The notes beneath the pieces were generated by a model. That model worked only from the letters and a program-made list of their open reading frames with translations. It searched no databases and had not been told where the DNA came from. The position numbers and the translations under genes are program-made. Source: Carboxydothermus hydrogenoformans Z-2901 (GTDB lineage Bacteria; Bacillota; Z-2901; Carboxydothermales; Carboxydothermaceae). From it: a DNA stretch of 64,000 nt. This document shows positions 1 through 64,000 of this stretch, in pieces; the first letter of the stretch is position 1; each line of letters begins with the position of its first letter. The stretch is taken from positions 186,001-250,000 of the forward strand of contig NC_007503.1 in assembly GCF_000012865.1 (NCBI RefSeq), in the 5' to 3' direction.

Positions 1-1431
1 ACTTCCCACGTACTGACTGCTGCCCTGATAGTAGTTGGTTGGAGTAGGAGATTCCATAAAATAGCCGGTTTTATCCGGATGGCACAGTACGCAACTTTTC
101 ATATTGGGAAGCCGTTTTAAAGCCGAGGACCCGGTATTTTCATAGGCTTCCTCCGGTACTGTACCGGTTTTCAGCCAGTAATCCTGATCAACTCCGTGAG
201 CCGTATGGCAGGTAAGACAGTTTATTTTGGAAAAAGTTCCGGTAACCGGGTCGTATTCAAACTTGATGTTATAAACCGTGCTTAAAGTTGAAGCTAGCTC
301 CGGATAAACGGTGATATCTACCGGGTGGCGGTAATTTTCCGTAAAACTGTAAGTATTGCCTACCACCGTGGTATAGTACGAAGGGTGACAGGAGGCGCAA
401 AATTCCGAGATACCGCTTATATACGTTACTTTTTCCGGTTTGTCTGAAGCAATTGAAAGGTAATTTTCAATACCCATTACTACCCTGATAGCCGGTACAA
501 AATAAGCATAAAGCGGTACCGTTGGTGCATAAGTGAATTTAATCACTGTATAACCCCGGGAGTTATCAATGGTATAGTAAGAGGGGTCAATATATCCTTC
601 GTTGGAGCTAATTTTGGTAAGACGTTCGTATTCATAACCGGTAAGCCAGCGGTAAGGAGTATACGTCACCTCGCCTACCGAGTTAGCGGTAGCTCCGGGA
701 TACACCGTATACTCGGTACTGGAAATCTTCGCCATTAAAACCCCTTCTTTTTTATTTAAATAAGCCTGTCCGTTGGGGTTAGGGGATAAAAGCCGGGCAT
801 TTCCTCCGGCACCGTGAGGGTCATGACAGCTGGTACAGGTAAAAGGAATACTCCAGCGGTCGTTTATGCCATCGCCATTTAAATCGGCTTGGGCAGTGCT
901 GATATAGACTTCCCCTGGCACCGAAGAAACTTCGATAATACCCGAAACGTTATGAGCCGATAAAAATTCTTCTTTGCCACGGCCGAAAACCCCGCTATTG
1001 GTTAAAACATTACTGTTTTGGATTTTGCCGTCTAACACGTTGTAGGTAGTGGTAACGGTACCATCGTGGCAGGCCATACAGGTAGCGTAATCGGAATACC
1101 ACTGCAAGAGGCCCGGACCTACTGATGTATGAGTAGAGTGGCAGGAGGCGCAGCTATCGGTATTTTTGGTAAAATTGCTGTGGACCCTGTACAAGGCAGG
1201 GTTATTTTCATTGGGCAGATAGACTTCATAAGGGAAATTTGTAAGATCGTCCGGGTTAAAGGCAGAGACCATTCCATAGACATTGTTATAAACTTTTGTT
1301 TGAACTGGAAGGTAACTACCTTTTTGTTCGTTATTGCCATAAACTGGCAATAAGTTGGCTTGTACGTTATTTGGTATTAAAATTATTGATATGAAAATTA
1401 ATGATAAAATGTATAAAAAAGCTTTTTTCAT
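1..1431 (-). CDS. Exported multihaem c-type cytochrome (partial, C-terminus outside window)
   Basis: The frame is open from the ATG at 1431 to the left edge, giving 477 codons with no stop. AGGTGG lies six bases before the ATG. The N-terminus is a classical signal peptide (MKK, then a hydrophobic stretch, cleavage probably after VQA), so the protein is exported. Six CXXCH haem-binding motifs are in frame: CASCH and CMACH near 1140 and 1070, CTSCH near 830, CASCH near 395, CLTCH near 210 and CVLCH near 85. The spacing is wide, unlike the compact NapC type, so long beta-rich linkers probably separate the haems. It is divergent from the Wzy-like gene and shares a 150-base AT-rich spacer with it. 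It is likely an extracytoplasmic electron carrier or reductase. The substrate cannot be read from the visible part, and more haems may follow outside the window. Confidence 0.88.
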   Translation of the reverse strand, partial: MKKAFLYILSLIFISIILIPNNVQANLLPVYGNNEQKGSYLPVQTKVYNNVYGMVSAFNPDDLTNFPYEVYLPNENNPALYRVHSNFTKNTDSCASCHSTHTSVGPGLLQWYSDYATCMACHDGTVTTTYNVLDGKIQNSNVLTNSGVFGRGKEEFLSAHNVSGIIEVSSVPGEVYISTAQADLNGDGINDRWSIPFTCTSCHDPHGAGGNARLLSPNPNGQAYLNKKEGVLMAKISSTEYTVYPGATANSVGEVTYTPYRWLTGYEYERLTKISSNEGYIDPSYYTIDNSRGYTVIKFTYAPTVPLYAYFVPAIRVVMGIENYLSIASDKPEKVTYISGISEFCASCHPSYYTTVVGNTYSFTENYRHPVDITVYPELASTLSTVYNIKFEYDPVTGTFSKINCLTCHTAHGVDQDYWLKTGTVPEEAYENTGSSALKRLPNMKSCVLCHPDKTGYFMESPTPTNYYQGSSQYVGS

Positions 1432-1583
1432 GGGTGCCACCTATAAGTAAAATTGTTAATTTCTTAATAATTTCGCTAAAAAGATACAAAAATCCTTCTA
1501 ATTAAAAGTATTATTTTTTAAAGGTGCTATCTTTTGGCAGCAGGATTTTTCCTATGTTAAACGAATAGAAAATAAGGGAGGTA

Positions 1584-3989
1584 ATGGCTGTGGACGGTGA
1601 GAGAACATTTAAATTTAAAATTCCTTATCTAGATGAAGCAAAGCTTATACACTCCAAAGAAAGCATTGGAACACTTAAATTTAAAATTCCTTATCTAGAT
1701 GAAGTAAAGCCTTATAAAACAATGTGGTTTATCTTACTTTTAGGATTCAGCCTTTTATTTTTATTACCGCCTTTTTACCGGGGCCTATTTTTTGAATATG
1801 AGCAGGAAGTAGCAACTCTCTGGGCAATTATTTTAGTTTGGCTAGTTTATACTTTAGAGCTTGGGGAGAAAAAGCCAAAGTTTTTACAATTAACTTTAGA
1901 TTATGCCGTGTTGGCACTACCAATAATTTATTTAATTTCAATAATTAATGCGGCCAATATAGGCTTTGCTGTCGATGAATTTGTCCAAAACATTTTATAC
2001 TTTTTGGTATTCTGGCTGGCTACCCGCTTTGGAGCTGACCAGAATGCGCGAAGGGTTTTACTTCATGCGGTTTATCTGGCAGCAATTGGTGTATCCCTTG
2101 CAGGCCTTATGACGGCAACGGGAGTAATTAATATTCGGGATGGGTATTTAAGTGGTCGAATTTACTCTTCTTTTCAATATCCCAATGCTTTGGCAAGTTA
2201 TTTAGCAGCGGCTTTTTTAATTGGTATTTACCTGTGGGTAAGTTCCAATAAAGCTTTACGTTATTTTTACGGGATTGGAAACTATATTATTTTAACGGTA
2301 CTTCTCGGGACCAAATCCAACGGTGGCTTAATGGTATTTTTAGCCATAATGGTTTTATACTTTATTTTTCAGCCGCCAGGGAAAAGATTTGCCATTTTCT
2401 TTCATTTATTTTTAAATTTAGCATTAGCTTTTGTGGTGATAAAAAGCTTTATATATCATGTGGATGTTACGGGTCAGACCGGGAACTCGTGGCTCTGGTT
2501 TTTAGTTGGCTTAATTATAGCAATAATGATCGAGGTTATTATCCAGTTCATAGTTTTAAATAAAGCAGTTATTACAATCTTTACAAAATACAAGAAACCA
2601 TTAATTTATATGTTTCTTGGATTTATGGTGGTGGCTTTAATAGGCGGTTTGATTTTGGTTTTATCTAATGAAGTATTAAGGGAAAAAATTTACGAATTGC
2701 TGCGAATTCGTAACGCTAGCGAACGGGGTTATTTTTACCGGGATGCCCTGAAAATGTTTTTTAAAAGCCCTCTTATTGGCTGGGGTGGTGGAGGCTGGGG
2801 GGAAGCTTACCGGGCATTTCAAAGTTATTTTTATATTTCCACCCAGGTGCACAGTTACTACCTGCAGCTCTTTGTTGAAACGGGAGTGTTAGGGGTAGCA
2901 ACTATTGTTACCATAATCGGAAGTTTTTTCAAATATTTTATTAATCTTTGGAGAAAAACCAGCGATTACTGGCTTTCCTTTGAGGTCGTTACCCTGGGAG
3001 CGGTAATTATAAATATTGCTGGTCATGCGGCGATTGATTTTGATTTGTCGTTAGCCGCCCTTTCCTTGGTTTTGTTTTTAGCCCTGGGCTTTATAAGAAC
3101 TCTATACTTCACAGCTATTTCTAAACCACTACCGGAGAAAAACAAAAGGAAAGTACAGTTTAACAGCATCCCCTATTTTACCTTAATCTCAGTTATTGCG
3201 ATTGGGCTTTTAATTTTTGTGGGAATGCTTGCTACTGCAAGTCATTATGAATATTCTGCATACAGCTACTATCAAGCTCAAGATTTACAAGGTCTAAAAA
3301 ATGTAATGGAAAATGCTGCTCGCTATAATCCCTTTAATGCTTCTTATAACGAAAAATTAAGGGATATTTACAAGTCTTTTGGTGATTTAAATAATGCCCT
3401 CCTCCAGGCGGAAAAAGCGGTGGCAAAAAGCAAATATGATCCCTACAAAAAAATTGAACTTTCTTACCTCTATTACCAGACCGGGCAGATAGATAAAGCG
3501 GCGGATTTAACCGATAAATTTATAAGCGATGCGCCGTTCATGGCGGTAGTTTATGATGCTGCAGCGCGGGTAAACATGATGTGCGGTTTAGCAGCGGTGA
3601 GAAATGGTGACCTAACAAAGGCGCGGGAGTATTTTAATAAAGTAGTTAAAGTGCGGGATTTGGAAGAAAAACAAATTACCAAATACACTCCCGAAACCCG
3701 AAAACTTCAGGTGGTAGCTCCGGTACTTTCAGTTACCCCGGAGGTAAAGTTAAATGTGGGGATTGCTTATTATTTCTTAAAAGATTTTGCTAAGGCCCGG
3801 GAAAATCTTTTGGTTTCTAAAGAGAAAACCGATTTAGCGGCGGAAAGTCTTTTGTGGCTTACGGTTTTGGAAAGCAAAGCAGGTAATACCGAACTTGCGG
3901 GCAAATACAAAAAAGAATTAGAGAAAGCTCCGGGAGGGGGTCAACTTGTAAATAAAATTGGTGAGTTTTTGAGTTTGCCACTGCTATAG
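1584..3989 (+). CDS. O-antigen ligase/polymerase (Wzy)-like membrane protein with C-terminal TPR region
   Basis: This 801-residue protein has about a dozen hydrophobic segments in residues 45-560, then a soluble part of about 240 residues with TPR-like helical pairs. The loop around residues 395-430 (GWGGGGWGEAYRAF, then HSYYLQLFVETGVLG) is characteristic of the Wzy_C/O-antigen-ligase superfamily, which transfers lipid-linked glycans or glycosylates surface proteins at the outer membrane face. The N-terminus carries a 22-codon duplication (copies at 1605-1644 and 1671-1710) encoding LKFKIPYLDE-type peptides before the first membrane helix. GGGAGG almost abuts the ATG at 1584, so the GTG at 1590, spaced seven bases, is an equally good or better start. 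It stands alone, followed by a terminator. It probably acts in surface polysaccharide or glycoprotein assembly; the donor and acceptor are unknown. Confidence 0.8.
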   Translation: MAVDGERTFKFKIPYLDEAKLIHSKESIGTLKFKIPYLDEVKPYKTMWFILLLGFSLLFLLPPFYRGLFFEYEQEVATLWAIILVWLVYTLELGEKKPKFLQLTLDYAVLALPIIYLISIINAANIGFAVDEFVQNILYFLVFWLATRFGADQNARRVLLHAVYLAAIGVSLAGLMTATGVINIRDGYLSGRIYSSFQYPNALASYLAAAFLIGIYLWVSSNKALRYFYGIGNYIILTVLLGTKSNGGLMVFLAIMVLYFIFQPPGKRFAIFFHLFLNLALAFVVIKSFIYHVDVTGQTGNSWLWFLVGLIIAIMIEVIIQFIVLNKAVITIFTKYKKPLIYMFLGFMVVALIGGLILVLSNEVLREKIYELLRIRNASERGYFYRDALKMFFKSPLIGWGGGGWGEAYRAFQSYFYISTQVHSYYLQLFVETGVLGVATIVTIIGSFFKYFINLWRKTSDYWLSFEVVTLGAVIINIAGHAAIDFDLSLAALSLVLFLALGFIRTLYFTAISKPLPEKNKRKVQFNSIPYFTLISVIAIGLLIFVGMLATASHYEYSAYSYYQAQDLQGLKNVMENAARYNPFNASYNEKLRDIYKSFGDLNNALLQAEKAVAKSKYDPYKKIELSYLYYQTGQIDKAADLTDKFISDAPFMAVVYDAAARVNMMCGLAAVRNGDLTKAREYFNKVVKVRDLEEKQITKYTPETRKLQVVAPVLSVTPEVKLNVGIAYYFLKDFAKARENLLVSKEKTDLAAESLLWLTVLESKAGNTELAGKYKKELEKAPGGGQLVNKIGEFLSLPLL

Positions 3990-4371
3990 GTTAAGCTGTG
4001 AAGGGAAAACAAAAGAAGAATATAGTTTTTATCATAGAAATTAACGGCTCGGTGGAGCCGTTTTTTTATGGCAGTGGTGGGATAAATTTTTTTCATAACA
4101 AAATGAAGTGCTATTATTACAATTTATTTGTATTTTCAAGTCGCACATTTGGTTAATATAAAATGATACAAATTTATTAAAATGCTCGTATTTTGTTGAA
4201 AGGAATATTTCTTAGATAGCTTCGATTATTTTGAAAAAGAGATTATATAAGCAAAACTCTATTTAATACAATAAATGTCATAATTTATATAATATCGTCG
4301 ATTAAAAAATATGTAACTATGGGAGGAAAAATATTACAGACATCGAATAGCTTTTTATAGGAGGCAAAGAA
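3990..4371. other. 382-base intergenic region
   Basis: It holds the terminator of the Wzy-like gene (4044-4067), then about 300 bases of AT-rich DNA leading to the ribosome site AGGAGG at about 4360. I see no convincing reading frame, tRNA or riboswitch. The promoter of the cytochrome operon must lie here, but no -35/-10 pair with good spacing stands out. A second Shine-Dalgarno-like GGGAGGA near 4321 has no open frame behind it. Confidence 0.6.
4044..4067 (+). terminator. Rho-independent terminator after the Wzy-like gene
   Basis: An ACGGCTC / GAGCCGT stem with a four-base loop is followed by a run of seven T. It lies 55 bases after the stop codon of the Wzy-like gene. Confidence 0.9.
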
Positions 4372-5724
4372 ATGAACGTAAGGGGACCAACAAATGGAGA
4401 AAGAGTGATAAAAATTATTTTAATTGTCAGCGGAGTATTTTTAACTATATTAATAATTGCTATAAGTTTAATTGAAGTTACCTCGCTTTCGATTACCTGT
4501 CAGGGTTGTCATGAAATGCGCCCGGAGTATTACACCTGGAAAGCTTCAACCCATAGCCAGGTTAACTGCTTAAAATGCCATGTGGAGCCGGGGATTGGGA
4601 ATTTATTTAGATTTAAGGGAAAAATGTTTAACTTTGCCTACCTCCATTTTACCAAAAAATATCTACTGCCAATAAGCCTCAAAAAAGACCTTCCTCAACG
4701 CAACTGCACCCGCTGTCACGGCTCAAAAAGAGCTATTACCCCGGCAGGTGACTTAATAGTTCCCCACGATAAACACAAGTCGGCCGGAGTTCAGTGTCTG
4801 GAATGTCATAAAGGAATTGCCCACGGAAACATACTGGACCGCCAGGAAACAATTGACGGAGATTTCAGCCGCTGGAATTTAACTTACGCCAGGTCCCAGA
4901 TGATACCGGAAAATGTAAAGACCAAAATGAGTTTGTGCATGAGCTGTCATGAACAAAGAAACGTGACCAGAAAGTGCGAAGCGTGTCACCGGCAAATACG
5001 GCCTCCCAAGGACCACCGGGCGTCGGACTGGCTCACCACCCACGGAAAACTTGCTCGCAAAAATTTAAAATATTGTGATTTGTGCCACTCTTATTCTAAT
5101 GTTGGTATTGAATATAATGAAAAAGATCCGGTGCGGGCTTATATTAAAGGAAACAGTTTTTGCTATGGCTGTCATTCCAAAAGGCCGGTAACCCATACGG
5201 TTGACTGGATATCCTCTCATGGCCTCTTAAGGACCAAAAACGATATTTCGGGATGCCTTACCTGTCACGACTGGGGCCAGCGTTCACCGATTCAAACCGC
5301 GGGACAGAGCATTATTGCCGGCGAGAGGCAAACGCTGCAGGTACCCGGTGGGCAGGTTTTGGGAGAAAAGAAAACTTACTGCATCCAATGTCACCGGGGT
5401 CAGCATAATAATTTCTTTGCATACCAGGTGCAAAATCACCCGGTAAATCTTCCGCCCGGTACAAAGCTGCAAGGATTTTGTTTTGGGTGTCATAATGTTC
5501 GCCAGTGTCAGCAGTGCCACAAAAATGCGGAAGCCCTATTTAAAGAATTCCAGGAAGGGAGAAATAAGGCTGGTACTTCTAAAAAGCTTTTAAACCCGCA
5601 CCAGAAATATTTTCAAAATGGTGCGCAAAACCACCCGGTACCTTTAAATGCCGGGACCAAACGGGATAGCAGTTGCTATCGCTGTCATAATCAAAAGTAT
5701 TGTACCGGTTGCCATAAAAATTAA
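4372..5724 (+). CDS. Membrane-anchored 14-haem c-type cytochrome, NapC/NirT-like N-terminus
   Basis: The protein has 450 residues. One hydrophobic helix at about residues 12-36 is followed at once by CQGCH and CLKCH in the arrangement of NapC/NirT/NrfH quinol dehydrogenases. Twelve more CXXCH motifs run to the C-terminus: CTRCH, CLECH, CMSCH, CEACH, CDLCH, CYGCH, CLTCH, CIQCH, CFGCH, CQQCH, CYRCH and CTGCH. The last is four residues from the end. AGGAGG precedes the ATG. Family knowledge suggests the first four haems take electrons from membrane quinol and the rest form an extracytoplasmic wire. The TPR and NHL genes follow with spacings of 16 and 12 bases, so the three form one operon. The terminal acceptor is not evident. 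Final repeats such as NHPVxLxxGT precede the CFGCH and CYRCH pairs, suggesting internal duplication. Confidence 0.92.
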   Translation: MNVRGPTNGERVIKIILIVSGVFLTILIIAISLIEVTSLSITCQGCHEMRPEYYTWKASTHSQVNCLKCHVEPGIGNLFRFKGKMFNFAYLHFTKKYLLPISLKKDLPQRNCTRCHGSKRAITPAGDLIVPHDKHKSAGVQCLECHKGIAHGNILDRQETIDGDFSRWNLTYARSQMIPENVKTKMSLCMSCHEQRNVTRKCEACHRQIRPPKDHRASDWLTTHGKLARKNLKYCDLCHSYSNVGIEYNEKDPVRAYIKGNSFCYGCHSKRPVTHTVDWISSHGLLRTKNDISGCLTCHDWGQRSPIQTAGQSIIAGERQTLQVPGGQVLGEKKTYCIQCHRGQHNNFFAYQVQNHPVNLPPGTKLQGFCFGCHNVRQCQQCHKNAEALFKEFQEGRNKAGTSKKLLNPHQKYFQNGAQNHPVPLNAGTKRDSSCYRCHNQKYCTGCHKN

Positions 5725-5740
5725 AAAAGGGGGATTTGTC

Positions 5741-6397
5741 TTGAGCACGGAAGTTAGACCGGTCAAAACACCCAAACCGGTGCCTCCGCTTGTAGCGTAT
5801 TTAATAATAATTGTTTTTACAGCAACAATGTTTGTCATCGGGGTGATTATTGGTAAAGCCTTTTTTTGGGAGAATTACGATACTACACCGATAGCGGACC
5901 GGATTATTGAAGTGGCCAAGCAGAAGGTGGCTCAAGACCCCAAAAATCCGAAAAACTACGTGGATTTGGGGTGGGGTTATTTTAAGAAGAAAGATTATAA
6001 TAATGCTTTGTCTCAATACAAAAAAGCGATTGATTTAGACAAAAAATACTATCCGGCTTATTTAAACCTGGGGATTCTTTATATTGAGACCGGTAAATAT
6101 GATTTAGCGGCAAACACCTTAAAGAATGCTATAGCCCTGCAGCCGAAAAGCTCCAATGCTCACTTAAATCTCGGAATAGCCTATACTAAGCTTGGAAAAT
6201 ACAATGAAGCATTGAAAGAGTTAAATGAAGCCTATAAACTTTCCCCGGGATCAACCAGGATAATTTACGAAATAGGGGTTACCTATGAAAAAATGGGTAA
6301 AATCGAAGAAGCAAAGTACCAGTACAAGTCGGCTTTGGAGTTTGATCCGAAATTTGAAGAAGCGAAAAAAGCTTTAGAACGGCTCAATAAAAAGTAA
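5741..6397 (+). CDS. Membrane-anchored TPR-repeat protein
   Basis: I place the start at TTG 5741, seven bases after AAGGGGGA, giving 218 residues. The in-frame extension to 5648 overlaps the cytochrome gene and lacks a ribosome site. The N-terminus has a proline-rich stretch, then one transmembrane helix (about residues 15-38). Residues 60-215 form about four tetratricopeptide repeats (for example AYLNLGILYIETGKYDLA and AHLNLGIAYTKLGKYNEA). TPR proteins scaffold complexes. Between a 14-haem cytochrome and an NHL propeller, this one probably organises an extracytoplasmic electron-transfer assembly. That role is inferred from position only. Confidence 0.85.
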   Translation: MSTEVRPVKTPKPVPPLVAYLIIIVFTATMFVIGVIIGKAFFWENYDTTPIADRIIEVAKQKVAQDPKNPKNYVDLGWGYFKKKDYNNALSQYKKAIDLDKKYYPAYLNLGILYIETGKYDLAANTLKNAIALQPKSSNAHLNLGIAYTKLGKYNEALKELNEAYKLSPGSTRIIYEIGVTYEKMGKIEEAKYQYKSALEFDPKFEEAKKALERLNKK

Positions 6398-6409
6398 AGG
6401 AGGGAGGGT

Positions 6410-7417
6410 ATGAGTAGCAATAATACCCTTGCCGTACGCTTAAAAGATATTTTTTGGCGGTGGGATCAGGAAAAGCTGAAACGAACTCTGAAATGGATTT
6501 TTATAATAGAGTTAATATTTTTTATAATCTTTTATTTCCTTAACCGTAACCCGGTACCGAAAATAGTACCGCAAATAGGGCCGCCTGGACCACCAGCTTT
6601 CTTATATGCGATTTACGGTACCGACCAGAATCCCTTTAAAAAGCCAATGGCGGTGGCGGTATCCGGAAACCGAATTTATGTAACCGACACCGGCAATCAG
6701 AGGGTCCAGGTTTTTGACTATGATGGTAATCCTCTCTTTACCTTTGGTAAACCCGGTACCGATAAAGGACAGTTCAAGTTCCCCTACGGTATTGCAGTGG
6801 ACGGGGACGGAAAAGTTTATGTAGCCGACATGTACAACGGTAAAATTTCCGTCTTTAACAGTGAAGGGATTTTCCAGTACTATTTTGGTAACCCCTCAGA
6901 TATCAGTCGTCCTGCTGGCCTGTTCATTTCCGGTAACCGCCTTTATGTGGCCGATGTCGGGAAAAATAAAGTAACGGCGTTTACATTAGACGGGAAGAAG
7001 GTTTTGGAGTTTGGGAAGATGGGTACTGCCAACGGTGAATTTAGGGCTCCTAACTGTGTCTGGGTTGCCAACGGTAAGATTTATGTCGCTGACTCCGGTA
7101 ACGACCGGGTGCAGGTCTTTAACCTCCTTGGCGGTTATGCCTATACTTTAACCGGCGGCAACAACAATGGTGAGACCTTCTCCTTTATTAACCCCAGGGG
7201 AGTTGGAGTAGATGGCCGGGGAGTACTGTATGTGGTGGATAATTTAAATAGCCGGGTTTGTGGCTTTGATGAGCAGGGTAATTTCCTCTTTACCTTTGGC
7301 AGCAAAGGGGCTGAGCTAAACCAATTTATCTTGCCCAACGGGCTTTTCGTTGATGACCAGGGCCGGATTTACATTACCGACACCGTAAACCAGCGGGTGG
7401 TCGTATATCAAAGCTGA
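6410..7417 (+). CDS. Membrane-anchored NHL-repeat beta-propeller protein
   Basis: The protein has 335 residues. AGGAGGGAGGGT precedes the ATG. A cytoplasmic N-terminus of about 23 residues leads into one membrane helix (about residues 26-45), then a proline-rich linker and about five to six NHL repeats with the pattern G.R.YV.DTGN.RVQVF...G. NHL propellers are protein- or carbohydrate-binding platforms. It is the last gene of the cytochrome-TPR-NHL operon, 12 bases after the TPR gene and followed by a terminator. It is likely extracytoplasmic, docking the cytochrome or binding a surface ligand. No catalytic residues are apparent. Confidence 0.88.
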   Translation: MSSNNTLAVRLKDIFWRWDQEKLKRTLKWIFIIELIFFIIFYFLNRNPVPKIVPQIGPPGPPAFLYAIYGTDQNPFKKPMAVAVSGNRIYVTDTGNQRVQVFDYDGNPLFTFGKPGTDKGQFKFPYGIAVDGDGKVYVADMYNGKISVFNSEGIFQYYFGNPSDISRPAGLFISGNRLYVADVGKNKVTAFTLDGKKVLEFGKMGTANGEFRAPNCVWVANGKIYVADSGNDRVQVFNLLGGYAYTLTGGNNNGETFSFINPRGVGVDGRGVLYVVDNLNSRVCGFDEQGNFLFTFGSKGAELNQFILPNGLFVDDQGRIYITDTVNQRVVVYQS

Positions 7418-7430
7418 TAATGCGACCAGT

Positions 7431-7465
7431 AAAAGAGCTGCTAAATTAAATGGGCAGCTTTTTTA
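7431..7465 (+). terminator. Rho-independent terminator after the NHL gene
   Basis: An AGCTGC / GCAGCT stem (7436-7441 and 7454-7459) is flanked by an A-run on the left and T6 on the right. It lies 14 bases after the operon's last stop. Confidence 0.8.
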
Positions 7466-7515
7466 CTTTTGAAACGCATTAATTTGGTAGCTATTAGCTG
7501 GAATTTTTTATCCGT

Positions 7516-7536
7516 GTATTCTATTTTTGAGAATAC
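7516..7536. repeat. Perfect 7-7-7 inverted repeat, possible operator
   Basis: GTATTCT and AGAATAC flank a seven-base spacer in the gap between the NHL operon and the broken gene at 7602. There is no T-run, so it is more likely a protein-binding site than a terminator. It may be chance. Confidence 0.3.
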
Positions 7537-7601
7537 TATGCCTGAAATTAGAGGGAAATCCATCCTTGAAGTCGAATTACCTTCTTAAGGAGGGATTTTT
7601 A

Positions 7602-7989
7602 TTGGCTAAAAAGATTGGAATTTTATTTTTATTGTTATTAGTTATCCTTGGTGTCTTGGCTTATGGTTTTTCGGGTCTGGGAAAAGCCGGAGGACGTGTT
7701 TGGTAAGTTTGAAGGAGCTTTGGCTAAAGGTGATAACAAAACTGCCTTTACATATTTATCACGTACTATAAAGGACGATTTATCACAAGAGAAACTAAAA
7801 TCTTTAGATATTTTTGTCCATGAAATGGAGAAACAGGGTTTTTCCTTTAAACCGACTTTTCCCGAGTTTTGCAGGAATTTTTTTTACCGGGAATTTAAAC
7901 GGGGAGTGGCCCAGGGGGATGTAGTATATACGGTAGAAATTGGTTTGGTCCGCGAGTGGGGCGGATGGAAGGTGGTAAGTGTCCGGTAA
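7602..7989 (+). pseudogene. Small exported or membrane-anchored protein gene split by a +1 frameshift
   Basis: AGGAGGG is followed, seven bases on, by TTG 7602, which opens a frame beginning MAKKIGILFLLLLVILGV, a signal or anchor helix. That frame stops at TAA 7704. The downstream frame (WEKPEDVFGKFEGALAKGD to SVR, stop at 7989) is open only from after a TAG at 7639 and has no ribosome site of its own. Removing one T from the T5 run at 7667-7671 joins the two as a single protein of about 128 residues. The soluble half resembles the NTF2-like fold of small exported lipoproteins. The cause may be a real mutation, a sequencing error in the homopolymer, or slippage at T5. The neighbouring exported protein also looks NTF2-like, so the two may be related. 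Confidence 0.6.
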
Positions 7990-8082
7990 TTTGCAAGGGT
8001 TTTTTAAGTAGCTTTGCAGGAAATCGGGGAAAAAGAGAGAATATAACTTTTTAGTTATAGTATACCTGCGGGAGGGAAAAGG

Positions 8083-8706
8083 ATGCAGCGTTTTTTGGTG
8101 GCAGCGTTTTTATTACAGTTAGTCCTGTTAGTGACTTTGGGAGGGGCGATTGGTGCTGGACCCGGCGCGTTTGTGGATAAAGAAACGGGGATAGTGGTGA
8201 AAACCGCGACTCCTGAGGATACGGCGGTTTCCTTTTATGCCCTTTTGGAGAAAGGCCGCTGGCAGCCGGCGTATAAATTAATGACCAAAATGTCCCGGGA
8301 CATGATTTCCGAAGCGGATATGGAAGCATCGGTCAAGCAGGTGAAGATTGTCAAGTCCCGGCTGGTTAAGGTATTTCCTGCCGACCAAAAGGGAGAGTTT
8401 GCTACTGTCGGTCACGTCCGGATAATCCAGTTAGAAAACCAGCCCAACGAGATGGCAATTGTAGGTATTGCGGTTTTACGGCAGAACCCCGAAACCCGGG
8501 GATGGGAAATTGTTCGAGTGCCCAATGAAATCGAAAGCGTTTATAAGGATATCCTGGATTTAATTTTAAAAACCGATGAAAAAATGAGCAGAGAAGATTT
8601 TGCCGGCGAAAATCTGACGAAGGAGCAGCTTACCCAGATAAAAGACCAGATCAAGGCCATGAAAGAAATGCATGAAGCCCAAAAGGAAGCGTTAAATCAG
8701 CAATAA
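8083..8706 (+). CDS. Exported protein of unknown function, possible NTF2-like fold
   Basis: The protein has 207 residues. GGGAGGG lies eight bases before the ATG. An N-terminal signal sequence (about residues 1-26, ending GGAIGAG) indicates export. The central region (TPEDTAVSFYALLEKGRWQ and about 110 residues after it) has the alternating helix-strand character of NTF2-like or DUF4878-type domains. The last 50 residues are charged and helical, probably coiled coil. There are no haem motifs and no obvious catalytic residues. It is the second gene of a possible pair with the frameshifted gene upstream. A convergent terminator follows. I do not recognise a specific family. Confidence 0.65.
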   Translation: MQRFLVAAFLLQLVLLVTLGGAIGAGPGAFVDKETGIVVKTATPEDTAVSFYALLEKGRWQPAYKLMTKMSRDMISEADMEASVKQVKIVKSRLVKVFPADQKGEFATVGHVRIIQLENQPNEMAIVGIAVLRQNPETRGWEIVRVPNEIESVYKDILDLILKTDEKMSREDFAGENLTKEQLTQIKDQIKAMKEMHEAQKEALNQQ

Positions 8707-8719
8707 AAGTTTTTGTTTA

Positions 8720-8735
8720 GCCGGCAGAAGCCGGC
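8720..8735. repeat. Short palindromic hairpin GCCGGC-AGAA-GCCGGC
   Basis: A perfect six-base stem with a four-base loop lies just after the stop of the exported-protein gene. It is GC-rich against an AT-rich background. It could be one copy of a dispersed palindromic repeat, but no second copy is seen in the window. Confidence 0.35.
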
Positions 8736-8752
8736 CCTACAAAAATGCAACT

Positions 8753-8782
8753 AAATTCCCCGCCCGATAAGGCGGGGAATTT
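8753..8782. terminator. Bidirectional terminator between convergent genes
   Basis: AAATTCCCCGCC and GGCGGGGAATTT form a perfect 12-base stem around a six-base loop, lying between convergent stop codons at 8706 and 8785. The flanking A and T bases suit termination in both directions, though the T tracts are short. Confidence 0.75.
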
Positions 8783-8784
8783 GC

Positions 8785-9492
8785 CTATTTTCGTGCTGTA
8801 AACACTAAATCCCGACCTTCGGGATCATAGGGTGTAAGGGTGAAATCCCGGTAAAAGACGATTTCCCGAAAGCCGGCATCTTCCAAAAAGGTTTTTAACT
8901 TTTCCACAGTAACCGGATATAAAAACATCTGGTCGGTGTAAGTTTCTCCTTTTTGCGGGAAAACAAGTTCAAGGGAGAACCGCACCAAATCGCCAAAAAG
9001 TTCGTACCGCCGGCGGAAAATTAAATCCAGATCCAAAAGCTTTTTTTCGGGGAAAGGGAAAACGCCGGTTTTTAAAAATAAGGCAAAGTTAACCGTTTGA
9101 CCTACTAAAAGACCTCCTGGAAGTAAATGTTTAAAAAAGTTTGCCAGAGCTTTTTTTATACCATCCTCTCCTAAAACCGGTAAGGTGTTGCCGATACAAA
9201 AAATGCCCTCAAAAGACTCCTTTAAGTGAAAAGCAGTAAGGTCAGCGGTTAAAAATTTAACATTGTTTTTACCCCGCGCCTTTTTCTGAGCTAAACTTAT
9301 AAATTCAGGGTTTATATCGATTCCCGTTACTTCAAAACCCCTTTCGGCCAAAGAGAGGGCGTAATTACCGGTACCGCAGCCCGCGTCCAAAAGTTTTTTT
9401 GCCGGGGTAAAAAGCTTTTTTAAACTATTTACTACCGTATCATTGGCCGGGAACAAGAGATCGTAATACCGGTTTAAAAGAGAAAAGCCCAT
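8785..9492 (-). CDS. SAM-dependent methyltransferase, class I
   Basis: I start at ATG 9492 (MGFSLLNRYYDLLFPAN), eight bases after AGGAGG, giving 235 residues. A longer frame to 9594 would overlap the upstream gene. Motif I is clear (LLDAGCGTGNYALSLA, residues about 35-50), followed by GFEVTGIDIN, whose acidic residue contacts the SAM ribose, and by a Rossmann-fold core (FLTADLTAF, FEGIFCIGNTLPVL). The substrate is unknown. It lies 13 bases behind the polyferredoxin gene and is probably co-transcribed with it. Confidence 0.85.
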   Translation of the reverse strand: MGFSLLNRYYDLLFPANDTVVNSLKKLFTPAKKLLDAGCGTGNYALSLAERGFEVTGIDINPEFISLAQKKARGKNNVKFLTADLTAFHLKESFEGIFCIGNTLPVLGEDGIKKALANFFKHLLPGGLLVGQTVNFALFLKTGVFPFPEKKLLDLDLIFRRRYELFGDLVRFSLELVFPQKGETYTDQMFLYPVTVEKLKTFLEDAGFREIVFYRDFTLTPYDPEGRDLVFTARK

Positions 9493-9505
9493 CCATCCTT
9501 CCTCC

Positions 9506-10480
9506 TCAGTGGGTAAGCTTATCGACCAGCGGGTAATAAGCTTGCCAGAGTTCTGGTAATACTGTGGATTGCCAGCGTCCGGTAATTTTAGCAATAATCA
9601 TGCCGCCAATAAAAAAGCCCAAAAGAATTAAAGAATACTGAAAAGGGGTTAAGGTAAATTTTCCAATTCTGCTGCCAAGAGACAAAGTGTTTCTTACCGG
9701 ACAGACTTCAACGCAACTACAGCATAACGTACATTCGGGAGAGGTAACGGCATTTAGGGTCGAAACCTTTAAATTGCTGGGACAAATTTTATCGCATTTT
9801 TTACAGGAAATACAGCTTTCGTTATTTCTTTTTATAGTTAGGGGCGAAAAAAAAGCAAAAATATTCATGAAAGCTCCATAAGGACAGAGAAACCGGCACC
9901 AGAATTGAGGAAAAGTAAGGGATAAAACTATTAAGACGATAAGTACCTTTACGGTTAAAGCGGAAGGATTTAAAAAGAATTTTAGCATTTTGATATCAGC
10001 AACCGCATTATAAGGGGATTGGACAAACTGCCAGGTAGCATCATAAGGCATGTCAATTAAAATTACTTTAATAAAGAACAGAGCGATAAGATACTTAATG
10101 CTGGCAAGTAAATAGCCAAGCCAGGTTGGGATTAGTAAATCTCCGGGGATTATTTTTTTTCGAAAACGGTATAGAAGTTCCGATACGGTACCGATGGGAC
10201 AGATATGGCTGCAAAATCCGCGTTTAAAGAGAAAAGCGCTCAAAATAATTAAAATTAAAATCGTAAGGCCTGCCGGGTGTACCGGATCAAAAATTCCCGA
10301 AAATAAATAGCTTTTTAAAGCTACCAGGGCTGAAATAGGGAGAAAGCCTTCGATTGAAGGAAAACGGTATTTTAACGCCGAAACCCCTTCGGTGGGGAAT
10401 AAAGTTACTGCCTTATAAAAGAAAAAACCGGCTACAGAAAAAAAGAGAAGATAGTAATACTGGCTAATCTTTCGGAGCAA
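9506..10480 (-). CDS. NapH-like membrane polyferredoxin (4Fe-4S binding protein)
   Basis: I choose TTG 10480, eight bases after AGGAGGG, giving 324 residues. The upstream ATG at 10546 has no ribosome site and lies beyond the probable -10 box. There are about five membrane helices and two paired cysteine motifs in loops, CSHICP (about residue 95) and CRFLCPYGAF (about residue 190), typical of NapH/NosR/CcoG-type proteins. Near residues 220-265 are two ferredoxin clusters, CISCKKCDKICPS and CTLCCSCVEVCP. Family members pass electrons between quinol and periplasmic or cytoplasmic partners. A CRP/FNR-like site sits at about -41.5 from the predicted start, so it may respond to redox or gas signals. 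The specific partner is not evident; nearby cytochromes are candidates. Confidence 0.88.
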   Translation of the reverse strand: MLRKISQYYYLLFFSVAGFFFYKAVTLFPTEGVSALKYRFPSIEGFLPISALVALKSYLFSGIFDPVHPAGLTILILIILSAFLFKRGFCSHICPIGTVSELLYRFRKKIIPGDLLIPTWLGYLLASIKYLIALFFIKVILIDMPYDATWQFVQSPYNAVADIKMLKFFLNPSALTVKVLIVLIVLSLTFPQFWCRFLCPYGAFMNIFAFFSPLTIKRNNESCISCKKCDKICPSNLKVSTLNAVTSPECTLCCSCVEVCPVRNTLSLGSRIGKFTLTPFQYSLILLGFFIGGMIIAKITGRWQSTVLPELWQAYYPLVDKLTH

Positions 10481-10504
10481 GGCAAAGTCCCTCCTTTTAC
10501 TTGC

Positions 10505-10547
10505 ATTATAAAATAATGGTAAAAACTTTTCCGTGATACTTCTCACA
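10505..10547 (-). promoter_or_regulatory. CRP/FNR-type site with -10 box for the polyferredoxin operon
   Basis: CGTGA-TACTTC-TCACA at 10532-10547 matches nine of ten positions of the TGTGA-N6-TCACA consensus. On the minus strand TATAAT lies at 10510-10505 with no -35 hexamer (GGAAAA at the right place). Counting from that box puts transcription start near 10498 and the site centre at -41.5, the classical class II activator position. Confidence 0.55.
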
Positions 10548-10560
10548 AATAAAATAATCC

Positions 10561-10589
10561 TTGCATTACGGAAAAGAATGGTTTATAAT
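10561..10589 (+). promoter_or_regulatory. SigA-type promoter for the DEAD-box helicase leader
   Basis: TTGCAT (10561-10566) and TATAAT (10584-10589) are separated by exactly 17 bases. Predicted start is about 10596, leaving a leader of about 115 bases that contains a terminator-like hairpin. Confidence 0.7.
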
Positions 10590-10608
10590 ACATGAGGCAA
10601 GAAATGGT

Positions 10609-10643
10609 AAGCCTTTCTGCCAAGCTGCAGAAAGGCTTTTTAT
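10609..10643 (+). terminator. Attenuator-like hairpin in the helicase leader
   Basis: AAGCCTTTCTGC and GCAGAAAGGCTT form a perfect 12-base stem with a six-base loop, followed by TTTTTAT. It lies between the promoter and the helicase start. The only upstream gene points away, so it cannot be a terminator for a preceding gene. Premature termination or readthrough control is the simplest reading. Confidence 0.65.
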
Positions 10644-10710
10644 GTTTTAAGCATAAATCCAGCAATTTTGCCCAAATTAAAAATGAAAAAAGGAAAAAGG
10701 AGAGTTTTTC

Positions 10711-12003
10711 ATGGAAGAGTTTAAAAAATTGGGATTAATCACACCGCTTTTAAAAGCGGTGAACGACCTGGGGTTTGAAATGCCTACTCCCATTCAAAAG
10801 GAGGCTATTCCACTTATTTTAGAAGGACATAACCTGGTGGGTCAGGCTCCTACCGGAACCGGAAAAACCGCTGCTTACCTTTTACCGGTGTTACAAAGAA
10901 TTCAGCGGGGAAAGAAAGCTCAAGTGTTGATCGTTACTCCGACCCGGGAGCTGGCACTGCAGGTGGCCGATGAAGTGGCCAAACTCGGAAAATATCTTAA
11001 AGTCCGGGCTCTGGCGGTATACGGCGGCCAGGCTATTGAGCGGCAAATCCGGGGACTTCGCCAGGGGGTAGAAGTGATTGTGGGGACCCCGGGACGAATC
11101 TTAGACCATATCGGCCGGAAGACTTTTCCGGCGGCAGAGATCAAAATCGTTATCCTGGACGAAGCCGATGAAATGCTGGATATGGGTTTTATCGATGATA
11201 TCGAGGCAATTTTAAATACCCTGACCAACCGCCAGCAAACCTTGCTTTTCTCGGCAACGCTGCCGGCTCCAATAAAAACCATAATTAAAAAGTTTTTAGG
11301 GGGGTATAAAACGGTTAAACTGGTTGGCAGGGAAAAAACCGTGCCGGCGATTCGCCAGGTATATTACGAGCTTCCGGAAACGGAAAAAATCGAGGGACTT
11401 GTCAGTATCTTAAACAGCGAGCTACCCATCCAGGCTATTGTGTTTTGTCGCACCAAAAAGCGGGTTGATGAGGTAGTAGAGCAATTAAACTTTCGGGGTT
11501 ATGCAGCTAAAGGATTGCACGGGGATATGAGCCAGCGGGAACGCACTCAGACCATTAAAAGCTTTAAAGCCGGGAAAACCGAACTTTTGGTGGCTACCGA
11601 TGTAGCCGCCCGGGGCCTTGACATTCCCGATGTTTCCCATGTCATCAATTTCGATATTCCCCAGAACCCGGAAAGCTATATCCACCGTATTGGACGTACC
11701 GGCCGGGCGGGCAGGGAAGGAAAGGCCATTACCCTGATTAACTACCGGGAAAGAAAGCTTTTAAAAGCCATAGAAGAGGCAATAAATAAGCGCTTAAAGC
11801 GGGAAATACTGCCGGAGCCGGTGGATTTGGAAGAAGCCAGATTCAAAAAAATTGCCAAGAAAATTCTGGATACCATTACCAAAGGGGTACCGGCTTTGTA
11901 TCTGGAAATGGCGGCCAGACTTTTAGAAGAGGAAGAGTCGGAGCAGCTTTTAGGGGCAACTTTGTATCTTCTGGAAGATCGGTCTTTACAGAATGATTTT
12001 TAG
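10711..12003 (+). CDS. DEAD-box ATP-dependent RNA helicase
   Basis: The protein has 430 residues with all core motifs: Q motif region (TPIQKEAIPLI), Walker A APTGTGKT, PTRELA, the DEAD box in VILDEADEMLDMGF, SAT (LFSATLP), and in domain 2 HGDMSQRERT, TDVAARGLDIPDV and HRIGRTGRAGR. AAGGAGAG precedes the ATG. It unwinds short RNA duplexes, typically in ribosome assembly or RNA decay. It ends about 50 residues after the core domains with an acidic helical tail, shorter than in DbpA/CshA, and has no evident RNA-binding domain. The leader has its own promoter and an attenuator-like hairpin, consistent with temperature or RNA-structure control. It is monocistronic; the TPP-riboswitch promoter lies inside its 3' end. 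Confidence 0.95.
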   Translation: MEEFKKLGLITPLLKAVNDLGFEMPTPIQKEAIPLILEGHNLVGQAPTGTGKTAAYLLPVLQRIQRGKKAQVLIVTPTRELALQVADEVAKLGKYLKVRALAVYGGQAIERQIRGLRQGVEVIVGTPGRILDHIGRKTFPAAEIKIVILDEADEMLDMGFIDDIEAILNTLTNRQQTLLFSATLPAPIKTIIKKFLGGYKTVKLVGREKTVPAIRQVYYELPETEKIEGLVSILNSELPIQAIVFCRTKKRVDEVVEQLNFRGYAAKGLHGDMSQRERTQTIKSFKAGKTELLVATDVAARGLDIPDVSHVINFDIPQNPESYIHRIGRTGRAGREGKAITLINYRERKLLKAIEEAINKRLKREILPEPVDLEEARFKKIAKKILDTITKGVPALYLEMAARLLEEEESEQLLGATLYLLEDRSLQNDF

Positions 12004-12013
12004 CGGTTATAAT
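11985..12013 (+). promoter_or_regulatory. SigA-type promoter for the TPP riboswitch transcript
   Basis: TTTACA (11985-11990) and TATAAT (12008-12013) are 17 bases apart. The promoter overlaps the end of the helicase gene and lies about 20 bases upstream of the riboswitch. Confidence 0.75.
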
Positions 12014-12032
12014 TGTAAAAAAATACTAACGG

Positions 12033-12123
12033 CCACTGGGGGTGCCGGTCAAAACCGGCTGAGAGGGAGAGTTCTCCCAACCCTTTGAACCTGATCCGGG
12101 TAATACCGGCGTAGGGAAAGTGG
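12033..12123 (+). promoter_or_regulatory. TPP riboswitch (THI element)
   Basis: The conserved pieces appear in order: GGGGGTGCC, CTGAGAGGGAGA, then ACCCTTTGAACCTGAT and GGTAATACCGGCGTAGGGAA. The P1 stem closes with CCACT (12033-12037) and AGTGG (12119-12123). TPP binding should favour the terminator at 12138 and shut off thiT-thiN. The two genes downstream are thiamine genes, which supports the call. Confidence 0.97.
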
Positions 12124-12137
12124 GGTAACTGGAAGAT

Positions 12138-12174
12138 AAGCCCGTTTTCCGCTTTGCCGGAGACGGGCTTTTTT
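12138..12174 (+). terminator. Riboswitch-controlled terminator
   Basis: AAGCCCGT and ACGGGCTT pair with an inner part-complementary TCCG/CGGA and are followed by six T. It sits 15 bases after P1 of the TPP riboswitch and before thiT, the expected expression platform. Confidence 0.9.
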
Positions 12175-12205
12175 GTCTGGTGGCCGGGAAAAAGGAGGGT
12201 GGCTG

Positions 12206-12721
12206 ATGAAAGGGTTAGACTTGCGGGTGGTGACCCGCGGGGGGCTTGCTTTAGCTCTTGCTGTGGTTTTAAGTTTCATAAAAATCTGGCAGATGCCCCA
12301 GGGGGGTTCGGTAACGCTCTTATCCATGCTGCCGGTAATTTATTTTGCTTATACCGAAGGGCTTTTACCGGGGTTACTGGTAGGGGTCTTGTATGGTTTG
12401 TTACAGTATTTAATTGAACCGTATTTCGTTCATCCCGTTCAGTTTCTTCTGGATTATCCGGTGGCTTTTGGGGCCCTTGGCCTGGCGGGACTTTTTGCCA
12501 AAAAGTCGCCGTATCCGGGAGTGGTACTGGCAATTCTTGGACGGTTTTTATCCCACCTCATATCCGGAGTGGTGTTTTTTGCGAGCTATGCGCCAAAAGG
12601 TCAAAGCCCCTGGGTGTATTCGGCAATTTATAACGGTAGTTACCTGCTGCCGGAATTAATTTTAACCCTGGGGGCAGTTTACTTGCTGAAAATCTTTGAA
12701 CGCTTGCGGAAGGTGACGTAA
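12206..12721 (+). CDS. thiT: ThiT-type thiamine transporter, ECF substrate-binding subunit
   Basis: The start is ATG 12206, after AAGGAGGG; an upstream in-frame TTG overlaps the terminator. The protein has 171 residues and about six membrane helices. ThiT signatures are present: QGGSVTLLSMLP (residues about 30-41), FLLDYPVAFGALGLAG (about 79-94) and YNGSYLLPE (about 144-152), which line the thiamine pocket. It captures thiamine for uptake with a shared ECF energising module, which is not encoded here. It is regulated by the TPP riboswitch and its stop codon abuts the ATG of thiN. Confidence 0.92.
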   Translation: MKGLDLRVVTRGGLALALAVVLSFIKIWQMPQGGSVTLLSMLPVIYFAYTEGLLPGLLVGVLYGLLQYLIEPYFVHPVQFLLDYPVAFGALGLAGLFAKKSPYPGVVLAILGRFLSHLISGVVFFASYAPKGQSPWVYSAIYNGSYLLPELILTLGAVYLLKIFERLRKVT

Positions 12722-13333
12722 ATGCGGGTTATAATTTTTGCCGGGGGTGAGGCCCCCGGCTTTTTACCGGATTTAACACCGGAGGATTACTTAATAGTGG
12801 CCGATGGTGGGGCAAGGCATTTGCCCCCGGAGGTCATACCCGATCTTTTACTGGGGGATATGGACTCGCTTCCGAAAAACTTGCAGGAAGAGTTTAAAAG
12901 AAAAGGGGTAAAGCTTAAAATTTATCCTGCCGAAAAAGATTTTACCGATTTAGAAGCAGCTGTACAAACAGCGCAGGACCTGGATGCTTCCGAGGTTGTA
13001 GTGGTAGGAGGAACCGGGGGACGGAGCGACCACTTTTTTGCAAATTTGCTACTTCTTGCTAAATGTAGCTGCCCGGTAACCTGGATTGGTCACGATTTTA
13101 CCGGTTATCTAAATAAAAACCCTCTTATTCTAAAAGGGAAACCCGGGCAGTTATTTTCGGTTATTCCCCTTACCGGAGAAGTTACCGGCCTTACTATCGA
13201 AGGAGCTAAATACCCCCTTGTTGGGGCTAATTTATCCTGGGGGACTACTTTGGGGCTGTCAAATGAGTTTATAGCCGATACGGTCAGAATTTCCTGGGTG
13301 ACCGGTAAATTAATACTACTGCAAATTTTTTGA
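12722..13333 (+). CDS. thiN: Thiamine pyrophosphokinase
   Basis: The protein has 203 residues. It converts thiamine to thiamine pyrophosphate using ATP. Family motifs are present: VADGGARHL, LLLGDMDSLP (metal and nucleotide binding), EKDFTDLEAAV, and GGTGGRSDHFFANLLLL. The start follows the thiT stop with no gap, so translation is coupled. This completes a salvage pair: thiT imports the vitamin and thiN activates it, and the product TPP represses both through the riboswitch. A hairpin 18 bases after the stop probably ends the transcript. Confidence 0.95.
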   Translation: MRVIIFAGGEAPGFLPDLTPEDYLIVADGGARHLPPEVIPDLLLGDMDSLPKNLQEEFKRKGVKLKIYPAEKDFTDLEAAVQTAQDLDASEVVVVGGTGGRSDHFFANLLLLAKCSCPVTWIGHDFTGYLNKNPLILKGKPGQLFSVIPLTGEVTGLTIEGAKYPLVGANLSWGTTLGLSNEFIADTVRISWVTGKLILLQIF

Positions 13334-13350
13334 TTTGGGCATTTTTTTGG

Positions 13351-13376
13351 AACCTTACCGGAGTAACGGTAAGGTT
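13351..13376 (+). terminator. Probable terminator hairpin after thiN
   Basis: AACCTTACCG and CGGTAAGGTT form a perfect ten-base stem with loop GAGTAA. The T tract after it is weak (TTAATTATA), so termination may be inefficient. Confidence 0.6.
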
Positions 13377-13525
13377 TAATTATATCGAGGTAGCTAATAA
13401 ATTTTTTCTAAAAATATTTCTGCTAAAAATAGCGTAATGTCAAGAGAAAAAAGGTTTTAAACATTTTATGTATATAAATAAAATTTATACAACTATAAGC
13501 AGGGAAATCCATAAAAAAGTCGAAA

Positions 13526-13568
13526 AAAGCATATAAAAGAAAAGTGACAAAAAAACATTATATGCTTT
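13526..13568. repeat. Perfect 11-base inverted repeat upstream of the nine-haem cytochrome
   Basis: AAAGCATATAA (13526-13536) and TTATATGCTTT (13558-13568) flank 21 bases, with half-site centres 32 bases apart, about three helical turns. It could be an operator for a regulator binding both arms or an mRNA leader hairpin. Confidence 0.45.
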
Positions 13569-13651
13569 AATTCCGGGGAGCTGGGCTATAAGTAAAACTT
13601 AGTGCTTGCCTTGCGTTTCCCGGCTTTAATAAAAATACAAGGAGAGGTGAT

Positions 13652-15406
13652 GTGATGAGGAGGAAGAGTTTAGTTATTTTGCTGCTGGCAGTGTTTGTAC
13701 TTTTATTTAGCGGTACTACCCTGGCTGCAGATCATTCGCAGGGCAAAGATTGTTTATCGTGTCACCAGAAATATGATCACTCCAGGCTGCAAAAGTACGA
13801 GGGATCAAAAAACTGTTTACCCTGCCATTCCGACCAGGTAAACGATGTTATCCACTCGGACCACTATACCTGGCAGAGCAAACCGGTAAACCTGATTGAT
13901 GCTGCCGGTAAGCCCTGGCCCGCCGATAAGCCGGTAGGGAAACTTGGGGGCTTAAACGATTTCTGCATTACCCCGGATATTAACTTCCTGGGAATTTTAG
14001 TTAATAAGAACGGGGCTAATGTCAAAGGTGGCTGTGGCCAGTGCCACGTAGGTATGGGTTCAAGGCCGGATAAAATTGATGAGGCAAAAGATAAGGAAAA
14101 CGTTGACTGTTTAATTTGCCATGCCGATTATTCGGTATACAACAGGAACCTGAAAACTATTGTGCAGGATGCATATGGTAACTTGTATTACATTCCTAAT
14201 ACCTCGGTAATTGATATTGCCTATGTGAAAAAAGCAAACGTTTCTGGAACGGTTGATATTACAGCAGCCCTAAAATCAATTAAGAAGACCCCCGATAATA
14301 AAAACTGCCTCCAGTGCCATGCTTTTGCTGGCGGTGGCCCCAACAACAAGCGGGGAGATTTAGAACCCATCCTGATGACCGAGCCTGCCAAAGTAGATGT
14401 TCATATGGGTAGTGGGATGAAATGTGTTGACTGCCATAAGACCGAAAACCACAAAATAGCCGGCCGTGGGGTAGATTTACGGACTAACGAATTAAATTAT
14501 AATGTACGGTGTGAAAATTGCCACTCTACTAAGGTCCATAAAGGTCCTCTGGGAGTGGCCTTGAACAATCACGTCAAGAGCATCGACTGCACTACCTGTC
14601 ACGTACCGGAATACGCAATTACCCAGTCTACTGATGTTTTCCGGGATTGGTCACAGGCGGAATACAATAGTGTAACCGCCCTCTATGAGCCCAAAATAGA
14701 ACGGGGACAAAATTTAAAGCCAGTATATCTCTGGTGGAATGGCCTTTCTTACGCCCAGCAAACTGATGTACCGGCGGTATTTAATAAAGATAACAAATAT
14801 GCTCCTAATAAAACAACTAAACCCGATTACGTAACTTTATTTGCACCGGTTGGCTCAATAAACGATCCCAAGGCCAAGATTTATCCCTTCCGCTACCACT
14901 ATGCTTATATGCCTATTGACCCGGTCACTGGTAAGTTCTTCCCGGCTAAAGCTGGTTACGTATTTATGACCGGCGATGTTTTGGGTGGATTTACTAAAGG
15001 CTATAAAGAATGGTTTGGCGTGGATTTGGTAAGTCCGGTTAAGTGGGTCTATGCCGAGCGGTACATGGGCTTGTATCATGAAGTGAAGCCCGCAAGTCAG
15101 GCGCTCTCCTGCACCAGCTGCCACAGTAACCGGGGAGTTCTTAACTGGAAAGCTTTAGGATATAAAGGCGATCCAATTATTTATGGTGCGAGAAAGGTTG
15201 TAACAACTCCGGCAGTTAAAACCTATACGGTAACCAAGACCACTTATCTCTACCAGACCGCATCTACCAAAGCCAAGAAACTAACCACACTGAAGGCTGG
15301 TACTAAAGTAACTTATGTAAGTGCTTCGGGCAACTACTATAAAGTCCAGGTAAAAGTTGGTTCCAAAACTTATACTGGCTATGTTTTAAAGTCTTATCTC
15401 AAGTAA
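13652..15406 (+). CDS. Exported nine-haem c-type cytochrome with C-terminal SH3-like domain
   Basis: The start is GTG 13652 or the adjacent ATG 13655, after AAGGAGAGGTG; 584 residues. A signal peptide ends near TLAADH (about residue 26). Nine CXXCH motifs follow: CLSCH, CLPCH, CGQCH, CLICH, CLQCH, CVDCH, CENCH, CTTCH, then after a gap of about 165 residues CTSCH near residue 488. The arrangement, including NDFC...GGCGQCHVGMG..P, recalls octahaem tetrathionate-reductase-family cytochromes, with one extra haem. The last 65 residues are a bacterial SH3-like domain (VTKTTYLYQTASTKAKKL to GYVLKSYLK), which in Firmicutes binds cell wall, so the protein may be held in the peptidoglycan. The substrate is unproven: tetrathionate, nitrogen oxides or simple electron relay are all possible. 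Confidence 0.88.
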   Translation: MMRRKSLVILLLAVFVLLFSGTTLAADHSQGKDCLSCHQKYDHSRLQKYEGSKNCLPCHSDQVNDVIHSDHYTWQSKPVNLIDAAGKPWPADKPVGKLGGLNDFCITPDINFLGILVNKNGANVKGGCGQCHVGMGSRPDKIDEAKDKENVDCLICHADYSVYNRNLKTIVQDAYGNLYYIPNTSVIDIAYVKKANVSGTVDITAALKSIKKTPDNKNCLQCHAFAGGGPNNKRGDLEPILMTEPAKVDVHMGSGMKCVDCHKTENHKIAGRGVDLRTNELNYNVRCENCHSTKVHKGPLGVALNNHVKSIDCTTCHVPEYAITQSTDVFRDWSQAEYNSVTALYEPKIERGQNLKPVYLWWNGLSYAQQTDVPAVFNKDNKYAPNKTTKPDYVTLFAPVGSINDPKAKIYPFRYHYAYMPIDPVTGKFFPAKAGYVFMTGDVLGGFTKGYKEWFGVDLVSPVKWVYAERYMGLYHEVKPASQALSCTSCHSNRGVLNWKALGYKGDPIIYGARKVVTTPAVKTYTVTKTTYLYQTASTKAKKLTTLKAGTKVTYVSASGNYYKVQVKVGSKTYTGYVLKSYLK

Positions 15407-15427
15407 GTCCAAGGAAAGAAAAGGATA

Positions 15428-15457
15428 AGAGAGGGGTTAACAGCCCCTCTTTTCTTT
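15428..15457 (+). terminator. Rho-independent terminator after the nine-haem cytochrome
   Basis: AGAGGGG / CCCCTCT stem with seven-base loop followed by TTTTCTTT. It separates the two cytochrome genes, which are therefore probably not one simple operon. Confidence 0.85.
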
Positions 15458-15551
15458 AGCAGCAATTAGCATTAAACCCATAAAAAAGTGTTGGCATAAA
15501 AGGAATTTTGCTACTATATGTCGAATTAAAAGAGCGAAAGGGGGTGAGACG

Positions 15552-16931
15552 GTGCAAAAAAGGCTTCTTTGGATAATAATAATTGCAGCGGCAATTATAG
15601 CGATAGCAGCTCCTTTTGCTATTCACGAAACCAGTAAGCCGACTTTTTGCAATACCTGCCACTCGATGAAACCTTACGTGGCAGCCTGGAAAGAATCAAA
15701 CCACGCAAGGGTTGATTGCATGGCCTGCCACCGAGACCCCGGTTTTGTGGGACTGATGAAAGTTAAGCTGGGTGGGCTTAAGCAGGTGGCGGTAGAGCTT
15801 ACTGAAAAGCCATCGCCAGATGAAATTAAAGGGAAGGCAGAGGTACCCAACAGGCGGTGCGAAGCCTGTCATAAGTTAGATCAGATTACTGTAAACGGGA
15901 CTTTTACCTTTAGCCATGAACTGCACGCCGGGAAAAAGGGATTAGCCTGTGTAACCTGTCATGGTGGTTTGGTTCATGGTACAGAGAAAAAATTAACCAT
16001 GCAGGATTGTATTGACTGTCATAAACAGAAAAATGGTCCCACCAGCTGTGAAAGTTGCCACCAGGATAAGGCGGCTATAAAGCCGCAAAACCATGATGCC
16101 AAGTGGCTGGCAGCTCATGGTACGGAAGCTAAAAAGGATCTGGCTGCCTGTACTACCTGTCATACCGGTGAATTGGGGCTGGAGAAGTACTGCAATACCT
16201 GCCACAAAGGCGTGACAATGCCGCATCCGGCGAACTGGCTTAAAAACCATAAGGTTTCGGATGTAACAGTTTGCAATACCTGCCATGCAAAACCGGTGGA
16301 AGGAGGCAAGGCCCAGACCTGTATTAGCTGTCACCAAGTAGAAATGCCGCACCCGGCAAACTGGACCAGTACCCATGGTAAGTTTACCCTGCAGAACAAA
16401 AACGTTAACTGCTACACCTGCCATACCAAAACCGAATGCAGCAGTTGCCACAAGATAGATATGCCCCATCCAGCGACGTGGCTTTCGACCCACGGAAAGA
16501 CTGCGCTGGCAAAAGGGACAAGTAGCTGTTACGGCTCCTGTCATACAAAAGCAACCTGTGACAGCTGCCATAAGGTACCGATGCCTCATAGCAGCAGCTT
16601 TAAGACAACCACTCACGGGGCAACGGCCTTGGCAAAAGGTAGTAGTACCTGTTATACCTGCCACAGCAAAAATGAGTGCACGACATGCCATGCAAACGTT
16701 AAAATTCATGATAGTGGATTCTTTGCCAAACACAGCAGTGAATATGCTAAAAATCCAGCAAAATGTAACACCTGTCACACCAACAAAACCACCTGCAACA
16801 GCTGTCACAGCAAAATTGGCCATACGGAAACCTGGATTACCAGACATGGTATAGCAGTAGGACAGTATGGTTCTGATTTATGTTCTACCTGCCATGACCG
16901 GGTTAAGTTCTGCAGTAGCTGCCATCGCTAA
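15552..16931 (+). CDS. Membrane-anchored cytochrome with 20 haem-binding sites, NapC/NirT-like N-terminus
   Basis: GTG start 15552 after GGGGGTGAG; 459 residues. A single anchor helix (about residues 4-24) is followed by CNTCHSMKPY and CMACH, the NapC/NrfH layout, for quinol oxidation. Nineteen canonical CXXCH motifs and one CX3CH (CYGSCH, about residue 326) follow, spaced every 15-25 residues. The C-terminal two thirds is built of repeats containing MPHPANW...HGK, then a paired CYTCH/CSSCH, indicating tandem duplication. The final CSSCH is one residue from the end. It resembles the 14-haem protein at 4372 but is longer and more repetitive. It probably works as a quinol-linked electron wire to surface acceptors. 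The next feature is a convergent terminator, so it is transcribed alone. Confidence 0.92.
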   Translation: MQKRLLWIIIIAAAIIAIAAPFAIHETSKPTFCNTCHSMKPYVAAWKESNHARVDCMACHRDPGFVGLMKVKLGGLKQVAVELTEKPSPDEIKGKAEVPNRRCEACHKLDQITVNGTFTFSHELHAGKKGLACVTCHGGLVHGTEKKLTMQDCIDCHKQKNGPTSCESCHQDKAAIKPQNHDAKWLAAHGTEAKKDLAACTTCHTGELGLEKYCNTCHKGVTMPHPANWLKNHKVSDVTVCNTCHAKPVEGGKAQTCISCHQVEMPHPANWTSTHGKFTLQNKNVNCYTCHTKTECSSCHKIDMPHPATWLSTHGKTALAKGTSSCYGSCHTKATCDSCHKVPMPHSSSFKTTTHGATALAKGSSTCYTCHSKNECTTCHANVKIHDSGFFAKHSSEYAKNPAKCNTCHTNKTTCNSCHSKIGHTETWITRHGIAVGQYGSDLCSTCHDRVKFCSSCHR

Positions 16932-16937
16932 AGCAAA

Positions 16938-16970
16938 ATGGGCTTACTCCGCTTGGCAGAGTAAGCCCAT
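16938..16970. terminator. Bidirectional terminator between convergent genes
   Basis: ATGGGCTTACTC and GAGTAAGCCCAT form a perfect 12-base stem with a nine-base loop, between stops at 16931 and 16973. Confidence 0.8.
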
Positions 16971-16972
16971 AT

Positions 16973-17242
16973 TTACATTAGTGAAAAAAGCTTTTGGTAA
17001 AATCGGATTTTTTTTTCGTCGGTAACCGGATAAACCCCCTCTACCGGTATCCCTTGCTTTTGGGCCAAAGTAAGTATATTTTCCGTTGCCTCTTTTTCAA
17101 TCAGCAAGCAGGTTCCGCAGTCGGAACGAATTTCCCGCGGTAGAGGAATCATCTGGAATTTAAAAGATTTTTCTTTTAAAATATCTTCCAATTGCAGGAG
17201 ATGATGGATGGACGGGAAAGTTAAAAAGACCAGCTCACGCAT
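16973..17242 (-). CDS. DUF3343 family protein
   Basis: The protein has 89 residues. AAGGGG precedes the ATG. The pattern FPSIHHLLQLEDILK, then PLPREIRSDCGTCLLIE with its conserved cysteine, matches DUF3343. These are small proteins often near selenium or sulphur metabolism genes and proposed as carriers. Function is unproven. It lies 130 bases beyond the DUF134-NifX gene on the same strand. It might be co-transcribed with it, though the gap is large. Confidence 0.85.
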   Translation of the reverse strand: MRELVFLTFPSIHHLLQLEDILKEKSFKFQMIPLPREIRSDCGTCLLIEKEATENILTLAQKQGIPVEGVYPVTDEKKIRFYQKLFSLM

Positions 17243-17372
17243 AAATACCCCTTCTTGTTCTCGGTTCTATACATCATTATATATAAAGCAACAGAAAATA
17301 GGAAATAACATTTTGGAATAATATTTCAAACTTTTGTTATATTTGCCATTCCCGCCCATCCCGAAAAACTTC

Positions 17373-18062
17373 TTAACAAGTCCCTTCAAAGGTCTCGAGG
17401 GTACCTTCTAAGTACTTTTCCACGGCTTTTTGGGCATCCTTTTCCGTAGTTAAAACCGGGGTTATACCGTGGGCCTTTAAGTCTTCCTGCATCCGCCAGC
17501 CCATACCTCCCGAAATTACCACCTTTACCCCGGCAAAAGCTTCAAGAATTCGGGCATGGCTTCCACCATGGCCGTGGCCGTGTTCGTGGTGGTGATGGTG
17601 ATGATGGTGATGGGGGCCGTGGAAGGTGTTTTCCAAGATTTCACTTCCGACTATTTTTCCGTCTTCGACGGTAAAAATAACAAACTTGGGAGCGCTTCCA
17701 AAGTGAGCGCTGACATCCTTTCCGGTAACTGACGCCACAGCAATTTTCATATTTTTCTCCTCCCTTGGATTTGTGAAAGTAAAACTTCCTCCTTCAATTT
17801 TTAAAGCATAGCCGAGAATTAGAGCCCGGGCAATTTTTTCCCGGGCGGTTTTTAAAATCCGGTGGAAAGTCGGCCGGGAAACTCCCATCTTTTCGGCCGC
17901 TTCAATTTGTTCTAAGCCTAAAAGATCCTTTAGCCTCACCGCCTCCATTTCTTCCTGAGTCAGGGTAATTTCTGCAAGTTCATTTGCTGGAATACCTGCA
18001 GGTTTAAAATACTTAACCGGTGATAAATAACTTACATGGCGGCATTTTGGTGGCCGCGGCAT
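17373..18062 (-). CDS. DUF134 DNA-binding domain fused to a NifX/NifB-type cofactor-binding domain
   Basis: The protein has 229 residues, starting at ATG 18062 after AAGGAGG. Residues 1-95 are a DUF134 domain (MPRPPKCRHV...) with a helix-turn-helix (GLEQIEAAEKMGVSRPTFHR). Residues 105-225 are a dinitrogenase iron-molybdenum-cofactor-type domain (MKIAVASVTGKDVSAHFGSA) interrupted by a run of nine histidines and then HGHGHGGSH, a likely metal-binding loop. No cysteines mark an Fe-S site except the terminal one. In many genomes the two domains are separate neighbours. The fusion suggests a metal- or cofactor-sensing transcription factor. Its promoter carries paired repeats consistent with autoregulation. 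Confidence 0.88.
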   Translation of the reverse strand: MPRPPKCRHVSYLSPVKYFKPAGIPANELAEITLTQEEMEAVRLKDLLGLEQIEAAEKMGVSRPTFHRILKTAREKIARALILGYALKIEGGSFTFTNPREEKNMKIAVASVTGKDVSAHFGSAPKFVIFTVEDGKIVGSEILENTFHGPHHHHHHHHHEHGHGHGGSHARILEAFAGVKVVISGGMGWRMQEDLKAHGITPVLTTEKDAQKAVEKYLEGTLETFEGTC

Positions 18063-18076
18063 GCCGCACCTCCTTT

Positions 18077-18126
18077 ATGAACATAATTTCATTATTAACT
18101 ATAACGCAATAATGAACATATGTCAA
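18077..18126 (-). promoter_or_regulatory. Promoter with repeat operators for the DUF134-NifX gene
   Basis: On the minus strand TTGACA (18126-18121) and TATAGT (18103-18098) are 17 bases apart. A nine-base inverted repeat (18088-18096 and 18108-18116) flanks the -10 box, and ATGAACATA occurs twice at 18077-18085 and 18112-18120. The layout suits repression by the gene's own helix-turn-helix product. Confidence 0.7.
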
Positions 18127-18133
18127 TAATAAA

Positions 18134-18775
18134 TTAACCACCTAAGGTAATATCCTGTTCCTGATACCAGGAAAGGGCCTGATAGAGGTGTTCATCTTTA
18201 AAATCCGGCCAGTAATCATCAATTACGTAAAAATCGGCATAAATCGATTGGATTGGTAAAAAGCCCGAAAGCCTACGCCGCCCACCCCAGCGAATAATTA
18301 AATCCACCCGGGAGATGTCAGCGGAAGGTAGCGCGGAAAAACCTTGAGCTAAATGCTCGAGGTCCCATTTCCAGCCATAATTTACTAAAAAATTTACCTT
18401 TACTGAACCTTTGCCAAAAACCGTTCTTTTTTGGGTATAGGGTAAAAGTTCCGGGGGGAACTGGGGTGAGGAGGTATTCCCCACGACTAAAAGGGCCGAA
18501 TCCCTTTGGGATAACCTTTTTACCGCTTCAACGCAAGCTTTCCGGAAAGCATCCCGTTGATAGTTAGGCCTCTTGGTGTTATCAACGGTGAAACCATAAA
18601 AGGTTAGTTCGGGAATACCCAGTGCTAAGCATAATTCGTAAAGGCGAATTCCGGGGTCAATCCCAAAGAAATAGCCTTTTTCTTTAGTCATTCCCTGGGC
18701 TTCGGCCCAGCGGCGGTTGCCATCGGGAATTATACCGATATGTTTTGGTAAGCGCTTAAAAAAATAGGAAACCAT
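18134..18775 (-). CDS. Cis-prenyltransferase (undecaprenyl diphosphate synthase)-like protein, divergent
   Basis: The protein has 213 residues. AAAGGA precedes the ATG. The N-terminal signature PDGNRRWA (residues 17-24) with its catalytic Asp is intact, as are YGFTVDNTKRP and the closing FYVIDDYWPDF. The usual R-x-G-G-E-x-R-x-S-N motif reads IIRWGGRRRLSGFLP here, so the conserved Glu and Asn are replaced by Arg and Gly. At 213 residues it is shorter than typical UppS (about 240-250). It may be a short-chain cis-prenyl synthase or a paralogue with altered function rather than the housekeeping enzyme. It sits 15 bases downstream of the MFS gene, probably one operon. Confidence 0.8.
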   Translation of the reverse strand: MVSYFFKRLPKHIGIIPDGNRRWAEAQGMTKEKGYFFGIDPGIRLYELCLALGIPELTFYGFTVDNTKRPNYQRDAFRKACVEAVKRLSQRDSALLVVGNTSSPQFPPELLPYTQKRTVFGKGSVKVNFLVNYGWKWDLEHLAQGFSALPSADISRVDLIIRWGGRRRLSGFLPIQSIYADFYVIDDYWPDFKDEHLYQALSWYQEQDITLGG

Positions 18776-18790
18776 AATATCCTTTCGGAC

Positions 18791-20011
18791 TTATGGTTTC
18801 CTTCCCAGGGTAAAATTAATCATTAAGATAAGAATTAAAGCTATTATTGCGCCGGCGGCAAAAGTTCCGGAGGCGTTTAAGTAATGGCTGACACTTCCTG
18901 CAAAAAGGCTTCCTAAAGGAGCAAAGCCGGCGAAAACGGTGGTATAGATACTCATAACCCGGCCGCGGTAGGCGTCACTTACATTTTTTTGCAGATAAGA
19001 ATTGCTACCGGAATTAAAGGCAATGGTAAAATAACCGGTTAAGAATAACAACACCATTGCCGGGAAAGGTTTTTTGGCTAAAGGCATTGCCAGTTGAAAG
19101 ATAGCCATTAAAAAAGCACTGATTTTAATTACTTTATCTAAATTAAGCCTTTTGGAGAAAGTTGCCATCGAGAGGGCACCCATTAGAGCTCCAAAGCCAA
19201 AGGATGACATCATAAAGCCAAACATCTCTGCGGGAAGCTTTAAATCAATCCTGGCTAAAATGGGAATTAAGACGCTGAAATTCATGGCAAAAATGCTTAA
19301 TGCGGAAACGGTAAGGATAGCCCGCAACAGCGGTTTTTGCTTAAAAAGATAGCTAAACCCTTCTTTTAAATCTTCTTTTATAGAAAAGGAAGAGGGTTTT
19401 CTTCTTGCCGGCAAGTTATCCATTAAAAATAGTCCGGTAAGGACAGCTAAAAAGCTTAGAGTATTGATAAAGAAACAGGTAGCTGAACCGTATTTGGCTA
19501 AGACTAAACCGGCCAATGCCGGACCCAAAAGCCGGGCCAAGTTAAAAATGGTAGAGTTTAAGGCAATAGCGTTGGTTAAGTCTTCGGGGCCGACTAAATC
19601 GATAACAAAAGCCTGCCGGGTGGGCATATCAAAGCTGTTGGCAACTCCTAAGCCAAAAGCGATAAGTAAAAGATGCCAGTAACTGACTAAATTTAAGTAA
19701 GTGAGAACGGTTAGAAGCCCGGAGAGAACCATCATAAATGATTGGGTGATTAAAAGGATGTACCTTTTTGGAAAACGGTCGGCAGCTACCCCACCAACTA
19801 CCGACAAAAAAGTCATCGGAGCAAACTGCACGGCGGATAGTATCCCCAGAAGAAAGGGGGAACGGGTTAGTTCCAGAGTAAGCCACGATAAAGCTACCGA
19901 CTGCATCCAGGTACCGATTAAAGATAAAGCCTGACCGAAAAAAAACAAGCGGTAATTTTTGTGGGAGAGAGCGGAAAAAGTTCCAAGTTTAATTGATAAA
20001 TCTTTGGCCAT
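18791..20011 (-). CDS. MFS transporter
   Basis: The protein has 406 residues and about 12 membrane helices. The loop after helix 2 carries GGVAADRFPKRYILL, a variant of the MFS motif A, and the helix-loop pattern resembles the enterobactin-exporter/MFS_3 group (YRLFFFGQALSLIGTWMQ). It probably exports a small molecule. The substrate is unknown. It is the first gene of a minus-strand pair with the prenyltransferase-like gene, and divergent from pgi. Confidence 0.88.
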   Translation of the reverse strand: MAKDLSIKLGTFSALSHKNYRLFFFGQALSLIGTWMQSVALSWLTLELTRSPFLLGILSAVQFAPMTFLSVVGGVAADRFPKRYILLITQSFMMVLSGLLTVLTYLNLVSYWHLLLIAFGLGVANSFDMPTRQAFVIDLVGPEDLTNAIALNSTIFNLARLLGPALAGLVLAKYGSATCFFINTLSFLAVLTGLFLMDNLPARRKPSSFSIKEDLKEGFSYLFKQKPLLRAILTVSALSIFAMNFSVLIPILARIDLKLPAEMFGFMMSSFGFGALMGALSMATFSKRLNLDKVIKISAFLMAIFQLAMPLAKKPFPAMVLLFLTGYFTIAFNSGSNSYLQKNVSDAYRGRVMSIYTTVFAGFAPLGSLFAGSVSHYLNASGTFAAGAIIALILILMINFTLGRKP

Positions 20012-20120
20012 TTAAATCCCTCTTTTCCTATCACTATTTTAGCATATACTTTCTTTAAAATACCAAAAATTTGGGGTAAAATAATCCTGATATACAAATT
20101 TTAAGCACTGGAGGGGTATA

Positions 20121-21515
20121 ATGGCGTTAAAAATTGACTTTAATAATGTCTTTCATCCATATCTGCAAAAGGAAAGGTTAGGGGAAGCGGATATTGATGG
20201 TTATAAAGAAAAATTTACCTCTGCCCTTGTAAGCTTACGGGAGAAAAAAGAAAAAGGGGAATTGGGCTTCTTTCACCTGCCGTATCTTCCGGAAGAAGAA
20301 ATAGCTGAAATTGAAAAAACCGCCCGGGAGGTCCGGGAAAAATTTAAGTATTTTGTAGTCTTGGGGATTGGCGGTTCTGCCTTAGGGCCTCTGGCGGTTC
20401 ATACGGCATTAAACAATTTACGGTACAACGAGCTTTCCGAGGAGCTTAGGGGTGGACCGAAATTTTATGTAGAAGATAACATTGACCCGGAGCGGATGGC
20501 TTCGCTTTTAAAGGTAATTGAACCGGAAAAGACCGTTTTTAACGTTATTACCAAATCGGGGGCAACGGCCGAAACCTTATCCCAGTTATTAATAGTTACG
20601 GAGGTACTAAAGAAAAAGGTTGGAAAGCGGTTTACTGAACACTTGATTTTTACTACCGATCCGGAAAAAGGAAGTTTAAGGGCGCTTGCCCGGGAACTCG
20701 GGGTAAAAACCTTTGCCATTCCTCCTAACGTAGGCGGCCGTTTTTCCGAGTTGACACCTGTGGGGCTATTACCGGCAGCGGTTACCGGTATTAACATCCG
20801 GGAGCTTTTAGCAGGAGCCCGGGAAATGGCGGAAAGGTGCGAACGGGAAAACCTTTGGGAAAATCCGGCGGGTTTAGCGGCTGCCATTCACGTTTTGCTC
20901 TTGGAGCGGGGAAAAAATATGGCGGTTATGATGCCGTATGCCGACAGCTTAAAATATATGGCCGATTGGTACGCTCAATTACTCGGGGAAAGTATCGGTA
21001 AAAGGTTAAACCGCCGGGGAGAAGAGGTTTTTGTAGGACAAACTCCGGTTAAAGCCCTGGGGGTCACCGATCAGCATTCTCAGGTCCAGCTTTATACCGA
21101 AGGACCCTTTGATAAACTCCTGATTTTCTTGGAAGTAGAACGTTACCGGAATAGGGTGGTGATTCCTCCGGATTTTCCGCAGTATGCTGAACTAAAGTTC
21201 TTGGGCGGACATACTTTAAACGAGCTTATTATAGCGGAGAAAAAAGCTACCGAATTTGCTCTTTTGAAAGCGAGAAGACCAAACTATACCGTAATTTTCC
21301 CGGAGGTAAATCCCTATACGGTGGGCGAGCTTCTCTATTTCTTAGAGGCGAAAATTGCTTTTATGGGAGAATATCTTGATATTAATGCTTTTGACCAGCC
21401 CGGGGTGGAGGAAGGAAAAAAGGCCACCTATGCGCTCCTGGGTCGGGAAGGGTTTGAAGAGAAACGGCAGGAAGTTTTAAAGGTAAAAAAAGAACCGCGG
21501 TTTATTCTGGAATAA
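20121..21515 (+). CDS. pgi: Glucose-6-phosphate isomerase
   Basis: The protein has 464 residues, in the usual range for the shorter bacterial form. GGAGGGG lies five bases before the ATG. Sugar-phosphate-binding segments are clear: VLGIGGSALGPLAVH, VITKSGATAETLSQ, FTTDPEKG, NVGGRFSELTPVGLLPAA (the PGI signature with catalytic Arg region) and GVTDQHSQVQLYTEGP. It interconverts glucose-6-phosphate and fructose-6-phosphate in the cytoplasm. It stands alone, divergent from the MFS gene and convergent with a HAD hydrolase. The other glycolytic genes of the window lie 40 kb away. Confidence 0.95.
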   Translation: MALKIDFNNVFHPYLQKERLGEADIDGYKEKFTSALVSLREKKEKGELGFFHLPYLPEEEIAEIEKTAREVREKFKYFVVLGIGGSALGPLAVHTALNNLRYNELSEELRGGPKFYVEDNIDPERMASLLKVIEPEKTVFNVITKSGATAETLSQLLIVTEVLKKKVGKRFTEHLIFTTDPEKGSLRALARELGVKTFAIPPNVGGRFSELTPVGLLPAAVTGINIRELLAGAREMAERCERENLWENPAGLAAAIHVLLLERGKNMAVMMPYADSLKYMADWYAQLLGESIGKRLNRRGEEVFVGQTPVKALGVTDQHSQVQLYTEGPFDKLLIFLEVERYRNRVVIPPDFPQYAELKFLGGHTLNELIIAEKKATEFALLKARRPNYTVIFPEVNPYTVGELLYFLEAKIAFMGEYLDINAFDQPGVEEGKKATYALLGREGFEEKRQEVLKVKKEPRFILE

Positions 21516-21570
21516 GAGGAGTGCCAAACTCCAACCTCCAGCATCCCGCCTCCAGAAGAGTTGGCCCGCT

Positions 21571-22266
21571 TTAAAAATTCTCCCTTATAAACCGATACAA
21601 CTCATAAAAATCCCCGGCGTAATCGGGCGTGCGGGGATTTTCTCTTTTTACCTCGTAATCTTTCACAAGGAAAGTTTTAATCCCCAGCTCTTTTGCTACC
21701 AGATCTTCGGCTGGATCGTTACCAATCATCAGGCAGTCAGAAGGCCGGGCTTTAATTTTTTCCAAAATTTCTTTATAGTAGTTAGGATTGGGCTTACAGT
21801 AGTGCATATTATCGTAATGGGTAATAAAACGAAAATATTTAGGGGATAAATTTGCCCAATAAAGCCTTTCTATGATGGCGCTTCTGGGGAAAAGGGCGTT
21901 GGTAGCCAGGATTAACGTATGGCCTTTTTTATGAAGATAGCGAATCATGGATCTTGCCAGGGGATGGGGTTTAAAGTAGTTACCGATATTTTTAAAAGAA
22001 GTGTGGTAAAAATCTTCGAAAACATTGCGGAGGTTGGCGGTACCCGGGTAAACCCGGTCAAAGGCTTGCCAGAAAACTTCGCTGTTTAGCTTTTCTCCGG
22101 TGTTTTTTACCGTTTCTTCGGTAGCTTTTAAAATAGCCTTCACGATAAGATCGGGGTCAAACTTACCCTTAACGTAACTTTTTACTTCCTGAATATAAAG
22201 CTTTAAAAAGTAGTCAAGATTTAACGGAAGCAAGGTGCCGTCCAGGTCAAAAAGAATGTAAGCCAC
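21571..22266 (-). CDS. HAD-family hydrolase
   Basis: GTG start 22266 after GGAGGGAGAG; 231 residues. HAD motif I is FDLDGTLLPLN (residues 5-15), motif II lies in LILATNAL, and the C-terminal motif is MIGNDPAEDLVAKELG. A cap domain lies between. It is probably a phosphatase for a small phosphorylated metabolite, but the substrate cannot be assigned. It is convergent with pgi. The 55-base gap between them contains CTCC-rich repetitive sequence but no clear terminator. Confidence 0.85.
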   Translation of the reverse strand: MAYILFDLDGTLLPLNLDYFLKLYIQEVKSYVKGKFDPDLIVKAILKATEETVKNTGEKLNSEVFWQAFDRVYPGTANLRNVFEDFYHTSFKNIGNYFKPHPLARSMIRYLHKKGHTLILATNALFPRSAIIERLYWANLSPKYFRFITHYDNMHYCKPNPNYYKEILEKIKARPSDCLMIGNDPAEDLVAKELGIKTFLVKDYEVKRENPRTPDYAGDFYELYRFIRENF

Positions 22267-22293
22267 ATCTCTCCCTCCCTAATGGGTATTTTA

Positions 22294-22458
22294 TCACAAA
22301 AAGTAATTTCTTAGCTTATCTCTTAATTCATTTGTGATTTGAAAAGCGCGGGTTACCAGGGTTTCGGCATCGAGGCCAGGCTCATCAGGAATAGCTCTCA
22401 AGAGTAAGTATTCTCTAAAGAAAATAAAGGAATAATAAAAGAAAGAAAGGGGGATAAG
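22294..22458 (-). pseudogene. Possible C-terminal gene remnant
   Basis: The minus strand reads open through this stretch to a TGA at 22296-22294. The last 35 or so codons (LLRAIPDEPGLDAETLV, then an amphipathic helix to RDKLRNYFL) have coding-like composition and are more GC-rich than the surrounding spacer. There is no start codon with a ribosome site, and a stop closes the frame upstream. It may be the tail of a lost gene. I do not recognise the family. Confidence 0.3.
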
Positions 22459-22872
22459 ATGAAGGGATTATTTTACCTGAGTGTTGCAGTATTACTAATT
22501 TATGGCCTAATGTTTTTGGTAGGGTTGAAGCCGGTTCATGCTTATTTTGATAGCCCTGAATTTTGTTCTACCTGCCACGTAATGAAAAAGGAGTACCAGG
22601 GATATTTAAAAAAACCACATGCAGGAAAAGTAAGCTGTGGGGGATGTCATTTACCGGCGGGATTTCCCCGTTACGGGATTGAAAAAACTTATTCGGGAAT
22701 CAGAGATTTTCTTTCTTTTTCCTTCCGTACCTATCCCGATGTAATAAAAATTTCCTCCCGCTCGCAAAAAATTGTGGAGGAAAACTGTCTTCGCTGTCAT
22801 CAGGGGGTCACGGAAAAGCTTTTGGGGGTGTCCCAGCGGTGCACCTTTTGTCACCGGCAGGTATTTCACTGA
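22459..22872 (+). CDS. nrfH: NrfH-type tetrahaem cytochrome, quinol dehydrogenase subunit
   Basis: The protein has 137 residues. AAAGGGGG precedes the ATG. An N-terminal anchor helix (about residues 3-22) is followed by CSTCHVMKKEY, CGGCH, CLRCH and CTFCH: four haems, with the methionine three residues after the first histidine typical of NrfH haem 1. It takes electrons from menaquinol and feeds NrfA on the outer membrane face. It is the first gene of the nrfHA pair, 22 bases ahead of nrfA. Confidence 0.94.
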   Translation: MKGLFYLSVAVLLIYGLMFLVGLKPVHAYFDSPEFCSTCHVMKKEYQGYLKKPHAGKVSCGGCHLPAGFPRYGIEKTYSGIRDFLSFSFRTYPDVIKISSRSQKIVEENCLRCHQGVTEKLLGVSQRCTFCHRQVFH

Positions 22873-22894
22873 AAACTGTTAGGAGGGGATAATT

Positions 22895-24160
22895 TTGACC
22901 CGCGGTATAACAATTGGAATTATTATAGTTGCTCTAACTTTGCTTGCGGGAACTTTTGTGGCCTACATTACTGCCAAAAACGATGTTCCCTATAGAACTT
23001 TGACAACCGGTTTTAAGAAAGATGAGATTAAACCCGAAAAGTACGGCCAAAAATTTCCGGTTGAATATAAGTATTACTTAAAAAATAAAGAAATGGCTCT
23101 GGCTCCCAGTAAGTACGGAGGCTCGGTAAAAAGAGACCACCTCAAGGAATTTCCTTATATGAAAACCTTATGGGCGGGCTTTGCCTTCAGTAAAGACTAT
23201 ACTGAAGATCGGGGTCATGTTTATGCTCTGGAAGATGTTAAGGAAACCAAAAGGATTTCCGAAAAAACCGCCTTAGCCTGTATGACCTGTAAATCTTCCC
23301 AGGTACCGGTTTATATGGACAAATGGGGAGTAGATAACTTTTATAAAGCCAGATTTAGAGAAAAACAAAATCTTTTTACGATACCGATTGGCTGTTATGA
23401 CTGTCATGATGCTCAGACCATGAAGTTACGCATTACCCGGCCGGCGTTAAAAGATGCGTTAAAACGAATTGGCCGGGATCCGGAGAAATTTACGGAGAAA
23501 GAACTTAAGAATTATATCTGCGCCCAGTGTCATGTAACTTATTATATTGACAAGGCAACAAACCGGGTAATCTTTCCCTGGGATGGGGGAGTAGATCCGG
23601 AAGATATGTACCGGCATTATGAAAAAAGAAATTTTTATGAATGGGTACATCCTTTAAGCGGCACTAAAATGCTGAAATCCCGCCATCCGGAGTTTGAAAT
23701 GTTTTCGGGAAGCGTGCACAGTGCGGTGGGGCTTACCTGCGTTGATTGTCATATGCCGTACGTCTATGAAGGCGGCAAAAAATATTCCAGCCACTGGTGG
23801 ACTTCTCCGTTAAGAACTTTAGAGCAGTCCTGCCGCAAGTGCCACCGGGAAGAGGAGGCTAAGCTTAGAGAGCGGGTCTTTTACATCCAGGACCGAACTT
23901 ATGACTTATTAAACCGGGCGGGGAAAGCCAATGAAGAAGCAATTAAAGCTATAAATGAAGCAGTATATTCTCCGGGGGCAGATAAAGCTTTAATTGAAAA
24001 GGCGCGGAAGCTTCACCGGGAGGCCCAGTGGTACTGGGATTATGTCAGCAGCGAAAACTCTATGGGCTTTCATAACCCGGAAAAAGCCCTGACTACGCTG
24101 GGTAAATCCATCGACCTTGCCCTTAGAGCCAAAGCTACCGCCCTCCAGGCCAAAAAGTAA
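22895..24160 (+). CDS. nrfA: Cytochrome c nitrite reductase, ammonia-forming
   Basis: TTG start 22895, after AGGAGGGG; 421 residues. An N-terminal signal/anchor helix is present. The active-site haem motif CMTCK (about residue 129) with lysine as the ligand, followed by SSQVP, is diagnostic. Four normal haem motifs follow: CYDCH, CAQCH, CVDCH and CRKCH. The enzyme reduces nitrite to ammonium with six electrons delivered by NrfH, outside the cell membrane. The length is slightly below proteobacterial NrfA (about 450). A long palindromic repeat immediately after the stop may terminate the transcript. Confidence 0.95.
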   Translation: MTRGITIGIIIVALTLLAGTFVAYITAKNDVPYRTLTTGFKKDEIKPEKYGQKFPVEYKYYLKNKEMALAPSKYGGSVKRDHLKEFPYMKTLWAGFAFSKDYTEDRGHVYALEDVKETKRISEKTALACMTCKSSQVPVYMDKWGVDNFYKARFREKQNLFTIPIGCYDCHDAQTMKLRITRPALKDALKRIGRDPEKFTEKELKNYICAQCHVTYYIDKATNRVIFPWDGGVDPEDMYRHYEKRNFYEWVHPLSGTKMLKSRHPEFEMFSGSVHSAVGLTCVDCHMPYVYEGGKKYSSHWWTSPLRTLEQSCRKCHREEEAKLRERVFYIQDRTYDLLNRAGKANEEAIKAINEAVYSPGADKALIEKARKLHREAQWYWDYVSSENSMGFHNPEKALTTLGKSIDLALRAKATALQAKK

Positions 24161-24164
24161 CAGA

Positions 24165-24235
24165 AGGGACGGTTCTGAGAATGACCATTTTCCCGAAAAG
24201 AAGCAGGGAAAATGGTGGCTGACAGAACCGTCCCT
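24165..24235. repeat. Long hairpin-forming REP/MITE-like element
   Basis: Outer arms AGGGACGGTTCTG (24165-24177) and CAGAACCGTCCCT (24223-24235) pair perfectly. Inner arms CCATTTTCCC (24185-24194) and GGGAAAATGG (24206-24215) also pair perfectly around an 11-base loop, with unpaired bases between the two stems. AGAACCGTCCC-type ends resemble palindromic elements dispersed in Firmicute genomes and linked with REP-associated transposases; that is recollection, not a search. It may also end nrfA transcription. Confidence 0.6.
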
Positions 24236-24239
24236 CCAG

Positions 24240-24617
24240 TTAACCGTGGATGAGGCGGGGGAGGCACTGGGCGCAGGCCCAGACGCTGTCGCCTTTATAG
24301 CGGATGGGGAAAAGAGCTTTATCGTATTCGGAGTTTCCGCAGAAGTGGCAGAAGATTTCTTCTACCTCCCGGTGAGCTCTGACTTCTTCCACCGCTTCGT
24401 GGGAGAAGGGGACCGTTTCCCGTTCTTCAATGGTTAAAGCACCGGTAGGACAAACAGCCAGGCAAAAGCCGGCGCCGTCGCAAAGCTCTTCTCTTAACAC
24501 TTTGGCTTTACCGTTTACTATTTCAATAGCCCCTTCCACACAGGGAGTAACGCATTTACCGCACCCGGTGCAGAGCTCTTCATTTATTTTGACAATTTTT
24601 CTTACCACTTTTTCCAT
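24240..24617 (-). CDS. 4Fe-4S ferredoxin with C-terminal double-CXXC region
   Basis: The protein has 125 residues. AAAGGGTG precedes the ATG. Cluster one is [11 protein letters not shown] (residues 16-26). The second motif [12 protein letters not shown] has the CX5CX3C spacing seen in a clostridial ferredoxin family (often LCDGLGACLG), followed by [10 protein letters not shown]. The C-terminal 40 residues hold CHFCG and CAQCL, a possible zinc ribbon or extra metal site. It probably carries electrons or pairs with a partner oxidoreductase. It lies convergent to nrfA across the palindromic element. A perfect CRP/FNR-like site sits about 62 bases ahead of its predicted transcription start. Confidence 0.85.
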
Positions 24618-24667
24618 TAAAAAACACCCTTTCTTTTTGTTTTTTATTTTGTATTTTGCTCAATTTT

Positions 24668-24733
24668 ATTATAGCGGGATTTTGCCTGAATATTTGTAGG
24701 ATAGCGCAAAAATCTCTGTGAGATTGGTCACAG
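24668..24733 (-). promoter_or_regulatory. CRP/FNR-type operator and -10 box for the ferredoxin gene
   Basis: CTGTGA-GATTGG-TCACAG (24716-24733) is a perfect TGTGA-N6-TCACA palindrome. On the minus strand TATAAT lies at 24673-24668 with no recognisable -35, giving a start near 24661 and a site centre around -62 to -64, close to the class I activator position. Confidence 0.6.
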
Positions 24734-24763
24734 CAAGTTGCTTGAAAATTTTTTAAAAAAGTC

Positions 24764-24792
24764 TTGTCAGAGAGAAAAAGGAGTGCTAAAAT
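24764..24792 (+). promoter_or_regulatory. SigA-type promoter for the 42-residue gene
   Basis: TTGTCA (24764-24769) and TAAAAT (24787-24792) are 17 bases apart, about 50 bases before the small gene. Confidence 0.65.
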
Positions 24793-24844
24793 AAAAGCAC
24801 AAAGTATAATGTATACATGAATACAACTCTTGGGGGTTGTTAAA

Positions 24845-24973
24845 ATGTTTTATTTGGTTAGCTGGTCCTATGGGGAAGAAGAGGTTTTTTATAAATTTGT
24901 AAGGGAAGAAGAGCTTGATAAGATTTTAGAAGATGATAAGAATTATATTATTACCCCCGTTTATGTAGCATAA
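24845..24973 (+). CDS. Small acidic protein, 42 residues, unknown function
   Basis: The ATG at 24845 follows GGGGGT; the product starts MFYLVSWSYGEEEVFYKF and ends ITPVYVA. It is acidic, with a predicted strand-helix-strand pattern, and has no motif I know. Support comes from its own promoter (17-base spacing), ribosome site and strong terminator tightly bracketing it. It could be a regulatory or stress peptide. It shares the upstream region containing the CRP/FNR-like site, whose centre is about 75 bases before the predicted start, so it may respond to the same regulator. Confidence 0.6.
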   Translation: MFYLVSWSYGEEEVFYKFVREEELDKILEDDKNYIITPVYVA

Positions 24974-24991
24974 CTTAAGTTGAGGAACAAG

Positions 24992-25031
24992 ACCCTCTGA
25001 TTCAGGTCAGAGGGTTTTATTTTTTTTTTTT
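24992..25031 (+). terminator. Rho-independent terminator after the 42-residue gene
   Basis: ACCCTCTGA / TCAGAGGGT perfect stem, loop TTCAGG, then TTTATT and a long T-run. Confidence 0.92.
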
Positions 25032-25093
25032 GCAACTTTTTTTTGGGTTTTTACATCTTTTACAGGTGTAAGAATTTTTTTTTGTGGGGGAAA

Positions 25094-26491
25094 ATGATGA
25101 AATTAAAGCGTTTTTTAGGGCTTATAATAGCAAAAATCTTACTTAAGTTTCTGGTTATTTTAAAAAGGGGAGCCGGAGCTACTTCATTACCTGGGAAATT
25201 TCTTACCTTTTTTGATAGGAATTTTTTAAAAGATATAGCATTAAATTTTAAGATAATTGTGGTTACCGGTTCCAATGGGAAAACCACTACTACCAGGATG
25301 ATCGGGCAAATTTTAAAAGAAAACGGGATTACTTTTGTTACCAATTATGCCGGGGCAAATCTTTTAAGTGGCATTGCCACTGCTTTGTTGCAGGGAGTGG
25401 ATGTTTTCGGGTGTCCACTGGTGCCGGTATTATTACTTGAAATTGATGAAGCTACCCTGAAAAAAGTAAGCACCGAGATAAGTCCCGAGGTTCTGGTAGT
25501 AACCAACATTTTTCGAGACCAACTGGACAGGTATGGGGAGGTTTACCAGACTTTAAATTATGTAAAAGATGGGGTGGCTAATTTTAAAAATACCAAACTT
25601 GTGCTTAATGCGGATGATTCTCTGGTGGCTTCTCTGGCCAAAGTAAAGCCCTTTGAGGTATTTTATTTCGGACTTGATAGTGAAGGCTTCGAGGATTTAC
25701 AGCAAAATACCGATGCCCGTTATTGCCTTTTCTGCAAAACAAAGTATAGCTACGAAAAGCACTACTACGGCCATTTAGGACATTTTAAATGTCCTGCCTG
25801 TGGCTACCGGCGACCCGAACCTAATTTAAGCTGTCTTAAAATTGTAGAAATGGGAGAAGATTATTCCCGGTATTTGCTTGGGATAAAAGGAGAAGATTTT
25901 CAGACATACCATGAAGTTAATTTATCTTTGCCGGGTATTTACAACATTTATAATAGTTTAGCTGCGCTTACCTGCAGCCAGGCTTTAGGTTTAAACCTGA
26001 AAAAATCTATGGAAGCTCTTAGTACCTTTTCCGGAGCCTTTGGACGGACGGAAAATCTTTTCCTTGCTGGCAAAAAGTTAAAAATAGTTCTGGTAAAAAA
26101 CCCTGCTGGTTTTAATCAGGCTTTAAATCTCCTTACTCAGGAAAAAAGTAAAGTAGGTCTTGCTTTTTTAATTAATGATTTACCGGCGGATGGGGAGGAT
26201 GTTTCCTGGCTCTGGGACGTGAATTTTGAGGTATTAAATTTAATTACCGATAAAATTAAATTTATTTTAGCCGGAGGGAGAAGAGCTGAGGATCTGGCCC
26301 TTAGGTTAAAATATGAAGGTTTAGCCAAAGAAAAAATAAAAATTATGGAGGGTTACCGGGAAGTAATTAATTTTGGGTTAAAAGAAATTGACCCGCAGGA
26401 TGTTTTTTATATTTTTCCTACCTATACGGCGCTCATCGGGTTTCGTAAAACTTTAAACGAAAAATTTAAGTTAAAGGAGTTTTGGAAGTAA
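25094..26491 (+). CDS. murT: Lipid II isoglutaminyl synthase subunit MurT
   Basis: The start is ATG 25094 or 25097 after GGGGG; 465 residues. A Mur-ligase P-loop GSNGKTTTTRMIG lies near residue 60. An inserted Cys4 zinc ribbon (CLFCKTKYSYEKHYYGHLGHFKCPACGYRRP, cut by a linker; two CXXC pairs near residues 213-242) is the MurT hallmark. The C-terminal DUF1727 domain follows. MurT with GatD amidates the D-glutamate of lipid II stem peptides using glutamine and ATP at the inner membrane face. Its TAA overlaps the gatD ATG by one base (TAATG), so the two are translationally coupled. Confidence 0.92.
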   Translation: MMKLKRFLGLIIAKILLKFLVILKRGAGATSLPGKFLTFFDRNFLKDIALNFKIIVVTGSNGKTTTTRMIGQILKENGITFVTNYAGANLLSGIATALLQGVDVFGCPLVPVLLLEIDEATLKKVSTEISPEVLVVTNIFRDQLDRYGEVYQTLNYVKDGVANFKNTKLVLNADDSLVASLAKVKPFEVFYFGLDSEGFEDLQQNTDARYCLFCKTKYSYEKHYYGHLGHFKCPACGYRRPEPNLSCLKIVEMGEDYSRYLLGIKGEDFQTYHEVNLSLPGIYNIYNSLAALTCSQALGLNLKKSMEALSTFSGAFGRTENLFLAGKKLKIVLVKNPAGFNQALNLLTQEKSKVGLAFLINDLPADGEDVSWLWDVNFEVLNLITDKIKFILAGGRRAEDLALRLKYEGLAKEKIKIMEGYREVINFGLKEIDPQDVFYIFPTYTALIGFRKTLNEKFKLKEFWK

Positions 26492-27267
26492 TGTCTGAGT
26501 TGACAATTGGTCATTTTTATCCTGACCTGTTAAATACCTATGGAGATATGGGAAATATCATTGCTTTAAAAAGGCGTTCAGAATGGCGTGGAATTAAGGT
26601 TACGGTTAAACCTATTGGACTTGGTGATGAGTTTAGAAGCGAGGAGTATGACTTAGTGTTTTTGGGTGGTGGACAGGATTTTGAACAGGAGATTATTCAG
26701 GAAGATTTTCTTGAAAATAAAGGTAAAGAGTTAAGAAAGGCTATCGAAAACAACCTGGTGGTTTTAGCAGTATGTGGCGGTTATCAACTTCTGGGAAAAT
26801 TCTATCGTACTGCTAATGGTAAAGAAATTGCAGGCCTGGGGGCTTTAGATGTGTGGACGATAGCCGGGAGGAAAAGAATGGTCGGCAATATTTTAATTGA
26901 AAGTGAACTATTAGAAAAGGTCGGCTATGATGGTAAGATTGTTGGTTTTGAAAACCACTCGGGAAAAACTTATTTGGGGCCTGAAGTAAAACCTTTGGGC
27001 CGGGTTATCCATGGTTATGGCAATAACGGGGAAGATAATTTTGAAGGAGCAGTATACAAAAATGTCATAGGAACCTATCTTCACGGCAGTGTTTTACCTA
27101 AAAACCCTGGATTGGCTGATTATCTGCTCACATTAGCCTTAAAGAAAAAATATCCAGGGTTTTTAGGATTACAAAAATTAAACGATGATTATGAAACCAT
27201 GGTAAGACGCAAACTTATCAGTCGGTTAAGTGGTAAGAAACACTGGTTACTAAAACGTTTTTTCTAA
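26491..27267 (+). CDS. gatD: Lipid II isoglutaminyl synthase glutamine amidotransferase subunit GatD
   Basis: The start ATG 26491 overlaps the murT stop; 258 residues. It is a CobB/CobQ-like class I glutamine amidotransferase. The nucleophile elbow is VLAVCGGYQLLG (Cys about residue 94), with FLGGGQDFEQEII upstream and a late GTYLHGSVLPKNP that supplies the catalytic His. It hydrolyses glutamine and channels ammonia to MurT. The N-terminal IGHFYPDLLNTYGDMGNI is characteristic of GatD. The 180-base gap after it contains no gene. Confidence 0.93.
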   Translation: MSELTIGHFYPDLLNTYGDMGNIIALKRRSEWRGIKVTVKPIGLGDEFRSEEYDLVFLGGGQDFEQEIIQEDFLENKGKELRKAIENNLVVLAVCGGYQLLGKFYRTANGKEIAGLGALDVWTIAGRKRMVGNILIESELLEKVGYDGKIVGFENHSGKTYLGPEVKPLGRVIHGYGNNGEDNFEGAVYKNVIGTYLHGSVLPKNPGLADYLLTLALKKKYPGFLGLQKLNDDYETMVRRKLISRLSGKKHWLLKRFF

Positions 27268-27446
27268 AAAGGAGAATAGTGGAGAAAATGCTATCTTTGA
27301 TGGGAAATGACGTGATTTTTAATCGATTGCATTTCCCCCCTGACTTTATGCATTTCAAGGTAAAAATATTTGCATTGGGATAAAAGCAATATTCTAAAAG
27401 GAAGAGATTTCCTAAAATAAAGAAAAAAGCGGCAGGAGGGGGTTAT

Positions 27447-29330
27447 ATGGGCGAACTAAATAATTTACTTCAGATGGAGGAGAAAATTTTTCCACCTCCA
27501 AAGGTACAGGAGGCAGCCAATTTAAAGGATTTTGACCGGGAATACAGGGAGTCGGTAGAAGACAGTGAGAAGTTCTGGGGAAGAGTGGCTGAGGAGCTTT
27601 TCTGGTATGAAAAATGGGAGCGGGTTTTGGAGTTTAATTATCCCTGGCATCGCTGGTTTATCGGCGGAAAAACCAACATAACCTATAATGCTTTGGATGC
27701 CCAGGTGGCAAAGGGCCGGGGGAATAAAGCGGCGTTTATTTTTTTAACCGAAGACGGGCGGGAAGAAGTTTATACCTACCGGATGCTTAAAGATCGGGTG
27801 GAGCGCTTGAGCCGGGGACTAAAAAATCTGGGGATTCAAAAAGGCGACCGGGTGGTAATTTATATGCCGTTGACCCCGGAAGGGGTTATGGCCATGCTGG
27901 CGGTGGCCCGGATTGGAGCGGTGCACAGCGTGGTTTATGCTGGCCTTGGGTTTAAAGCTTTAAGGGAACGGATTTTAGATTCCGGAGCTAAATTGGTGAT
28001 TACTGCCGATTACGGTTATCGCCGGGGCAAAAAGGTTGCGTTAAAGCCCATAGTGGATGAGGCGTTAGAAGGGGTTTCTTGCGTGGAAAAGGTTGCGGTG
28101 TGGTTTCGGGAAGAGCGCCAACCTTTAGGGCCGCGGGAAGTGGATTTTCTGACGTTATTTAAAAATCCACCGGGGGAACCTGCGGAAATAATGGAAGCTG
28201 AAGATCCTCTCTTTATTTTATATACCTCCGGTACCACCGGCAAACCAAAAGGGGTACTGCACGTCCATGGAGGCTACATGGTGGGAACCTACTACCATGC
28301 TAAGACCTTTTTTGATTTAAAAGATGATGATGTGTTCTGGTGTACCTCGGATATTGGCTGGATTGTGGGCCACAGCTATATTGTTTATGCTCCTTTGGTA
28401 GCGGGGGCAACGACATTATTTAGGGAAGGGGCGCTGGATTATCCTACCCCCGATACTCCCTGGCAGATTATCGAGAAATATCAGGTATCGGTCGTTTTTA
28501 CCGCTCCTACGGCAATCCGGCTTTTAATGAAATACGGGGAAAAGTGGACGGAAAATTATGATCTGTCATCCTTGAGACTGATTACCTGTGCGGGAGAGCC
28601 TTTAAATCCCGAAGCCTGGCGCTGGGCTTACGAAAATCTTTTAAAAACCCACGGAGGTTTTATTGTTGACAACTGGTGGCAAACGGAGCTGGGAGGGCCT
28701 ACCCTGGGGACGCCGCCGGTAAAAGCGGCAAAGCCGGGCAAGGTGGGATTTGCATTACCGGGAGTGGTAGCGGATGTTTTAGACCGGGAAGGAAAACCGG
28801 TGCCGGCGGGACAGGGTGGACTTTTATGCCTGAAAAATCCTTTTCCCCATATGCTGAGAACTGTTTACGGGGATGATGCCCGCTACGAAAAAGCCTGGCG
28901 GGAAATTCCCGGGTGGTATTTTACCGGTGATGTGGCGGTGAAGGATGAGGAAGGGTATTTTGCTGTCCTGGGACGGGCGGACGATGTGCTAAATATTGCC
29001 GGGCATCGGATTGGGACGGCGGAAGTGGAGAGCGCTCTGGTTTCGCATCCGGCGGTGGCGGAAGCAGCGGCTGTTGGGGTTCCGGACCCGTTAAAGGGAG
29101 AAATTTTGAAAGCTTTTGTGATTTTGAAAATAGGAGCGGCGCCTTCGGAGGAACTGGCGAAAGAGCTAATAGAGCATGTGAAAAAGGAGTTAGGGCCAAT
29201 AGTGGTGATTGGGGAACTGAAATTTGTGGATAAACTTCCCAAAACCCGCTCCGGCAAAATTATGCGCCGGGTGTTAAAAGCCCAGGAGATGGGAGTGGAT
29301 CCGGGGGATTTAACTACTCTGGAGGAATAA
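27447..29330 (+). CDS. acs: AMP-forming acetyl-CoA synthetase
   Basis: The protein has 627 residues. AGGAGGGGG lies before the ATG. Adenylate-forming motifs are present: YTSGTTGKPKG (A3, about residue 257), DNWWQTELGG (A5), GWYFTGDVAVKDEEGYF (A7), GRADDVLNIAGHRIG (A8) and KTRSGKIMRR with the A10 catalytic lysine near the end. The N-terminal FWGRVAEELFWYEKWERVL and WFIGGKTNITYNALD fit the acetyl-CoA synthetase subgroup. It converts acetate, ATP and CoA to acetyl-CoA, AMP and pyrophosphate. An ADP-forming enzyme for the reverse direction is also encoded in the window. It is transcribed alone or with the small gene that follows. Confidence 0.9.
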   Translation: MGELNNLLQMEEKIFPPPKVQEAANLKDFDREYRESVEDSEKFWGRVAEELFWYEKWERVLEFNYPWHRWFIGGKTNITYNALDAQVAKGRGNKAAFIFLTEDGREEVYTYRMLKDRVERLSRGLKNLGIQKGDRVVIYMPLTPEGVMAMLAVARIGAVHSVVYAGLGFKALRERILDSGAKLVITADYGYRRGKKVALKPIVDEALEGVSCVEKVAVWFREERQPLGPREVDFLTLFKNPPGEPAEIMEAEDPLFILYTSGTTGKPKGVLHVHGGYMVGTYYHAKTFFDLKDDDVFWCTSDIGWIVGHSYIVYAPLVAGATTLFREGALDYPTPDTPWQIIEKYQVSVVFTAPTAIRLLMKYGEKWTENYDLSSLRLITCAGEPLNPEAWRWAYENLLKTHGGFIVDNWWQTELGGPTLGTPPVKAAKPGKVGFALPGVVADVLDREGKPVPAGQGGLLCLKNPFPHMLRTVYGDDARYEKAWREIPGWYFTGDVAVKDEEGYFAVLGRADDVLNIAGHRIGTAEVESALVSHPAVAEAAAVGVPDPLKGEILKAFVILKIGAAPSEELAKELIEHVKKELGPIVVIGELKFVDKLPKTRSGKIMRRVLKAQEMGVDPGDLTTLEE

Positions 29331-29385
29331 AAAAGGAAAAAAGCCCTTTCTGTCGAAATAATTGTTTAGACAGGAGGGGATTTCT

Positions 29386-29571
29386 TTGCCAAAACAGGAA
29401 AGAGACCTGGGTACCGGAAAGCTTATCCTGGATTTTATTGATAACCGCTGGTGTGTTATTTATTACTCCGAATTTTACAGTGAAAAGGGACGGGAACTAA
29501 AGGAAGAAAATCGCTGGTATTTTGCAAGCTTAGAGGAAGCGGAGAGATACTTTAAAGATTTTGTTTGCTAA
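29386..29571 (+). CDS. Small protein of unknown function
   Basis: TTG 29386 lies six bases after AGGAGGGG, giving 61 residues (PKQERDLGTGKLILDFIDN to YFKDFVC). An upstream in-frame TTG at 29362 precedes the ribosome site and is not used. The residue pattern suggests two strands and a helix. No family is recognised. It lies 55 bases after acs and is closed by its own terminator. Confidence 0.7.
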   Translation: MPKQERDLGTGKLILDFIDNRWCVIYYSEFYSEKGRELKEENRWYFASLEEAERYFKDFVC

Positions 29572-29605
29572 GAGCAAAGATTTCGGGCTTTGCTCTTTTT
29601 CTTTT
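29571..29605 (+). terminator. Rho-independent terminator after the small gene
   Basis: AGAGCAAAG / CTTTGCTCT perfect stem, eight-base loop, then TTTTCTTTT. The stem begins on the last base of the stop codon. Confidence 0.9.
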
Positions 29606-29671
29606 ACCTCTTTATTTCTTCTGGTTTAGAAGCTAAAATAAAAGTAATTCCAAAAAGAAAAGGGGATGGCG

Positions 29672-31309
29672 ATGCAGAATATTAATAAAATTTATGCCCA
29701 GGCAGTAACGGAGAGCTTATTACAGCCCGACTGGCGGTGGTATTTATTAGAAGATAAAATTAAAAATATTTTAAAAACCAAAAAGTTACCGGAGTTTTCC
29801 GGACAAACTTTACCGGAGTATCTGGCTCACGTTTCTCCCTCCGAGTTTGCCCGCTGGGTAGATATCTTAAACCGGATAACCGGTCCTGCTTTTAAGGAAA
29901 TAATAGTGGAGGCTTTTCGGGAAAAGGATTTAGGGTATAAAATTGAGGTGTTAAAAAATCTCGAAAACATTGAAGGAGAGCATCTTGTGGATTTAATGGA
30001 GGAAGTGGCCTGGGAACAGGTGGATGTAGATTCAATTATCGCTCTAACCAAAAAGTTTAACCAAAATGCTCTTGATTTTCATTTTTTACATAAAGTGAAA
30101 AATCGGGTCCGGGAACTACCTTTAGAAAATCTTCTGCAGGATAGCCAAGGGGAGTATAAAAATGCCCTTCTCTGGCTTTATGCCCAGACTAAAAGTGAGA
30201 AAGCTTATAACGAAATTATCAAGCTCAGGGAAGAATTACCTGAGGAATATTTTAATTATCTTTTACTAATTGCCGGGGGGGAGAAAGCTTTAGAAGAAAT
30301 TAAAGGTAAAGCTCCAGCAAAATTTTTCGAAAATCCCCAGGAAATATTTATGCTCTTAGAAGGGTTAGATGAAGCCGGAATGTTATCCAGGATAACCGAA
30401 ATCGTTAAACCCGAAGATTTAGCGGATGGTCTTAAGTTTGTAATGGCTTCAATTTTAGAAAGTGGGGGCTTTTATCGGGAAGCGGAAAAGTATTTTGCTG
30501 GGCTTACCGGCTTTGATTTTCCGCAGAGCCTATATTTAAAAGCTAAGCTTACCCTCCACAGAGGAAAGCGAGAGGAAGCCCGGGAAATCTTTTTAAAGGC
30601 TTTAACAGCATTCAGGGAACAGCTTTTAAATCAGCCCGATTTTAACGGCGGTGAAATCGAAGAACTATACTATGCGGGATATAAAGATGGGCTATTAACT
30701 CTGGAAGAAACGGCGAGCTTTTATGCTGATCTTTTGGAAGGAGTGCTCTGGTTTTACGGAGCGGTAACCAGGGAAGAAGTAGAGCCGATTTTTCGAGAAA
30801 TTCTCGGGGTGATGTTGCCAATACCGGTAGAAGAGGTGATAAAAGAACTTATCCGACGGCAGGGGGTTGTGGTAACGGAAAAGATTATCGCCCTAAAGCG
30901 GGTTTCTGACCCCCAGGGACTTATCTCCCGCAGAGTTTCCCGGAAGATTCTGCCCTCTCCCCTGTCGGTGGATACCGTGTTACGGGTTTTTTACGGGGAA
31001 AGTTACCGGCTAATTTCCAATTATCAGGAGATTGAGAAATACCTGCAAAATTTAAAACAACAGCAGGGTTTATTGCTTTTAAACCCCAAACTTTTTGATT
31101 TAAAAGCCTTAATTGAACGCTTCCAGGTGGAGGAACCGGAAGCAATTGTCCACAGTTATTCGCCCCTGGTTAATGAAAATAATCCCGAGGAGTACCAAAA
31201 GCTTTTAAACTACCTGGAAACGGTTTGGAACGATACTCCTAACTGGGAACTATTTGGTATGAGCGTTTCCGAGCTTAAAGAATTATCCGGAGAAAAACTG
31301 ATAAACTAA
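29672..31309 (+). CDS. Alpha-helical protein of unknown function, 545 residues
   Basis: The start ATG 29672 is six bases after AAAAGGGG; an ATG six bases earlier abuts the ribosome site. The sequence is charged and almost entirely helical, with solenoid-like repeats in the middle (for example LVDLMEEVAWEQVDVDSI and FYREAEKYFAGLTGF), resembling TPR or HEAT arrays. There is no signal peptide, membrane helix or catalytic motif, so it is probably cytoplasmic and protein-binding. It lies between acs and a RidA gene, with a 39-base gap to the latter, probably one transcript. No family is recognised. Confidence 0.7.
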   Translation: MQNINKIYAQAVTESLLQPDWRWYLLEDKIKNILKTKKLPEFSGQTLPEYLAHVSPSEFARWVDILNRITGPAFKEIIVEAFREKDLGYKIEVLKNLENIEGEHLVDLMEEVAWEQVDVDSIIALTKKFNQNALDFHFLHKVKNRVRELPLENLLQDSQGEYKNALLWLYAQTKSEKAYNEIIKLREELPEEYFNYLLLIAGGEKALEEIKGKAPAKFFENPQEIFMLLEGLDEAGMLSRITEIVKPEDLADGLKFVMASILESGGFYREAEKYFAGLTGFDFPQSLYLKAKLTLHRGKREEAREIFLKALTAFREQLLNQPDFNGGEIEELYYAGYKDGLLTLEETASFYADLLEGVLWFYGAVTREEVEPIFREILGVMLPIPVEEVIKELIRRQGVVVTEKIIALKRVSDPQGLISRRVSRKILPSPLSVDTVLRVFYGESYRLISNYQEIEKYLQNLKQQQGLLLLNPKLFDLKALIERFQVEEPEAIVHSYSPLVNENNPEEYQKLLNYLETVWNDTPNWELFGMSVSELKELSGEKLIN

Positions 31310-31348
31310 ATTAAGGGAATTCTTTCTAAAAGTAAAGGAGGTAGTTGG

Positions 31349-31807
31349 ATGAAAATCGAGCAAAAGTTAAATGAGATGGGTATGTCGCTTCCGCCGGCGC
31401 CAGCACCGGTTGCTGCTTACGTGCCGGGGGTATTAATTGATAACTATATTTATGTTTCCGGACAGCTTCCCTTTGAAGGAGGGGAATTAAAAACCAGAGG
31501 TAAGTTGGGAGCGGAAGTTACGGTAGAAGAAGGGATGCGTCTTGCCAAAGTGGCAGCTCTTAACTGCCTAGCGGTGGTCAAGGGGCTTATAGGGGACCTC
31601 GACCGGATTGAAAAAATCATTAAGGTTACCGGTTATGTAGCAAGTAGCCCGGGCTTTAACGACCAGCCCAAAGTAATAAATGGCGCTTCGGAGTTTTTGG
31701 CAGAATTACTGGGGGATGCAGGAAAACACGCCCGGGCGGCGGTAGGGGTCAACGAACTACCCCTCAATTCTCCGGTAGAAGTGGAGATGATTGTTAAGGT
31801 ACGTTAA
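31349..31807 (+). CDS. RidA/YjgF-family protein
   Basis: The protein has 152 residues. AGGAGG precedes the ATG. The fold markers are LIDNYIYVSGQLPFEGGEL, a central helix, IIKVTGYVASSPGFNDQP and the terminal ARAAVGVNELPLNSPVEVEM, in which the Arg and late Glu would line the active pocket. This is the longer RidA-like subgroup (150 rather than 125 residues). RidA proteins hydrolyse reactive enamine/imine intermediates; some members of this subgroup are of unknown activity. It is convergent with the next gene and overlaps it by four bases. Confidence 0.88.
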   Translation: MKIEQKLNEMGMSLPPAPAPVAAYVPGVLIDNYIYVSGQLPFEGGELKTRGKLGAEVTVEEGMRLAKVAALNCLAVVKGLIGDLDRIEKIIKVTGYVASSPGFNDQPKVINGASEFLAELLGDAGKHARAAVGVNELPLNSPVEVEMIVKVR

Positions 31808-32205
31808 AAATCTATGGTAAAATAAGCATAGGGTTTAGGGGAGTTTTGGGTTAATAATTTTAAACCCGAAAGCTCCCCTAAAGCTATATATGGAACTGTT
31901 TTCCTGATAGGTTTATAATAAAAGAAAAGAGAAATTTCCTGGTATCCTTTTAAAAGGTAAGGCCAAAGCCTGCGGCTTTCGGGAGTTAAATAGAAATAAA
32001 CCGGTTGGCCAAAAATTTTTAGGTACGATTCAATTAAAAAGTCCAGACTGTCAAGGATCCGGATTTCTTTTGGGAGAATTAATAAAGGCCTTGGCAATTT
32101 TGTGGAGTCTGGATAAAAAATATACCACAGGTGGTTAACTTTTAAGAAAAATAGAATTTTATTGCTATCGGGAAATTGACCGAGAAAACAGCGGGGGTAG
32201 TTCAT
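31804..32205 (-). CDS. Protein of unknown function, 133 residues
   Basis: GGAGGTAAGTT precedes the ATG at 32205. The product begins MNYPRCFLGQFPDSNKILFF and is rich in aromatic residues and leucine, with probable beta strands and no signal peptide. Its 3' end overlaps the RidA gene by four bases on the opposite strand. It is divergent from the GNAT gene with a 56-base gap. No motif is recognised. Confidence 0.65.
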   Translation of the reverse strand: MNYPRCFLGQFPDSNKILFFLKVNHLWYIFYPDSTKLPRPLLILPKEIRILDSLDFLIESYLKIFGQPVYFYLTPESRRLWPYLLKGYQEISLFFYYKPIRKTVPYIALGELSGLKLLTQNSPKPYAYFTIDF

Positions 32206-32261
32206 AACTTACCTCCGGGATAAAAATAGGTATATTATCTTATTTAAAACGGGTGGTATAG

Positions 32262-32768
32262 GTGACAGAAACTAAAGATGTTATAATTAGGGAAGCAAAG
32301 GTAGAAGATTTAAAAGAGATTTTTGCCATTTATAATGAGGAAGTTTTGCACGGGATTGCCACTTTTGATACCGAACCGTTGGAAGGAGAAGACCAGCTTA
32401 CCTGGCTTTTAAAACGGGGGGCAAGACACCCGGTTTTGGTGGGTGAAGTAGAAGGAAGAATTGCTGTCTGGGGTAGTTTAAATCCCTATTCTCCCCGCAA
32501 AGCCTATGATTTAACCGCTACCGAATCGGTATATGTTCATAAGGATTTTCGGGGGAGGGGCTATGGAGAAAAAATGCTTATGGCGCTTTTAGAGGAAGCC
32601 CGGAACCGGGGGCTCCGGGCCCTTTTAGCTTTAATTGCGGCCGAAAATGAAGCAAGTTTGCGGCTGCACGCAAAATGCGGTTTTCAGAAGGTAGGGGAGC
32701 TTAAAAAAGTTGGTTTTAAGTTTGGTCGCTGGTTGGATGTGGTTATTTTAGAGTACCTATTGTTTTAA
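32262..32768 (+). CDS. GNAT-family N-acetyltransferase, phosphinothricin-acetyltransferase-like
   Basis: GTG start 32262, after GGTGG; 168 residues. The acetyl-CoA-binding motif A is present (ESVYVHKDFRGRGYGEKML, residues about 87-105, with the RGxGYG loop), and NEASLRLHAKCGFQKVG is the motif B region. The N-terminal IREAKVEDLKEIFAIYNEEVL pattern places it near the PAT/Bar subgroup that acetylates amino-acid-like compounds. The actual substrate is unknown. Confidence 0.9.
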   Translation: MTETKDVIIREAKVEDLKEIFAIYNEEVLHGIATFDTEPLEGEDQLTWLLKRGARHPVLVGEVEGRIAVWGSLNPYSPRKAYDLTATESVYVHKDFRGRGYGEKMLMALLEEARNRGLRALLALIAAENEASLRLHAKCGFQKVGELKKVGFKFGRWLDVVILEYLLF

Positions 32769-32801
32769 TTGCCCACCGCCGGCGGGTTATTAATTCTTGC
32801 C

Positions 32802-32987
32802 TCAACCGCCGCAAAGTTTACGGGAAAGAACGTTTAAACTTTTAATATTACCTTCAATTTGGGGAATGGTTCTGGCAATGTATGCCGATAGGTCTTTGTT
32901 TTTGGTATACGCTAAATAATTTTGGTAATTTCTAAGGTTAGCTTGCTCGTAGCGTAAAAGCCGAAAAACAATTTCCCGGTCCGTCAT
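32802..32987 (-). CDS. Small helical protein of unknown function
   Basis: The ATG at 32987 is six bases after GGAGGTG, giving 61 residues (MTDREIVFRLLRYEQANLRN to SRKLCGG). A TTG at 33002 is part of the ribosome site region and not used. The sequence predicts two long amphipathic helices, like small spore-associated or ferritin-like helical proteins, but without a convincing signature. It is convergent with the GNAT gene. Confidence 0.65.
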   Translation of the reverse strand: MTDREIVFRLLRYEQANLRNYQNYLAYTKNKDLSAYIARTIPQIEGNIKSLNVLSRKLCGG

Positions 32988-33049
32988 CCTTTTCACCTCC
33001 AATATTGGTTCTAATTTATCATATGAAAATTATTAACGGAGGGGATTTT

Positions 33050-33766
33050 GTGGAAGAAGCGGTTAAGATGCTACTTACGGCCCGTCACGCTATTGCCTTT
33101 ACCGGAGCGGGAGTTAGCACCGAAAGCGGGATTCCGGATTTTCGTGGAAATTCTGGATTGTGGGAACAGTATCCGGTGGAGAAAGTGGCCTCAAGAAGAG
33201 CCCTTATGGAGAATCCGGCGTTTTTTTTAAATTTTTACCGGGAGCGGTTTAAAAGCTATGCCAATGTTAAGCCCAATCGGGCCCATGAAGCCCTGGCGCG
33301 GATGGAAAAAGCGGGAATAATAAAAGGCATTGTGACCCAAAACATTGATGGTTTGCACCAGAAAGCAGGCAGTAAAAACGTTATAGAAATCCATGGCACC
33401 TTAAAACGGGTACGGTGCGACCGGTGCGGAAAATATTACTTGCCGGAGAAGTTAGACGAAGAAGAAGTACCCCGGTGTAATTGCGGCGGTGTTATCCGTC
33501 CCGATGTAGTTTTATTTGGGGAAGCTTTACCCCGGCGGGAGTGGCAAATAGCCCTGGAACTGGCTGAGCGTTCGGATCTTGTCCTGGTGGTGGGGTCGTC
33601 TCTGGTAGTTACGCCGGCCAATCAAATTCCCGGGCTGGTTCTCTTAGAAGGAGGAAAGGCAATAATTGTCAATAAAGACCCGACGCCCCTGGATGACCAG
33701 GCGCTGGTTCTTAGAGGATATGCCGGGGAAATTCTTTCCAAGCTGGCGGATATGTTAGGTGTTTAA
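33050..33766 (+). CDS. cobB: NAD-dependent protein deacylase, sirtuin family
   Basis: I choose GTG 33050, after GGAGGGG, giving 238 residues; an upstream in-frame ATG at 33023 precedes the ribosome site. Sirtuin motifs are complete: GAGVSTESGIPDFRG, TQNIDGLHQKAG, catalytic HG in IEIHGTLKR, four zinc cysteines (CDRC and CNC, with the fourth being the second C of CNC), and PDVVLFGEALP and VVGSSLVVTPA. It removes acyl groups from lysine. It may control acs, whose family is classically regulated by lysine acetylation; that link is inference from family knowledge and proximity (4 kb). Confidence 0.94.
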   Translation: MEEAVKMLLTARHAIAFTGAGVSTESGIPDFRGNSGLWEQYPVEKVASRRALMENPAFFLNFYRERFKSYANVKPNRAHEALARMEKAGIIKGIVTQNIDGLHQKAGSKNVIEIHGTLKRVRCDRCGKYYLPEKLDEEEVPRCNCGGVIRPDVVLFGEALPRREWQIALELAERSDLVLVVGSSLVVTPANQIPGLVLLEGGKAIIVNKDPTPLDDQALVLRGYAGEILSKLADMLGV

Positions 33767-33771
33767 GCAGG

Positions 33772-33795
33772 CCCGAAGGAACCCTTCGGGTTTTA
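33772..33795 (+). terminator. Terminator after the sirtuin gene
   Basis: CCCGAAGG / CCTTCGGG stem with a three-base loop, followed by TTTTATAA. Confidence 0.75.
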
Positions 33796-33818
33796 TAATA
33801 TAGTTTGGGGTGTTTTGT

Positions 33819-35807
33819 ATGGAACGTTTTTTGTTAAAAGCAAATTATACGCCCAAGGGAGATCAACCCAAAGCCATAAAGGAACTTACCGAAGGGATTG
33901 AGAAGGGGCTAAAAATGCAGACCCTTCTGGGGGTAACCGGTTCTGGGAAAACTTTTACCATGGCCAATGTGATTGCCAATGTAAACAAGCCCACTTTAGT
34001 AATTGCACCCAATAAAACGCTGGCGGCCCAGCTTTGTGCGGAGTTCAGGGAGTTTTTTCCCGAAAACGCGGTGGAGTATTTTGTAAGCTACTACGATTAC
34101 TATCAACCGGAAGCTTACTTACCGGCCACCGATACGTATATAGAAAAAGACTCGGCTATAAACGATGAAATTGATAAACTCCGCCATTCAGCAACGGCGG
34201 CGCTTTTTGAACGGCGGGATGTTATTATCGTGGCATCGGTCTCCTGCATTTACGGTTTAGGGGATCCCCAGGAATATCGGGAACTTCTACTTTCCGTTAG
34301 AAAAGGGCAGATTTACGAGCGGGAAGCAATTTTAAGAAAGCTTGTAGATATTCAGTATGAGCGGAATGAGTACGACTTAACCCGGGGGAAATTTCGGGTA
34401 AGAGGGGATGTAATTGAAGTTTTTCCGGCGTCGTATACCGACCGGGCGGTGCGCATCGAGCTTTTTGGCGATGAGGTGGATAGGATTTTAGAATTTGATA
34501 CTTTAACGGGAGAGATTATCGGGGAGCTAAAACACGTGGCCATTTTTCCGGCAAGCCACTTTGCTACTTCCAAAGAAAAGTTAGAACGGGCGATAAAAAG
34601 CATTGAAGAAGAGCTTGAAGAACGGCTTCGCTATTTTGAAGAGCGGGGCAAACTCCTTGAAGCCCAGCGTTTAAAGCAGAGGACCTTGTACGATATTGAA
34701 ATGCTGCGGGAAGTAGGTTACACTAAAGGAATTGAAAACTATTCCCGGCATTTAACCGGAAGAAAACCCGGCGAGCCTCCCTATACGTTAATTGATTATT
34801 TTCCCAAAGATTTTCTTATGATTATTGATGAAAGCCATATAACGATTCCCCAGATTCGGGGGATGTATGAAGGGGACCGCTCCCGGAAGGAGGCGCTGGT
34901 GGAGTACGGTTTTCGCCTGCCTTCGGCCTTTGACAACCGGCCACTGAAATTTCATGAGTTTGAAGCAAGAATTAACCAGGTAGTGTTTGTTTCGGCTACT
35001 CCCGGACCCTATGAGTTAAAGCATTCTCAAAAGATTGTGGAGCAGATTATCCGGCCGACGGGGCTGGTTGACCCCGAGGTAGAAGTTCGACCCACCCGGG
35101 GGCAGGTGGATGACCTCTACGGGGAAATTAAAGAGCGGGTAGCCCGAAACGAGCGGGTGCTGGTAACCACCCTCACCAAGAAGATGGCCGAGGACCTGAC
35201 CGAGTATTTCCGGGAGATGGGAGTGAAGGTCCGGTACCTTCATTCGGATATTGATACCCTGGAACGGGTTGAAATCCTGCGAGACTTAAGGCTGGGAGTT
35301 TTTGATGTTTTGGTGGGAATAAACCTCCTCAGGGAAGGTCTGGATTTACCCGAAGTTAGCCTGGTGGCCATTTTGGATGCCGACAAGGAAGGGTATTTAC
35401 GTTCGGAACGCTCTTTAATCCAAACCATCGGACGGGCGGCGCGGAACGTAAACGGCAAAGTAATCATGTATGCCGATACCGTTACCGCTTCCATGCAAAA
35501 AGCCATTGATGAAACCAACCGGCGCCGTAAACTTCAGATGGAATACAACCGGAAGCACGGAATAACGCCGCAAACGGTGCAAAAGGCGGTAAGGGATGTT
35601 ATTGAGGCGACCAGGGCGGTGACTGCAGAACTACCGGAAGTAAAGCGGGATTTCATCCAGAAAATGAGTGCGAAAGAGTTTAAGCAGTATGTGGAAAAAC
35701 TTACCCGGGAAATGAAAGAAGCAGCTAAAGCTTTGGAGTTTGAAAAAGCGGCGATGCTGCGCGACTTAATAATTGAGCTTCGGGCGCAAAAGGCGGTCAA
35801 AAAGTAA
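33819..35807 (+). CDS. uvrB: Excinuclease ABC subunit B
   Basis: ATG 33819 lies six bases after GGGGTG; a GTG nine bases earlier is less likely. The product has 662 residues. Helicase motifs: [13 protein letters not shown] (Walker A), the beta-hairpin [12 protein letters not shown] that clamps DNA, IIDESH (DEAD equivalent), and [13 protein letters not shown]. The C-terminal UVR domain ([17 protein letters not shown]) binds UvrC. It is part of nucleotide excision repair and lies 21 bases ahead of uvrA, one operon. Confidence 0.97.
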
Positions 35808-35828
35808 TAATGGAGGTTTTACACACTG

Positions 35829-38651
35829 ATGGATAAGATTGTCATTAAAGGGGCCAGGGTTCATAATCTAAAAAATATAGATTTAACCCTGCCGCGCAAT
35901 AAATTTATCGTTATTACCGGGGTTTCCGGTTCCGGCAAATCGTCGTTGGCCTTTGACACCATTTATGCCGAAGGACAGCGGCGGTATGTGGAAAGTTTAT
36001 CGGCTTATGCCCGCCAGTTTTTGGGGCAAATGGATAAGCCCGATGTGGATTTTATCGAAGGGTTGTCACCGGCAATTTCCATTGACCAGAAGACCACGTC
36101 CAAAAACCCCCGGTCAACGGTGGGTACGGTTACGGAGATTCACGATTATTTAAGGCTTTTATATGCCCGCATAGGAATACCCCACTGCCCGGTTTGCGGG
36201 CGGGTGGTAGAAAAACAAACCATTGACCAGATGGTCGATAGATTATTAGCTTTACCCGAACGGACCAAATTGGTAATTATGGCGCCTATTGTGCGGGGAA
36301 GGAAGGGAGAGTTTGTCAAAACTTTGGAAGATATCCGGCGTCAGGGTTTTGCCCGGGTCCGGGTGGATGGTATTCTTTATGACTTAGCGGAAGATATTAA
36401 GTTAGAAAAAAATAAAAAACACAATATAGATGTTGTTGTTGACCGGCTGGTAGTAAAAGACGGAATAAAAACCAGGCTTTACGATTCCTTAGAAACGGCG
36501 CTTAAGCTTACCGAAGGCCTGGCCGTGGTGGAAGTAGTAGACGGGGAGGAGATTACTTTTTCCGAAAACTTTGCCTGTCCCCACTGTGAAATAAGCCTTC
36601 CGGAGATAAGCCCCCGGCTTTTTTCCTTTAATAATCCCTTTGGGGCTTGTCCCGAATGTACCGGCCTTGGTTATAAATTGGAAGTGGATCCGGATCTGGT
36701 AATACCCGATAAAGATTTGACGTTACGGCAGGGGGCAATAGCCGCCTGGAACGCGGGTAATATGCAGGCATATTATTTTCAGGTGTTAGAGGCTTTAGCG
36801 AAAAAATACCGGTTTAGTTTGGACGTGCCGGTAAAAGAGCTTGAGCCGGAAATTTTAAGAATAATCCTCTATGGCCTTCCTGGGGAGAAAGTGCGGGTCA
36901 GGTATTACAACTATACCAATGGCAATTCTTACACCTTTGATGCCAACTGGGAGGGGGTTATCCCCAATTTAGAGCGGCGGTACCGGGAAACCCAGTCGGA
37001 GGCGGTGCGGGAAGAAATTGAAAAATTTATGACCCAGAGAAAATGTCCCTCCTGCCAGGGAGCCCGGCTGAAAAAAGAAGCCCTGGCGGTAACGGTGGGC
37101 GGAAAAAACATTCATGAACTTGGCGAAATGACCGTGGAAAAGCTTCTGGCTTTCCTGGAAAATCTTGAGTTAACGGAACGAGAGTTTTTAATTGCCCGGC
37201 AGGTTTTGAAGGAAATTAAGGAACGCCTGGGGTTTTTAAACAACGTGGGTTTGGATTACCTGACCTTAAATCGCTCCGCTACTACCTTGTCCGGCGGGGA
37301 AGCTCAGCGGATCCGCCTTGCTACGCAAATCGGTTCCGGCCTTACCGGGGTGCTGTATGTTTTGGATGAACCATCAATAGGCTTGCATCCCCGGGATACC
37401 AAGCGGCTTTTGGATACTTTAAAGCGACTGCGGGATCTGGGCAATACTTTAATAGTGGTGGAACACGATGAAGAGACCATTAGGGAAGCGGATTTTATTG
37501 TGGACATGGGACCGGGAGCTGGCGAAAAAGGAGGGCAGGTAGTAGCTGCAGGTACCCTGGAAGAAGTGCTAAAGCATCCCGATTCAATTACTGCAAAATA
37601 TCTCAGGGGGGAAGAAAAAATCCCCGTGCCGCTTTTTCGCCGGAGCGGTAATGGTAAAACTATTACCATTGTGGGGGCCCGGGAAAACAATTTAAAAAAT
37701 ATTACCGTCGAAATTCCCCTGGGGAAATTTGTAGCGGTAACCGGGGTGTCCGGTTCCGGTAAAAGTACGTTAATTAATGAAATTTTGTATAAGGCTGTGG
37801 CCGGAAAGTTTTATAAGCTAAAAGAAAAACCCGGAGCTCATGATGAGATTTTAGGTCTTACTTACATTGATAAGATAATCAATATCGACCAGTCGCCCAT
37901 CGGCCGAACACCGCGCTCAAATCCGGCAACCTATACCGGAGTGTTTAACGATATCCGCGAGCTTTTTGCGGCAACTCCCGAAGCCCGGATGCGGGGTTAT
38001 AAACCGGGACGGTTTTCTTTTAACGTGAAGGGCGGACGGTGTGAAGCATGTGAAGGGGACGGGATAATCAAGATTGAAATGCATTTTCTCCCCGATGTTT
38101 ACGTCCCCTGCGAGGTGTGTAAGGGGGCCCGGTATAACCGGGAAACGTTGGAGGTGCGGTATAAAGGAAAAAATATTGCCGAGGTACTGGATATGACGGT
38201 AGAGGAGGCTCTGGAGTTTTTCTCCGCGATACCCAGAATCCAGCGCAAACTGCAAACCCTTTATGATGTGGGCTTAGGCTATATCCGCCTGGGGCAGCCG
38301 GCTACTACCCTATCCGGCGGCGAAGCTCAGAGGGTAAAGCTGGCCACCGAACTTTCCCGGCGTTCCACCGGGAAAACTTTATACATTTTAGATGAGCCCA
38401 CTACGGGCCTGCACATTGCCGATGTGCATAGGCTTCTTGATGTTTTAAACCGCCTGGTGGAAGCGGGAAATACGGTGGTGGTAATCGAACACAATTTAGA
38501 TGTAATTAAGACTGCCGACTGGATAATCGATTTGGGACCCGAAGGAGGCGATAAAGGCGGGCAGGTAGTGGCCGAGGGAACTCCAGAGGAAGTGGCCCGG
38601 AATCCAGCCTCTTATACCGGAAAGTTTTTAAGGCCGTATCTTAATTTATAA
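35829..38651 (+). CDS. uvrA: Excinuclease ABC subunit A
   Basis: The protein has 940 residues, full length. It has two ABC ATPase modules with Walker [15 protein letters not shown] and [13 protein letters not shown], two signatures ([12 protein letters not shown] and [12 protein letters not shown]), and three cysteine pairs forming zinc modules (CPVC near 117, CPHC/CPEC near 250-280 and CEAC/CEVC near 740-765). It finds bulky lesions in DNA and loads UvrB. GGAGG lies before the ATG with a long spacing of about 12 bases. It is co-transcribed with uvrB and ended by a strong hairpin. Confidence 0.97.
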
Positions 38652-38682
38652 AAAAGCCCCTGGTTTTTACCAGGGGCTTTTT
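38651..38682. terminator. Bidirectional terminator between uvrA and the SLH cytochrome
   Basis: AAAAAGCCCCTGG and CCAGGGGCTTTTT form a perfect 13-base stem around a six-base loop, with A-run and T-run on the two sides. It starts on the last base of uvrA's stop. Confidence 0.95.
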
Positions 38683-38686
38683 AGTG

Positions 38687-40714
38687 CTATTGTTTGGGGA
38701 TTTGCTTGAGATACTCTTCTGCTTTGTTCAAAAGGAGTTCAGTTAAAGCGGTGTTGTGGATACCGTGAGAAGCGTCGGCGGATACAATGCCTGCTAAAGT
38801 ATCAGCATATTTGTAATTTGGATCGTTGTAAGCTGCTGCGTAGGTGGTTTTTAGCTGGTTAAGAATGTTGTTAACACGAGTATCGACTTTATCGGTCCAG
38901 GCTTTTACGGCGTTTGCATCAAAGCCAACAGCATCGTGACAGACACTGCAGCTGTTGTAAGAAGCTTTGTAATTATTCCGGTAGTTGCCTAAATCAGGAT
39001 TGTTTTTAACAGTAACGTTTTCAATGGTGATGGTTGGTTTTCCTGCTTTAAAGTAGTGATAGCCATTGGGCATGTGGCAGGTTACGCATTCGGCACTGCC
39101 CATTGGGTTATAAACTTTTTCCGGTATACCTAAAGCAGTGAAGGAAGCACCGAGCTGTCCGGTAAATACTTCTTTTTGTGGATGATGTACTCCTTTGCTG
39201 CCAGAGGTAGCGGTGAAGCCTTCACCGGTGTGGCACTCCATGCAAAGTTCGTTGGGTTCATTTCTTAATTGCTTGCCGTAGCCTTTTTCGCTGTGCGGAC
39301 TGTGGCAGGTGACACAGGTAATGCCTAACTTAAAGTCACTGAGTTTTACAGTTGCATTAAAGTCAGCTGCAGTTTTACCCGGGTTAGCCTTTAAGTAATC
39401 TTCCAAAGCAGTGCGGTAATCCTGGGAGTGGCACTCCAAGCAGCTGACACTGCCGTGGGAATTTTGCTGAATTGTTTGTAAGGAAATGCCATGCTTACCA
39501 TAAACAGTTCCACTTACGCCGGCAATTGCGTATTCATCGTTGTATTCGCCGCCACGGTGGTGCGCACCTTCGTGGCACTTTTCGCAGGTAGCGCTGGCAG
39601 CAATACCGTCTTTTTCACCAAGAATCTTGGTAGGATCACCGGTTGCAGCGTGGAGAGCACCAGGACCATGGCAAGCTTCACAGCCGATACCCGGTTCGGT
39701 AAATAATTCTTTATAGGTATTTCCAACTACAGAGTAGGGAGTACCGGTAATACCATTCGGTCCAGGATAACCGGTGACGTGGCACTTAGCACAGCTTACC
39801 AGCCAGTTCTGGGTGTGGGAATCAGCTACCCACTGATTTTCGGTCTTATCAAAAGCATACGGCATGTATTTGTAATCCTTGCCTACAAATAGCAATTCTG
39901 TAGGCGAGTTAATTACATACCGAACATCGCTGGCCTGGAACTTATCGTTCAAGGACCAGAGCAGCATGGAACCAAAGAAATCGGGTGTTTTTACCATATT
40001 GGGGTGCCAGGTTGCCGAAAACTTGGAGAAGCCATGGCAGCTCTGACATTTCTTGGTGCCAGCATATGCAGTTGGAGCCGGTAATACTCTTGGATATTTT
40101 GCTTGAACTGCGTTAAATGCTTTGACTACTTCGGTGCGGCTTGCAGCAGCTGTTGGATCAAGGTAAAGCTTGCTTCCAGCTTTCCGGGCGCTTAAATAGC
40201 CTTTCTTTACGGCCCAGACTAAGGCTTTTTGGTTGGCAGAAGCTGCTTTGGTGTAGTCGGCATATTTTTTAAGGTCGTTAGCGGTAACTTTAGCAACTTC
40301 ACCTTGGGCTTTTAAAGCTACCATCAAGAAGTAAGCGAGTCTTTGCTTGGTGATGTTTCCGGAAACCTTGCCAAAGGCTGACTCGGAAAGTCCGGAAACC
40401 CTGGCAAATTCCTTAACCACGTTGGCTTCGGTGAGCGGGTCATAATTTAAGTCTACGGCTAATTTCTTGCCGTTTTGCATGAACAGGACGCCCCGCTCGG
40501 TCAAGGGAATTTGGGCAGTGCTGGTTGGCGCTGCGTGGCAGATGGAACAACTTTTAGCATCCTTGTGGAATGCCAGCGTTCCTTGTGTGGGTACCTGGTG
40601 GCAATAACTGCAGGGCTTCCCTGTATCTTTGGCGTACTGATCAGTAGCCAATACCGGACTGGCTACTAACAGGAGAAGAACTGCAGCAACCAGTACCCAT
40701 AGACCTTTACGCAT
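38687..40714 (-). CDS. S-layer-anchored 11-haem c-type cytochrome
   Basis: AAGGAGGGG precedes the ATG at 40714; 675 residues. A signal peptide (MRKGLWVLVAAVLLLLVASP...LAT) is followed by CSYCH and CSICH, then about 150 residues resembling S-layer-homology repeats (ITKQRLAYFLMVAL, then KYADYTKAASANQKALVWAV and LDPTAAASRTEVVKAFNAV). Nine more CXXCH motifs follow: CQSCH, CAKCH, CEACH, CEKCH, CLECH, CVTCH, CMECH, CVTCH and CSVCH. SLH domains bind cell-wall polymers, so the haem wire should sit in the outer wall layer. A role in extracellular electron transfer is inferred. It is monocistronic, with its own promoter upstream. Confidence 0.9.
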   Translation of the reverse strand: MRKGLWVLVAAVLLLLVASPVLATDQYAKDTGKPCSYCHQVPTQGTLAFHKDAKSCSICHAAPTSTAQIPLTERGVLFMQNGKKLAVDLNYDPLTEANVVKEFARVSGLSESAFGKVSGNITKQRLAYFLMVALKAQGEVAKVTANDLKKYADYTKAASANQKALVWAVKKGYLSARKAGSKLYLDPTAAASRTEVVKAFNAVQAKYPRVLPAPTAYAGTKKCQSCHGFSKFSATWHPNMVKTPDFFGSMLLWSLNDKFQASDVRYVINSPTELLFVGKDYKYMPYAFDKTENQWVADSHTQNWLVSCAKCHVTGYPGPNGITGTPYSVVGNTYKELFTEPGIGCEACHGPGALHAATGDPTKILGEKDGIAASATCEKCHEGAHHRGGEYNDEYAIAGVSGTVYGKHGISLQTIQQNSHGSVSCLECHSQDYRTALEDYLKANPGKTAADFNATVKLSDFKLGITCVTCHSPHSEKGYGKQLRNEPNELCMECHTGEGFTATSGSKGVHHPQKEVFTGQLGASFTALGIPEKVYNPMGSAECVTCHMPNGYHYFKAGKPTITIENVTVKNNPDLGNYRNNYKASYNSCSVCHDAVGFDANAVKAWTDKVDTRVNNILNQLKTTYAAAYNDPNYKYADTLAGIVSADASHGIHNTALTELLLNKAEEYLKQIPKQ

Positions 40715-40755
40715 AAAACCCCTCCTTTTAAAAATTTTTTTGGTTATAAAATCTG

Positions 40756-40783
40756 ACTATAACTATAAATACGACATTCACAA
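40756..40783 (-). promoter_or_regulatory. Possible promoter for the SLH cytochrome
   Basis: On the minus strand TTGTGA (40783-40778) and TATAGT (40761-40756) are 16 bases apart, about 40 bases before the ATG. ACTATA is duplicated here, so the exact -10 is uncertain. The rest of the 260-base gap to the next gene is AT-rich and shows nothing else. Confidence 0.4.
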
Positions 40784-40974
40784 ACAAATTCCTTCTTAAA
40801 AAAAACAAAAAAATGATAAATTTTACCAATATTAGCAATACTATAAGTAGTAAAAAGTATATTCGAAAAGATTAAAAATATAAAATCTTAGAAACATTCA
40901 TGTAAATTTTATTTAAGTCTTGAAAGTTTAAGTGATAAAATAAAGAAAAAAGTTTTGTTACGGGGGAGAAAGGA

Positions 40975-42657
40975 ATGATTGTAGGCATTGATGTAGGGGG
41001 GACGTATACCGACGGAGTTGCTTTAGATCAGGGCAGGGTTGTGGCTAAGGCTAAAGTGGTTACGAAAAAAAACCTGCCGGAAACCTTTGCTGAAGTATTA
41101 GCGAAGCTTATAGCCCAGCACAATCAGCCTATTAAAAGGGTGGTTTTGAGCACTACCCTAATTACCAATTTGGTGGCGGAGCGAAAATACGACCGGGCGG
41201 CGGCCTTGTTGCTTCCGGGGGCGGGGATGGATTATGAAAAAATAAACTTTCCCTTTCCGGTGAAGGTAGTTTCCGGAATGGTCGATTTTCGCGGTCGGGT
41301 TTTAGAAGAAATTAACGAAAAGGAAGTAGAACAAGCTTTACAGGAATTTTTGGCTCAGGGGTTTAGGAAAGTAGCGCTGGTGGGGAAGTTTTCGGTAAGA
41401 AATCCCGAACTTGAACGAAAGCTTTACCAGATTGTCAAAAAAATCAACCCGCAAATAAAAACCGCTCTTGGGCATAAGACCGGGGGGCGTTTGAATTATC
41501 TCCGGCGGATTTATACTTCGGTTTTATACCTGATGATAAAAGATGAGTTTAACCGCTTTGTTGAGGAATTAAAGGTAATCTTTTATGCTTTAAAGATCCC
41601 CTTAAACGTAGTTTTTATCATGAAAGGAGATGGGGGGATTGTACCACTTCTTGAAGTTGAGCGTTACCCGCTGGCTACTCTTTATTCCGGCCCGGCGGCA
41701 AGCGCATTAGGGGCTTATGCCCTCTGCAACTGCCAAAACATAGTCGTTTTGGATATTGGAGGTACCACCACCGATATTGCTTTAGTTTTAAACCAGCGTC
41801 CGCTTCTTTCCCATAAAGGGGCGGATATTGGGGAATTTTTAACTTCGGTACCGAGTTTAGCAGTTACATCAGTTCCTTTTGGTGGTGATACGGCGGTTAC
41901 CGTTTTGGACGGAGAAATTACCTTTACCGGACAGCGCCAGGGTCCGGCCTACTGTCTGGGCGGTCCGGCGGTTACCGTTACCGACGCTTTAAGGTTTTTA
42001 AATTTAATAGATTACGGGGATTTCCAGCGGGCCAAGCGGGGAATCCACAAGCTTGCCCAGGAAACCGGGTTAACTTCCCTTGATGTGGCCCAAAAAATTG
42101 TTGATATATTTACCGATACCGTGGTCCAGGAAGTAAAAAATACTTTTAAGCGCTGGGAAAACGAACCTCGCTACCGGATTTATGAAATTATGACGGGGAA
42201 GAAATTTGAACCTGAATTGCTAAGTGGAGTAGGGGGAGGAGCTTACCCGCTCACCTTGCTGATAGCTAAAAAACTTGGAATGAAAGGGGTAATTTATGAA
42301 AATTACGAAGTGGCCAATGCTTTAGGAGCAGCCCTGGCCCGGGATAATCTTTCCATTACCGTTTATATCGATACCGAGCAAAAATATGTGGCCATACCGG
42401 AATGGGGTTACAAAGAGGCCATTCCCAAACTAAAAAATTACAGCGAAGATGAGGTTAAAGAATTTGCTCTGTTTGTTTTTCGCATTGGTGCTAAAAGGAT
42501 GAACCTGCGTTATCCTCCCGGCAGTGAAGAACTAATCTACTTTGAGCAGTTTAATGTGGTGCGGGATATGGTGACGGAAAACAAAATATTTATTCTGGAA
42601 ATAGCGGTGCCGGCCGGGATTTTACGGCCGGTAGAAGGGAGGATTTTGTATGAATAA
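40975..42657 (+). CDS. Hydantoinase/oxoprolinase A-family protein
   Basis: The protein has 560 residues. The N-terminal MIVGIDVGGTYTDGVAL and the mid-protein VVLDIGGTTTDIALVL are the paired phosphate loops of the ASKHA fold used by hydantoinase/oxoprolinase A subunits. STTLITNLVAERKYDRAA and VGGGAYPLTL also fit the family. Members open cyclic amide or hydantoin rings with ATP. No B subunit (HyuB) is adjacent, so the reaction here is uncertain. It overlaps the next gene by eight bases, so they form one operon. Confidence 0.85.
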   Translation: MIVGIDVGGTYTDGVALDQGRVVAKAKVVTKKNLPETFAEVLAKLIAQHNQPIKRVVLSTTLITNLVAERKYDRAAALLLPGAGMDYEKINFPFPVKVVSGMVDFRGRVLEEINEKEVEQALQEFLAQGFRKVALVGKFSVRNPELERKLYQIVKKINPQIKTALGHKTGGRLNYLRRIYTSVLYLMIKDEFNRFVEELKVIFYALKIPLNVVFIMKGDGGIVPLLEVERYPLATLYSGPAASALGAYALCNCQNIVVLDIGGTTTDIALVLNQRPLLSHKGADIGEFLTSVPSLAVTSVPFGGDTAVTVLDGEITFTGQRQGPAYCLGGPAVTVTDALRFLNLIDYGDFQRAKRGIHKLAQETGLTSLDVAQKIVDIFTDTVVQEVKNTFKRWENEPRYRIYEIMTGKKFEPELLSGVGGGAYPLTLLIAKKLGMKGVIYENYEVANALGAALARDNLSITVYIDTEQKYVAIPEWGYKEAIPKLKNYSEDEVKEFALFVFRIGAKRMNLRYPPGSEELIYFEQFNVVRDMVTENKIFILEIAVPAGILRPVEGRILYE

Positions 42658-43951
42658 AACCGGTCTTTTGTTTTTCCCCGCCTTTGATTGGGCCATATCC
42701 CCTACCCATCCGGAAAGGGAAGAACGGCTGTTATATACCCGGGACCAGATAATGGAGGAAGGGATTTTAGAACTCCCGGGGTTTGTGGAATACAGTGCCC
42801 GGCCGGGAAAAGTAGAAGATGTGGAGAGGGTTCACCTAACAATACCCGATACCCAAAAGGTCGTTACCGATGCCCATTTAATTGCGGCGGGAAGCTGCAT
42901 TGAGCTGGCGGAACGGATTTTAGCCGGGGAGGTAAAAAACGGTTTTGCTCTGGTGCGACCGCCGGGACACCATGCTACCCGAACGGTTTACGGCAATCGG
43001 GGCTTTTGCAATATAAACAATGTCGCTATTACTGTGGATTATCTTCGCTGGGTAAAAGGGGTTAAAAAGATTGCCATCATCGATACCGATGTCCACCACG
43101 GCGATGGGACCCAAGATATTTTTTACCATGATCCCGATGTTTTGTTTATTTCTTTGCATCAGGATGGGCGGACCCTGTATCCCGGAACGGGCTTTATAGA
43201 TGAGGCCGGAACTCCCAATGCTTACGGTACTACCATAAACTTACCCCTTCCTCCGGGCAGCGGTGATGAGGAAATATTGTATCTTTTGGAAGAAGCGGTT
43301 TTACCCATTTTGGAAGAATTCCAGCCGGAGTTCATTATTAACTCGGCAGGACAGGATAATCATTACTCCGACCCTTTAGCCCGGATGGCGGTTACCGCCC
43401 GGGGTTACGGGCGGATTACCGAGCTAATCAAGCCGGACCTGGCGGTATTGGAGGGCGGGTATTCCATTGAAGGGGCTTTACCGTATGTAAATTTAGCTAT
43501 TTTGCTTGCCCTTTACGGGGAAAGTTACGAAAAGGTTGTAGAACCAAAGGGGCTACCTTTAGAATACCGGGCAAGGCACAAAGATTATGCTAAGAAGCTT
43601 GCTGCTGTCACGCTGGAGCGCTGGCGGATGCGGGAAGAATTGGCAGAAGAAGAAAAAAGGAAACATAACGGTTACTACTCTTATAACAGGTCAATATTTT
43701 ACGATACCGAGGGCTTTCACGAACACCGGGTTACAACCGTAAAGCTTTGCGACCGGTGCCCGGGCTACGTTGGGTTGAGCAGTTATGCTTACGTTGGGAA
43801 CCGGGTGGTTTCCGGATTTGCTACAATTGTTATGCCGGGAAGCTGTAAAGATTGCCGGGAAGAAGCAGAGGCGGTGGCTCTTGAAGCCCTGGCGAAAAAA
43901 AATTACGATAAGGTGGCTGTTATTCCCGGAAAGCAGGTTGTGAAAATTTGA
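42650..43951 (+). CDS. Histone-deacetylase-family protein with C-terminal cysteine-rich extension
   Basis: ATG 42650 overlaps the upstream gene; GGAGG lies 12 bases before. The product has 433 residues. The deacetylase core (residues about 10-300) has RPPGHHAT, FCNINNVA, IDTDVHHGDGTQDIFY (zinc Asp and His) and a final GGYSIEGALPYVN. Such bacterial enzymes act on acetylated polyamines, acetoin-linked or other small amides, or proteins. The last 130 residues are not part of the core and hold CDRCPG and CKDC in a YAYVGNRVVSGF context, possibly a metal site. The overlap with the hydantoinase-like gene suggests sequential amide chemistry, which is inference. Confidence 0.85.
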   Translation: MNKTGLLFFPAFDWAISPTHPEREERLLYTRDQIMEEGILELPGFVEYSARPGKVEDVERVHLTIPDTQKVVTDAHLIAAGSCIELAERILAGEVKNGFALVRPPGHHATRTVYGNRGFCNINNVAITVDYLRWVKGVKKIAIIDTDVHHGDGTQDIFYHDPDVLFISLHQDGRTLYPGTGFIDEAGTPNAYGTTINLPLPPGSGDEEILYLLEEAVLPILEEFQPEFIINSAGQDNHYSDPLARMAVTARGYGRITELIKPDLAVLEGGYSIEGALPYVNLAILLALYGESYEKVVEPKGLPLEYRARHKDYAKKLAAVTLERWRMREELAEEEKRKHNGYYSYNRSIFYDTEGFHEHRVTTVKLCDRCPGYVGLSSYAYVGNRVVSGFATIVMPGSCKDCREEAEAVALEALAKKNYDKVAVIPGKQVVKI

Positions 43952-44029
43952 AAAATGTTTCCGGAAAAATATTTCCAAAAAGTGTGAAAAAATTTTCTTT
44001 TTTTTGCTTCCTTCTGGTTTAATACCCTA

Positions 44030-44045
44030 TGGAATAATTATTGCT
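44030..44045 (+). promoter_or_regulatory. Candidate sigma-54 promoter upstream of the ADP-forming acetyl-CoA synthetase
   Basis: TGG (44030-44032) and TTGCT (44041-44045) place GG and GC exactly ten bases apart as in -24/-12 promoters. The CAC after GG is not matched. rpoN is encoded 14 kb away. No enhancer-binding regulator is adjacent. Confidence 0.3.
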
Positions 44046-44086
44046 ATGAATAATGTGTTGAGGCAATAGACCAGGAGGGAGTAACA

Positions 44087-46237
44087 ATGGAAGCTTTAAA
44101 AATAGCGCCGACAGAGAAGTTTAAGGAAAGAGTTGCAAAGCTTTTAAATCCCCGGAGCATCGCTGTAATTGGTGCTTCGGAAAAACCGGAGAAGCTTGGC
44201 AACGCTATTTTAAGAAATATTGTTTCCGGGTATAAAGGAGAAGTTTTTGGAGTTAATCCCAGGGTAAAGAAAATTCAGGAAATCGAAGTTTACCCGGATG
44301 TTTTTTCCTTACCGTATCCGGTAGATTTAGCGGTTATAGTTTTGCCGGCGGAAAAAGCGGTAGTTGCTTTAAAAGAGGCGGCTGAAGCTGGAGTTAAGTC
44401 GGCGGTGGTGATTTCAGGAGGATTTAAAGAAACGGGTAATGAAGGGGCTTTACTGGAAGAAGAGATAAAAAAAATAGCCCTTGACTTTGAGATGCCGGTT
44501 TTAGGTCCGAACTGTGTGGGGATTGTGAATAATAATTTGCAATTAAATGCTACTTTTTTACGCACAGCCCCCCTTAAGGGGGAAATTGCCTTTGTTTCGC
44601 AATCGGGAGCAATATTGTCTACCGTTTTGGAATGGAGCTTAAAAGAGGATTTGGGCTTTTCCTACATGATTAGTATGGGAAACAAAGCGGTCTTAAATGA
44701 AGCGGATTTTCTTCCGGCAATTGCCAATGATCCCGGTACCGCTGTTATTTTGCTTTATATTGAGGATGTGGTGGAGGGCAGTAGTTTTTTAAAAAAAGCT
44801 TACGAAGCGAGTTTATTAAAACCGGTGGTGGTATTTAAAGCGGGAATCAGCACAGCCGGTGCTAAAGCTGCCAGTTCACATACCGGAGCTTTGGCGGGAA
44901 GCATAGAAGGCTATAAATTGGCTTTTGCCAAAACCGGTTTAATCCGGGCTAAAACTTTAGAAGAAATGTTTATTTATGCCAGGGTTTTTGCTTCCGGACA
45001 GAAAGTTACCGGTAAAAACATCGGGATTGTTACCAATTCAGGAGGTCCAGGAGTTATTACTGCTGACCGACTGGAATTAAATGGTTTAAATATTACCGGG
45101 TTATCGGCCAAAACCATTAATGAACTAAAGACCTTTTTACCCCGGGCTGCGAGCTTTGGCAATCCCGTTGATATCCTGGGAGATGCCGATGAGGAAAAGT
45201 ATGCGATGACGCTTAAGACAGTACTGGACGATGAGAAAGTGGACGGCGTGGTAGCGGTTTATGGTAAAACGGCAGTTATAGATATGGAAAAAATGGTGCA
45301 GGCGGTAATTAATGGTCGAAGGAAAAATCCAGATAAACCGGTGGTTGCTTGTTTTTTAGGCGGGGTTGATAGCAGAAGAGCAAAAGAGCTTTTAAATAAA
45401 AATAAGATTCCTTTTTATTCTTTTCCTGAAGCAGCGGCAGATGCTCTGGCAGTCCTTTATCGTTATTACAGCTGGCGGGAAAAGCAAAAGGAAGGAAAAA
45501 CAGAGTTTAGTTTTGATGATATCGACCGGAAATTAGCCCGGGAAATTATCAAAAACGCCCTGGTTGAAGGAAGAAGAAATCTTACAGGTTATGAAACGGC
45601 AGAAGTTTTAAAAGCTTTTGGTTTTCCGGTGCTGCCGGTAAAACTTGTACGAAATGTCCAGGAACTGCGCAAAGCAATTGAAGAAATAAGTTTTCCATTA
45701 GCGTTAAAAATTGTTTCTCCTGATCTTCTGCACAAATCGGATGTAGGTGGCGTTGCCTTAAACATTAAAAACGAACAGGAGGCAATCAGGGCTTATCAAA
45801 AAATGATCCTGGAAGTTCCCAAAAAAGTACCGGAGGCGAAAATTCTTGGGGTTGAGGTACAAAAACAAATAGCACCTGGTTTAGAGATATTCATAGGAGC
45901 AAATCGGGACCCGGTTTTTGGTCCAATCTTAGCCTTTGGCCTGGGAGGAATATACGTAAATCTTTTAAACGATATAGCATTAAGATTAAATTATAAATTT
46001 ACCAGGGAAGAAGCTTTAGAAATGATCAAAGAAACAAAGGTATACGAAATTATAAAAGGCTATCGCGGGCAAAAAGCTTATGATCTGAAAATTATTCAGG
46101 AAATTTTGGGAAGGCTTTCGCTTTTCTTGGAGGAAATTCCGGAAATTAAAGAGATTGATTTTAATCCGGTATTCGTTTACGAAAAAGGTGCATTAATCAT
46201 CGATGCCAAGGTAGTACTTGCCGGGCATAATATTTAG
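44087..46237 (+). CDS. acdA: ADP-forming acetyl-CoA synthetase, alpha-beta fusion
   Basis: The protein has 716 residues. AGGAGGG precedes the ATG. Residues 20-150 are a CoA-binding Rossmann domain (IAVIGASEKPEKLGNAIL); residues 155-450 are two succinyl-CoA-ligase-like domains with the phosphohistidine in SSHTGALAGS (about residue 265). Residues 480-710 are an ATP-grasp beta domain (FPLALKIVSPDLLHKSDVGGV). It makes ATP from acetyl-CoA, ADP and phosphate, or acts on other acyl-CoAs. This is the fused architecture, unlike the split archaeal subunits. It is complementary to the AMP-forming acs and may carry energy conservation during acetate production. It is terminated 13 bases later. Confidence 0.9.
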   Translation: MEALKIAPTEKFKERVAKLLNPRSIAVIGASEKPEKLGNAILRNIVSGYKGEVFGVNPRVKKIQEIEVYPDVFSLPYPVDLAVIVLPAEKAVVALKEAAEAGVKSAVVISGGFKETGNEGALLEEEIKKIALDFEMPVLGPNCVGIVNNNLQLNATFLRTAPLKGEIAFVSQSGAILSTVLEWSLKEDLGFSYMISMGNKAVLNEADFLPAIANDPGTAVILLYIEDVVEGSSFLKKAYEASLLKPVVVFKAGISTAGAKAASSHTGALAGSIEGYKLAFAKTGLIRAKTLEEMFIYARVFASGQKVTGKNIGIVTNSGGPGVITADRLELNGLNITGLSAKTINELKTFLPRAASFGNPVDILGDADEEKYAMTLKTVLDDEKVDGVVAVYGKTAVIDMEKMVQAVINGRRKNPDKPVVACFLGGVDSRRAKELLNKNKIPFYSFPEAAADALAVLYRYYSWREKQKEGKTEFSFDDIDRKLAREIIKNALVEGRRNLTGYETAEVLKAFGFPVLPVKLVRNVQELRKAIEEISFPLALKIVSPDLLHKSDVGGVALNIKNEQEAIRAYQKMILEVPKKVPEAKILGVEVQKQIAPGLEIFIGANRDPVFGPILAFGLGGIYVNLLNDIALRLNYKFTREEALEMIKETKVYEIIKGYRGQKAYDLKIIQEILGRLSLFLEEIPEIKEIDFNPVFVYEKGALIIDAKVVLAGHNI

Positions 46238-46249
46238 GGGTATTTAAAG

Positions 46250-46286
46250 TAGGTTTTGGGGATTGTTCTCCAAAGCCTATTTTTTT
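46250..46286 (+). terminator. Terminator after the ADP-forming synthetase
   Basis: TAGGTTTTGGGGA pairs with TCTCCAAAGCCTA (with G-U wobbles) and is followed by seven T. Confidence 0.8.
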
Positions 46287-46290
46287 GTGC

Positions 46291-46310
46291 TATAATATAT
46301 ACAGTATATA
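46291..46310 (+). promoter_or_regulatory. -10 box and palindromic operator of the AbrB/Doc-like pair
   Basis: TATAAT at 46291-46296 runs into a perfect TATATAC-A-GTATATA palindrome (46296-46310), flanked by TGTG and ACACA. No good -35 is visible. The position is right for autorepression by the AbrB-like product. Confidence 0.5.
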
Positions 46311-46327
46311 CACAGGAGGTTTTAGGG

Positions 46328-46567
46328 GTGAACGTGCGCAAAACCTTTAAGGTGGGCAACAGTTTGGTAGTTTCCATTCCCCAGGAGTACGTTAAAAGCC
46401 TGGGGATTAAAGAAGGAGATCCGCTGATTATTGAACCATGGGAACATGGTTTTATCGTTAAAACCTTTGGGGCTGTTGGAAAGGAAAGCAAGATACCTTC
46501 CGGAAAGAGTCCGGTAGAGAAATTACTGGAAAAATACGGGTTTGTGGTGGAGGAGTTTTCTTCATGA
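46328..46567 (+). CDS. AbrB/SpoVT-like DNA-binding protein, antitoxin type
   Basis: GTG 46328 is eight bases after AGGAGG, giving 79 residues; a GTG at 46334 is an alternative. Residues 1-45 have the swapped-hairpin AbrB signature (VRKTFKVGNSLVVSIPQEYVKSLGIKEGD split over two strands). The remaining residues are a flexible linker and a helix (VEKLLEKYGFVVEEF), a layout seen in antitoxins that wrap a toxin. It overlaps the Doc-like gene by four bases (ATGA). It probably represses its own palindromic promoter. Confidence 0.82.
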   Translation: MNVRKTFKVGNSLVVSIPQEYVKSLGIKEGDPLIIEPWEHGFIVKTFGAVGKESKIPSGKSPVEKLLEKYGFVVEEFSS

Positions 46568-46947
46568 TGAATTTAAAAGAATGCTTGAATGCTTATTACC
46601 GCTATTACGGGGAAGAAAAGTTGATGGCGGTAAATGTGGATGCTTTAGATAAAGCTTTAGCCGAGCCTTACGCCAAAACGTTTATTGGAGGAAGGGAAAT
46701 TTATCCGGAAATGACCGATAAAGCTGCTGCTCTTTTTGAGGCAATTATCAGGCTTAAACCTTTTCCTGTGGGCAATCTTGCTTTTGCTTTTATCTTAACG
46801 GTACTGTTTATCCATAAAAACGGCTGGCGGCTTAATGCGTCGGACGATGAAGTCAGGCAATTTTTAAAGAATTTTTCGGAAGGAGTCCGAGGTTCTGTAG
46901 ATGTGAAAGGCTGGTTTTTAAAGCGAATGGAGCAAGTGAGGGATTAA
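46564..46947 (+). CDS. Doc/Fic-fold protein with degenerate catalytic motif
   Basis: The protein has 127 residues. The order of conserved segments matches Doc toxins: LDKALAEP, then FIGGREIYPEMTDKAAALFEAI, then a helix-motif-helix ending FILTVLFIHKNGWRLNASDDEV. Where Doc has H-x-F-x-D/N-G/A-N-K-R, this protein has KPFPVGNLAF, so the catalytic His, acidic residue and KR are gone; only F, G and N remain. It should not phosphorylate or adenylylate targets by the known mechanism. It may be an inactivated toxin, a domesticated partner of the AbrB-like protein, or a binder of a new ligand. Three bases separate it from uvrC. Confidence 0.75.
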   Translation: MMNLKECLNAYYRYYGEEKLMAVNVDALDKALAEPYAKTFIGGREIYPEMTDKAAALFEAIIRLKPFPVGNLAFAFILTVLFIHKNGWRLNASDDEVRQFLKNFSEGVRGSVDVKGWFLKRMEQVRD

Positions 46948-46949
46948 AG

Positions 46950-48773
46950 TTGACATTATGGGAAAAAGTCAAGAATTTACCCGACAGTCCCGGAGTTTAT
47001 CTTTATAAAGACGAAAAGGGCGAGGTTATTTACGTTGGCAAGGCTAAAAACCTGAAAAATCGGGTGCGTTCGTACTTTCAACCTCCGGAAAAACTTTTGC
47101 CTAAAACCAGGGTAATGATGGAAAAAGCAAGGGACATCGAAGTGATTATTACTTCTACGGAAGTAGAAGCTTTAATTTTAGAACAAAACCTCATAAAAAG
47201 ATACCGGCCCCGGTATAATATTTTGCTGAAAGACGATAAGTCTTATCCTTACCTGAAAATTACCGGTGAAGAGTTTCCCCGGCTTTTAATTACCCGCAGG
47301 GTAGTTAATGATGGTGGACGCTACTTTGGTCCGTACCCCGATGCGGGTGCGTTAAACGAAACGTACAAGCTTTTACGGTCAATATTTAAATTTCGCACCT
47401 GTACCCCAACGATTTTTGCCCAGAAGAAGCGTCCCTGCTTAAACTTTCATATAAAAAAATGTTCCGCCCCCTGTGCCGGGGAAATTAGCCGGGAAGAATA
47501 TTTTAAAGAAATCGAAATGGTGGTAGATTTTTTGGAAGGCAGGGGCGAAAATTTAATTAAAAAATTAAAAAAAGAAATGGCCATAGCTTCTGATAATCTC
47601 GAATTTGAACGAGCGGCAAAATTAAGGGACCAGATCTTAGCTTTGGAAAAAATTTTGGCGAAACAAAAGATTTCCCGTGGCCAGAGAAATGCCGATGTAG
47701 TGGTTGTTGCTAACAGGGAAAACCTGGGGGTAGGATTGATTTTTGTTATTCGCCAGGGGAATTTATTAGGGCAGAAAGTTTATACCTTTACCGGCGAGAT
47801 GGAAACCGGGGAGCTTTTAAATCAAGTTTTAGTAACCCACTATGGAGAGGCCAAAGAAGTTCCTGTTGAAATTATCCTGTCAACCAGGGAAAATTTAGAT
47901 GAAGAATTTCTCAATTCCTGGTTTGAACTTAAATTTGGGAAAAAGCCCAAATTTACGGTCCCGAAGCGGGGAGAAAAATTTGAACTTTTAAAAATGGCTT
48001 TAGAAAATGTAAACTTTACTCTGGATGAAAAAATTAAATTAAATGAAAAGAAACAATTGTTAAACGAAAAGGCTTTAATGGACTTAAAAGAAGCCTTAAA
48101 CCTTCCGGTGGTTCCAAGAAGAATTGAAGGATACGACATTTCCCACCTGGCTGGAACGGGAACGGTAGCATCAATGGTGGTATTTATTGACGGTGAGCCG
48201 GTAAAGGGAAAATACCGGCGTTTTGCCATCCGCAGTGCGGCCAATGATGACTATACCGCGATGTTTGAAGCGGTTTTGCGGCGCTTTAAAAAGTACCTTG
48301 CTTTACAGGAAGAGGGAGGAGCCGATGGCTCTTTTGAAGAGCTGCCGGATTTAGTGTTGATCGATGGCGGAAAAGGACAGTTGAACGCGGCTATGGATGC
48401 TTTAAAAGAAACTAATCTTCTGGGGAAGTTTACGGTAATTGCCCTTGCCAAGGAGCAGGAGGAAATTTTTCTTCCCGGGAAAAAGGACTCTCTTTTATTG
48501 ACACAGGACCGGGAAGGTTTAAAATTGTTACAAAGGGTACGAGATGAGGCCCACCGTTTTGCCAGAGGTTACCAGGAAAAAAAGCGGGTTAAAACCCTTG
48601 CTTCTCTTTTAGAGCAAGTAGAAGGAATTGGTCCCAAAAGGCGAAAACAACTTCTTAATAAATTTGGCAGCATTAAAAACCTTAGAGAAGCAACGGTTGA
48701 AGAGATTACAGCGGTTCCCGGAATTACCCGGGAAATAGCAGAAAGATTAAAAGAGCTTTTGGAAATGGAGTGA
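46950..48773 (+). CDS. uvrC: Excinuclease ABC subunit C
   Basis: TTG start 46950 after GAGGGA; 607 residues. The GIY-YIG nuclease domain is at residues 8-90 (LPDSPGVYLYKDEKGEVIYVGKAKNLKNR, across the motif). A UVR domain follows (LEFERAAKLRDQILAL, about 205-220), then the RNase-H-like 5' nuclease (EGYDISHLAGTGTVASMVVF and LVLIDGGKGQLNAA) and two C-terminal helix-hairpin-helix units (VEGIGPKRRKQLLNKFGS). It cuts on both sides of the lesion. It sits three bases after the Doc-like gene, so the toxin-antitoxin-like pair is transcribed into it. Confidence 0.96.
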   Translation: MTLWEKVKNLPDSPGVYLYKDEKGEVIYVGKAKNLKNRVRSYFQPPEKLLPKTRVMMEKARDIEVIITSTEVEALILEQNLIKRYRPRYNILLKDDKSYPYLKITGEEFPRLLITRRVVNDGGRYFGPYPDAGALNETYKLLRSIFKFRTCTPTIFAQKKRPCLNFHIKKCSAPCAGEISREEYFKEIEMVVDFLEGRGENLIKKLKKEMAIASDNLEFERAAKLRDQILALEKILAKQKISRGQRNADVVVVANRENLGVGLIFVIRQGNLLGQKVYTFTGEMETGELLNQVLVTHYGEAKEVPVEIILSTRENLDEEFLNSWFELKFGKKPKFTVPKRGEKFELLKMALENVNFTLDEKIKLNEKKQLLNEKALMDLKEALNLPVVPRRIEGYDISHLAGTGTVASMVVFIDGEPVKGKYRRFAIRSAANDDYTAMFEAVLRRFKKYLALQEEGGADGSFEELPDLVLIDGGKGQLNAAMDALKETNLLGKFTVIALAKEQEEIFLPGKKDSLLLTQDREGLKLLQRVRDEAHRFARGYQEKKRVKTLASLLEQVEGIGPKRRKQLLNKFGSIKNLREATVEEITAVPGITREIAERLKELLEME

Positions 48774-48777
48774 TTTT

Positions 48778-49578
48778 TTGCGGTACCGATTATTAGCTGT
48801 GGACCTGGATGATACTTTTTTAAACAAGGAATTGCAGGTTTCGCCACGGGTACAACAAGCGGTGATAGAGGCTTTAAAGAAAGGGATTATCGTGACCCTG
48901 GCTACCGGACGAATGTACCGTTCGGCCAAAAAATATGCTTTTTCTTTTTTAGGAGACATTCCTCTGATTACCTATAACGGGGCATTGATTAAATATTCCC
49001 GTTCGGAACGGGAAGTATACCACCAGCCGGTGCCCGGGGAGCTGGCTCTTACTATTTACCGCAGGGTAAAAGGACATTTTCACCTTAATGTTTACCAGGA
49101 CGATGAACTTTTGGTCGAGGAAGACAATCAATATATCAGAGATTACAGCAAGATTGCGGGCGTTCCTTTTCGGGTAGTAAGCAATATAGAAGAACTTTTA
49201 GGGAAAAAAGCTCCTACTAAACTTTTAGCTATTGGGGATCCAGAAGAATTAGACCAGCTCTGGGAAGAAACTAACGGTGAGTTTCGGGGAGTTCTTCACA
49301 TTACCAAATCGAAACCCCATTATTTAGAGTTTTTAGCTGCCGGCGTTAATAAAGGAGAGGCTCTAAAAATCTTAGCTCAACATTTAGGGATTTCATTAAC
49401 GGAAACGGTAGCGGTTGGAGATAGCTATAACGACCTGGAAATGTTAGAGGCGGCCGGTTTGGGAGTTGCCATGGGCAACGCTCTACCGGAGGTTAAACGC
49501 CGGGCTGACTTGGTGGTACCGGCTAATGATGAGGATGGAATTGCTTATTTAATAAATGAAATTATTTTAAAAAATTAA
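48778..49578 (+). CDS. Cof-type HAD phosphatase
   Basis: TTG start 48778, after TGGAGTG; 266 residues. Motif I is LLAVDLDDTFLNKEL (catalytic Asp pair at residues 9 and 11) and motif IV is VAVGDSYNDLEMLEAAGLGVAMGNA. This is a C2-cap Cof subgroup. It probably dephosphorylates sugar phosphates or nucleotides in the cytoplasm. It lies four bases after uvrC and starts a long co-directional run of metabolic genes. Confidence 0.92.
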   Translation: MRYRLLAVDLDDTFLNKELQVSPRVQQAVIEALKKGIIVTLATGRMYRSAKKYAFSFLGDIPLITYNGALIKYSRSEREVYHQPVPGELALTIYRRVKGHFHLNVYQDDELLVEEDNQYIRDYSKIAGVPFRVVSNIEELLGKKAPTKLLAIGDPEELDQLWEETNGEFRGVLHITKSKPHYLEFLAAGVNKGEALKILAQHLGISLTETVAVGDSYNDLEMLEAAGLGVAMGNALPEVKRRADLVVPANDEDGIAYLINEIILKN

Positions 49579-49596
49579 AAGAAGGGAGAGGTTTTT

Positions 49597-50619
49597 ATGG
49601 ACTTAAAAGAAATTAGGGCAACAGCCAGAGAAAAACTCAAAGGATTTTGCCGGGTTTGCCCGGTGTGTGACGGTCGGGCATGCGCCGGAGAAGTACCGGG
49701 AATGGGAGGAGTAGGTACCGGAAAAGCTTTTCAGGAAAATTTACGGGCTCTTTCCCGGTATAAGTTAAATTTAAGAACGATTCACGGAGTAAAAGAACCG
49801 GATTTAACCTTTGAACTTTTTGGGGTTAAGGTAAGCATGCCGGTTTTTGCTGCTCCGATTACCGGAACCACTTACAACATGGGCGGAGCGTTAACCGAAG
49901 AAGAGTATACTTTAGCGGTGGCCGAAGGTAGCCTTTTAGCTGGGACCTTAGCTTTTACCGGAGATGGAGCCGATCCCACCATGTACGGTTCGGGGTTAAA
50001 AGCGATTAAAAAAGTGGAGGGTAAAGGTATTCCCATTATTAAACCAAGAGCGCAAGAGGAGATAATTAAAAGGATTAGAGAAGCGGAAGAAACGGGAGCT
50101 ATTGCTGTAGGGGTGGATATTGATGGAGCCGGATTACTAACGATGGCTTTAAAGGGGCAGCCGGTCAGTCCGAAAACCCTGGAAGAAGTAATGGAAATTG
50201 TTAATTCCACCAGGCTTCCGTTTATTTTAAAGGGTATCATGACCCCTGATGAGGCCGAATTAGCGGTTAGAGCCGGGGCGAAAGCCATTGTGGTTTCCAA
50301 CCACGGAGGAAGGGTTTTGGATGAAACTCCCGGGGCTGCCGATGTCCTGCCGGAAATTGCTGCCAGAGTAAAAGGGAAAATCACCATCCTGGCCGATGGA
50401 GGAGTAAGATCCGGTGTCGATGTTTTAAAACTTTTGGCGCTGGGAGCGGATGGAGTATTAATAGGGCGGCCGATAATTGTGGCAGCTTTTGGCGGTGGTG
50501 CCGAAGGAGTTAAAATTTACCTTGAGAAAATTAAAAAGGAACTAAGGGAAGCGATGCTTTTAACCGGAGTTGCGCGGGTGACCGAAGTCCCGGGAACAAT
50601 TATCCGGAAGGAGCAGTAA
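49597..50619 (+). CDS. FMN-dependent alpha-hydroxy-acid dehydrogenase family protein
   Basis: The protein has 340 residues. GGGAGAGG precedes the ATG. It is a TIM barrel with FAAPITGTTYN, PIIKPRA, GVDIDGAG, ILKGIMTPDEAELAV (catalytic Lys), VSNHGGRVLDETPG (catalytic His) and ILADGGVRSGVDVLKLLALGADGVLIGRP (split between phosphate-binding strands). The N-terminus has CRVCPVCDGRACAG, four cysteines in CX2CX2CX4C spacing, not found in classical lactate oxidases, possibly an Fe-S or zinc site. Two bases precede the ROK kinase start. The substrate is unknown; lactate- or isopentenyl-type reactions are both seen in the superfamily. Confidence 0.88.
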   Translation: MDLKEIRATAREKLKGFCRVCPVCDGRACAGEVPGMGGVGTGKAFQENLRALSRYKLNLRTIHGVKEPDLTFELFGVKVSMPVFAAPITGTTYNMGGALTEEEYTLAVAEGSLLAGTLAFTGDGADPTMYGSGLKAIKKVEGKGIPIIKPRAQEEIIKRIREAEETGAIAVGVDIDGAGLLTMALKGQPVSPKTLEEVMEIVNSTRLPFILKGIMTPDEAELAVRAGAKAIVVSNHGGRVLDETPGAADVLPEIAARVKGKITILADGGVRSGVDVLKLLALGADGVLIGRPIIVAAFGGGAEGVKIYLEKIKKELREAMLLTGVARVTEVPGTIIRKEQ

Positions 50620-50620
50620 G

Positions 50621-51577
50621 ATGGGAAATTATGTTGTGGGGATAGACCTGGGAGGTACGAAAATTTATACTGCCCTGGCTAACTTAAATGGTGAAATAGT
50701 GGCGGAAGAAATTGAGCCGACTACCAAAGACGAAACAAAACTTTTACACCAGCTTGGGAATATGGTTAAAGGAGTTATTGCCAAAAGCGCAGTACCGAAG
50801 GAAAAAGTGCTGGGAATCGGGATTGGTGCGCCGGGAACGGTGGACCACCGTACCGGAACGCTTATTACCGCTCCCAATCTTCCCTGGCAAAATTACCCGC
50901 TTAAAATAAATTTGCAAGCGTTGCTCCGTTTACCGGTGGAAGTTGATAACGATGCCAATTTAGCAGCTTTGGGTGAGTACAGGTACGGTGCTGGCCGGGG
51001 CCATAAAGACATGGTTTATGTCACCGTAAGTACCGGGATTGGTGCGGGTATAATAATAGATGGACAGCTCTATCGGGGAAGCTCCGGCAGTGCCGGTGAG
51101 TTAGGCCATACCATTGTTGAACCGGGGGGTCCCCGGTGCAATTGTGGCCGACGGGGCTGTCTGGAAGTAATGGCCTCGGGTACGGCAATAGGAGAAAGGG
51201 CACGGCAATTGGTGGCCGAAGGTTTTGGCCAGGAAATTTTAAAATTGGCTCAGGGGAATATTGAGGCTATTAACGCTAAAACGGTGGGGGAAGCGTTTTT
51301 AGCGGGCGACCCGGAAGCAAAAGGAATATTAAACGAAGTGGCTTTTTATCTGGGGATAGGTCTGGCCAATGTGGTGAACCTCTTAAACCCATCTCTAATC
51401 GTCCTGGGAGGCGGGGTTATAAATATTGGCGAACCCTTTTTAGAGTTAATTCGAGAAGAGCTGGCAGAGAAGGCTTTACCCCAGCCCTATAAAGATTTAA
51501 CGGTAAAAAAAGCTGTTTTAGGGAGTAAAACCGGAGTCATGGGAGCGATAGCTTTAGCCTTGGAGCGGTTTTCTTAA
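50621..51577 (+). CDS. glcK: ROK-family glucokinase
   Basis: The protein has 318 residues. GAAGGAG precedes the ATG. The ATP loop is GIDLGGTKIYTALA, and sugar-binding segments are VEVDNDANLAALGEY and ELGHTIVEPGGPRCNCGRRGCLEVMASG, the last with the ROK zinc motif CXCGXXGCXE. It phosphorylates glucose with ATP, giving the substrate of pgi elsewhere in the window. Other hexose specificities are possible in this family. Confidence 0.9.
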   Translation: MGNYVVGIDLGGTKIYTALANLNGEIVAEEIEPTTKDETKLLHQLGNMVKGVIAKSAVPKEKVLGIGIGAPGTVDHRTGTLITAPNLPWQNYPLKINLQALLRLPVEVDNDANLAALGEYRYGAGRGHKDMVYVTVSTGIGAGIIIDGQLYRGSSGSAGELGHTIVEPGGPRCNCGRRGCLEVMASGTAIGERARQLVAEGFGQEILKLAQGNIEAINAKTVGEAFLAGDPEAKGILNEVAFYLGIGLANVVNLLNPSLIVLGGGVINIGEPFLELIREELAEKALPQPYKDLTVKKAVLGSKTGVMGAIALALERFS

Positions 51578-51590
51578 AGGATGGGATCAA

Positions 51591-52334
51591 ATGTTTTCCG
51601 GTGATTTTCATACCCATACCCGCTATAGCGATGGCCGGGGAAGTTTACGGGAAAATGTCTGGGCAGCTTTAAAGAAAGGTTTACTTTTTTACGGAGTTTC
51701 CGACCACGGTCCGGCCAATATTGGTACCGGGGTACGGCAGGAAAAGGTCTATTTAACCATCAAAGAAGAAGCGCGGAATCTTGAAAAAGAATTTTCCAAA
51801 ATTAAAATACTGGTGGGGGCGGAAGCAAATGTTATTTCATTAGAGGGGGATATTGATATTAGCAGGGAAATTGTTTCCGCCCTTGACTTTTTAATTATTG
51901 GTCTTCACCCGTATGTTTTACCCAAAACTTTAAAAGATGGCTTTTTGTTTGTCCTTCCTAACCTGTTAGGCCGGCTTTTTTCCGGTATAAAAAAGTATCT
52001 TGTCCGGGTAAATACCCGGGCGTTAATCCGGGCAATAGAAAAATACCGCCCCCTGGTAATAAGTCATCCCAACCTTTTTCTACCCGTGGATTTAGAGGAA
52101 CTGGCGCAGGTTTGTGCTAAATACGGGGTGGCGTTGGAAATAAATACCGGACATAACTATCCCAAGGATGAGATAGTTCTGGCAGCTTTAAAAACGGGAG
52201 CAAAACTGATGGTTAACAGTGACGCCCACTACCCCCAAACGGTGGGCGAACTAAAAAGCGGGGAAGAGCTTTTGCTGCGTTATAATTTTCCTTTGGACAG
52301 GGTTTTGAATATAAAAAGATCTGAATTAAATTAA
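51591..52334 (+). CDS. PHP-domain hydrolase
   Basis: The protein has 247 residues. AGGATGGGA precedes the ATG. Metal ligands of the PHP fold are visible: DFHTHTRYSDGRGS (residues 4-17), SDHGPANIG, a Glu in VGAEANVIS, LIIGLHPYV, VISHPNLF and a final VNSDAHYPQTVG. It is probably a phosphatase for a small ester, resembling histidinol-phosphatase/YcdX-like proteins, but the substrate is unknown. It lies in an operon with the ROK kinase and rapZ, spacing 13 and 15 bases. Confidence 0.88.
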   Translation: MFSGDFHTHTRYSDGRGSLRENVWAALKKGLLFYGVSDHGPANIGTGVRQEKVYLTIKEEARNLEKEFSKIKILVGAEANVISLEGDIDISREIVSALDFLIIGLHPYVLPKTLKDGFLFVLPNLLGRLFSGIKKYLVRVNTRALIRAIEKYRPLVISHPNLFLPVDLEELAQVCAKYGVALEINTGHNYPKDEIVLAALKTGAKLMVNSDAHYPQTVGELKSGEELLLRYNFPLDRVLNIKRSELN

Positions 52335-52349
52335 ACGGTGGGTGGAATA

Positions 52350-53219
52350 ATGCGCTTTTTAATTGTAACGGGACTATCCGGAGCTGGTAAAACGCAGGCA
52401 ATGCGCGCTTTAGAAGATCTTGGCTATTTTTGCGTGGATAACTTGCCTCCGGTTTTGATGCCCAAGTTTGCGGAACTGGTAGCTCATGCGGAAAATAAAA
52501 TAGAGAAGGTAGCTCTGGTGGTGGATGTCCGGGGGCAGAAGTTTTTTCAGGACTTAGACTGGGCTCTGGGAGAGTTAACGAAGCTTGGAATAAAGTACGA
52601 GATCTTATTTTTAGAAGCCCGGGACGAAGTATTATTAAAACGGTTTAAAGCTAATCGCCGGGGGCATCCGCTGGGAGTACGGGGCAGTCAAATTTTAGAT
52701 AACATCAAAAAGGAAAGAAAATTTTTAGAGAATTTACGGGCAAGAGCCGATAAAGTAATAGATACTTCCGATTTACAGCCGGCAGATTTACGAAACGAGA
52801 TTTTAAACTATTACGGAGAAGAGCAAAAGCGCAGCAAAATTTCCATAAATATCGTAACTTTTGGTTACAAGTACGGTCTACCCTTAGATGCCGACCTTAT
52901 TATGGATGTTCGTTTTTTGCCCAATCCTTTTTACGTAAAGGAACTAAGACCCCTTTCCGGAAGCGATAAGCCGGTTTATGATTACGTTTTTAATTATGAG
53001 GTTACCAAAAAATTTACCGAAAAATTTTTGGATCTTATTGAATTTTTAATGCCCTTTTACCAAAAAGAAGGAAAAAGCAATCTCGTCATCGCCATTGGTT
53101 GTACCGGTGGCCGGCACCGGTCGGTAGCTATTGCTAATTTTCTGGCCAGGACTTTAGAAGAAAAAAATTACGAAGTGTACCTGCGGCACCGGGATCTGGA
53201 AAAACACCGGGAGGAATAA
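52350..53219 (+). CDS. rapZ: RapZ/YvcJ-family nucleotide-binding protein
   Basis: ATG 52350 after GGTGGGTGGA; an in-frame GTG at 52338 is less likely. The product has 289 residues. N-terminal kinase-like P-loop GLSGAGKTQAMRALEDLGY with VDNLPP; C-terminal GCTGGRHRSVAIA is the family's RNA/metabolite-binding signature. In Enterobacteria RapZ directs decay of the GlmZ sRNA; in Firmicutes YvcJ hydrolyses GTP and its role is less clear. It is followed after four bases by yvcK, and then whiA, a gene order conserved across Firmicutes and Actinobacteria. Confidence 0.94.
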   Translation: MRFLIVTGLSGAGKTQAMRALEDLGYFCVDNLPPVLMPKFAELVAHAENKIEKVALVVDVRGQKFFQDLDWALGELTKLGIKYEILFLEARDEVLLKRFKANRRGHPLGVRGSQILDNIKKERKFLENLRARADKVIDTSDLQPADLRNEILNYYGEEQKRSKISINIVTFGYKYGLPLDADLIMDVRFLPNPFYVKELRPLSGSDKPVYDYVFNYEVTKKFTEKFLDLIEFLMPFYQKEGKSNLVIAIGCTGGRHRSVAIANFLARTLEEKNYEVYLRHRDLEKHREE

Positions 53220-53223
53220 GGTA

Positions 53224-54450
53224 ATGAAAAAATATTTATTATGGTTGTACCCCGGTTTAAAAATTAAGAGATACATTTTGCTTATTATTGCGGGAATATT
53301 ATCCTTTGCCTGGGGTTTTCACCTTTTAATAGTTGAAAACCAAAGGCTTTATTTGTTGATTGTTTTATGTATAAGTATTTTTTTAATTGCATATGGTTTT
53401 AAAAAGCTCTTAAATTCCGTTTTAAAGAGTTTGTATCCGGACGAACGGGGAAATGTCATTGAAGAACTTTATCTTAGAAAAAAGCTTTTAAGGGGCCCAA
53501 AAATTGCGGTTATTGGTGGTGGAACCGGACTTGCCACCTTACTTCGGGGATTAAAACATTACACAAGTAACATTACCGCTATTGTAACGGTAGCCGATGA
53601 CGGAGGAAGCTCTGGCCGACTCCGGGAAGAAATGGGTATGCTGCCACCGGGGGATTTAAGAAACTGTTTGGTGGCTCTGGCGGATAAAGAAAGTCTCATG
53701 GAAAGTTTATTGCAGTTTCGTTTTACCGAAGGTGATTTGGCCGGTCACAGCATGGGAAATTTGCTTTTAGCTGCCCTCTGGAAAATTAACGGAAATTTTT
53801 CCCAGGCGGTTTTTTCCCTGGGACAGATCTTAAAAGTAAGGGGTGTTGTTTACCCCTCGACGGAAGATAAGGTGGTTTTGCGGGGTATTCTTGTAAACGG
53901 CGATGAAGTGGTGGGAGAGAGCCGTTTTCGGGAAGTAGCGGTGCCGATTAAAAGGGTTTATCTCCATCCACCGGGAGCTAAGACTTTGCCGGAAGTGGAG
54001 AAAGCGTTGCTGGAAGCGGATTTGATAATTTTAGGACCGGGTAGCCTTTTTACCAGCATTATCCCGAACTTGCTGGTAAAAGGGGTGGTGGAGAGCATCA
54101 GGAAAAGCCGGGCGCCGGTTCTTTATGTTATGAATATAATGACCGAAAAGGGAGAAACCGCTGGCTTTGCAGCGCACGACCACTTGCAGGCTATTATAGA
54201 GCACGCGGGACCGATTGTGGATTATGTTTTGGTAAATAACGAAAGCTTTGCCGAACAATTGTTAGCTAAATATCAGCGGGAAGGACAGCAGCCGGTGGCG
54301 GTAAACGAAAAGCTTTTAAAAAAGCTTGGGGTTAAAAAGGTGATAAAAGCACCGTTATTAGACCAGAAGCAGTATTTACGCCATGATTCGGAGAAACTGG
54401 CCCGGGTAATTATAAATTTTTACCGGAAGGAAATTGCGGAAAAAATTTAA
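53224..54450 (+). CDS. yvcK: YvcK/CofD-family gluconeogenesis factor with N-terminal membrane segment
   Basis: The protein has 408 residues, longer than the B. subtilis protein (about 317). Two hydrophobic helices lie at residues about 12-32 and 37-58, then a CofD-like Rossmann domain starts at about residue 95: KIAVIGGGTGLATLLRGLK, VADDGGSSGRLREE, PPGDLRNCL and ILGPGSLFTSIIPNLLV. YvcK binds UDP-sugars and influences cell-wall precursor supply and growth on gluconeogenic carbon. The membrane anchor is seen in clostridial members. It lies between rapZ and a polysaccharide deacetylase. Confidence 0.92.
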   Translation: MKKYLLWLYPGLKIKRYILLIIAGILSFAWGFHLLIVENQRLYLLIVLCISIFLIAYGFKKLLNSVLKSLYPDERGNVIEELYLRKKLLRGPKIAVIGGGTGLATLLRGLKHYTSNITAIVTVADDGGSSGRLREEMGMLPPGDLRNCLVALADKESLMESLLQFRFTEGDLAGHSMGNLLLAALWKINGNFSQAVFSLGQILKVRGVVYPSTEDKVVLRGILVNGDEVVGESRFREVAVPIKRVYLHPPGAKTLPEVEKALLEADLIILGPGSLFTSIIPNLLVKGVVESIRKSRAPVLYVMNIMTEKGETAGFAAHDHLQAIIEHAGPIVDYVLVNNESFAEQLLAKYQREGQQPVAVNEKLLKKLGVKKVIKAPLLDQKQYLRHDSEKLARVIINFYRKEIAEKI

Positions 54451-54468
54451 GCAAATGGGGGAAAATAG

Positions 54469-55407
54469 ATGAAGCGGATATTACTTGCCTTTTTACTGGC
54501 GTTAATTGCTGTGGCAAGTATTGTTACCGTCGGATGGCTTTCTTTTCCCAGGGAAGCCTTTGCCGATTACCGGGAGCGAGGGGTACCGATTTTAATGTAT
54601 CATAAGGTAAACCCCGACCCTAAAACCGGCGGCCTTGGGCTTAGAGTTTTGCCACGGGAGTTTGACTGGCAGATGCGCTTTTTAAAGGAGCATGGTTTTC
54701 ACACGGTATCTTTGGATGAAGCGGTGGATTATCTTGAATTCGGTAAGCCCTTACCGGAAAAACCAATTGTGATAACTTTTGATGATGGTTACCGGGATAA
54801 TTACGTTTATGCCTTTCCCATTTTAAAAAAATACGGGTTTCGTGCTACAATCTTTATAATTACCGGAATTGTTGGGAAAACTAACGAGTGGGATGAGCGG
54901 GAAGGAAAGCCTACCAATTACATGTTAACCTGGAAACAGATAGATGAAATGGCCAATTACGGGATTGAATTTGGCGCTCATACCGTTAACCATCCCCGGC
55001 TAACAAAAGTACCGCTGGAATTAGCGGAAAAGGAAATTTTTAATTCCAAAAAAATGTTAGAAGCGCATTTTAAGCGCCCGGTAAAATATTTTTGTTATCC
55101 CTATGGTCTTTACAATGACCAAATTGTAGAAATTGTAAAAAAAGCCGGTTTTCGAGCTGCCACTACTACCCAGCTGGGAATTAATGCCCGGGGTTGCGAT
55201 TTGTACCGCTTAAAACGCTTGCGGGTTACCGGCCACATGAGTCGGAGGCAATTTGTGGAGCAGTTAGAAAAATATTTAAGGGAAGATACGTGGAAAAGGG
55301 AGCATAAAAAATTTCTACCGGGTTATGTTAAAGATACAATCCTTCCTTTATTCCCGGGGCGCTCCGGAAGTACCACTCCTGGCCGGTCAGGTGGTTGTAT
55401 GGTATAA
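54469..55407 (+). CDS. Polysaccharide deacetylase, exported
   Basis: The protein has 312 residues with a signal/anchor helix at residues 5-28. The NodB domain shows VPILMYHKV, PIVITFDDGYRDNYVYAFP (catalytic and metal Asp), FGAHTVNHPRLTK (zinc His pair) and PVKYFCYPYG. It removes acetyl groups from peptidoglycan or another surface glycan outside the membrane. The last residues (SGSTTPGRSGG) are low-complexity and GC-rich. It is inserted between yvcK and whiA in an otherwise conserved order, spacing 18 bases each side. Confidence 0.9.
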   Translation: MKRILLAFLLALIAVASIVTVGWLSFPREAFADYRERGVPILMYHKVNPDPKTGGLGLRVLPREFDWQMRFLKEHGFHTVSLDEAVDYLEFGKPLPEKPIVITFDDGYRDNYVYAFPILKKYGFRATIFIITGIVGKTNEWDEREGKPTNYMLTWKQIDEMANYGIEFGAHTVNHPRLTKVPLELAEKEIFNSKKMLEAHFKRPVKYFCYPYGLYNDQIVEIVKKAGFRAATTTQLGINARGCDLYRLKRLRVTGHMSRRQFVEQLEKYLREDTWKREHKKFLPGYVKDTILPLFPGRSGSTTPGRSGGCMV

Positions 55408-55425
55408 TTTTTTTGAGGTGGTAAC

Positions 55426-56361
55426 ATGTCTTTTGCCCGGGAAACGAAAGAAGAGCTGGCCCACATTATCCCCCAGAAAAGCTGCTGCCAGAGGGCGGAA
55501 CTGGGAGCATACGTCAAGATGCTGGGGGATTTGGGTATTTCCAATAAAAAGTTAAAACTATCCCTTAAAACTCCCCTTTCTTTTTTGGCGCGAAAAATTT
55601 TAATTCTTCTAAAAAATAATGGTTTTAAAACTAAAACCCTGGTGCAGGACCACGGGAGACTTTCCCAAAAAAATTTTTATTATATTGAAGTTGAAGAACA
55701 TGTTGACGAACTTCTTAAAGAGTATGGCTTTATAGATGAAAAAGGGAATTTATCTAACCGCATTAACGAAAATTATATAAAAAACGATTGTTGCCGGCGA
55801 AGTTTTCTAAGGGGCGTTTTTTTAGCCGGTGGCTCTTTAAACGATCCGGCAGGAGACTATCATTTGGAATTAAACCTGCCCGATGAGGCTTTTGCCCGGC
55901 AGGTTTCAAAGGTTTTGCAAAAGTACCATTTTACTTTTCGGCTCTTAAAACGGAAAACTGCTCCTTTTTTATATTTAAAGGATGCGGAACAGATTTTATC
56001 CTTTTTAAGTTTGATAGGGGCTCACCAGTCGCTTTTAAAATTTGAAAACGTTCGGGTGGTGAAAGAAGTTAGAAACCAGGTAAATCGCCTGGTTAACTGT
56101 GAAACGGCCAATATCAAAAAAGCGGTAAAAACGGCGGTGAAGCAAATTAAAGATATTGAATATATAGCGGAAAAAATAGGCCTTGATAACTTAGAACCGG
56201 CTTTAAAGGAAATTGCTCTTTTAAGACTGGACAATCCGGATTTAAGTTTAAAAGAACTGGGTAGTCTTTTAACCCCTCCCCTGACTAAATCCGGAGTTAA
56301 TCACCGCTTTCGCAAATTAGAACTTATAGCTGAAAAAATAAGAAACGGGGCGCTTGGGTAA
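55426..56361 (+). CDS. whiA: WhiA DNA-binding protein
   Basis: The protein has 311 residues. GAGGTGG precedes the ATG. The N-terminus (SFARETKEELAHIIPQKSCCQRAEL) and the LAGLIDADG-derived core (CCRRSFLRGVFLAGGSLNDPAGDYHLE across the motif) are diagnostic. A C-terminal helix-turn-helix lies in LSLKELGSLLTPPLTKSGVNHR. WhiA acts in sporulation and division control in Actinobacteria and in chromosome segregation and division in Bacillus. Its stop overlaps the next start by one base (TAATG), showing coupling to the MBL-fold gene. Confidence 0.95.
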   Translation: MSFARETKEELAHIIPQKSCCQRAELGAYVKMLGDLGISNKKLKLSLKTPLSFLARKILILLKNNGFKTKTLVQDHGRLSQKNFYYIEVEEHVDELLKEYGFIDEKGNLSNRINENYIKNDCCRRSFLRGVFLAGGSLNDPAGDYHLELNLPDEAFARQVSKVLQKYHFTFRLLKRKTAPFLYLKDAEQILSFLSLIGAHQSLLKFENVRVVKEVRNQVNRLVNCETANIKKAVKTAVKQIKDIEYIAEKIGLDNLEPALKEIALLRLDNPDLSLKELGSLLTPPLTKSGVNHRFRKLELIAEKIRNGALG

Positions 56362-57335
56362 TGGATTTAGAAGGGCTTGATCGGGAACTTAGAGAAAAAA
56401 CAATTTATGGAATTGAACTGGCCCGGGAAAGATTCAGGAAAAGGAAGGAACCGAACAATAGCAAAGAAAGCTTTATTTTGTTTGCCGGCACCGGGGGCAA
56501 TCCCGAAGCGGTTTTAACCCAGAACCCTTATACCGCGGGCTTTATTATTAAACTTGAACAATTTTTAATGTGGGTTGATCCTGGACCGTCGGCAATAGTG
56601 CGGGCCCGGGAGTTAAACATCGATTTAGGTAGTATCTCTGCTGTTTATATCTCCCATGGCCATCAGGACCACTACGGTGGTGCGGAACCAATTATTGAAG
56701 GTATGTGCTGGGGAATGTTTGCCCGTAGAGGTTTTCTCCTGGCTCCCGGCAAGGTTTTAGATGACCGCATGATAAGTCCCTTTCATCAGGGAATTAATAC
56801 CGGCTTTTATTCCGGGGGACCGGAAGTGGTGGTTTTAAAAGCGCTCACTCCAGTGGAGATTGGAAAAGTAACGGTAATACCGGTGGCTGCGTATCACGGG
56901 GAAGAAAATTACGGATTTATTTTAAAATACAAAAATTTGGCCATCGGTTATACCAGCGATACCAACTACATTTTAAGCTACCAGAGTTTAACGGGAGTTA
57001 AAAAGGTGGAACGAATGGGGCCGGTTAACGATTTTCTTGAGGTTGTGGATTATCGCGAGGATCTTAAAAAATTTTTTTCCGAAGTGGATATTTTAATTGC
57101 CAATGTAACCGCTCACAATTCCTGGATGCACCGGCACTTAACCACTTTAGGTCTTGCCCATCTTTTAAAGGACAGTAAAGTTAAATTAGCGGTGCTTACC
57201 CACTTTAACTACTGTTGTCTTTATCCCGAAGATTTGCGGGAGAAGATGGCCCGGTATGTAAGGGAGAAATCCGGAATTAAAACTATTGCCGGTAAGGATG
57301 GTTTAAAACTTGAACTGAATCCGGAGGGAGTATGA
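56361..57335 (+). CDS. MBL-fold metal-dependent hydrolase
   Basis: The protein has 324 residues. The HxHxDH motif is in [15 protein letters not shown] (about residue 97), with further metal ligands in [22 protein letters not shown] and [13 protein letters not shown]. The long N-terminal helix (residues 1-32, many Arg/Lys) is extra to the core domain. It resembles RNase Z-like or beta-lactamase-like nucleases and phosphodiesterases; the substrate is unknown. It overlaps the whiA stop and the following acyltransferase start (ATGA), so it sits within a tight operon. Confidence 0.85.
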
Positions 57336-57820
57336 GGAGGTTAAAGGAATATCCCAAGCCGGGACCGGAGAACTCGATGTACTACTGGCGCAGTTATGTA
57401 AACTTTTTTAAAGTGGCTAAAAATTTTATATTTATCAGCATAGGCAGGTATTTGCCATTTCTCGGATTAAAGCGGTGGCTTTACCGGTACGGTGTTGGGA
57501 TGAAAATTGGTAAAAATGTGAGCCTTGGCTTAATGATGATGCCCGATGTGCTTTTTCCCGAATTAATCGAAATTGGGGACAACACCATTATTGGTTACAA
57601 TGCTACGATTTTAACCCACGAGTTTCGTGTGGAGAGCTTTAAAACCGGGCCAGTTAAAATTGGCCGGGATGTTTTAATTGGTGCAAACGCTACAATTTTG
57701 GCGGGAGTGGAAATTGGGGATGGAGCAATGATTGGAGCGGGAGCGGTGGTGACGAAAGATATTCCTCCCGGGGTGTTAGCGGTGGGAGTGCCCGCCCGGG
57801 TGGTGAAAAAAATTGAGTAA
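57332..57820 (+). CDS. Left-handed beta-helix acyltransferase
   Basis: The protein has 162 residues. GGAGGGAG precedes the ATG, which overlaps the previous stop by four bases. Hexapeptide repeats run from about residue 68 to the end: [52 protein letters not shown] and GVPARVVK. It resembles serine/maltose O-acetyltransferases and probably acetylates a sugar or small alcohol. It overlaps the next gene by eight bases. Confidence 0.9.
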
Positions 57821-58400
57821 AATTACCGGGGTAATCGCTGACTACTGGCAAAACCCCCGCAAAAAGCTTTATGTTTTTTTGCTGCTGCTGGTAAATTTAT
57901 TTGGCAGTATCTGGGGGTACCTCTGGTACCGGGGACAACTTTTGCAAGAACCGCTTATTTTCTGGCCGTTAATCCCCGACAGTCCCGTGTCGACAACGCT
58001 GTTAACTTTGGCCTTTTTTTTGATGCTTTTTGGACGGGAAATTACTGCTCTTACCCTCTGGGCGGGGATGATGTGCTTTAAATACGGCTTCTGGGCCTTG
58101 GGAATCTTAATGCAGTTTTGGTATCTTTCCGGACGAATCGAGCCGGTTGAGGTAATGCTTTTTTTAAGTCACCTGGGTATGATTGTGGAAAGTATCATTT
58201 ACGTGAAGGGTCTACCGGTGACCAAAAAAGCCTATTTTTACAGTGTAATTTGGCTTATTCTGGAAGATGTTGTTGACTGGGGGTTTGGCTTACATCCCTA
58301 TCTTTTCTTAGAGGAACAGTTTTCTTTTGCAGTTGTTTTAGCTGTAGTTTTAAGCGGTTTTATTTTGGTTTATTTTAAAAAGTTGGTTCATATAAATTAA
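57813..58400 (+). CDS. DUF1405-family membrane protein
   Basis: TTG start 57813, inside the 3' end of the acyltransferase gene; 195 residues. Six hydrophobic segments are apparent ([49 protein letters not shown] and later ones). The pattern of Trp and polar residues in helices matches DUF1405, an uncharacterised integral membrane family common in Firmicutes and archaea. Function is unknown. It is the last gene of the tight run before rpoN. Confidence 0.85.
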
Positions 58401-58470
58401 CAAGAAGGATAATCTTAAGCTTTGGGCGAATTATTTACATAAAGGTTTTCTTCTTAGGAGTGAATGACGA

Positions 58471-59850
58471 ATGCCGATGGATTTTGGACTGAATTTAGAA
58501 CAGACGCAAAAGCTTGTTTTAACGCCCGAGCTAAAACAGGCCATTACCATTTTACAATTGAATACTTTAGAATTAGTAAGTTTTATTGAACAGCAGGTGG
58601 AAACCAATCCGCTTTTAGAAATTGAAATTTGTGAAGATAAAGAGGAAAATGAATTGGGCGAAAATGAAGAATATCAGGAATTGCGGGAAATTGCTGAATA
58701 TTTTGCCGATTCCAGTGATTTGGGGATGGGCTTGAGGCAAGAGGATGAAGAACGGAAAGGTTTTGAACCGGCAAGTTCCGAAAGCAGCCTGTGGGAACAT
58801 CTTTATTTACAACTTCATTTATTGAATTTACCCCAGCTTGATAATAAAATCGGAGAGTTTATTATTGGCAATATTGACGAAAATGGCTATCTAACCTGCC
58901 CGGTGGAGGAAATTTCTGAAAGGCTGAAAGTGGAAGAAGAAGAAGTGGTACGGGTTTTAAAAATTATCCAAACCTTTGATCCTCCAGGAGTTGGCGCCCG
59001 GGGGCTTTTAGAATGTCTTTTAATTCAGGCGGAGCAAAAAAATATTTTAACTCCTTTGTTAAAAGAGATAATTTCCAATTATTTACCCGATTTAGCCCAG
59101 AGCAAGTACTTGAAAGTGGCCAATCGCTTGGGAGTAACGGTAGAGGAAGTTTACCAGGCGATGGATATAATAAAAAGTTTAGACCCAAAGCCGGGAAGAA
59201 ATTTTGCTACGCTAAAAGAAGTAAGGTACGTGGTACCGGATATCACTGTGGAAAAAGTGGAAAGTGAATATATAATCCTGGTTAACGACAGCCTTTTACC
59301 CCGTTTAAATATTAATAAAATTTACCAAAACATTTTAAAACAAAAGGATTACGATGAAAAAACGAAAAAATATGTGGAGAAAAAATTAAATCAAGCCCTC
59401 TGGCTTATCAAAAGTATCGAACAGAGGCGTTTTACCCTGTACCGGGTGGCTCGTTTCATTGTGGACTATCAACGGGAATTTTTAGAGTACGGTTTAAAAT
59501 ATTTAAAGCCGTTAACCCTAAAACAGGTGGCAAAGGCGTTGAATTTACACGAATCGACCATCTCCCGGGCCTGCGCCAATAAATATATGGCTACTCCCCG
59601 GGGGACTTTTGAAATGAAGTACTTCTTTGCTTCGGCGTTGGAAAGCGGTCAAGGAGGTTTTTCCTCTTCCACCAGTATCAAAGCGCAAATTAAAGAACTG
59701 ATTGCCCGGGAAAATCCCCAGGATCCTTTATCGGACCAGAGAATTGCCGATATTTTAACCCAGCGGGGTGTAAAAATATCCCGACGGACCGTTGCTAAAT
59801 ACCGGGAAGAAATGGGGATTTTAGCGGCAGCAAAACGGAGAAAAGTGTAG
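58471..59850 (+). CDS. rpoN: RNA polymerase sigma-54 factor
   Basis: The protein has 459 residues. AGGAGTGA precedes the ATG. Region I is glutamine/leucine-rich (LVLTPELKQAITILQLNTLEL); region II is acidic. Region III core-binding follows, with the helix-turn-helix LTLKQVAKALNLHESTISRA near residue 350, and the RpoN box ISRRTVAKYREEMGI is near the end. It directs transcription from -24/-12 promoters and needs an enhancer-binding activator, none of which is in the window. It precedes gap, where many Firmicutes have cggR. Confidence 0.96.
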   Translation: MPMDFGLNLEQTQKLVLTPELKQAITILQLNTLELVSFIEQQVETNPLLEIEICEDKEENELGENEEYQELREIAEYFADSSDLGMGLRQEDEERKGFEPASSESSLWEHLYLQLHLLNLPQLDNKIGEFIIGNIDENGYLTCPVEEISERLKVEEEEVVRVLKIIQTFDPPGVGARGLLECLLIQAEQKNILTPLLKEIISNYLPDLAQSKYLKVANRLGVTVEEVYQAMDIIKSLDPKPGRNFATLKEVRYVVPDITVEKVESEYIILVNDSLLPRLNINKIYQNILKQKDYDEKTKKYVEKKLNQALWLIKSIEQRRFTLYRVARFIVDYQREFLEYGLKYLKPLTLKQVAKALNLHESTISRACANKYMATPRGTFEMKYFFASALESGQGGFSSSTSIKAQIKELIARENPQDPLSDQRIADILTQRGVKISRRTVAKYREEMGILAAAKRRKV

Positions 59851-59893
59851 AAATTCCGGCGGGCACAAGCCCGTCTTAGTACGGGGAATTTTT
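59851..59893 (+). terminator. Hairpin after rpoN
   Basis: AAATTCC (59851-59857) pairs with GGAATTT (59885-59891), and an inner CGGGC/GCCCG stem (59860-59864 and 59869-59873) lies between. A short T-run follows. It is a plausible terminator. Confidence 0.55.
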
Positions 59894-59992
59894 AGCGCCC
59901 AAGTTTGCCAAATTCCCAAAACTTCTACCGGAAAGATTGCCAAAGTGCAGTTAAGAGAAATGTTTAAAGACTGGAAGCCGGTAAAAAATTAA
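59894..59992 (+). pseudogene. C-terminal remnant of an AMP-forming acyl-CoA synthetase
   Basis: Reading from 59894 to the TAA at 59992 gives SAQVCQIPKTSTGKIAKV followed by QLREMFKDWKPVKN and stop. This is the A10 end of adenylate-forming enzymes (PKTSTGKI with the catalytic Lys, then LRE). No start codon or upstream domain exists; rpoN ends just before. The rest of the gene has been lost. It lies in the 319-base gap between rpoN and gap, which otherwise holds two hairpins and the gap promoter. Confidence 0.6.
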
Positions 59993-59996
59993 GTTT

Positions 59997-60020
59997 AAAA
60001 GGCGGTGCAACCCGCCTTTT
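59997..60020 (+). terminator. Rho-independent terminator of the lost synthetase gene
   Basis: AAAAGGCGG / CCGCCTTTT stem with a six-base loop and terminal T4. It follows the remnant's stop codon by four bases, as expected of the original gene's terminator. Confidence 0.75.
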
Positions 60021-60082
60021 CGTATGTTTAATATTCAAAAAATAAAAACATTTTGGAAGGGTAGCTGGGATTACTTTAAAAC

Positions 60083-60112
60083 TTGCCTACCTTAGAAATA
60101 TCGTTTTATAAT
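60083..60112 (+). promoter_or_regulatory. SigA-type promoter of the gap operon
   Basis: TTGCCT (60083-60088) and TATAAT (60107-60112) are 18 bases apart, about 58 bases before the gap ATG. No obvious CggR- or CcpA-type operator is visible. Confidence 0.65.
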
Positions 60113-60151
60113 ACAAGAGAAGCATAGTTATTTTTTTCTAATTTAATTTAA

Positions 60152-61177
<1,026 letters not shown>

Positions 61178-61229
61178 TAGTGGGGGCCAAGTCCCCCGTT
61201 TCCCATTTTAAGAAGGGAAGGGGAGTGTT

Positions 61230-62414
61230 ATGAACAAAAAGTCTATAAGAGATGTGGAGGTAAAAGGCAAAAAAGTTTTTGTGCGGGTTGATTTTAACGT
61301 ACCTTTAAATGAGAACCGGGAAATAACCGATGATACTCGCATCCGGGCAGCCCTTCCTACCCTCCAGTACTTGAGAGAACAAGGGGCTAAACTTATCGTC
61401 GCCTCTCATTTAGGCCGACCCAAAGGTCAATTTAACGAAAAATACAGCTTAAAACCGGTTGCTAAAAGATTGGCCGAGCTTCTTGGTATAGAGGTTAAAA
61501 TGGCTCCCGATGTAGTGGGGCCTGAGGTGGAAAAAATGGCCGGGGAATTACGGCCGGGAGAAGTACTTCTTTTAGAAAACGTACGCTTTTATCCCGAAGA
61601 GGAAAAAAATGATCCGGAATTTGCCCGAAAACTGGCGCGGCTTGCCGAAATTTTTGTCAGCGATGCCTTTGGGGCTGCTCACCGGGCTCATGCTTCTACC
61701 GCCGGTATAGCATCGTATTTACCGGCTGTAGCCGGATTTTTAATGGAAAAAGAAATTAACTTCCTTTCCCGGGCATTAAATAACCCGGAACGGCCCTTTG
61801 TGGCTATTATTGGTGGAGCCAAGGTTTCCGATAAAATCGGGGTGATTGAAAATCTTCTCGGCAAAGTTGACGTTCTTTTAATTGGCGGTGGCATGGCCAA
61901 CACCTTTTTAAAAGCTATGGGCTATGAAACCGGAAAATCTTTGGTGGAAGAGGATAAAGTAAATTTAGCCGGGGAGTTAATGAATAAAGCAAAAGAAGTA
62001 GGAGTTAAACTTTTGCTGCCGAGTGACGTGGTGGTGGCTCCCAGGATTGAAGCGGGCGTACCCAGCAAAATTGTAGCGGTTGACAGCATTCCTGCTGAAG
62101 AAATGGCTTTGGATATTGGCGAAAAAACCGCAAAGCATTTCCGGGAAGAGATTTTAAAAGCTAAGACCGTTGTCTGGAACGGGCCGATGGGGGTTTTTGA
62201 AGTGGAACCCTTTGACCGGGGTACTGTTGCGGTAGCCGAAGCGGTAGCCGAAAGCGGCGCTCTTTCCGTGGTCGGCGGTGGAGACTCGGTTGCGGCGGTA
62301 GAAAAGGCCGGAGTTGCGGACAAAATAACCCATATTTCCACCGGCGGGGGAGCATCTCTGGAATTTTTAGAAGGGAAAAAACTTCCCGGAGTTGAAGTTT
62401 TAAACGATAAGTAA
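61230..62414 (+). CDS. pgk: Phosphoglycerate kinase
   Basis: The protein has 394 residues, a standard length. Signature [55 protein letters not shown] and the nucleotide-binding [15 protein letters not shown] with [14 protein letters not shown]. It transfers phosphate between 1,3-bisphosphoglycerate and ADP. It lies 52 bases after gap and 16 before tpiA. Confidence 0.98.
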
Positions 62415-62430
62415 TTACGGGGGGCGGGGT

Positions 62431-63186
62431 ATGAGAAAACCTTTTATTGCTGGCAACTGGAAAATGTATAAAACCCCTGTCGAGGCGGCCGGATTTGTCC
62501 GTGAGCTCATCGATAGCTTAAAAGATGTTAGCGGTGTGGACGTAGCGGTCTGTCCGCCTTTTCCTGCCCTGTGGCCGGTTAAGGAAGCATTAGAGGGGAG
62601 CAATATTGCTCTGGGAGCCCAGAACATGCATTTTGAAAAGGAAGGGGCTTTTACCGGTGAAGTATCTCCGGCCATGCTTCAAGATATAGGGGTTAAGTAC
62701 GTAATCTTGGGACACTCCGAGCGGAGAGCTTACTTTGGGGAAACGGACGAACTTATTAACCAGAAAATAAAGGCAGCTTTTACCTGGGGACTAAATCCTA
62801 TCTTTTGCGTTGGCGAAACTTTGGAAGAGCGGGAACGGGGAATTACCAAGGCAGTAGTGGAAATTCAGGTGTTAAAGGGCCTGGCTGGAGTTACGGCAGA
62901 GCAGGCCGAAAACCTGACCATTGCTTACGAGCCGGTATGGGCAATTGGTACCGGAAAAACCGCAACTCCCGATGATGCTCAGGAAGTGTGCCAGTTTATC
63001 CGGGAACTTTTGGTAAAGCTTTTCGGGCGGGAGATAGCGGATAAAGTTCGCATTCAGTACGGTGGTAGTGTTAAGCCGGAAAATATTAAAGAGCTTATTG
63101 CCAAACCGGATATCGACGGTGCCTTAGTAGGCGGTGCCAGCTTAAAAGTAGAAAGCTTTACCGCAATAGTTAAAGGCAGTATTTAA
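62431..63186 (+). CDS. tpiA: Triosephosphate isomerase
   Basis: The protein has 251 residues. GGGGCGGGG precedes the [14 protein letters not shown] holds the catalytic Lys, [14 protein letters not shown] the catalytic His, and [20 protein letters not shown] the catalytic Glu and the mobile loop 6. [11 protein letters not shown] is the phosphate-binding end. It interconverts dihydroxyacetone phosphate and glyceraldehyde-3-phosphate. It lies 12 bases before gpmI. Confidence 0.98.
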
Positions 63187-63198
63187 GGAGGACTTAAA

Positions 63199-64000
63199 GT
63201 GTCTGTATTACTGACAATATTAGACGGCTGGGGTATAGCGGAAACTACCTATGGCAACAGTATAAAAGAGGCGGGAACTCCCAATTTCAATCGGTACTGG
63301 GATAATTACCCCCATACAATTTTAGAGGCCTCGGGACTTGCGGTAGGTCTTCCCCGCGGGCAGATGGGCAATTCGGAAGTTGGCCACCTCAACATGGGAG
63401 CCGGAAGGATTGTTTACCAGGAATTAACCCGGATTACCAAAGAAATAGAGGAAGGCAGCTTTTTTCAAAATCGTGAGCTTTTAGAGGCTGTAAATCATGC
63501 TCAAAAAACCGGAGGCAATCTCCACCTCATGGGGTTATTATCCGATGGTGGGGTGCATAGCCATATTGAACACCTCTTTGCTTTGTTAGAACTTTGCCGC
63601 CGGGAAAAATTTTCCCGGGTATTTATCCACCCCTTTCTCGATGGCCGGGATGTGCCGCCGCAAAACGCCCGGGAATACATAGAAGCTTTGGAAGCTCGGT
63701 TAAAGGAACTTGGCTTTGGCCAAATTGCCACGGTGATGGGGCGGTATTACGCTATGGACCGGGATAAGCGCTGGGAGCGGACGGAAAAAGCTTACCGGGC
63801 GATGGTTTTTGGGGAAGGGTTTAAAGTAACAGAGCCGGAGGCGGCGGTGGCTTTAGCCTACGACCGGGGGGAAACCGATGAATTTGTTTCTCCTACGGTG
63901 GTTTTGACTTCCGAAGGTCAGCCCCGGGGAGTAGTTAAAGAAGGAGATAGCATCATCTTTTTCAATTTCCGTCCCGACCGGGCCCGGCAGATAACAAGAG
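63199..64000 (+). CDS. gpmI: 2,3-bisphosphoglycerate-independent phosphoglycerate mutase (partial)
   Basis: GTG start 63199, eight bases after AAGGAGG. 267 codons are visible; the full family length is about 510, so the C-terminal half lies outside. LLTILDGWGIAE supplies the first metal Asp, MGNSEVGHLNMGAGR the phosphorylated Ser, then GLLSDGGVHSHIEH, PFLDGRDVPPQ, MGRYYAMDRDKRWERT and FFNFRPDRARQI. It interconverts 3- and 2-phosphoglycerate with manganese. Enolase would be expected next in this operon. Confidence 0.96.
   Translation, partial: MSVLLTILDGWGIAETTYGNSIKEAGTPNFNRYWDNYPHTILEASGLAVGLPRGQMGNSEVGHLNMGAGRIVYQELTRITKEIEEGSFFQNRELLEAVNHAQKTGGNLHLMGLLSDGGVHSHIEHLFALLELCRREKFSRVFIHPFLDGRDVPPQNAREYIEALEARLKELGFGQIATVMGRYYAMDRDKRWERTEKAYRAMVFGEGFKVTEPEAAVALAYDRGETDEFVSPTVVLTSEGQPRGVVKEGDSIIFFNFRPDRARQITR

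Follow-up and report, generated by a model that had tools for sequence, protein, structure and literature searches.

A Doc-like protein without the Fic catalytic motif, kept with an AbrB-like partner directly before uvrC in Carboxydothermus

Toxicity is the usual explanation for toxin-antitoxin modules, through addiction, stress arrest or phage defence. In Carboxydothermus hydrogenoformans Z-2901, whose genome is a single contig of 2,401,520 bases, an AbrB-like gene and a Doc-like gene lie directly before the DNA-repair gene uvrC, and the Doc-like protein lacks the motif on which the chemistry of Doc toxins is built. What, then, keeps such a pair in place? The locus was analysed in a window of 64,000 nucleotides (contig NC_007503.1, positions 186,001 to 250,000), to which all coordinates of this species refer (Table 1). 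The catalytic residues are gone, yet selection holds the pair in place at the start of an operon for DNA repair; this suggests for the dead toxin a present role as a partner in gene regulation.

Table 1. Features of the AbrB/Doc-type locus and the gene behind it, in window coordinates.
Feature	Position	Strand	Evidence and remarks
Intrinsic terminator	46246..46283	+	17-bp stem, 4-nt loop, T run; ends the upstream gene and parts it from the pair
Extended -10 element TG-C-TATAAT	46288..46296	+	Sequence; TATAAT at 46291-46296
Palindrome TATATACAGTATATA, putative operator, 15 bp	46296..46310	.	Unique exact copy, conservation
AbrB/MazE-like antitoxin-type protein, 79 aa	46328..46567	+	TIGR02609 doc_partner, MazE_antitoxin, 9VZC profile match
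Motif-less Doc-like protein, 127 aa	46564..46947	+	TIGR01550, phrog_577, AlphaFold2 model, dN/dS
Former Fic motif KPFPVGNLAF, residues 65-74	46756..46785	+	Sequence, alignment
uvrC	46950..48773	+	TTG start; Pfam UvrC_RNaseH_dom, GIY-YIG, UVR, HHH

An AbrB/Doc-type pair with an altered Fic motif

The first gene product is a full-length match to TIGR02609 ("putative addiction module antidote, doc_partner") at 92.6 bits against a cut-off of 55.9, the match extending through the toxin-binding end, and it matches MazE_antitoxin at 40 bits; Carboxydothermus is the top-scoring genus for TIGR02609 in our survey of the phylum. Its start is best set at the GTG at 46328, behind an AGGAGG at 46314-46319, because a third Carboxydothermus species (G002) reads TTG AAC GTC there and has no inner GTG. 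The two genes share the four bases ATGA (46564-46567), made of the toxin ATG at 46564 and the antitoxin stop TGA at 46565-46567, so that the order is that of TasAB / TIGR02609-Doc modules, with the antitoxin first and its stop overlapping the toxin start. TasAB from Bacillus thuringiensis pGI1 (PMC1626090) likewise consists of an AbrB/MazE-like antitoxin with a GNS motif followed by a Doc-like protein, with a stop/start overlap and similar sizes. The profile match, the order and the overlap thus bear out the preliminary description of an AbrB/Doc-type pair.

Among solved structures, profile comparison puts both proteins nearest to those of Enterococcus faecalis Phd-Doc (PDB 9VZC/9VYB/9VX7, PMC13034048), which also combines an antitoxin of AbrB-like fold with a single palindromic operator near the promoter, an operator that is putative in our case. 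The antitoxin profile matches the partner antitoxin of the E. faecalis Doc in 9VZC at 1.5e-6, and two of the three DNA-contact residues of E. faecalis Phd are kept (Lys8 and Asn14), Arg10 being replaced by Phe.

The Doc-like protein matches TIGR01550 at 26.8 bits, under the cut-off of 38.65, and Pfam Fic is also sub-threshold; the Doc-like toxin family phrog_577 matches at 1.3e-9, and PADLOC returns weak, Fic-type PDC-S23 matches. Where the E. faecalis Doc, a kinase, has HXFX(D/N)(A/G)NKR, the protein reads KPFPVGNLAF and lacks the catalytic His, the acidic residue, the Lys and the Arg; measured against the TasB motif H(x)5NKR(x)8F(x)3N (PMC1626090), the H and the KR are missing. Alignment with a reference set of 41 Docs from viral contigs shows that residues near-invariant in that set are replaced, namely the helix-1 His, the Arg of GxRD, Asn64-His65, Asp69, Lys72 and Arg73, and that Pro66, Phe67, Gly70, Asn71, Asn86, the AA of the preceding helix and the scaffold are retained. 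The loss of the Fic motif reported earlier is therefore upheld, with the key polar residues replaced.

The Fic/Doc fold is predicted to be kept. AlphaFold2, aided by an input alignment with Docs, gives a model with a pLDDT of 87 and a pTM of 0.82, and the best PDB matches of this model in Foldseek are chains of P1 Doc (probability 0.99-1.00, TM 0.63-0.72). A model from the single sequence is weak (pLDDT 62.5), yet nearly all its top matches are Fic proteins, and a profile built from four motif-less sequences hits the 9VZC Doc (2e-9). The comparison with Doc structures proposed earlier thus agrees with a retained fold. Judged from its sequence, the pair belongs to the TasAB (mazE-doc) type in partner, gene order, overlap and fold and is not a Doc kinase by motif; because the active site is lost, the Doc-like protein is predicted to be non-toxic alone. 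A TIGR02609/Doc pair in an annotation need not encode a toxin.

Fic folds with non-canonical motifs are also known from BepC and other degenerate Bep Fic domains (PMC8401265) and from Fic2 of Campylobacter fetus (PMC5651007), but these are host-directed effectors or a still-toxic protein and not AbrB-partnered Doc modules. The Doc-like protein might still be an enzyme, a toxin or modifying enzyme carrying out another chemistry on the Fic scaffold. C. fetus Fic2 is toxic despite a degenerate motif (PMC5651007), AvrB has a very different sequence at the motif position (PMC4177925), and the loop of our protein retains Pro-Phe and Gly-Asn. Fic2, however, retained and required its His (PMC5651007), whereas in Carboxydothermus His has become Lys or Arg, Asp has become Val or Gln, Lys has become Leu and Arg has become Ala, the helix-1 His and the GxRD Arg being lost as well; moreover, the motif-less lineages described below have no common new polar signature at the lost positions. 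We consider an enzymatic role very unlikely.

The pair has its own putative control region. The gene on its 5' side encodes an ADP-forming acyl-CoA synthetase-type protein (44087-46237) and ends at the terminator; G002 has, by eye, a different terminator-like stem at the equivalent position. TATAATATATA is kept in all three Carboxydothermus species while the flanks diverge. No good -35 was found for the extended -10 element, which a simple sigma-70 scan omits. The palindrome TATATACAGTATATA, which overlaps the -10 box TATAAT, has a single exact occurrence in the 2.4 Mb genome and differs by one change in G002. A wider regulon gains no support: sites with one or two mismatches are few genome-wide (15 per strand versus 7 for a reversed-pattern control), these counts are near the control, and the best site is intragenic. 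This best site, a copy with a single mismatch (L193, 1501-1515), lies within a CCA tRNA nucleotidyltransferase-like ORF, probably by chance.

Conservation and selection in Carboxydothermus

The pair stands before uvrC, with the motif absent, in all three Carboxydothermus species examined, which are all of the class that was sampled and the whole basis for conservation in the genus. The motif position reads KPFPVGNLAF in C. hydrogenoformans and C. islandicus and RPFPQGNLAF in G002, so that the close homologues, whose possible possession of an intact motif had been named as grounds for dismissing the idea, lack it as well. The dN/dS of the toxin gene is about 0.11 (0.108) in two comparisons, with 95% bootstrap intervals of 0.04-0.19 and 0.03-0.24 and no replicate reaching 1, and is similar to that of uvrC (0.085-0.16); the ratio shows constraint and does not say which function is under selection. 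Motif loss in three species together with this ratio excludes a recent decay of the toxin, and the altered motif in three separate assemblies excludes a sequencing error. On the sequence evidence, the motif-less pair is maintained by selection and is not decaying, as had been suspected from the C. hydrogenoformans sequence.

Between the last base of the toxin stop (46947) and the uvrC TTG (46950) lie two bases, not the three given in the preliminary description, and the gap has this length in all three species. Disruption of the reading frames could therefore harm uvrC, which leaves room for the view that the pair is a relic without protein function whose frames persist through coupling of uvrC to its transcription and translation. 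Such coupling would, however, require only an open frame, whereas a dN/dS of 0.11, whose interval reaches no higher than 0.24, indicates selection at the amino-acid level. A true relic at the same locus looks different: the synthetase gene on the 5' side is shattered in G002, where only a remnant of it is left, but the pair, the -10 box and the palindrome survive there. Broken Docs elsewhere in the phylum (G170, G309, G302 and G201) show ordinary decay, with the toxin frame truncated or shifted. We regard the relic reading as largely refuted and grant it only a slight chance. The synthetase-like remnant of G002 lies at L060 8463-8756 and has an intact counterpart in C. hydrogenoformans.

The same comparison bears on the earlier suggestion of a decoy, in which the Doc-like protein, as a decoy or immunity factor, would tune or neutralise the active Docs of mobile elements by titrating the antitoxin or by pairing with those Docs. 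Neutralisation of one Fic protein by another is known in C. fetus (PMC5651007), and C. islandicus, alone of the three species, has a separate canonical Doc with the motif HAFIDGNKRT. That protein is just 30% identical to the Doc-like protein, however, no second Doc was found in the C. hydrogenoformans genome or in G002, and a decoy role would not account for the constant position before uvrC. The decoy role thus found no positive support, and we judge it the least probable of the readings discussed here. The canonical Doc of C. islandicus lies at L004 1489-1890, near an ORF of repeated peptides that resembles translation through a DNA repeat array.

Proposed role before uvrC

No AbrB/Doc pair was seen in the uvrC flanks (1.5 kb) of 29 other genomes of the phylum, and the position before uvrC looks specific to Carboxydothermus. 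Closely packed behind uvrC are genes named from sequence as encoding HAD, an FMN protein, a ROK kinase, PHP, RapZ, YvcK, a deacetylase and WhiA. The uvrB and uvrA genes (33810-38651) are also present in the window, the three genes lying within 15 kb.

From the motif loss, the constraint, the palindrome and the layout we infer binding of the palindrome, complex formation and an effect on uvrC. It is proposed that the catalytically dead Doc is retained as a co-regulator, acting with an AbrB repressor that controls its own gene and sets uvrC transcription as well, a proposal to which we give about an even chance of being right. Sequence and conservation show descent from a chromosomal mazE-doc (TasAB / TIGR02609-Doc) module in which the loss of the catalytic residues from the toxin is old. 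The AbrB-like protein would still recognise the palindrome that overlaps the -10 box of its promoter. By analogy with Phd-Doc of P1 and E. faecalis, the dead Doc would still dock on the C-terminal helix of the AbrB-like protein, making or breaking the DNA-binding complex and thereby setting the strength of promoter repression. If, as P1 and E. faecalis Phd-Doc suggest, the regulatory role of Doc lies in antitoxin binding, for which the active site may be dispensable, a dead Doc could keep setting promoter activity. The module would probably co-regulate uvrC, with the following genes perhaps included, as no separate start signal for uvrC was seen and only two bases separate the genes; a promoter-like site lies late inside uvrC, at 48498, and further uvrC starts could escape a simple scan. 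The arrangement makes regulation of uvrC by the pair plausible: a terminator precedes the pair, which has a conserved promoter and palindrome of its own, and uvrC starts two bases after it.

In P1 Phd-Doc, Doc co-regulates its own operon through co-repression and conditional cooperativity (PMC3920265); the Doc fold is common to both systems, but the P1 antitoxin has another fold, and P1 Doc is an active EF-Tu kinase that serves plasmid addiction. In E. faecalis Phd-Doc, the DNA-binding domain of the antitoxin alone binds one palindrome and the complex does not (PMC13034048). The inactive type II pair MtvT/MtvA of Pseudomonas aeruginosa plasmid pPAD8 shows that a non-toxic toxin-antitoxin pair can act as a transcription regulator (PMC11826091), although it is plasmid-borne and acts on other promoters in trans. 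No description of AbrB-partnered motif-less Docs was found in the literature searched, most subscription papers lying outside it.

The binding of the operator by the N-terminal domain of the E. faecalis antitoxin alone (PMC13034048) also fits a simpler arrangement, in which the AbrB-like protein regulates by itself and the Doc-like protein, inactive at the promoter, is kept just to help its partner fold or stay stable. The constraint across the whole of the Doc-like protein seems beyond what a mere stabiliser would need, and we think this arrangement rather improbable, though less so than the enzyme, relic or decoy. Loss of the catalytic residues from a pair that selection has retained makes two questions testable: whether the regulatory half of a toxin-antitoxin module alone can earn retention, and whether the pair is linked to the control of nucleotide-excision repair in Carboxydothermus.

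Motif loss elsewhere in the phylum

Loss of the Doc motif is unusual, since 56 of the 62 distinct Doc sequences in the first phylum survey and tree retain the canonical motif. Full-length motif-less Docs with an overlapping AbrB/TIGR02609-like partner also occur in four other genomes, where the motif position reads RPFNSLNTSA (G306), LPFKAANTAT (G472), NPFGTLSPAV (G280) and EPFEDGNLET (G515); the antitoxin gene overlaps the toxin gene by four bases in G306, G280 and G515 and by 20 bases in G472 when the first ATG is used. In G330 the position reads RPFAGANRRT and the partner is a different kind of small antitoxin. Pro-Phe is the sole part of the motif retained in every motif-less lineage. No motif-less relatives were found in the viral contigs scanned, and a scan of genome contigs found C. 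islandicus only.

With the motif columns left out of the tree, a single clade of seven motif-less sequences is rejected (p-AU 0.008), and the starred branches force three changes of motif state. An earlier one-clade test with five motif-less sequences did not reject (p 0.36), G280, G515 and close canonical rows having been added between the two tests. Three or more independent losses of the Doc motif are therefore likely rather than certain, given the five-sequence result and the long branches of the tree. The catalytic residues would thus have been lost repeatedly, while the pair, the overlap and, in Carboxydothermus, the putative operator were kept by selection.

A recognisable gene on the same strand lies no more than 30 bases downstream in four of the six motif-less lineages versus one of 59 distinct canonical loci (Fisher p = 1e-4, a post hoc comparison in which the canonical rows are non-independent and locus ends are limiting). 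The four downstream genes are uvrC in Carboxydothermus, the capsule gene PGA_cap in G306, a HhH-GPD DNA glycosylase gene in G330 and holA, which overlaps the pair, in G515; the sole clear canonical operon-head case is that of G124, before a UvrD helicase gene (L014/L247). Regulation of a neighbour is not general, since no gene lies close downstream of the motif-less pairs of G472 and G280. A broader reading is that AbrB-Doc modules several times independently became non-toxic operon-head switches, biased to replication and repair genes, in which a dead Doc would be the allosteric partner of a local repressor. The cases behind this bias are uvrC, holA and the DNA glycosylase gene, together with a canonical pair that precedes the UvrD helicase gene and a broken pair that precedes a DEAD-box helicase gene; we put the broader reading forward tentatively, as one that is more likely wrong than right.

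Doc-type pairs directly before replication or repair genes were seen in G124, G330 (L015), G515 (L250) and G170, in numbers that are small and noted post hoc. In G170 (L246) the toxin is truncated and a long DEAD-box helicase gene lies behind it. The motif-less pairs of G306 (L016) and G472 (L035) are both near a gene named from sequence as flgM-like, which suggests one old locus, and a gene likewise named as ComFB-like is also near the pair of G306.
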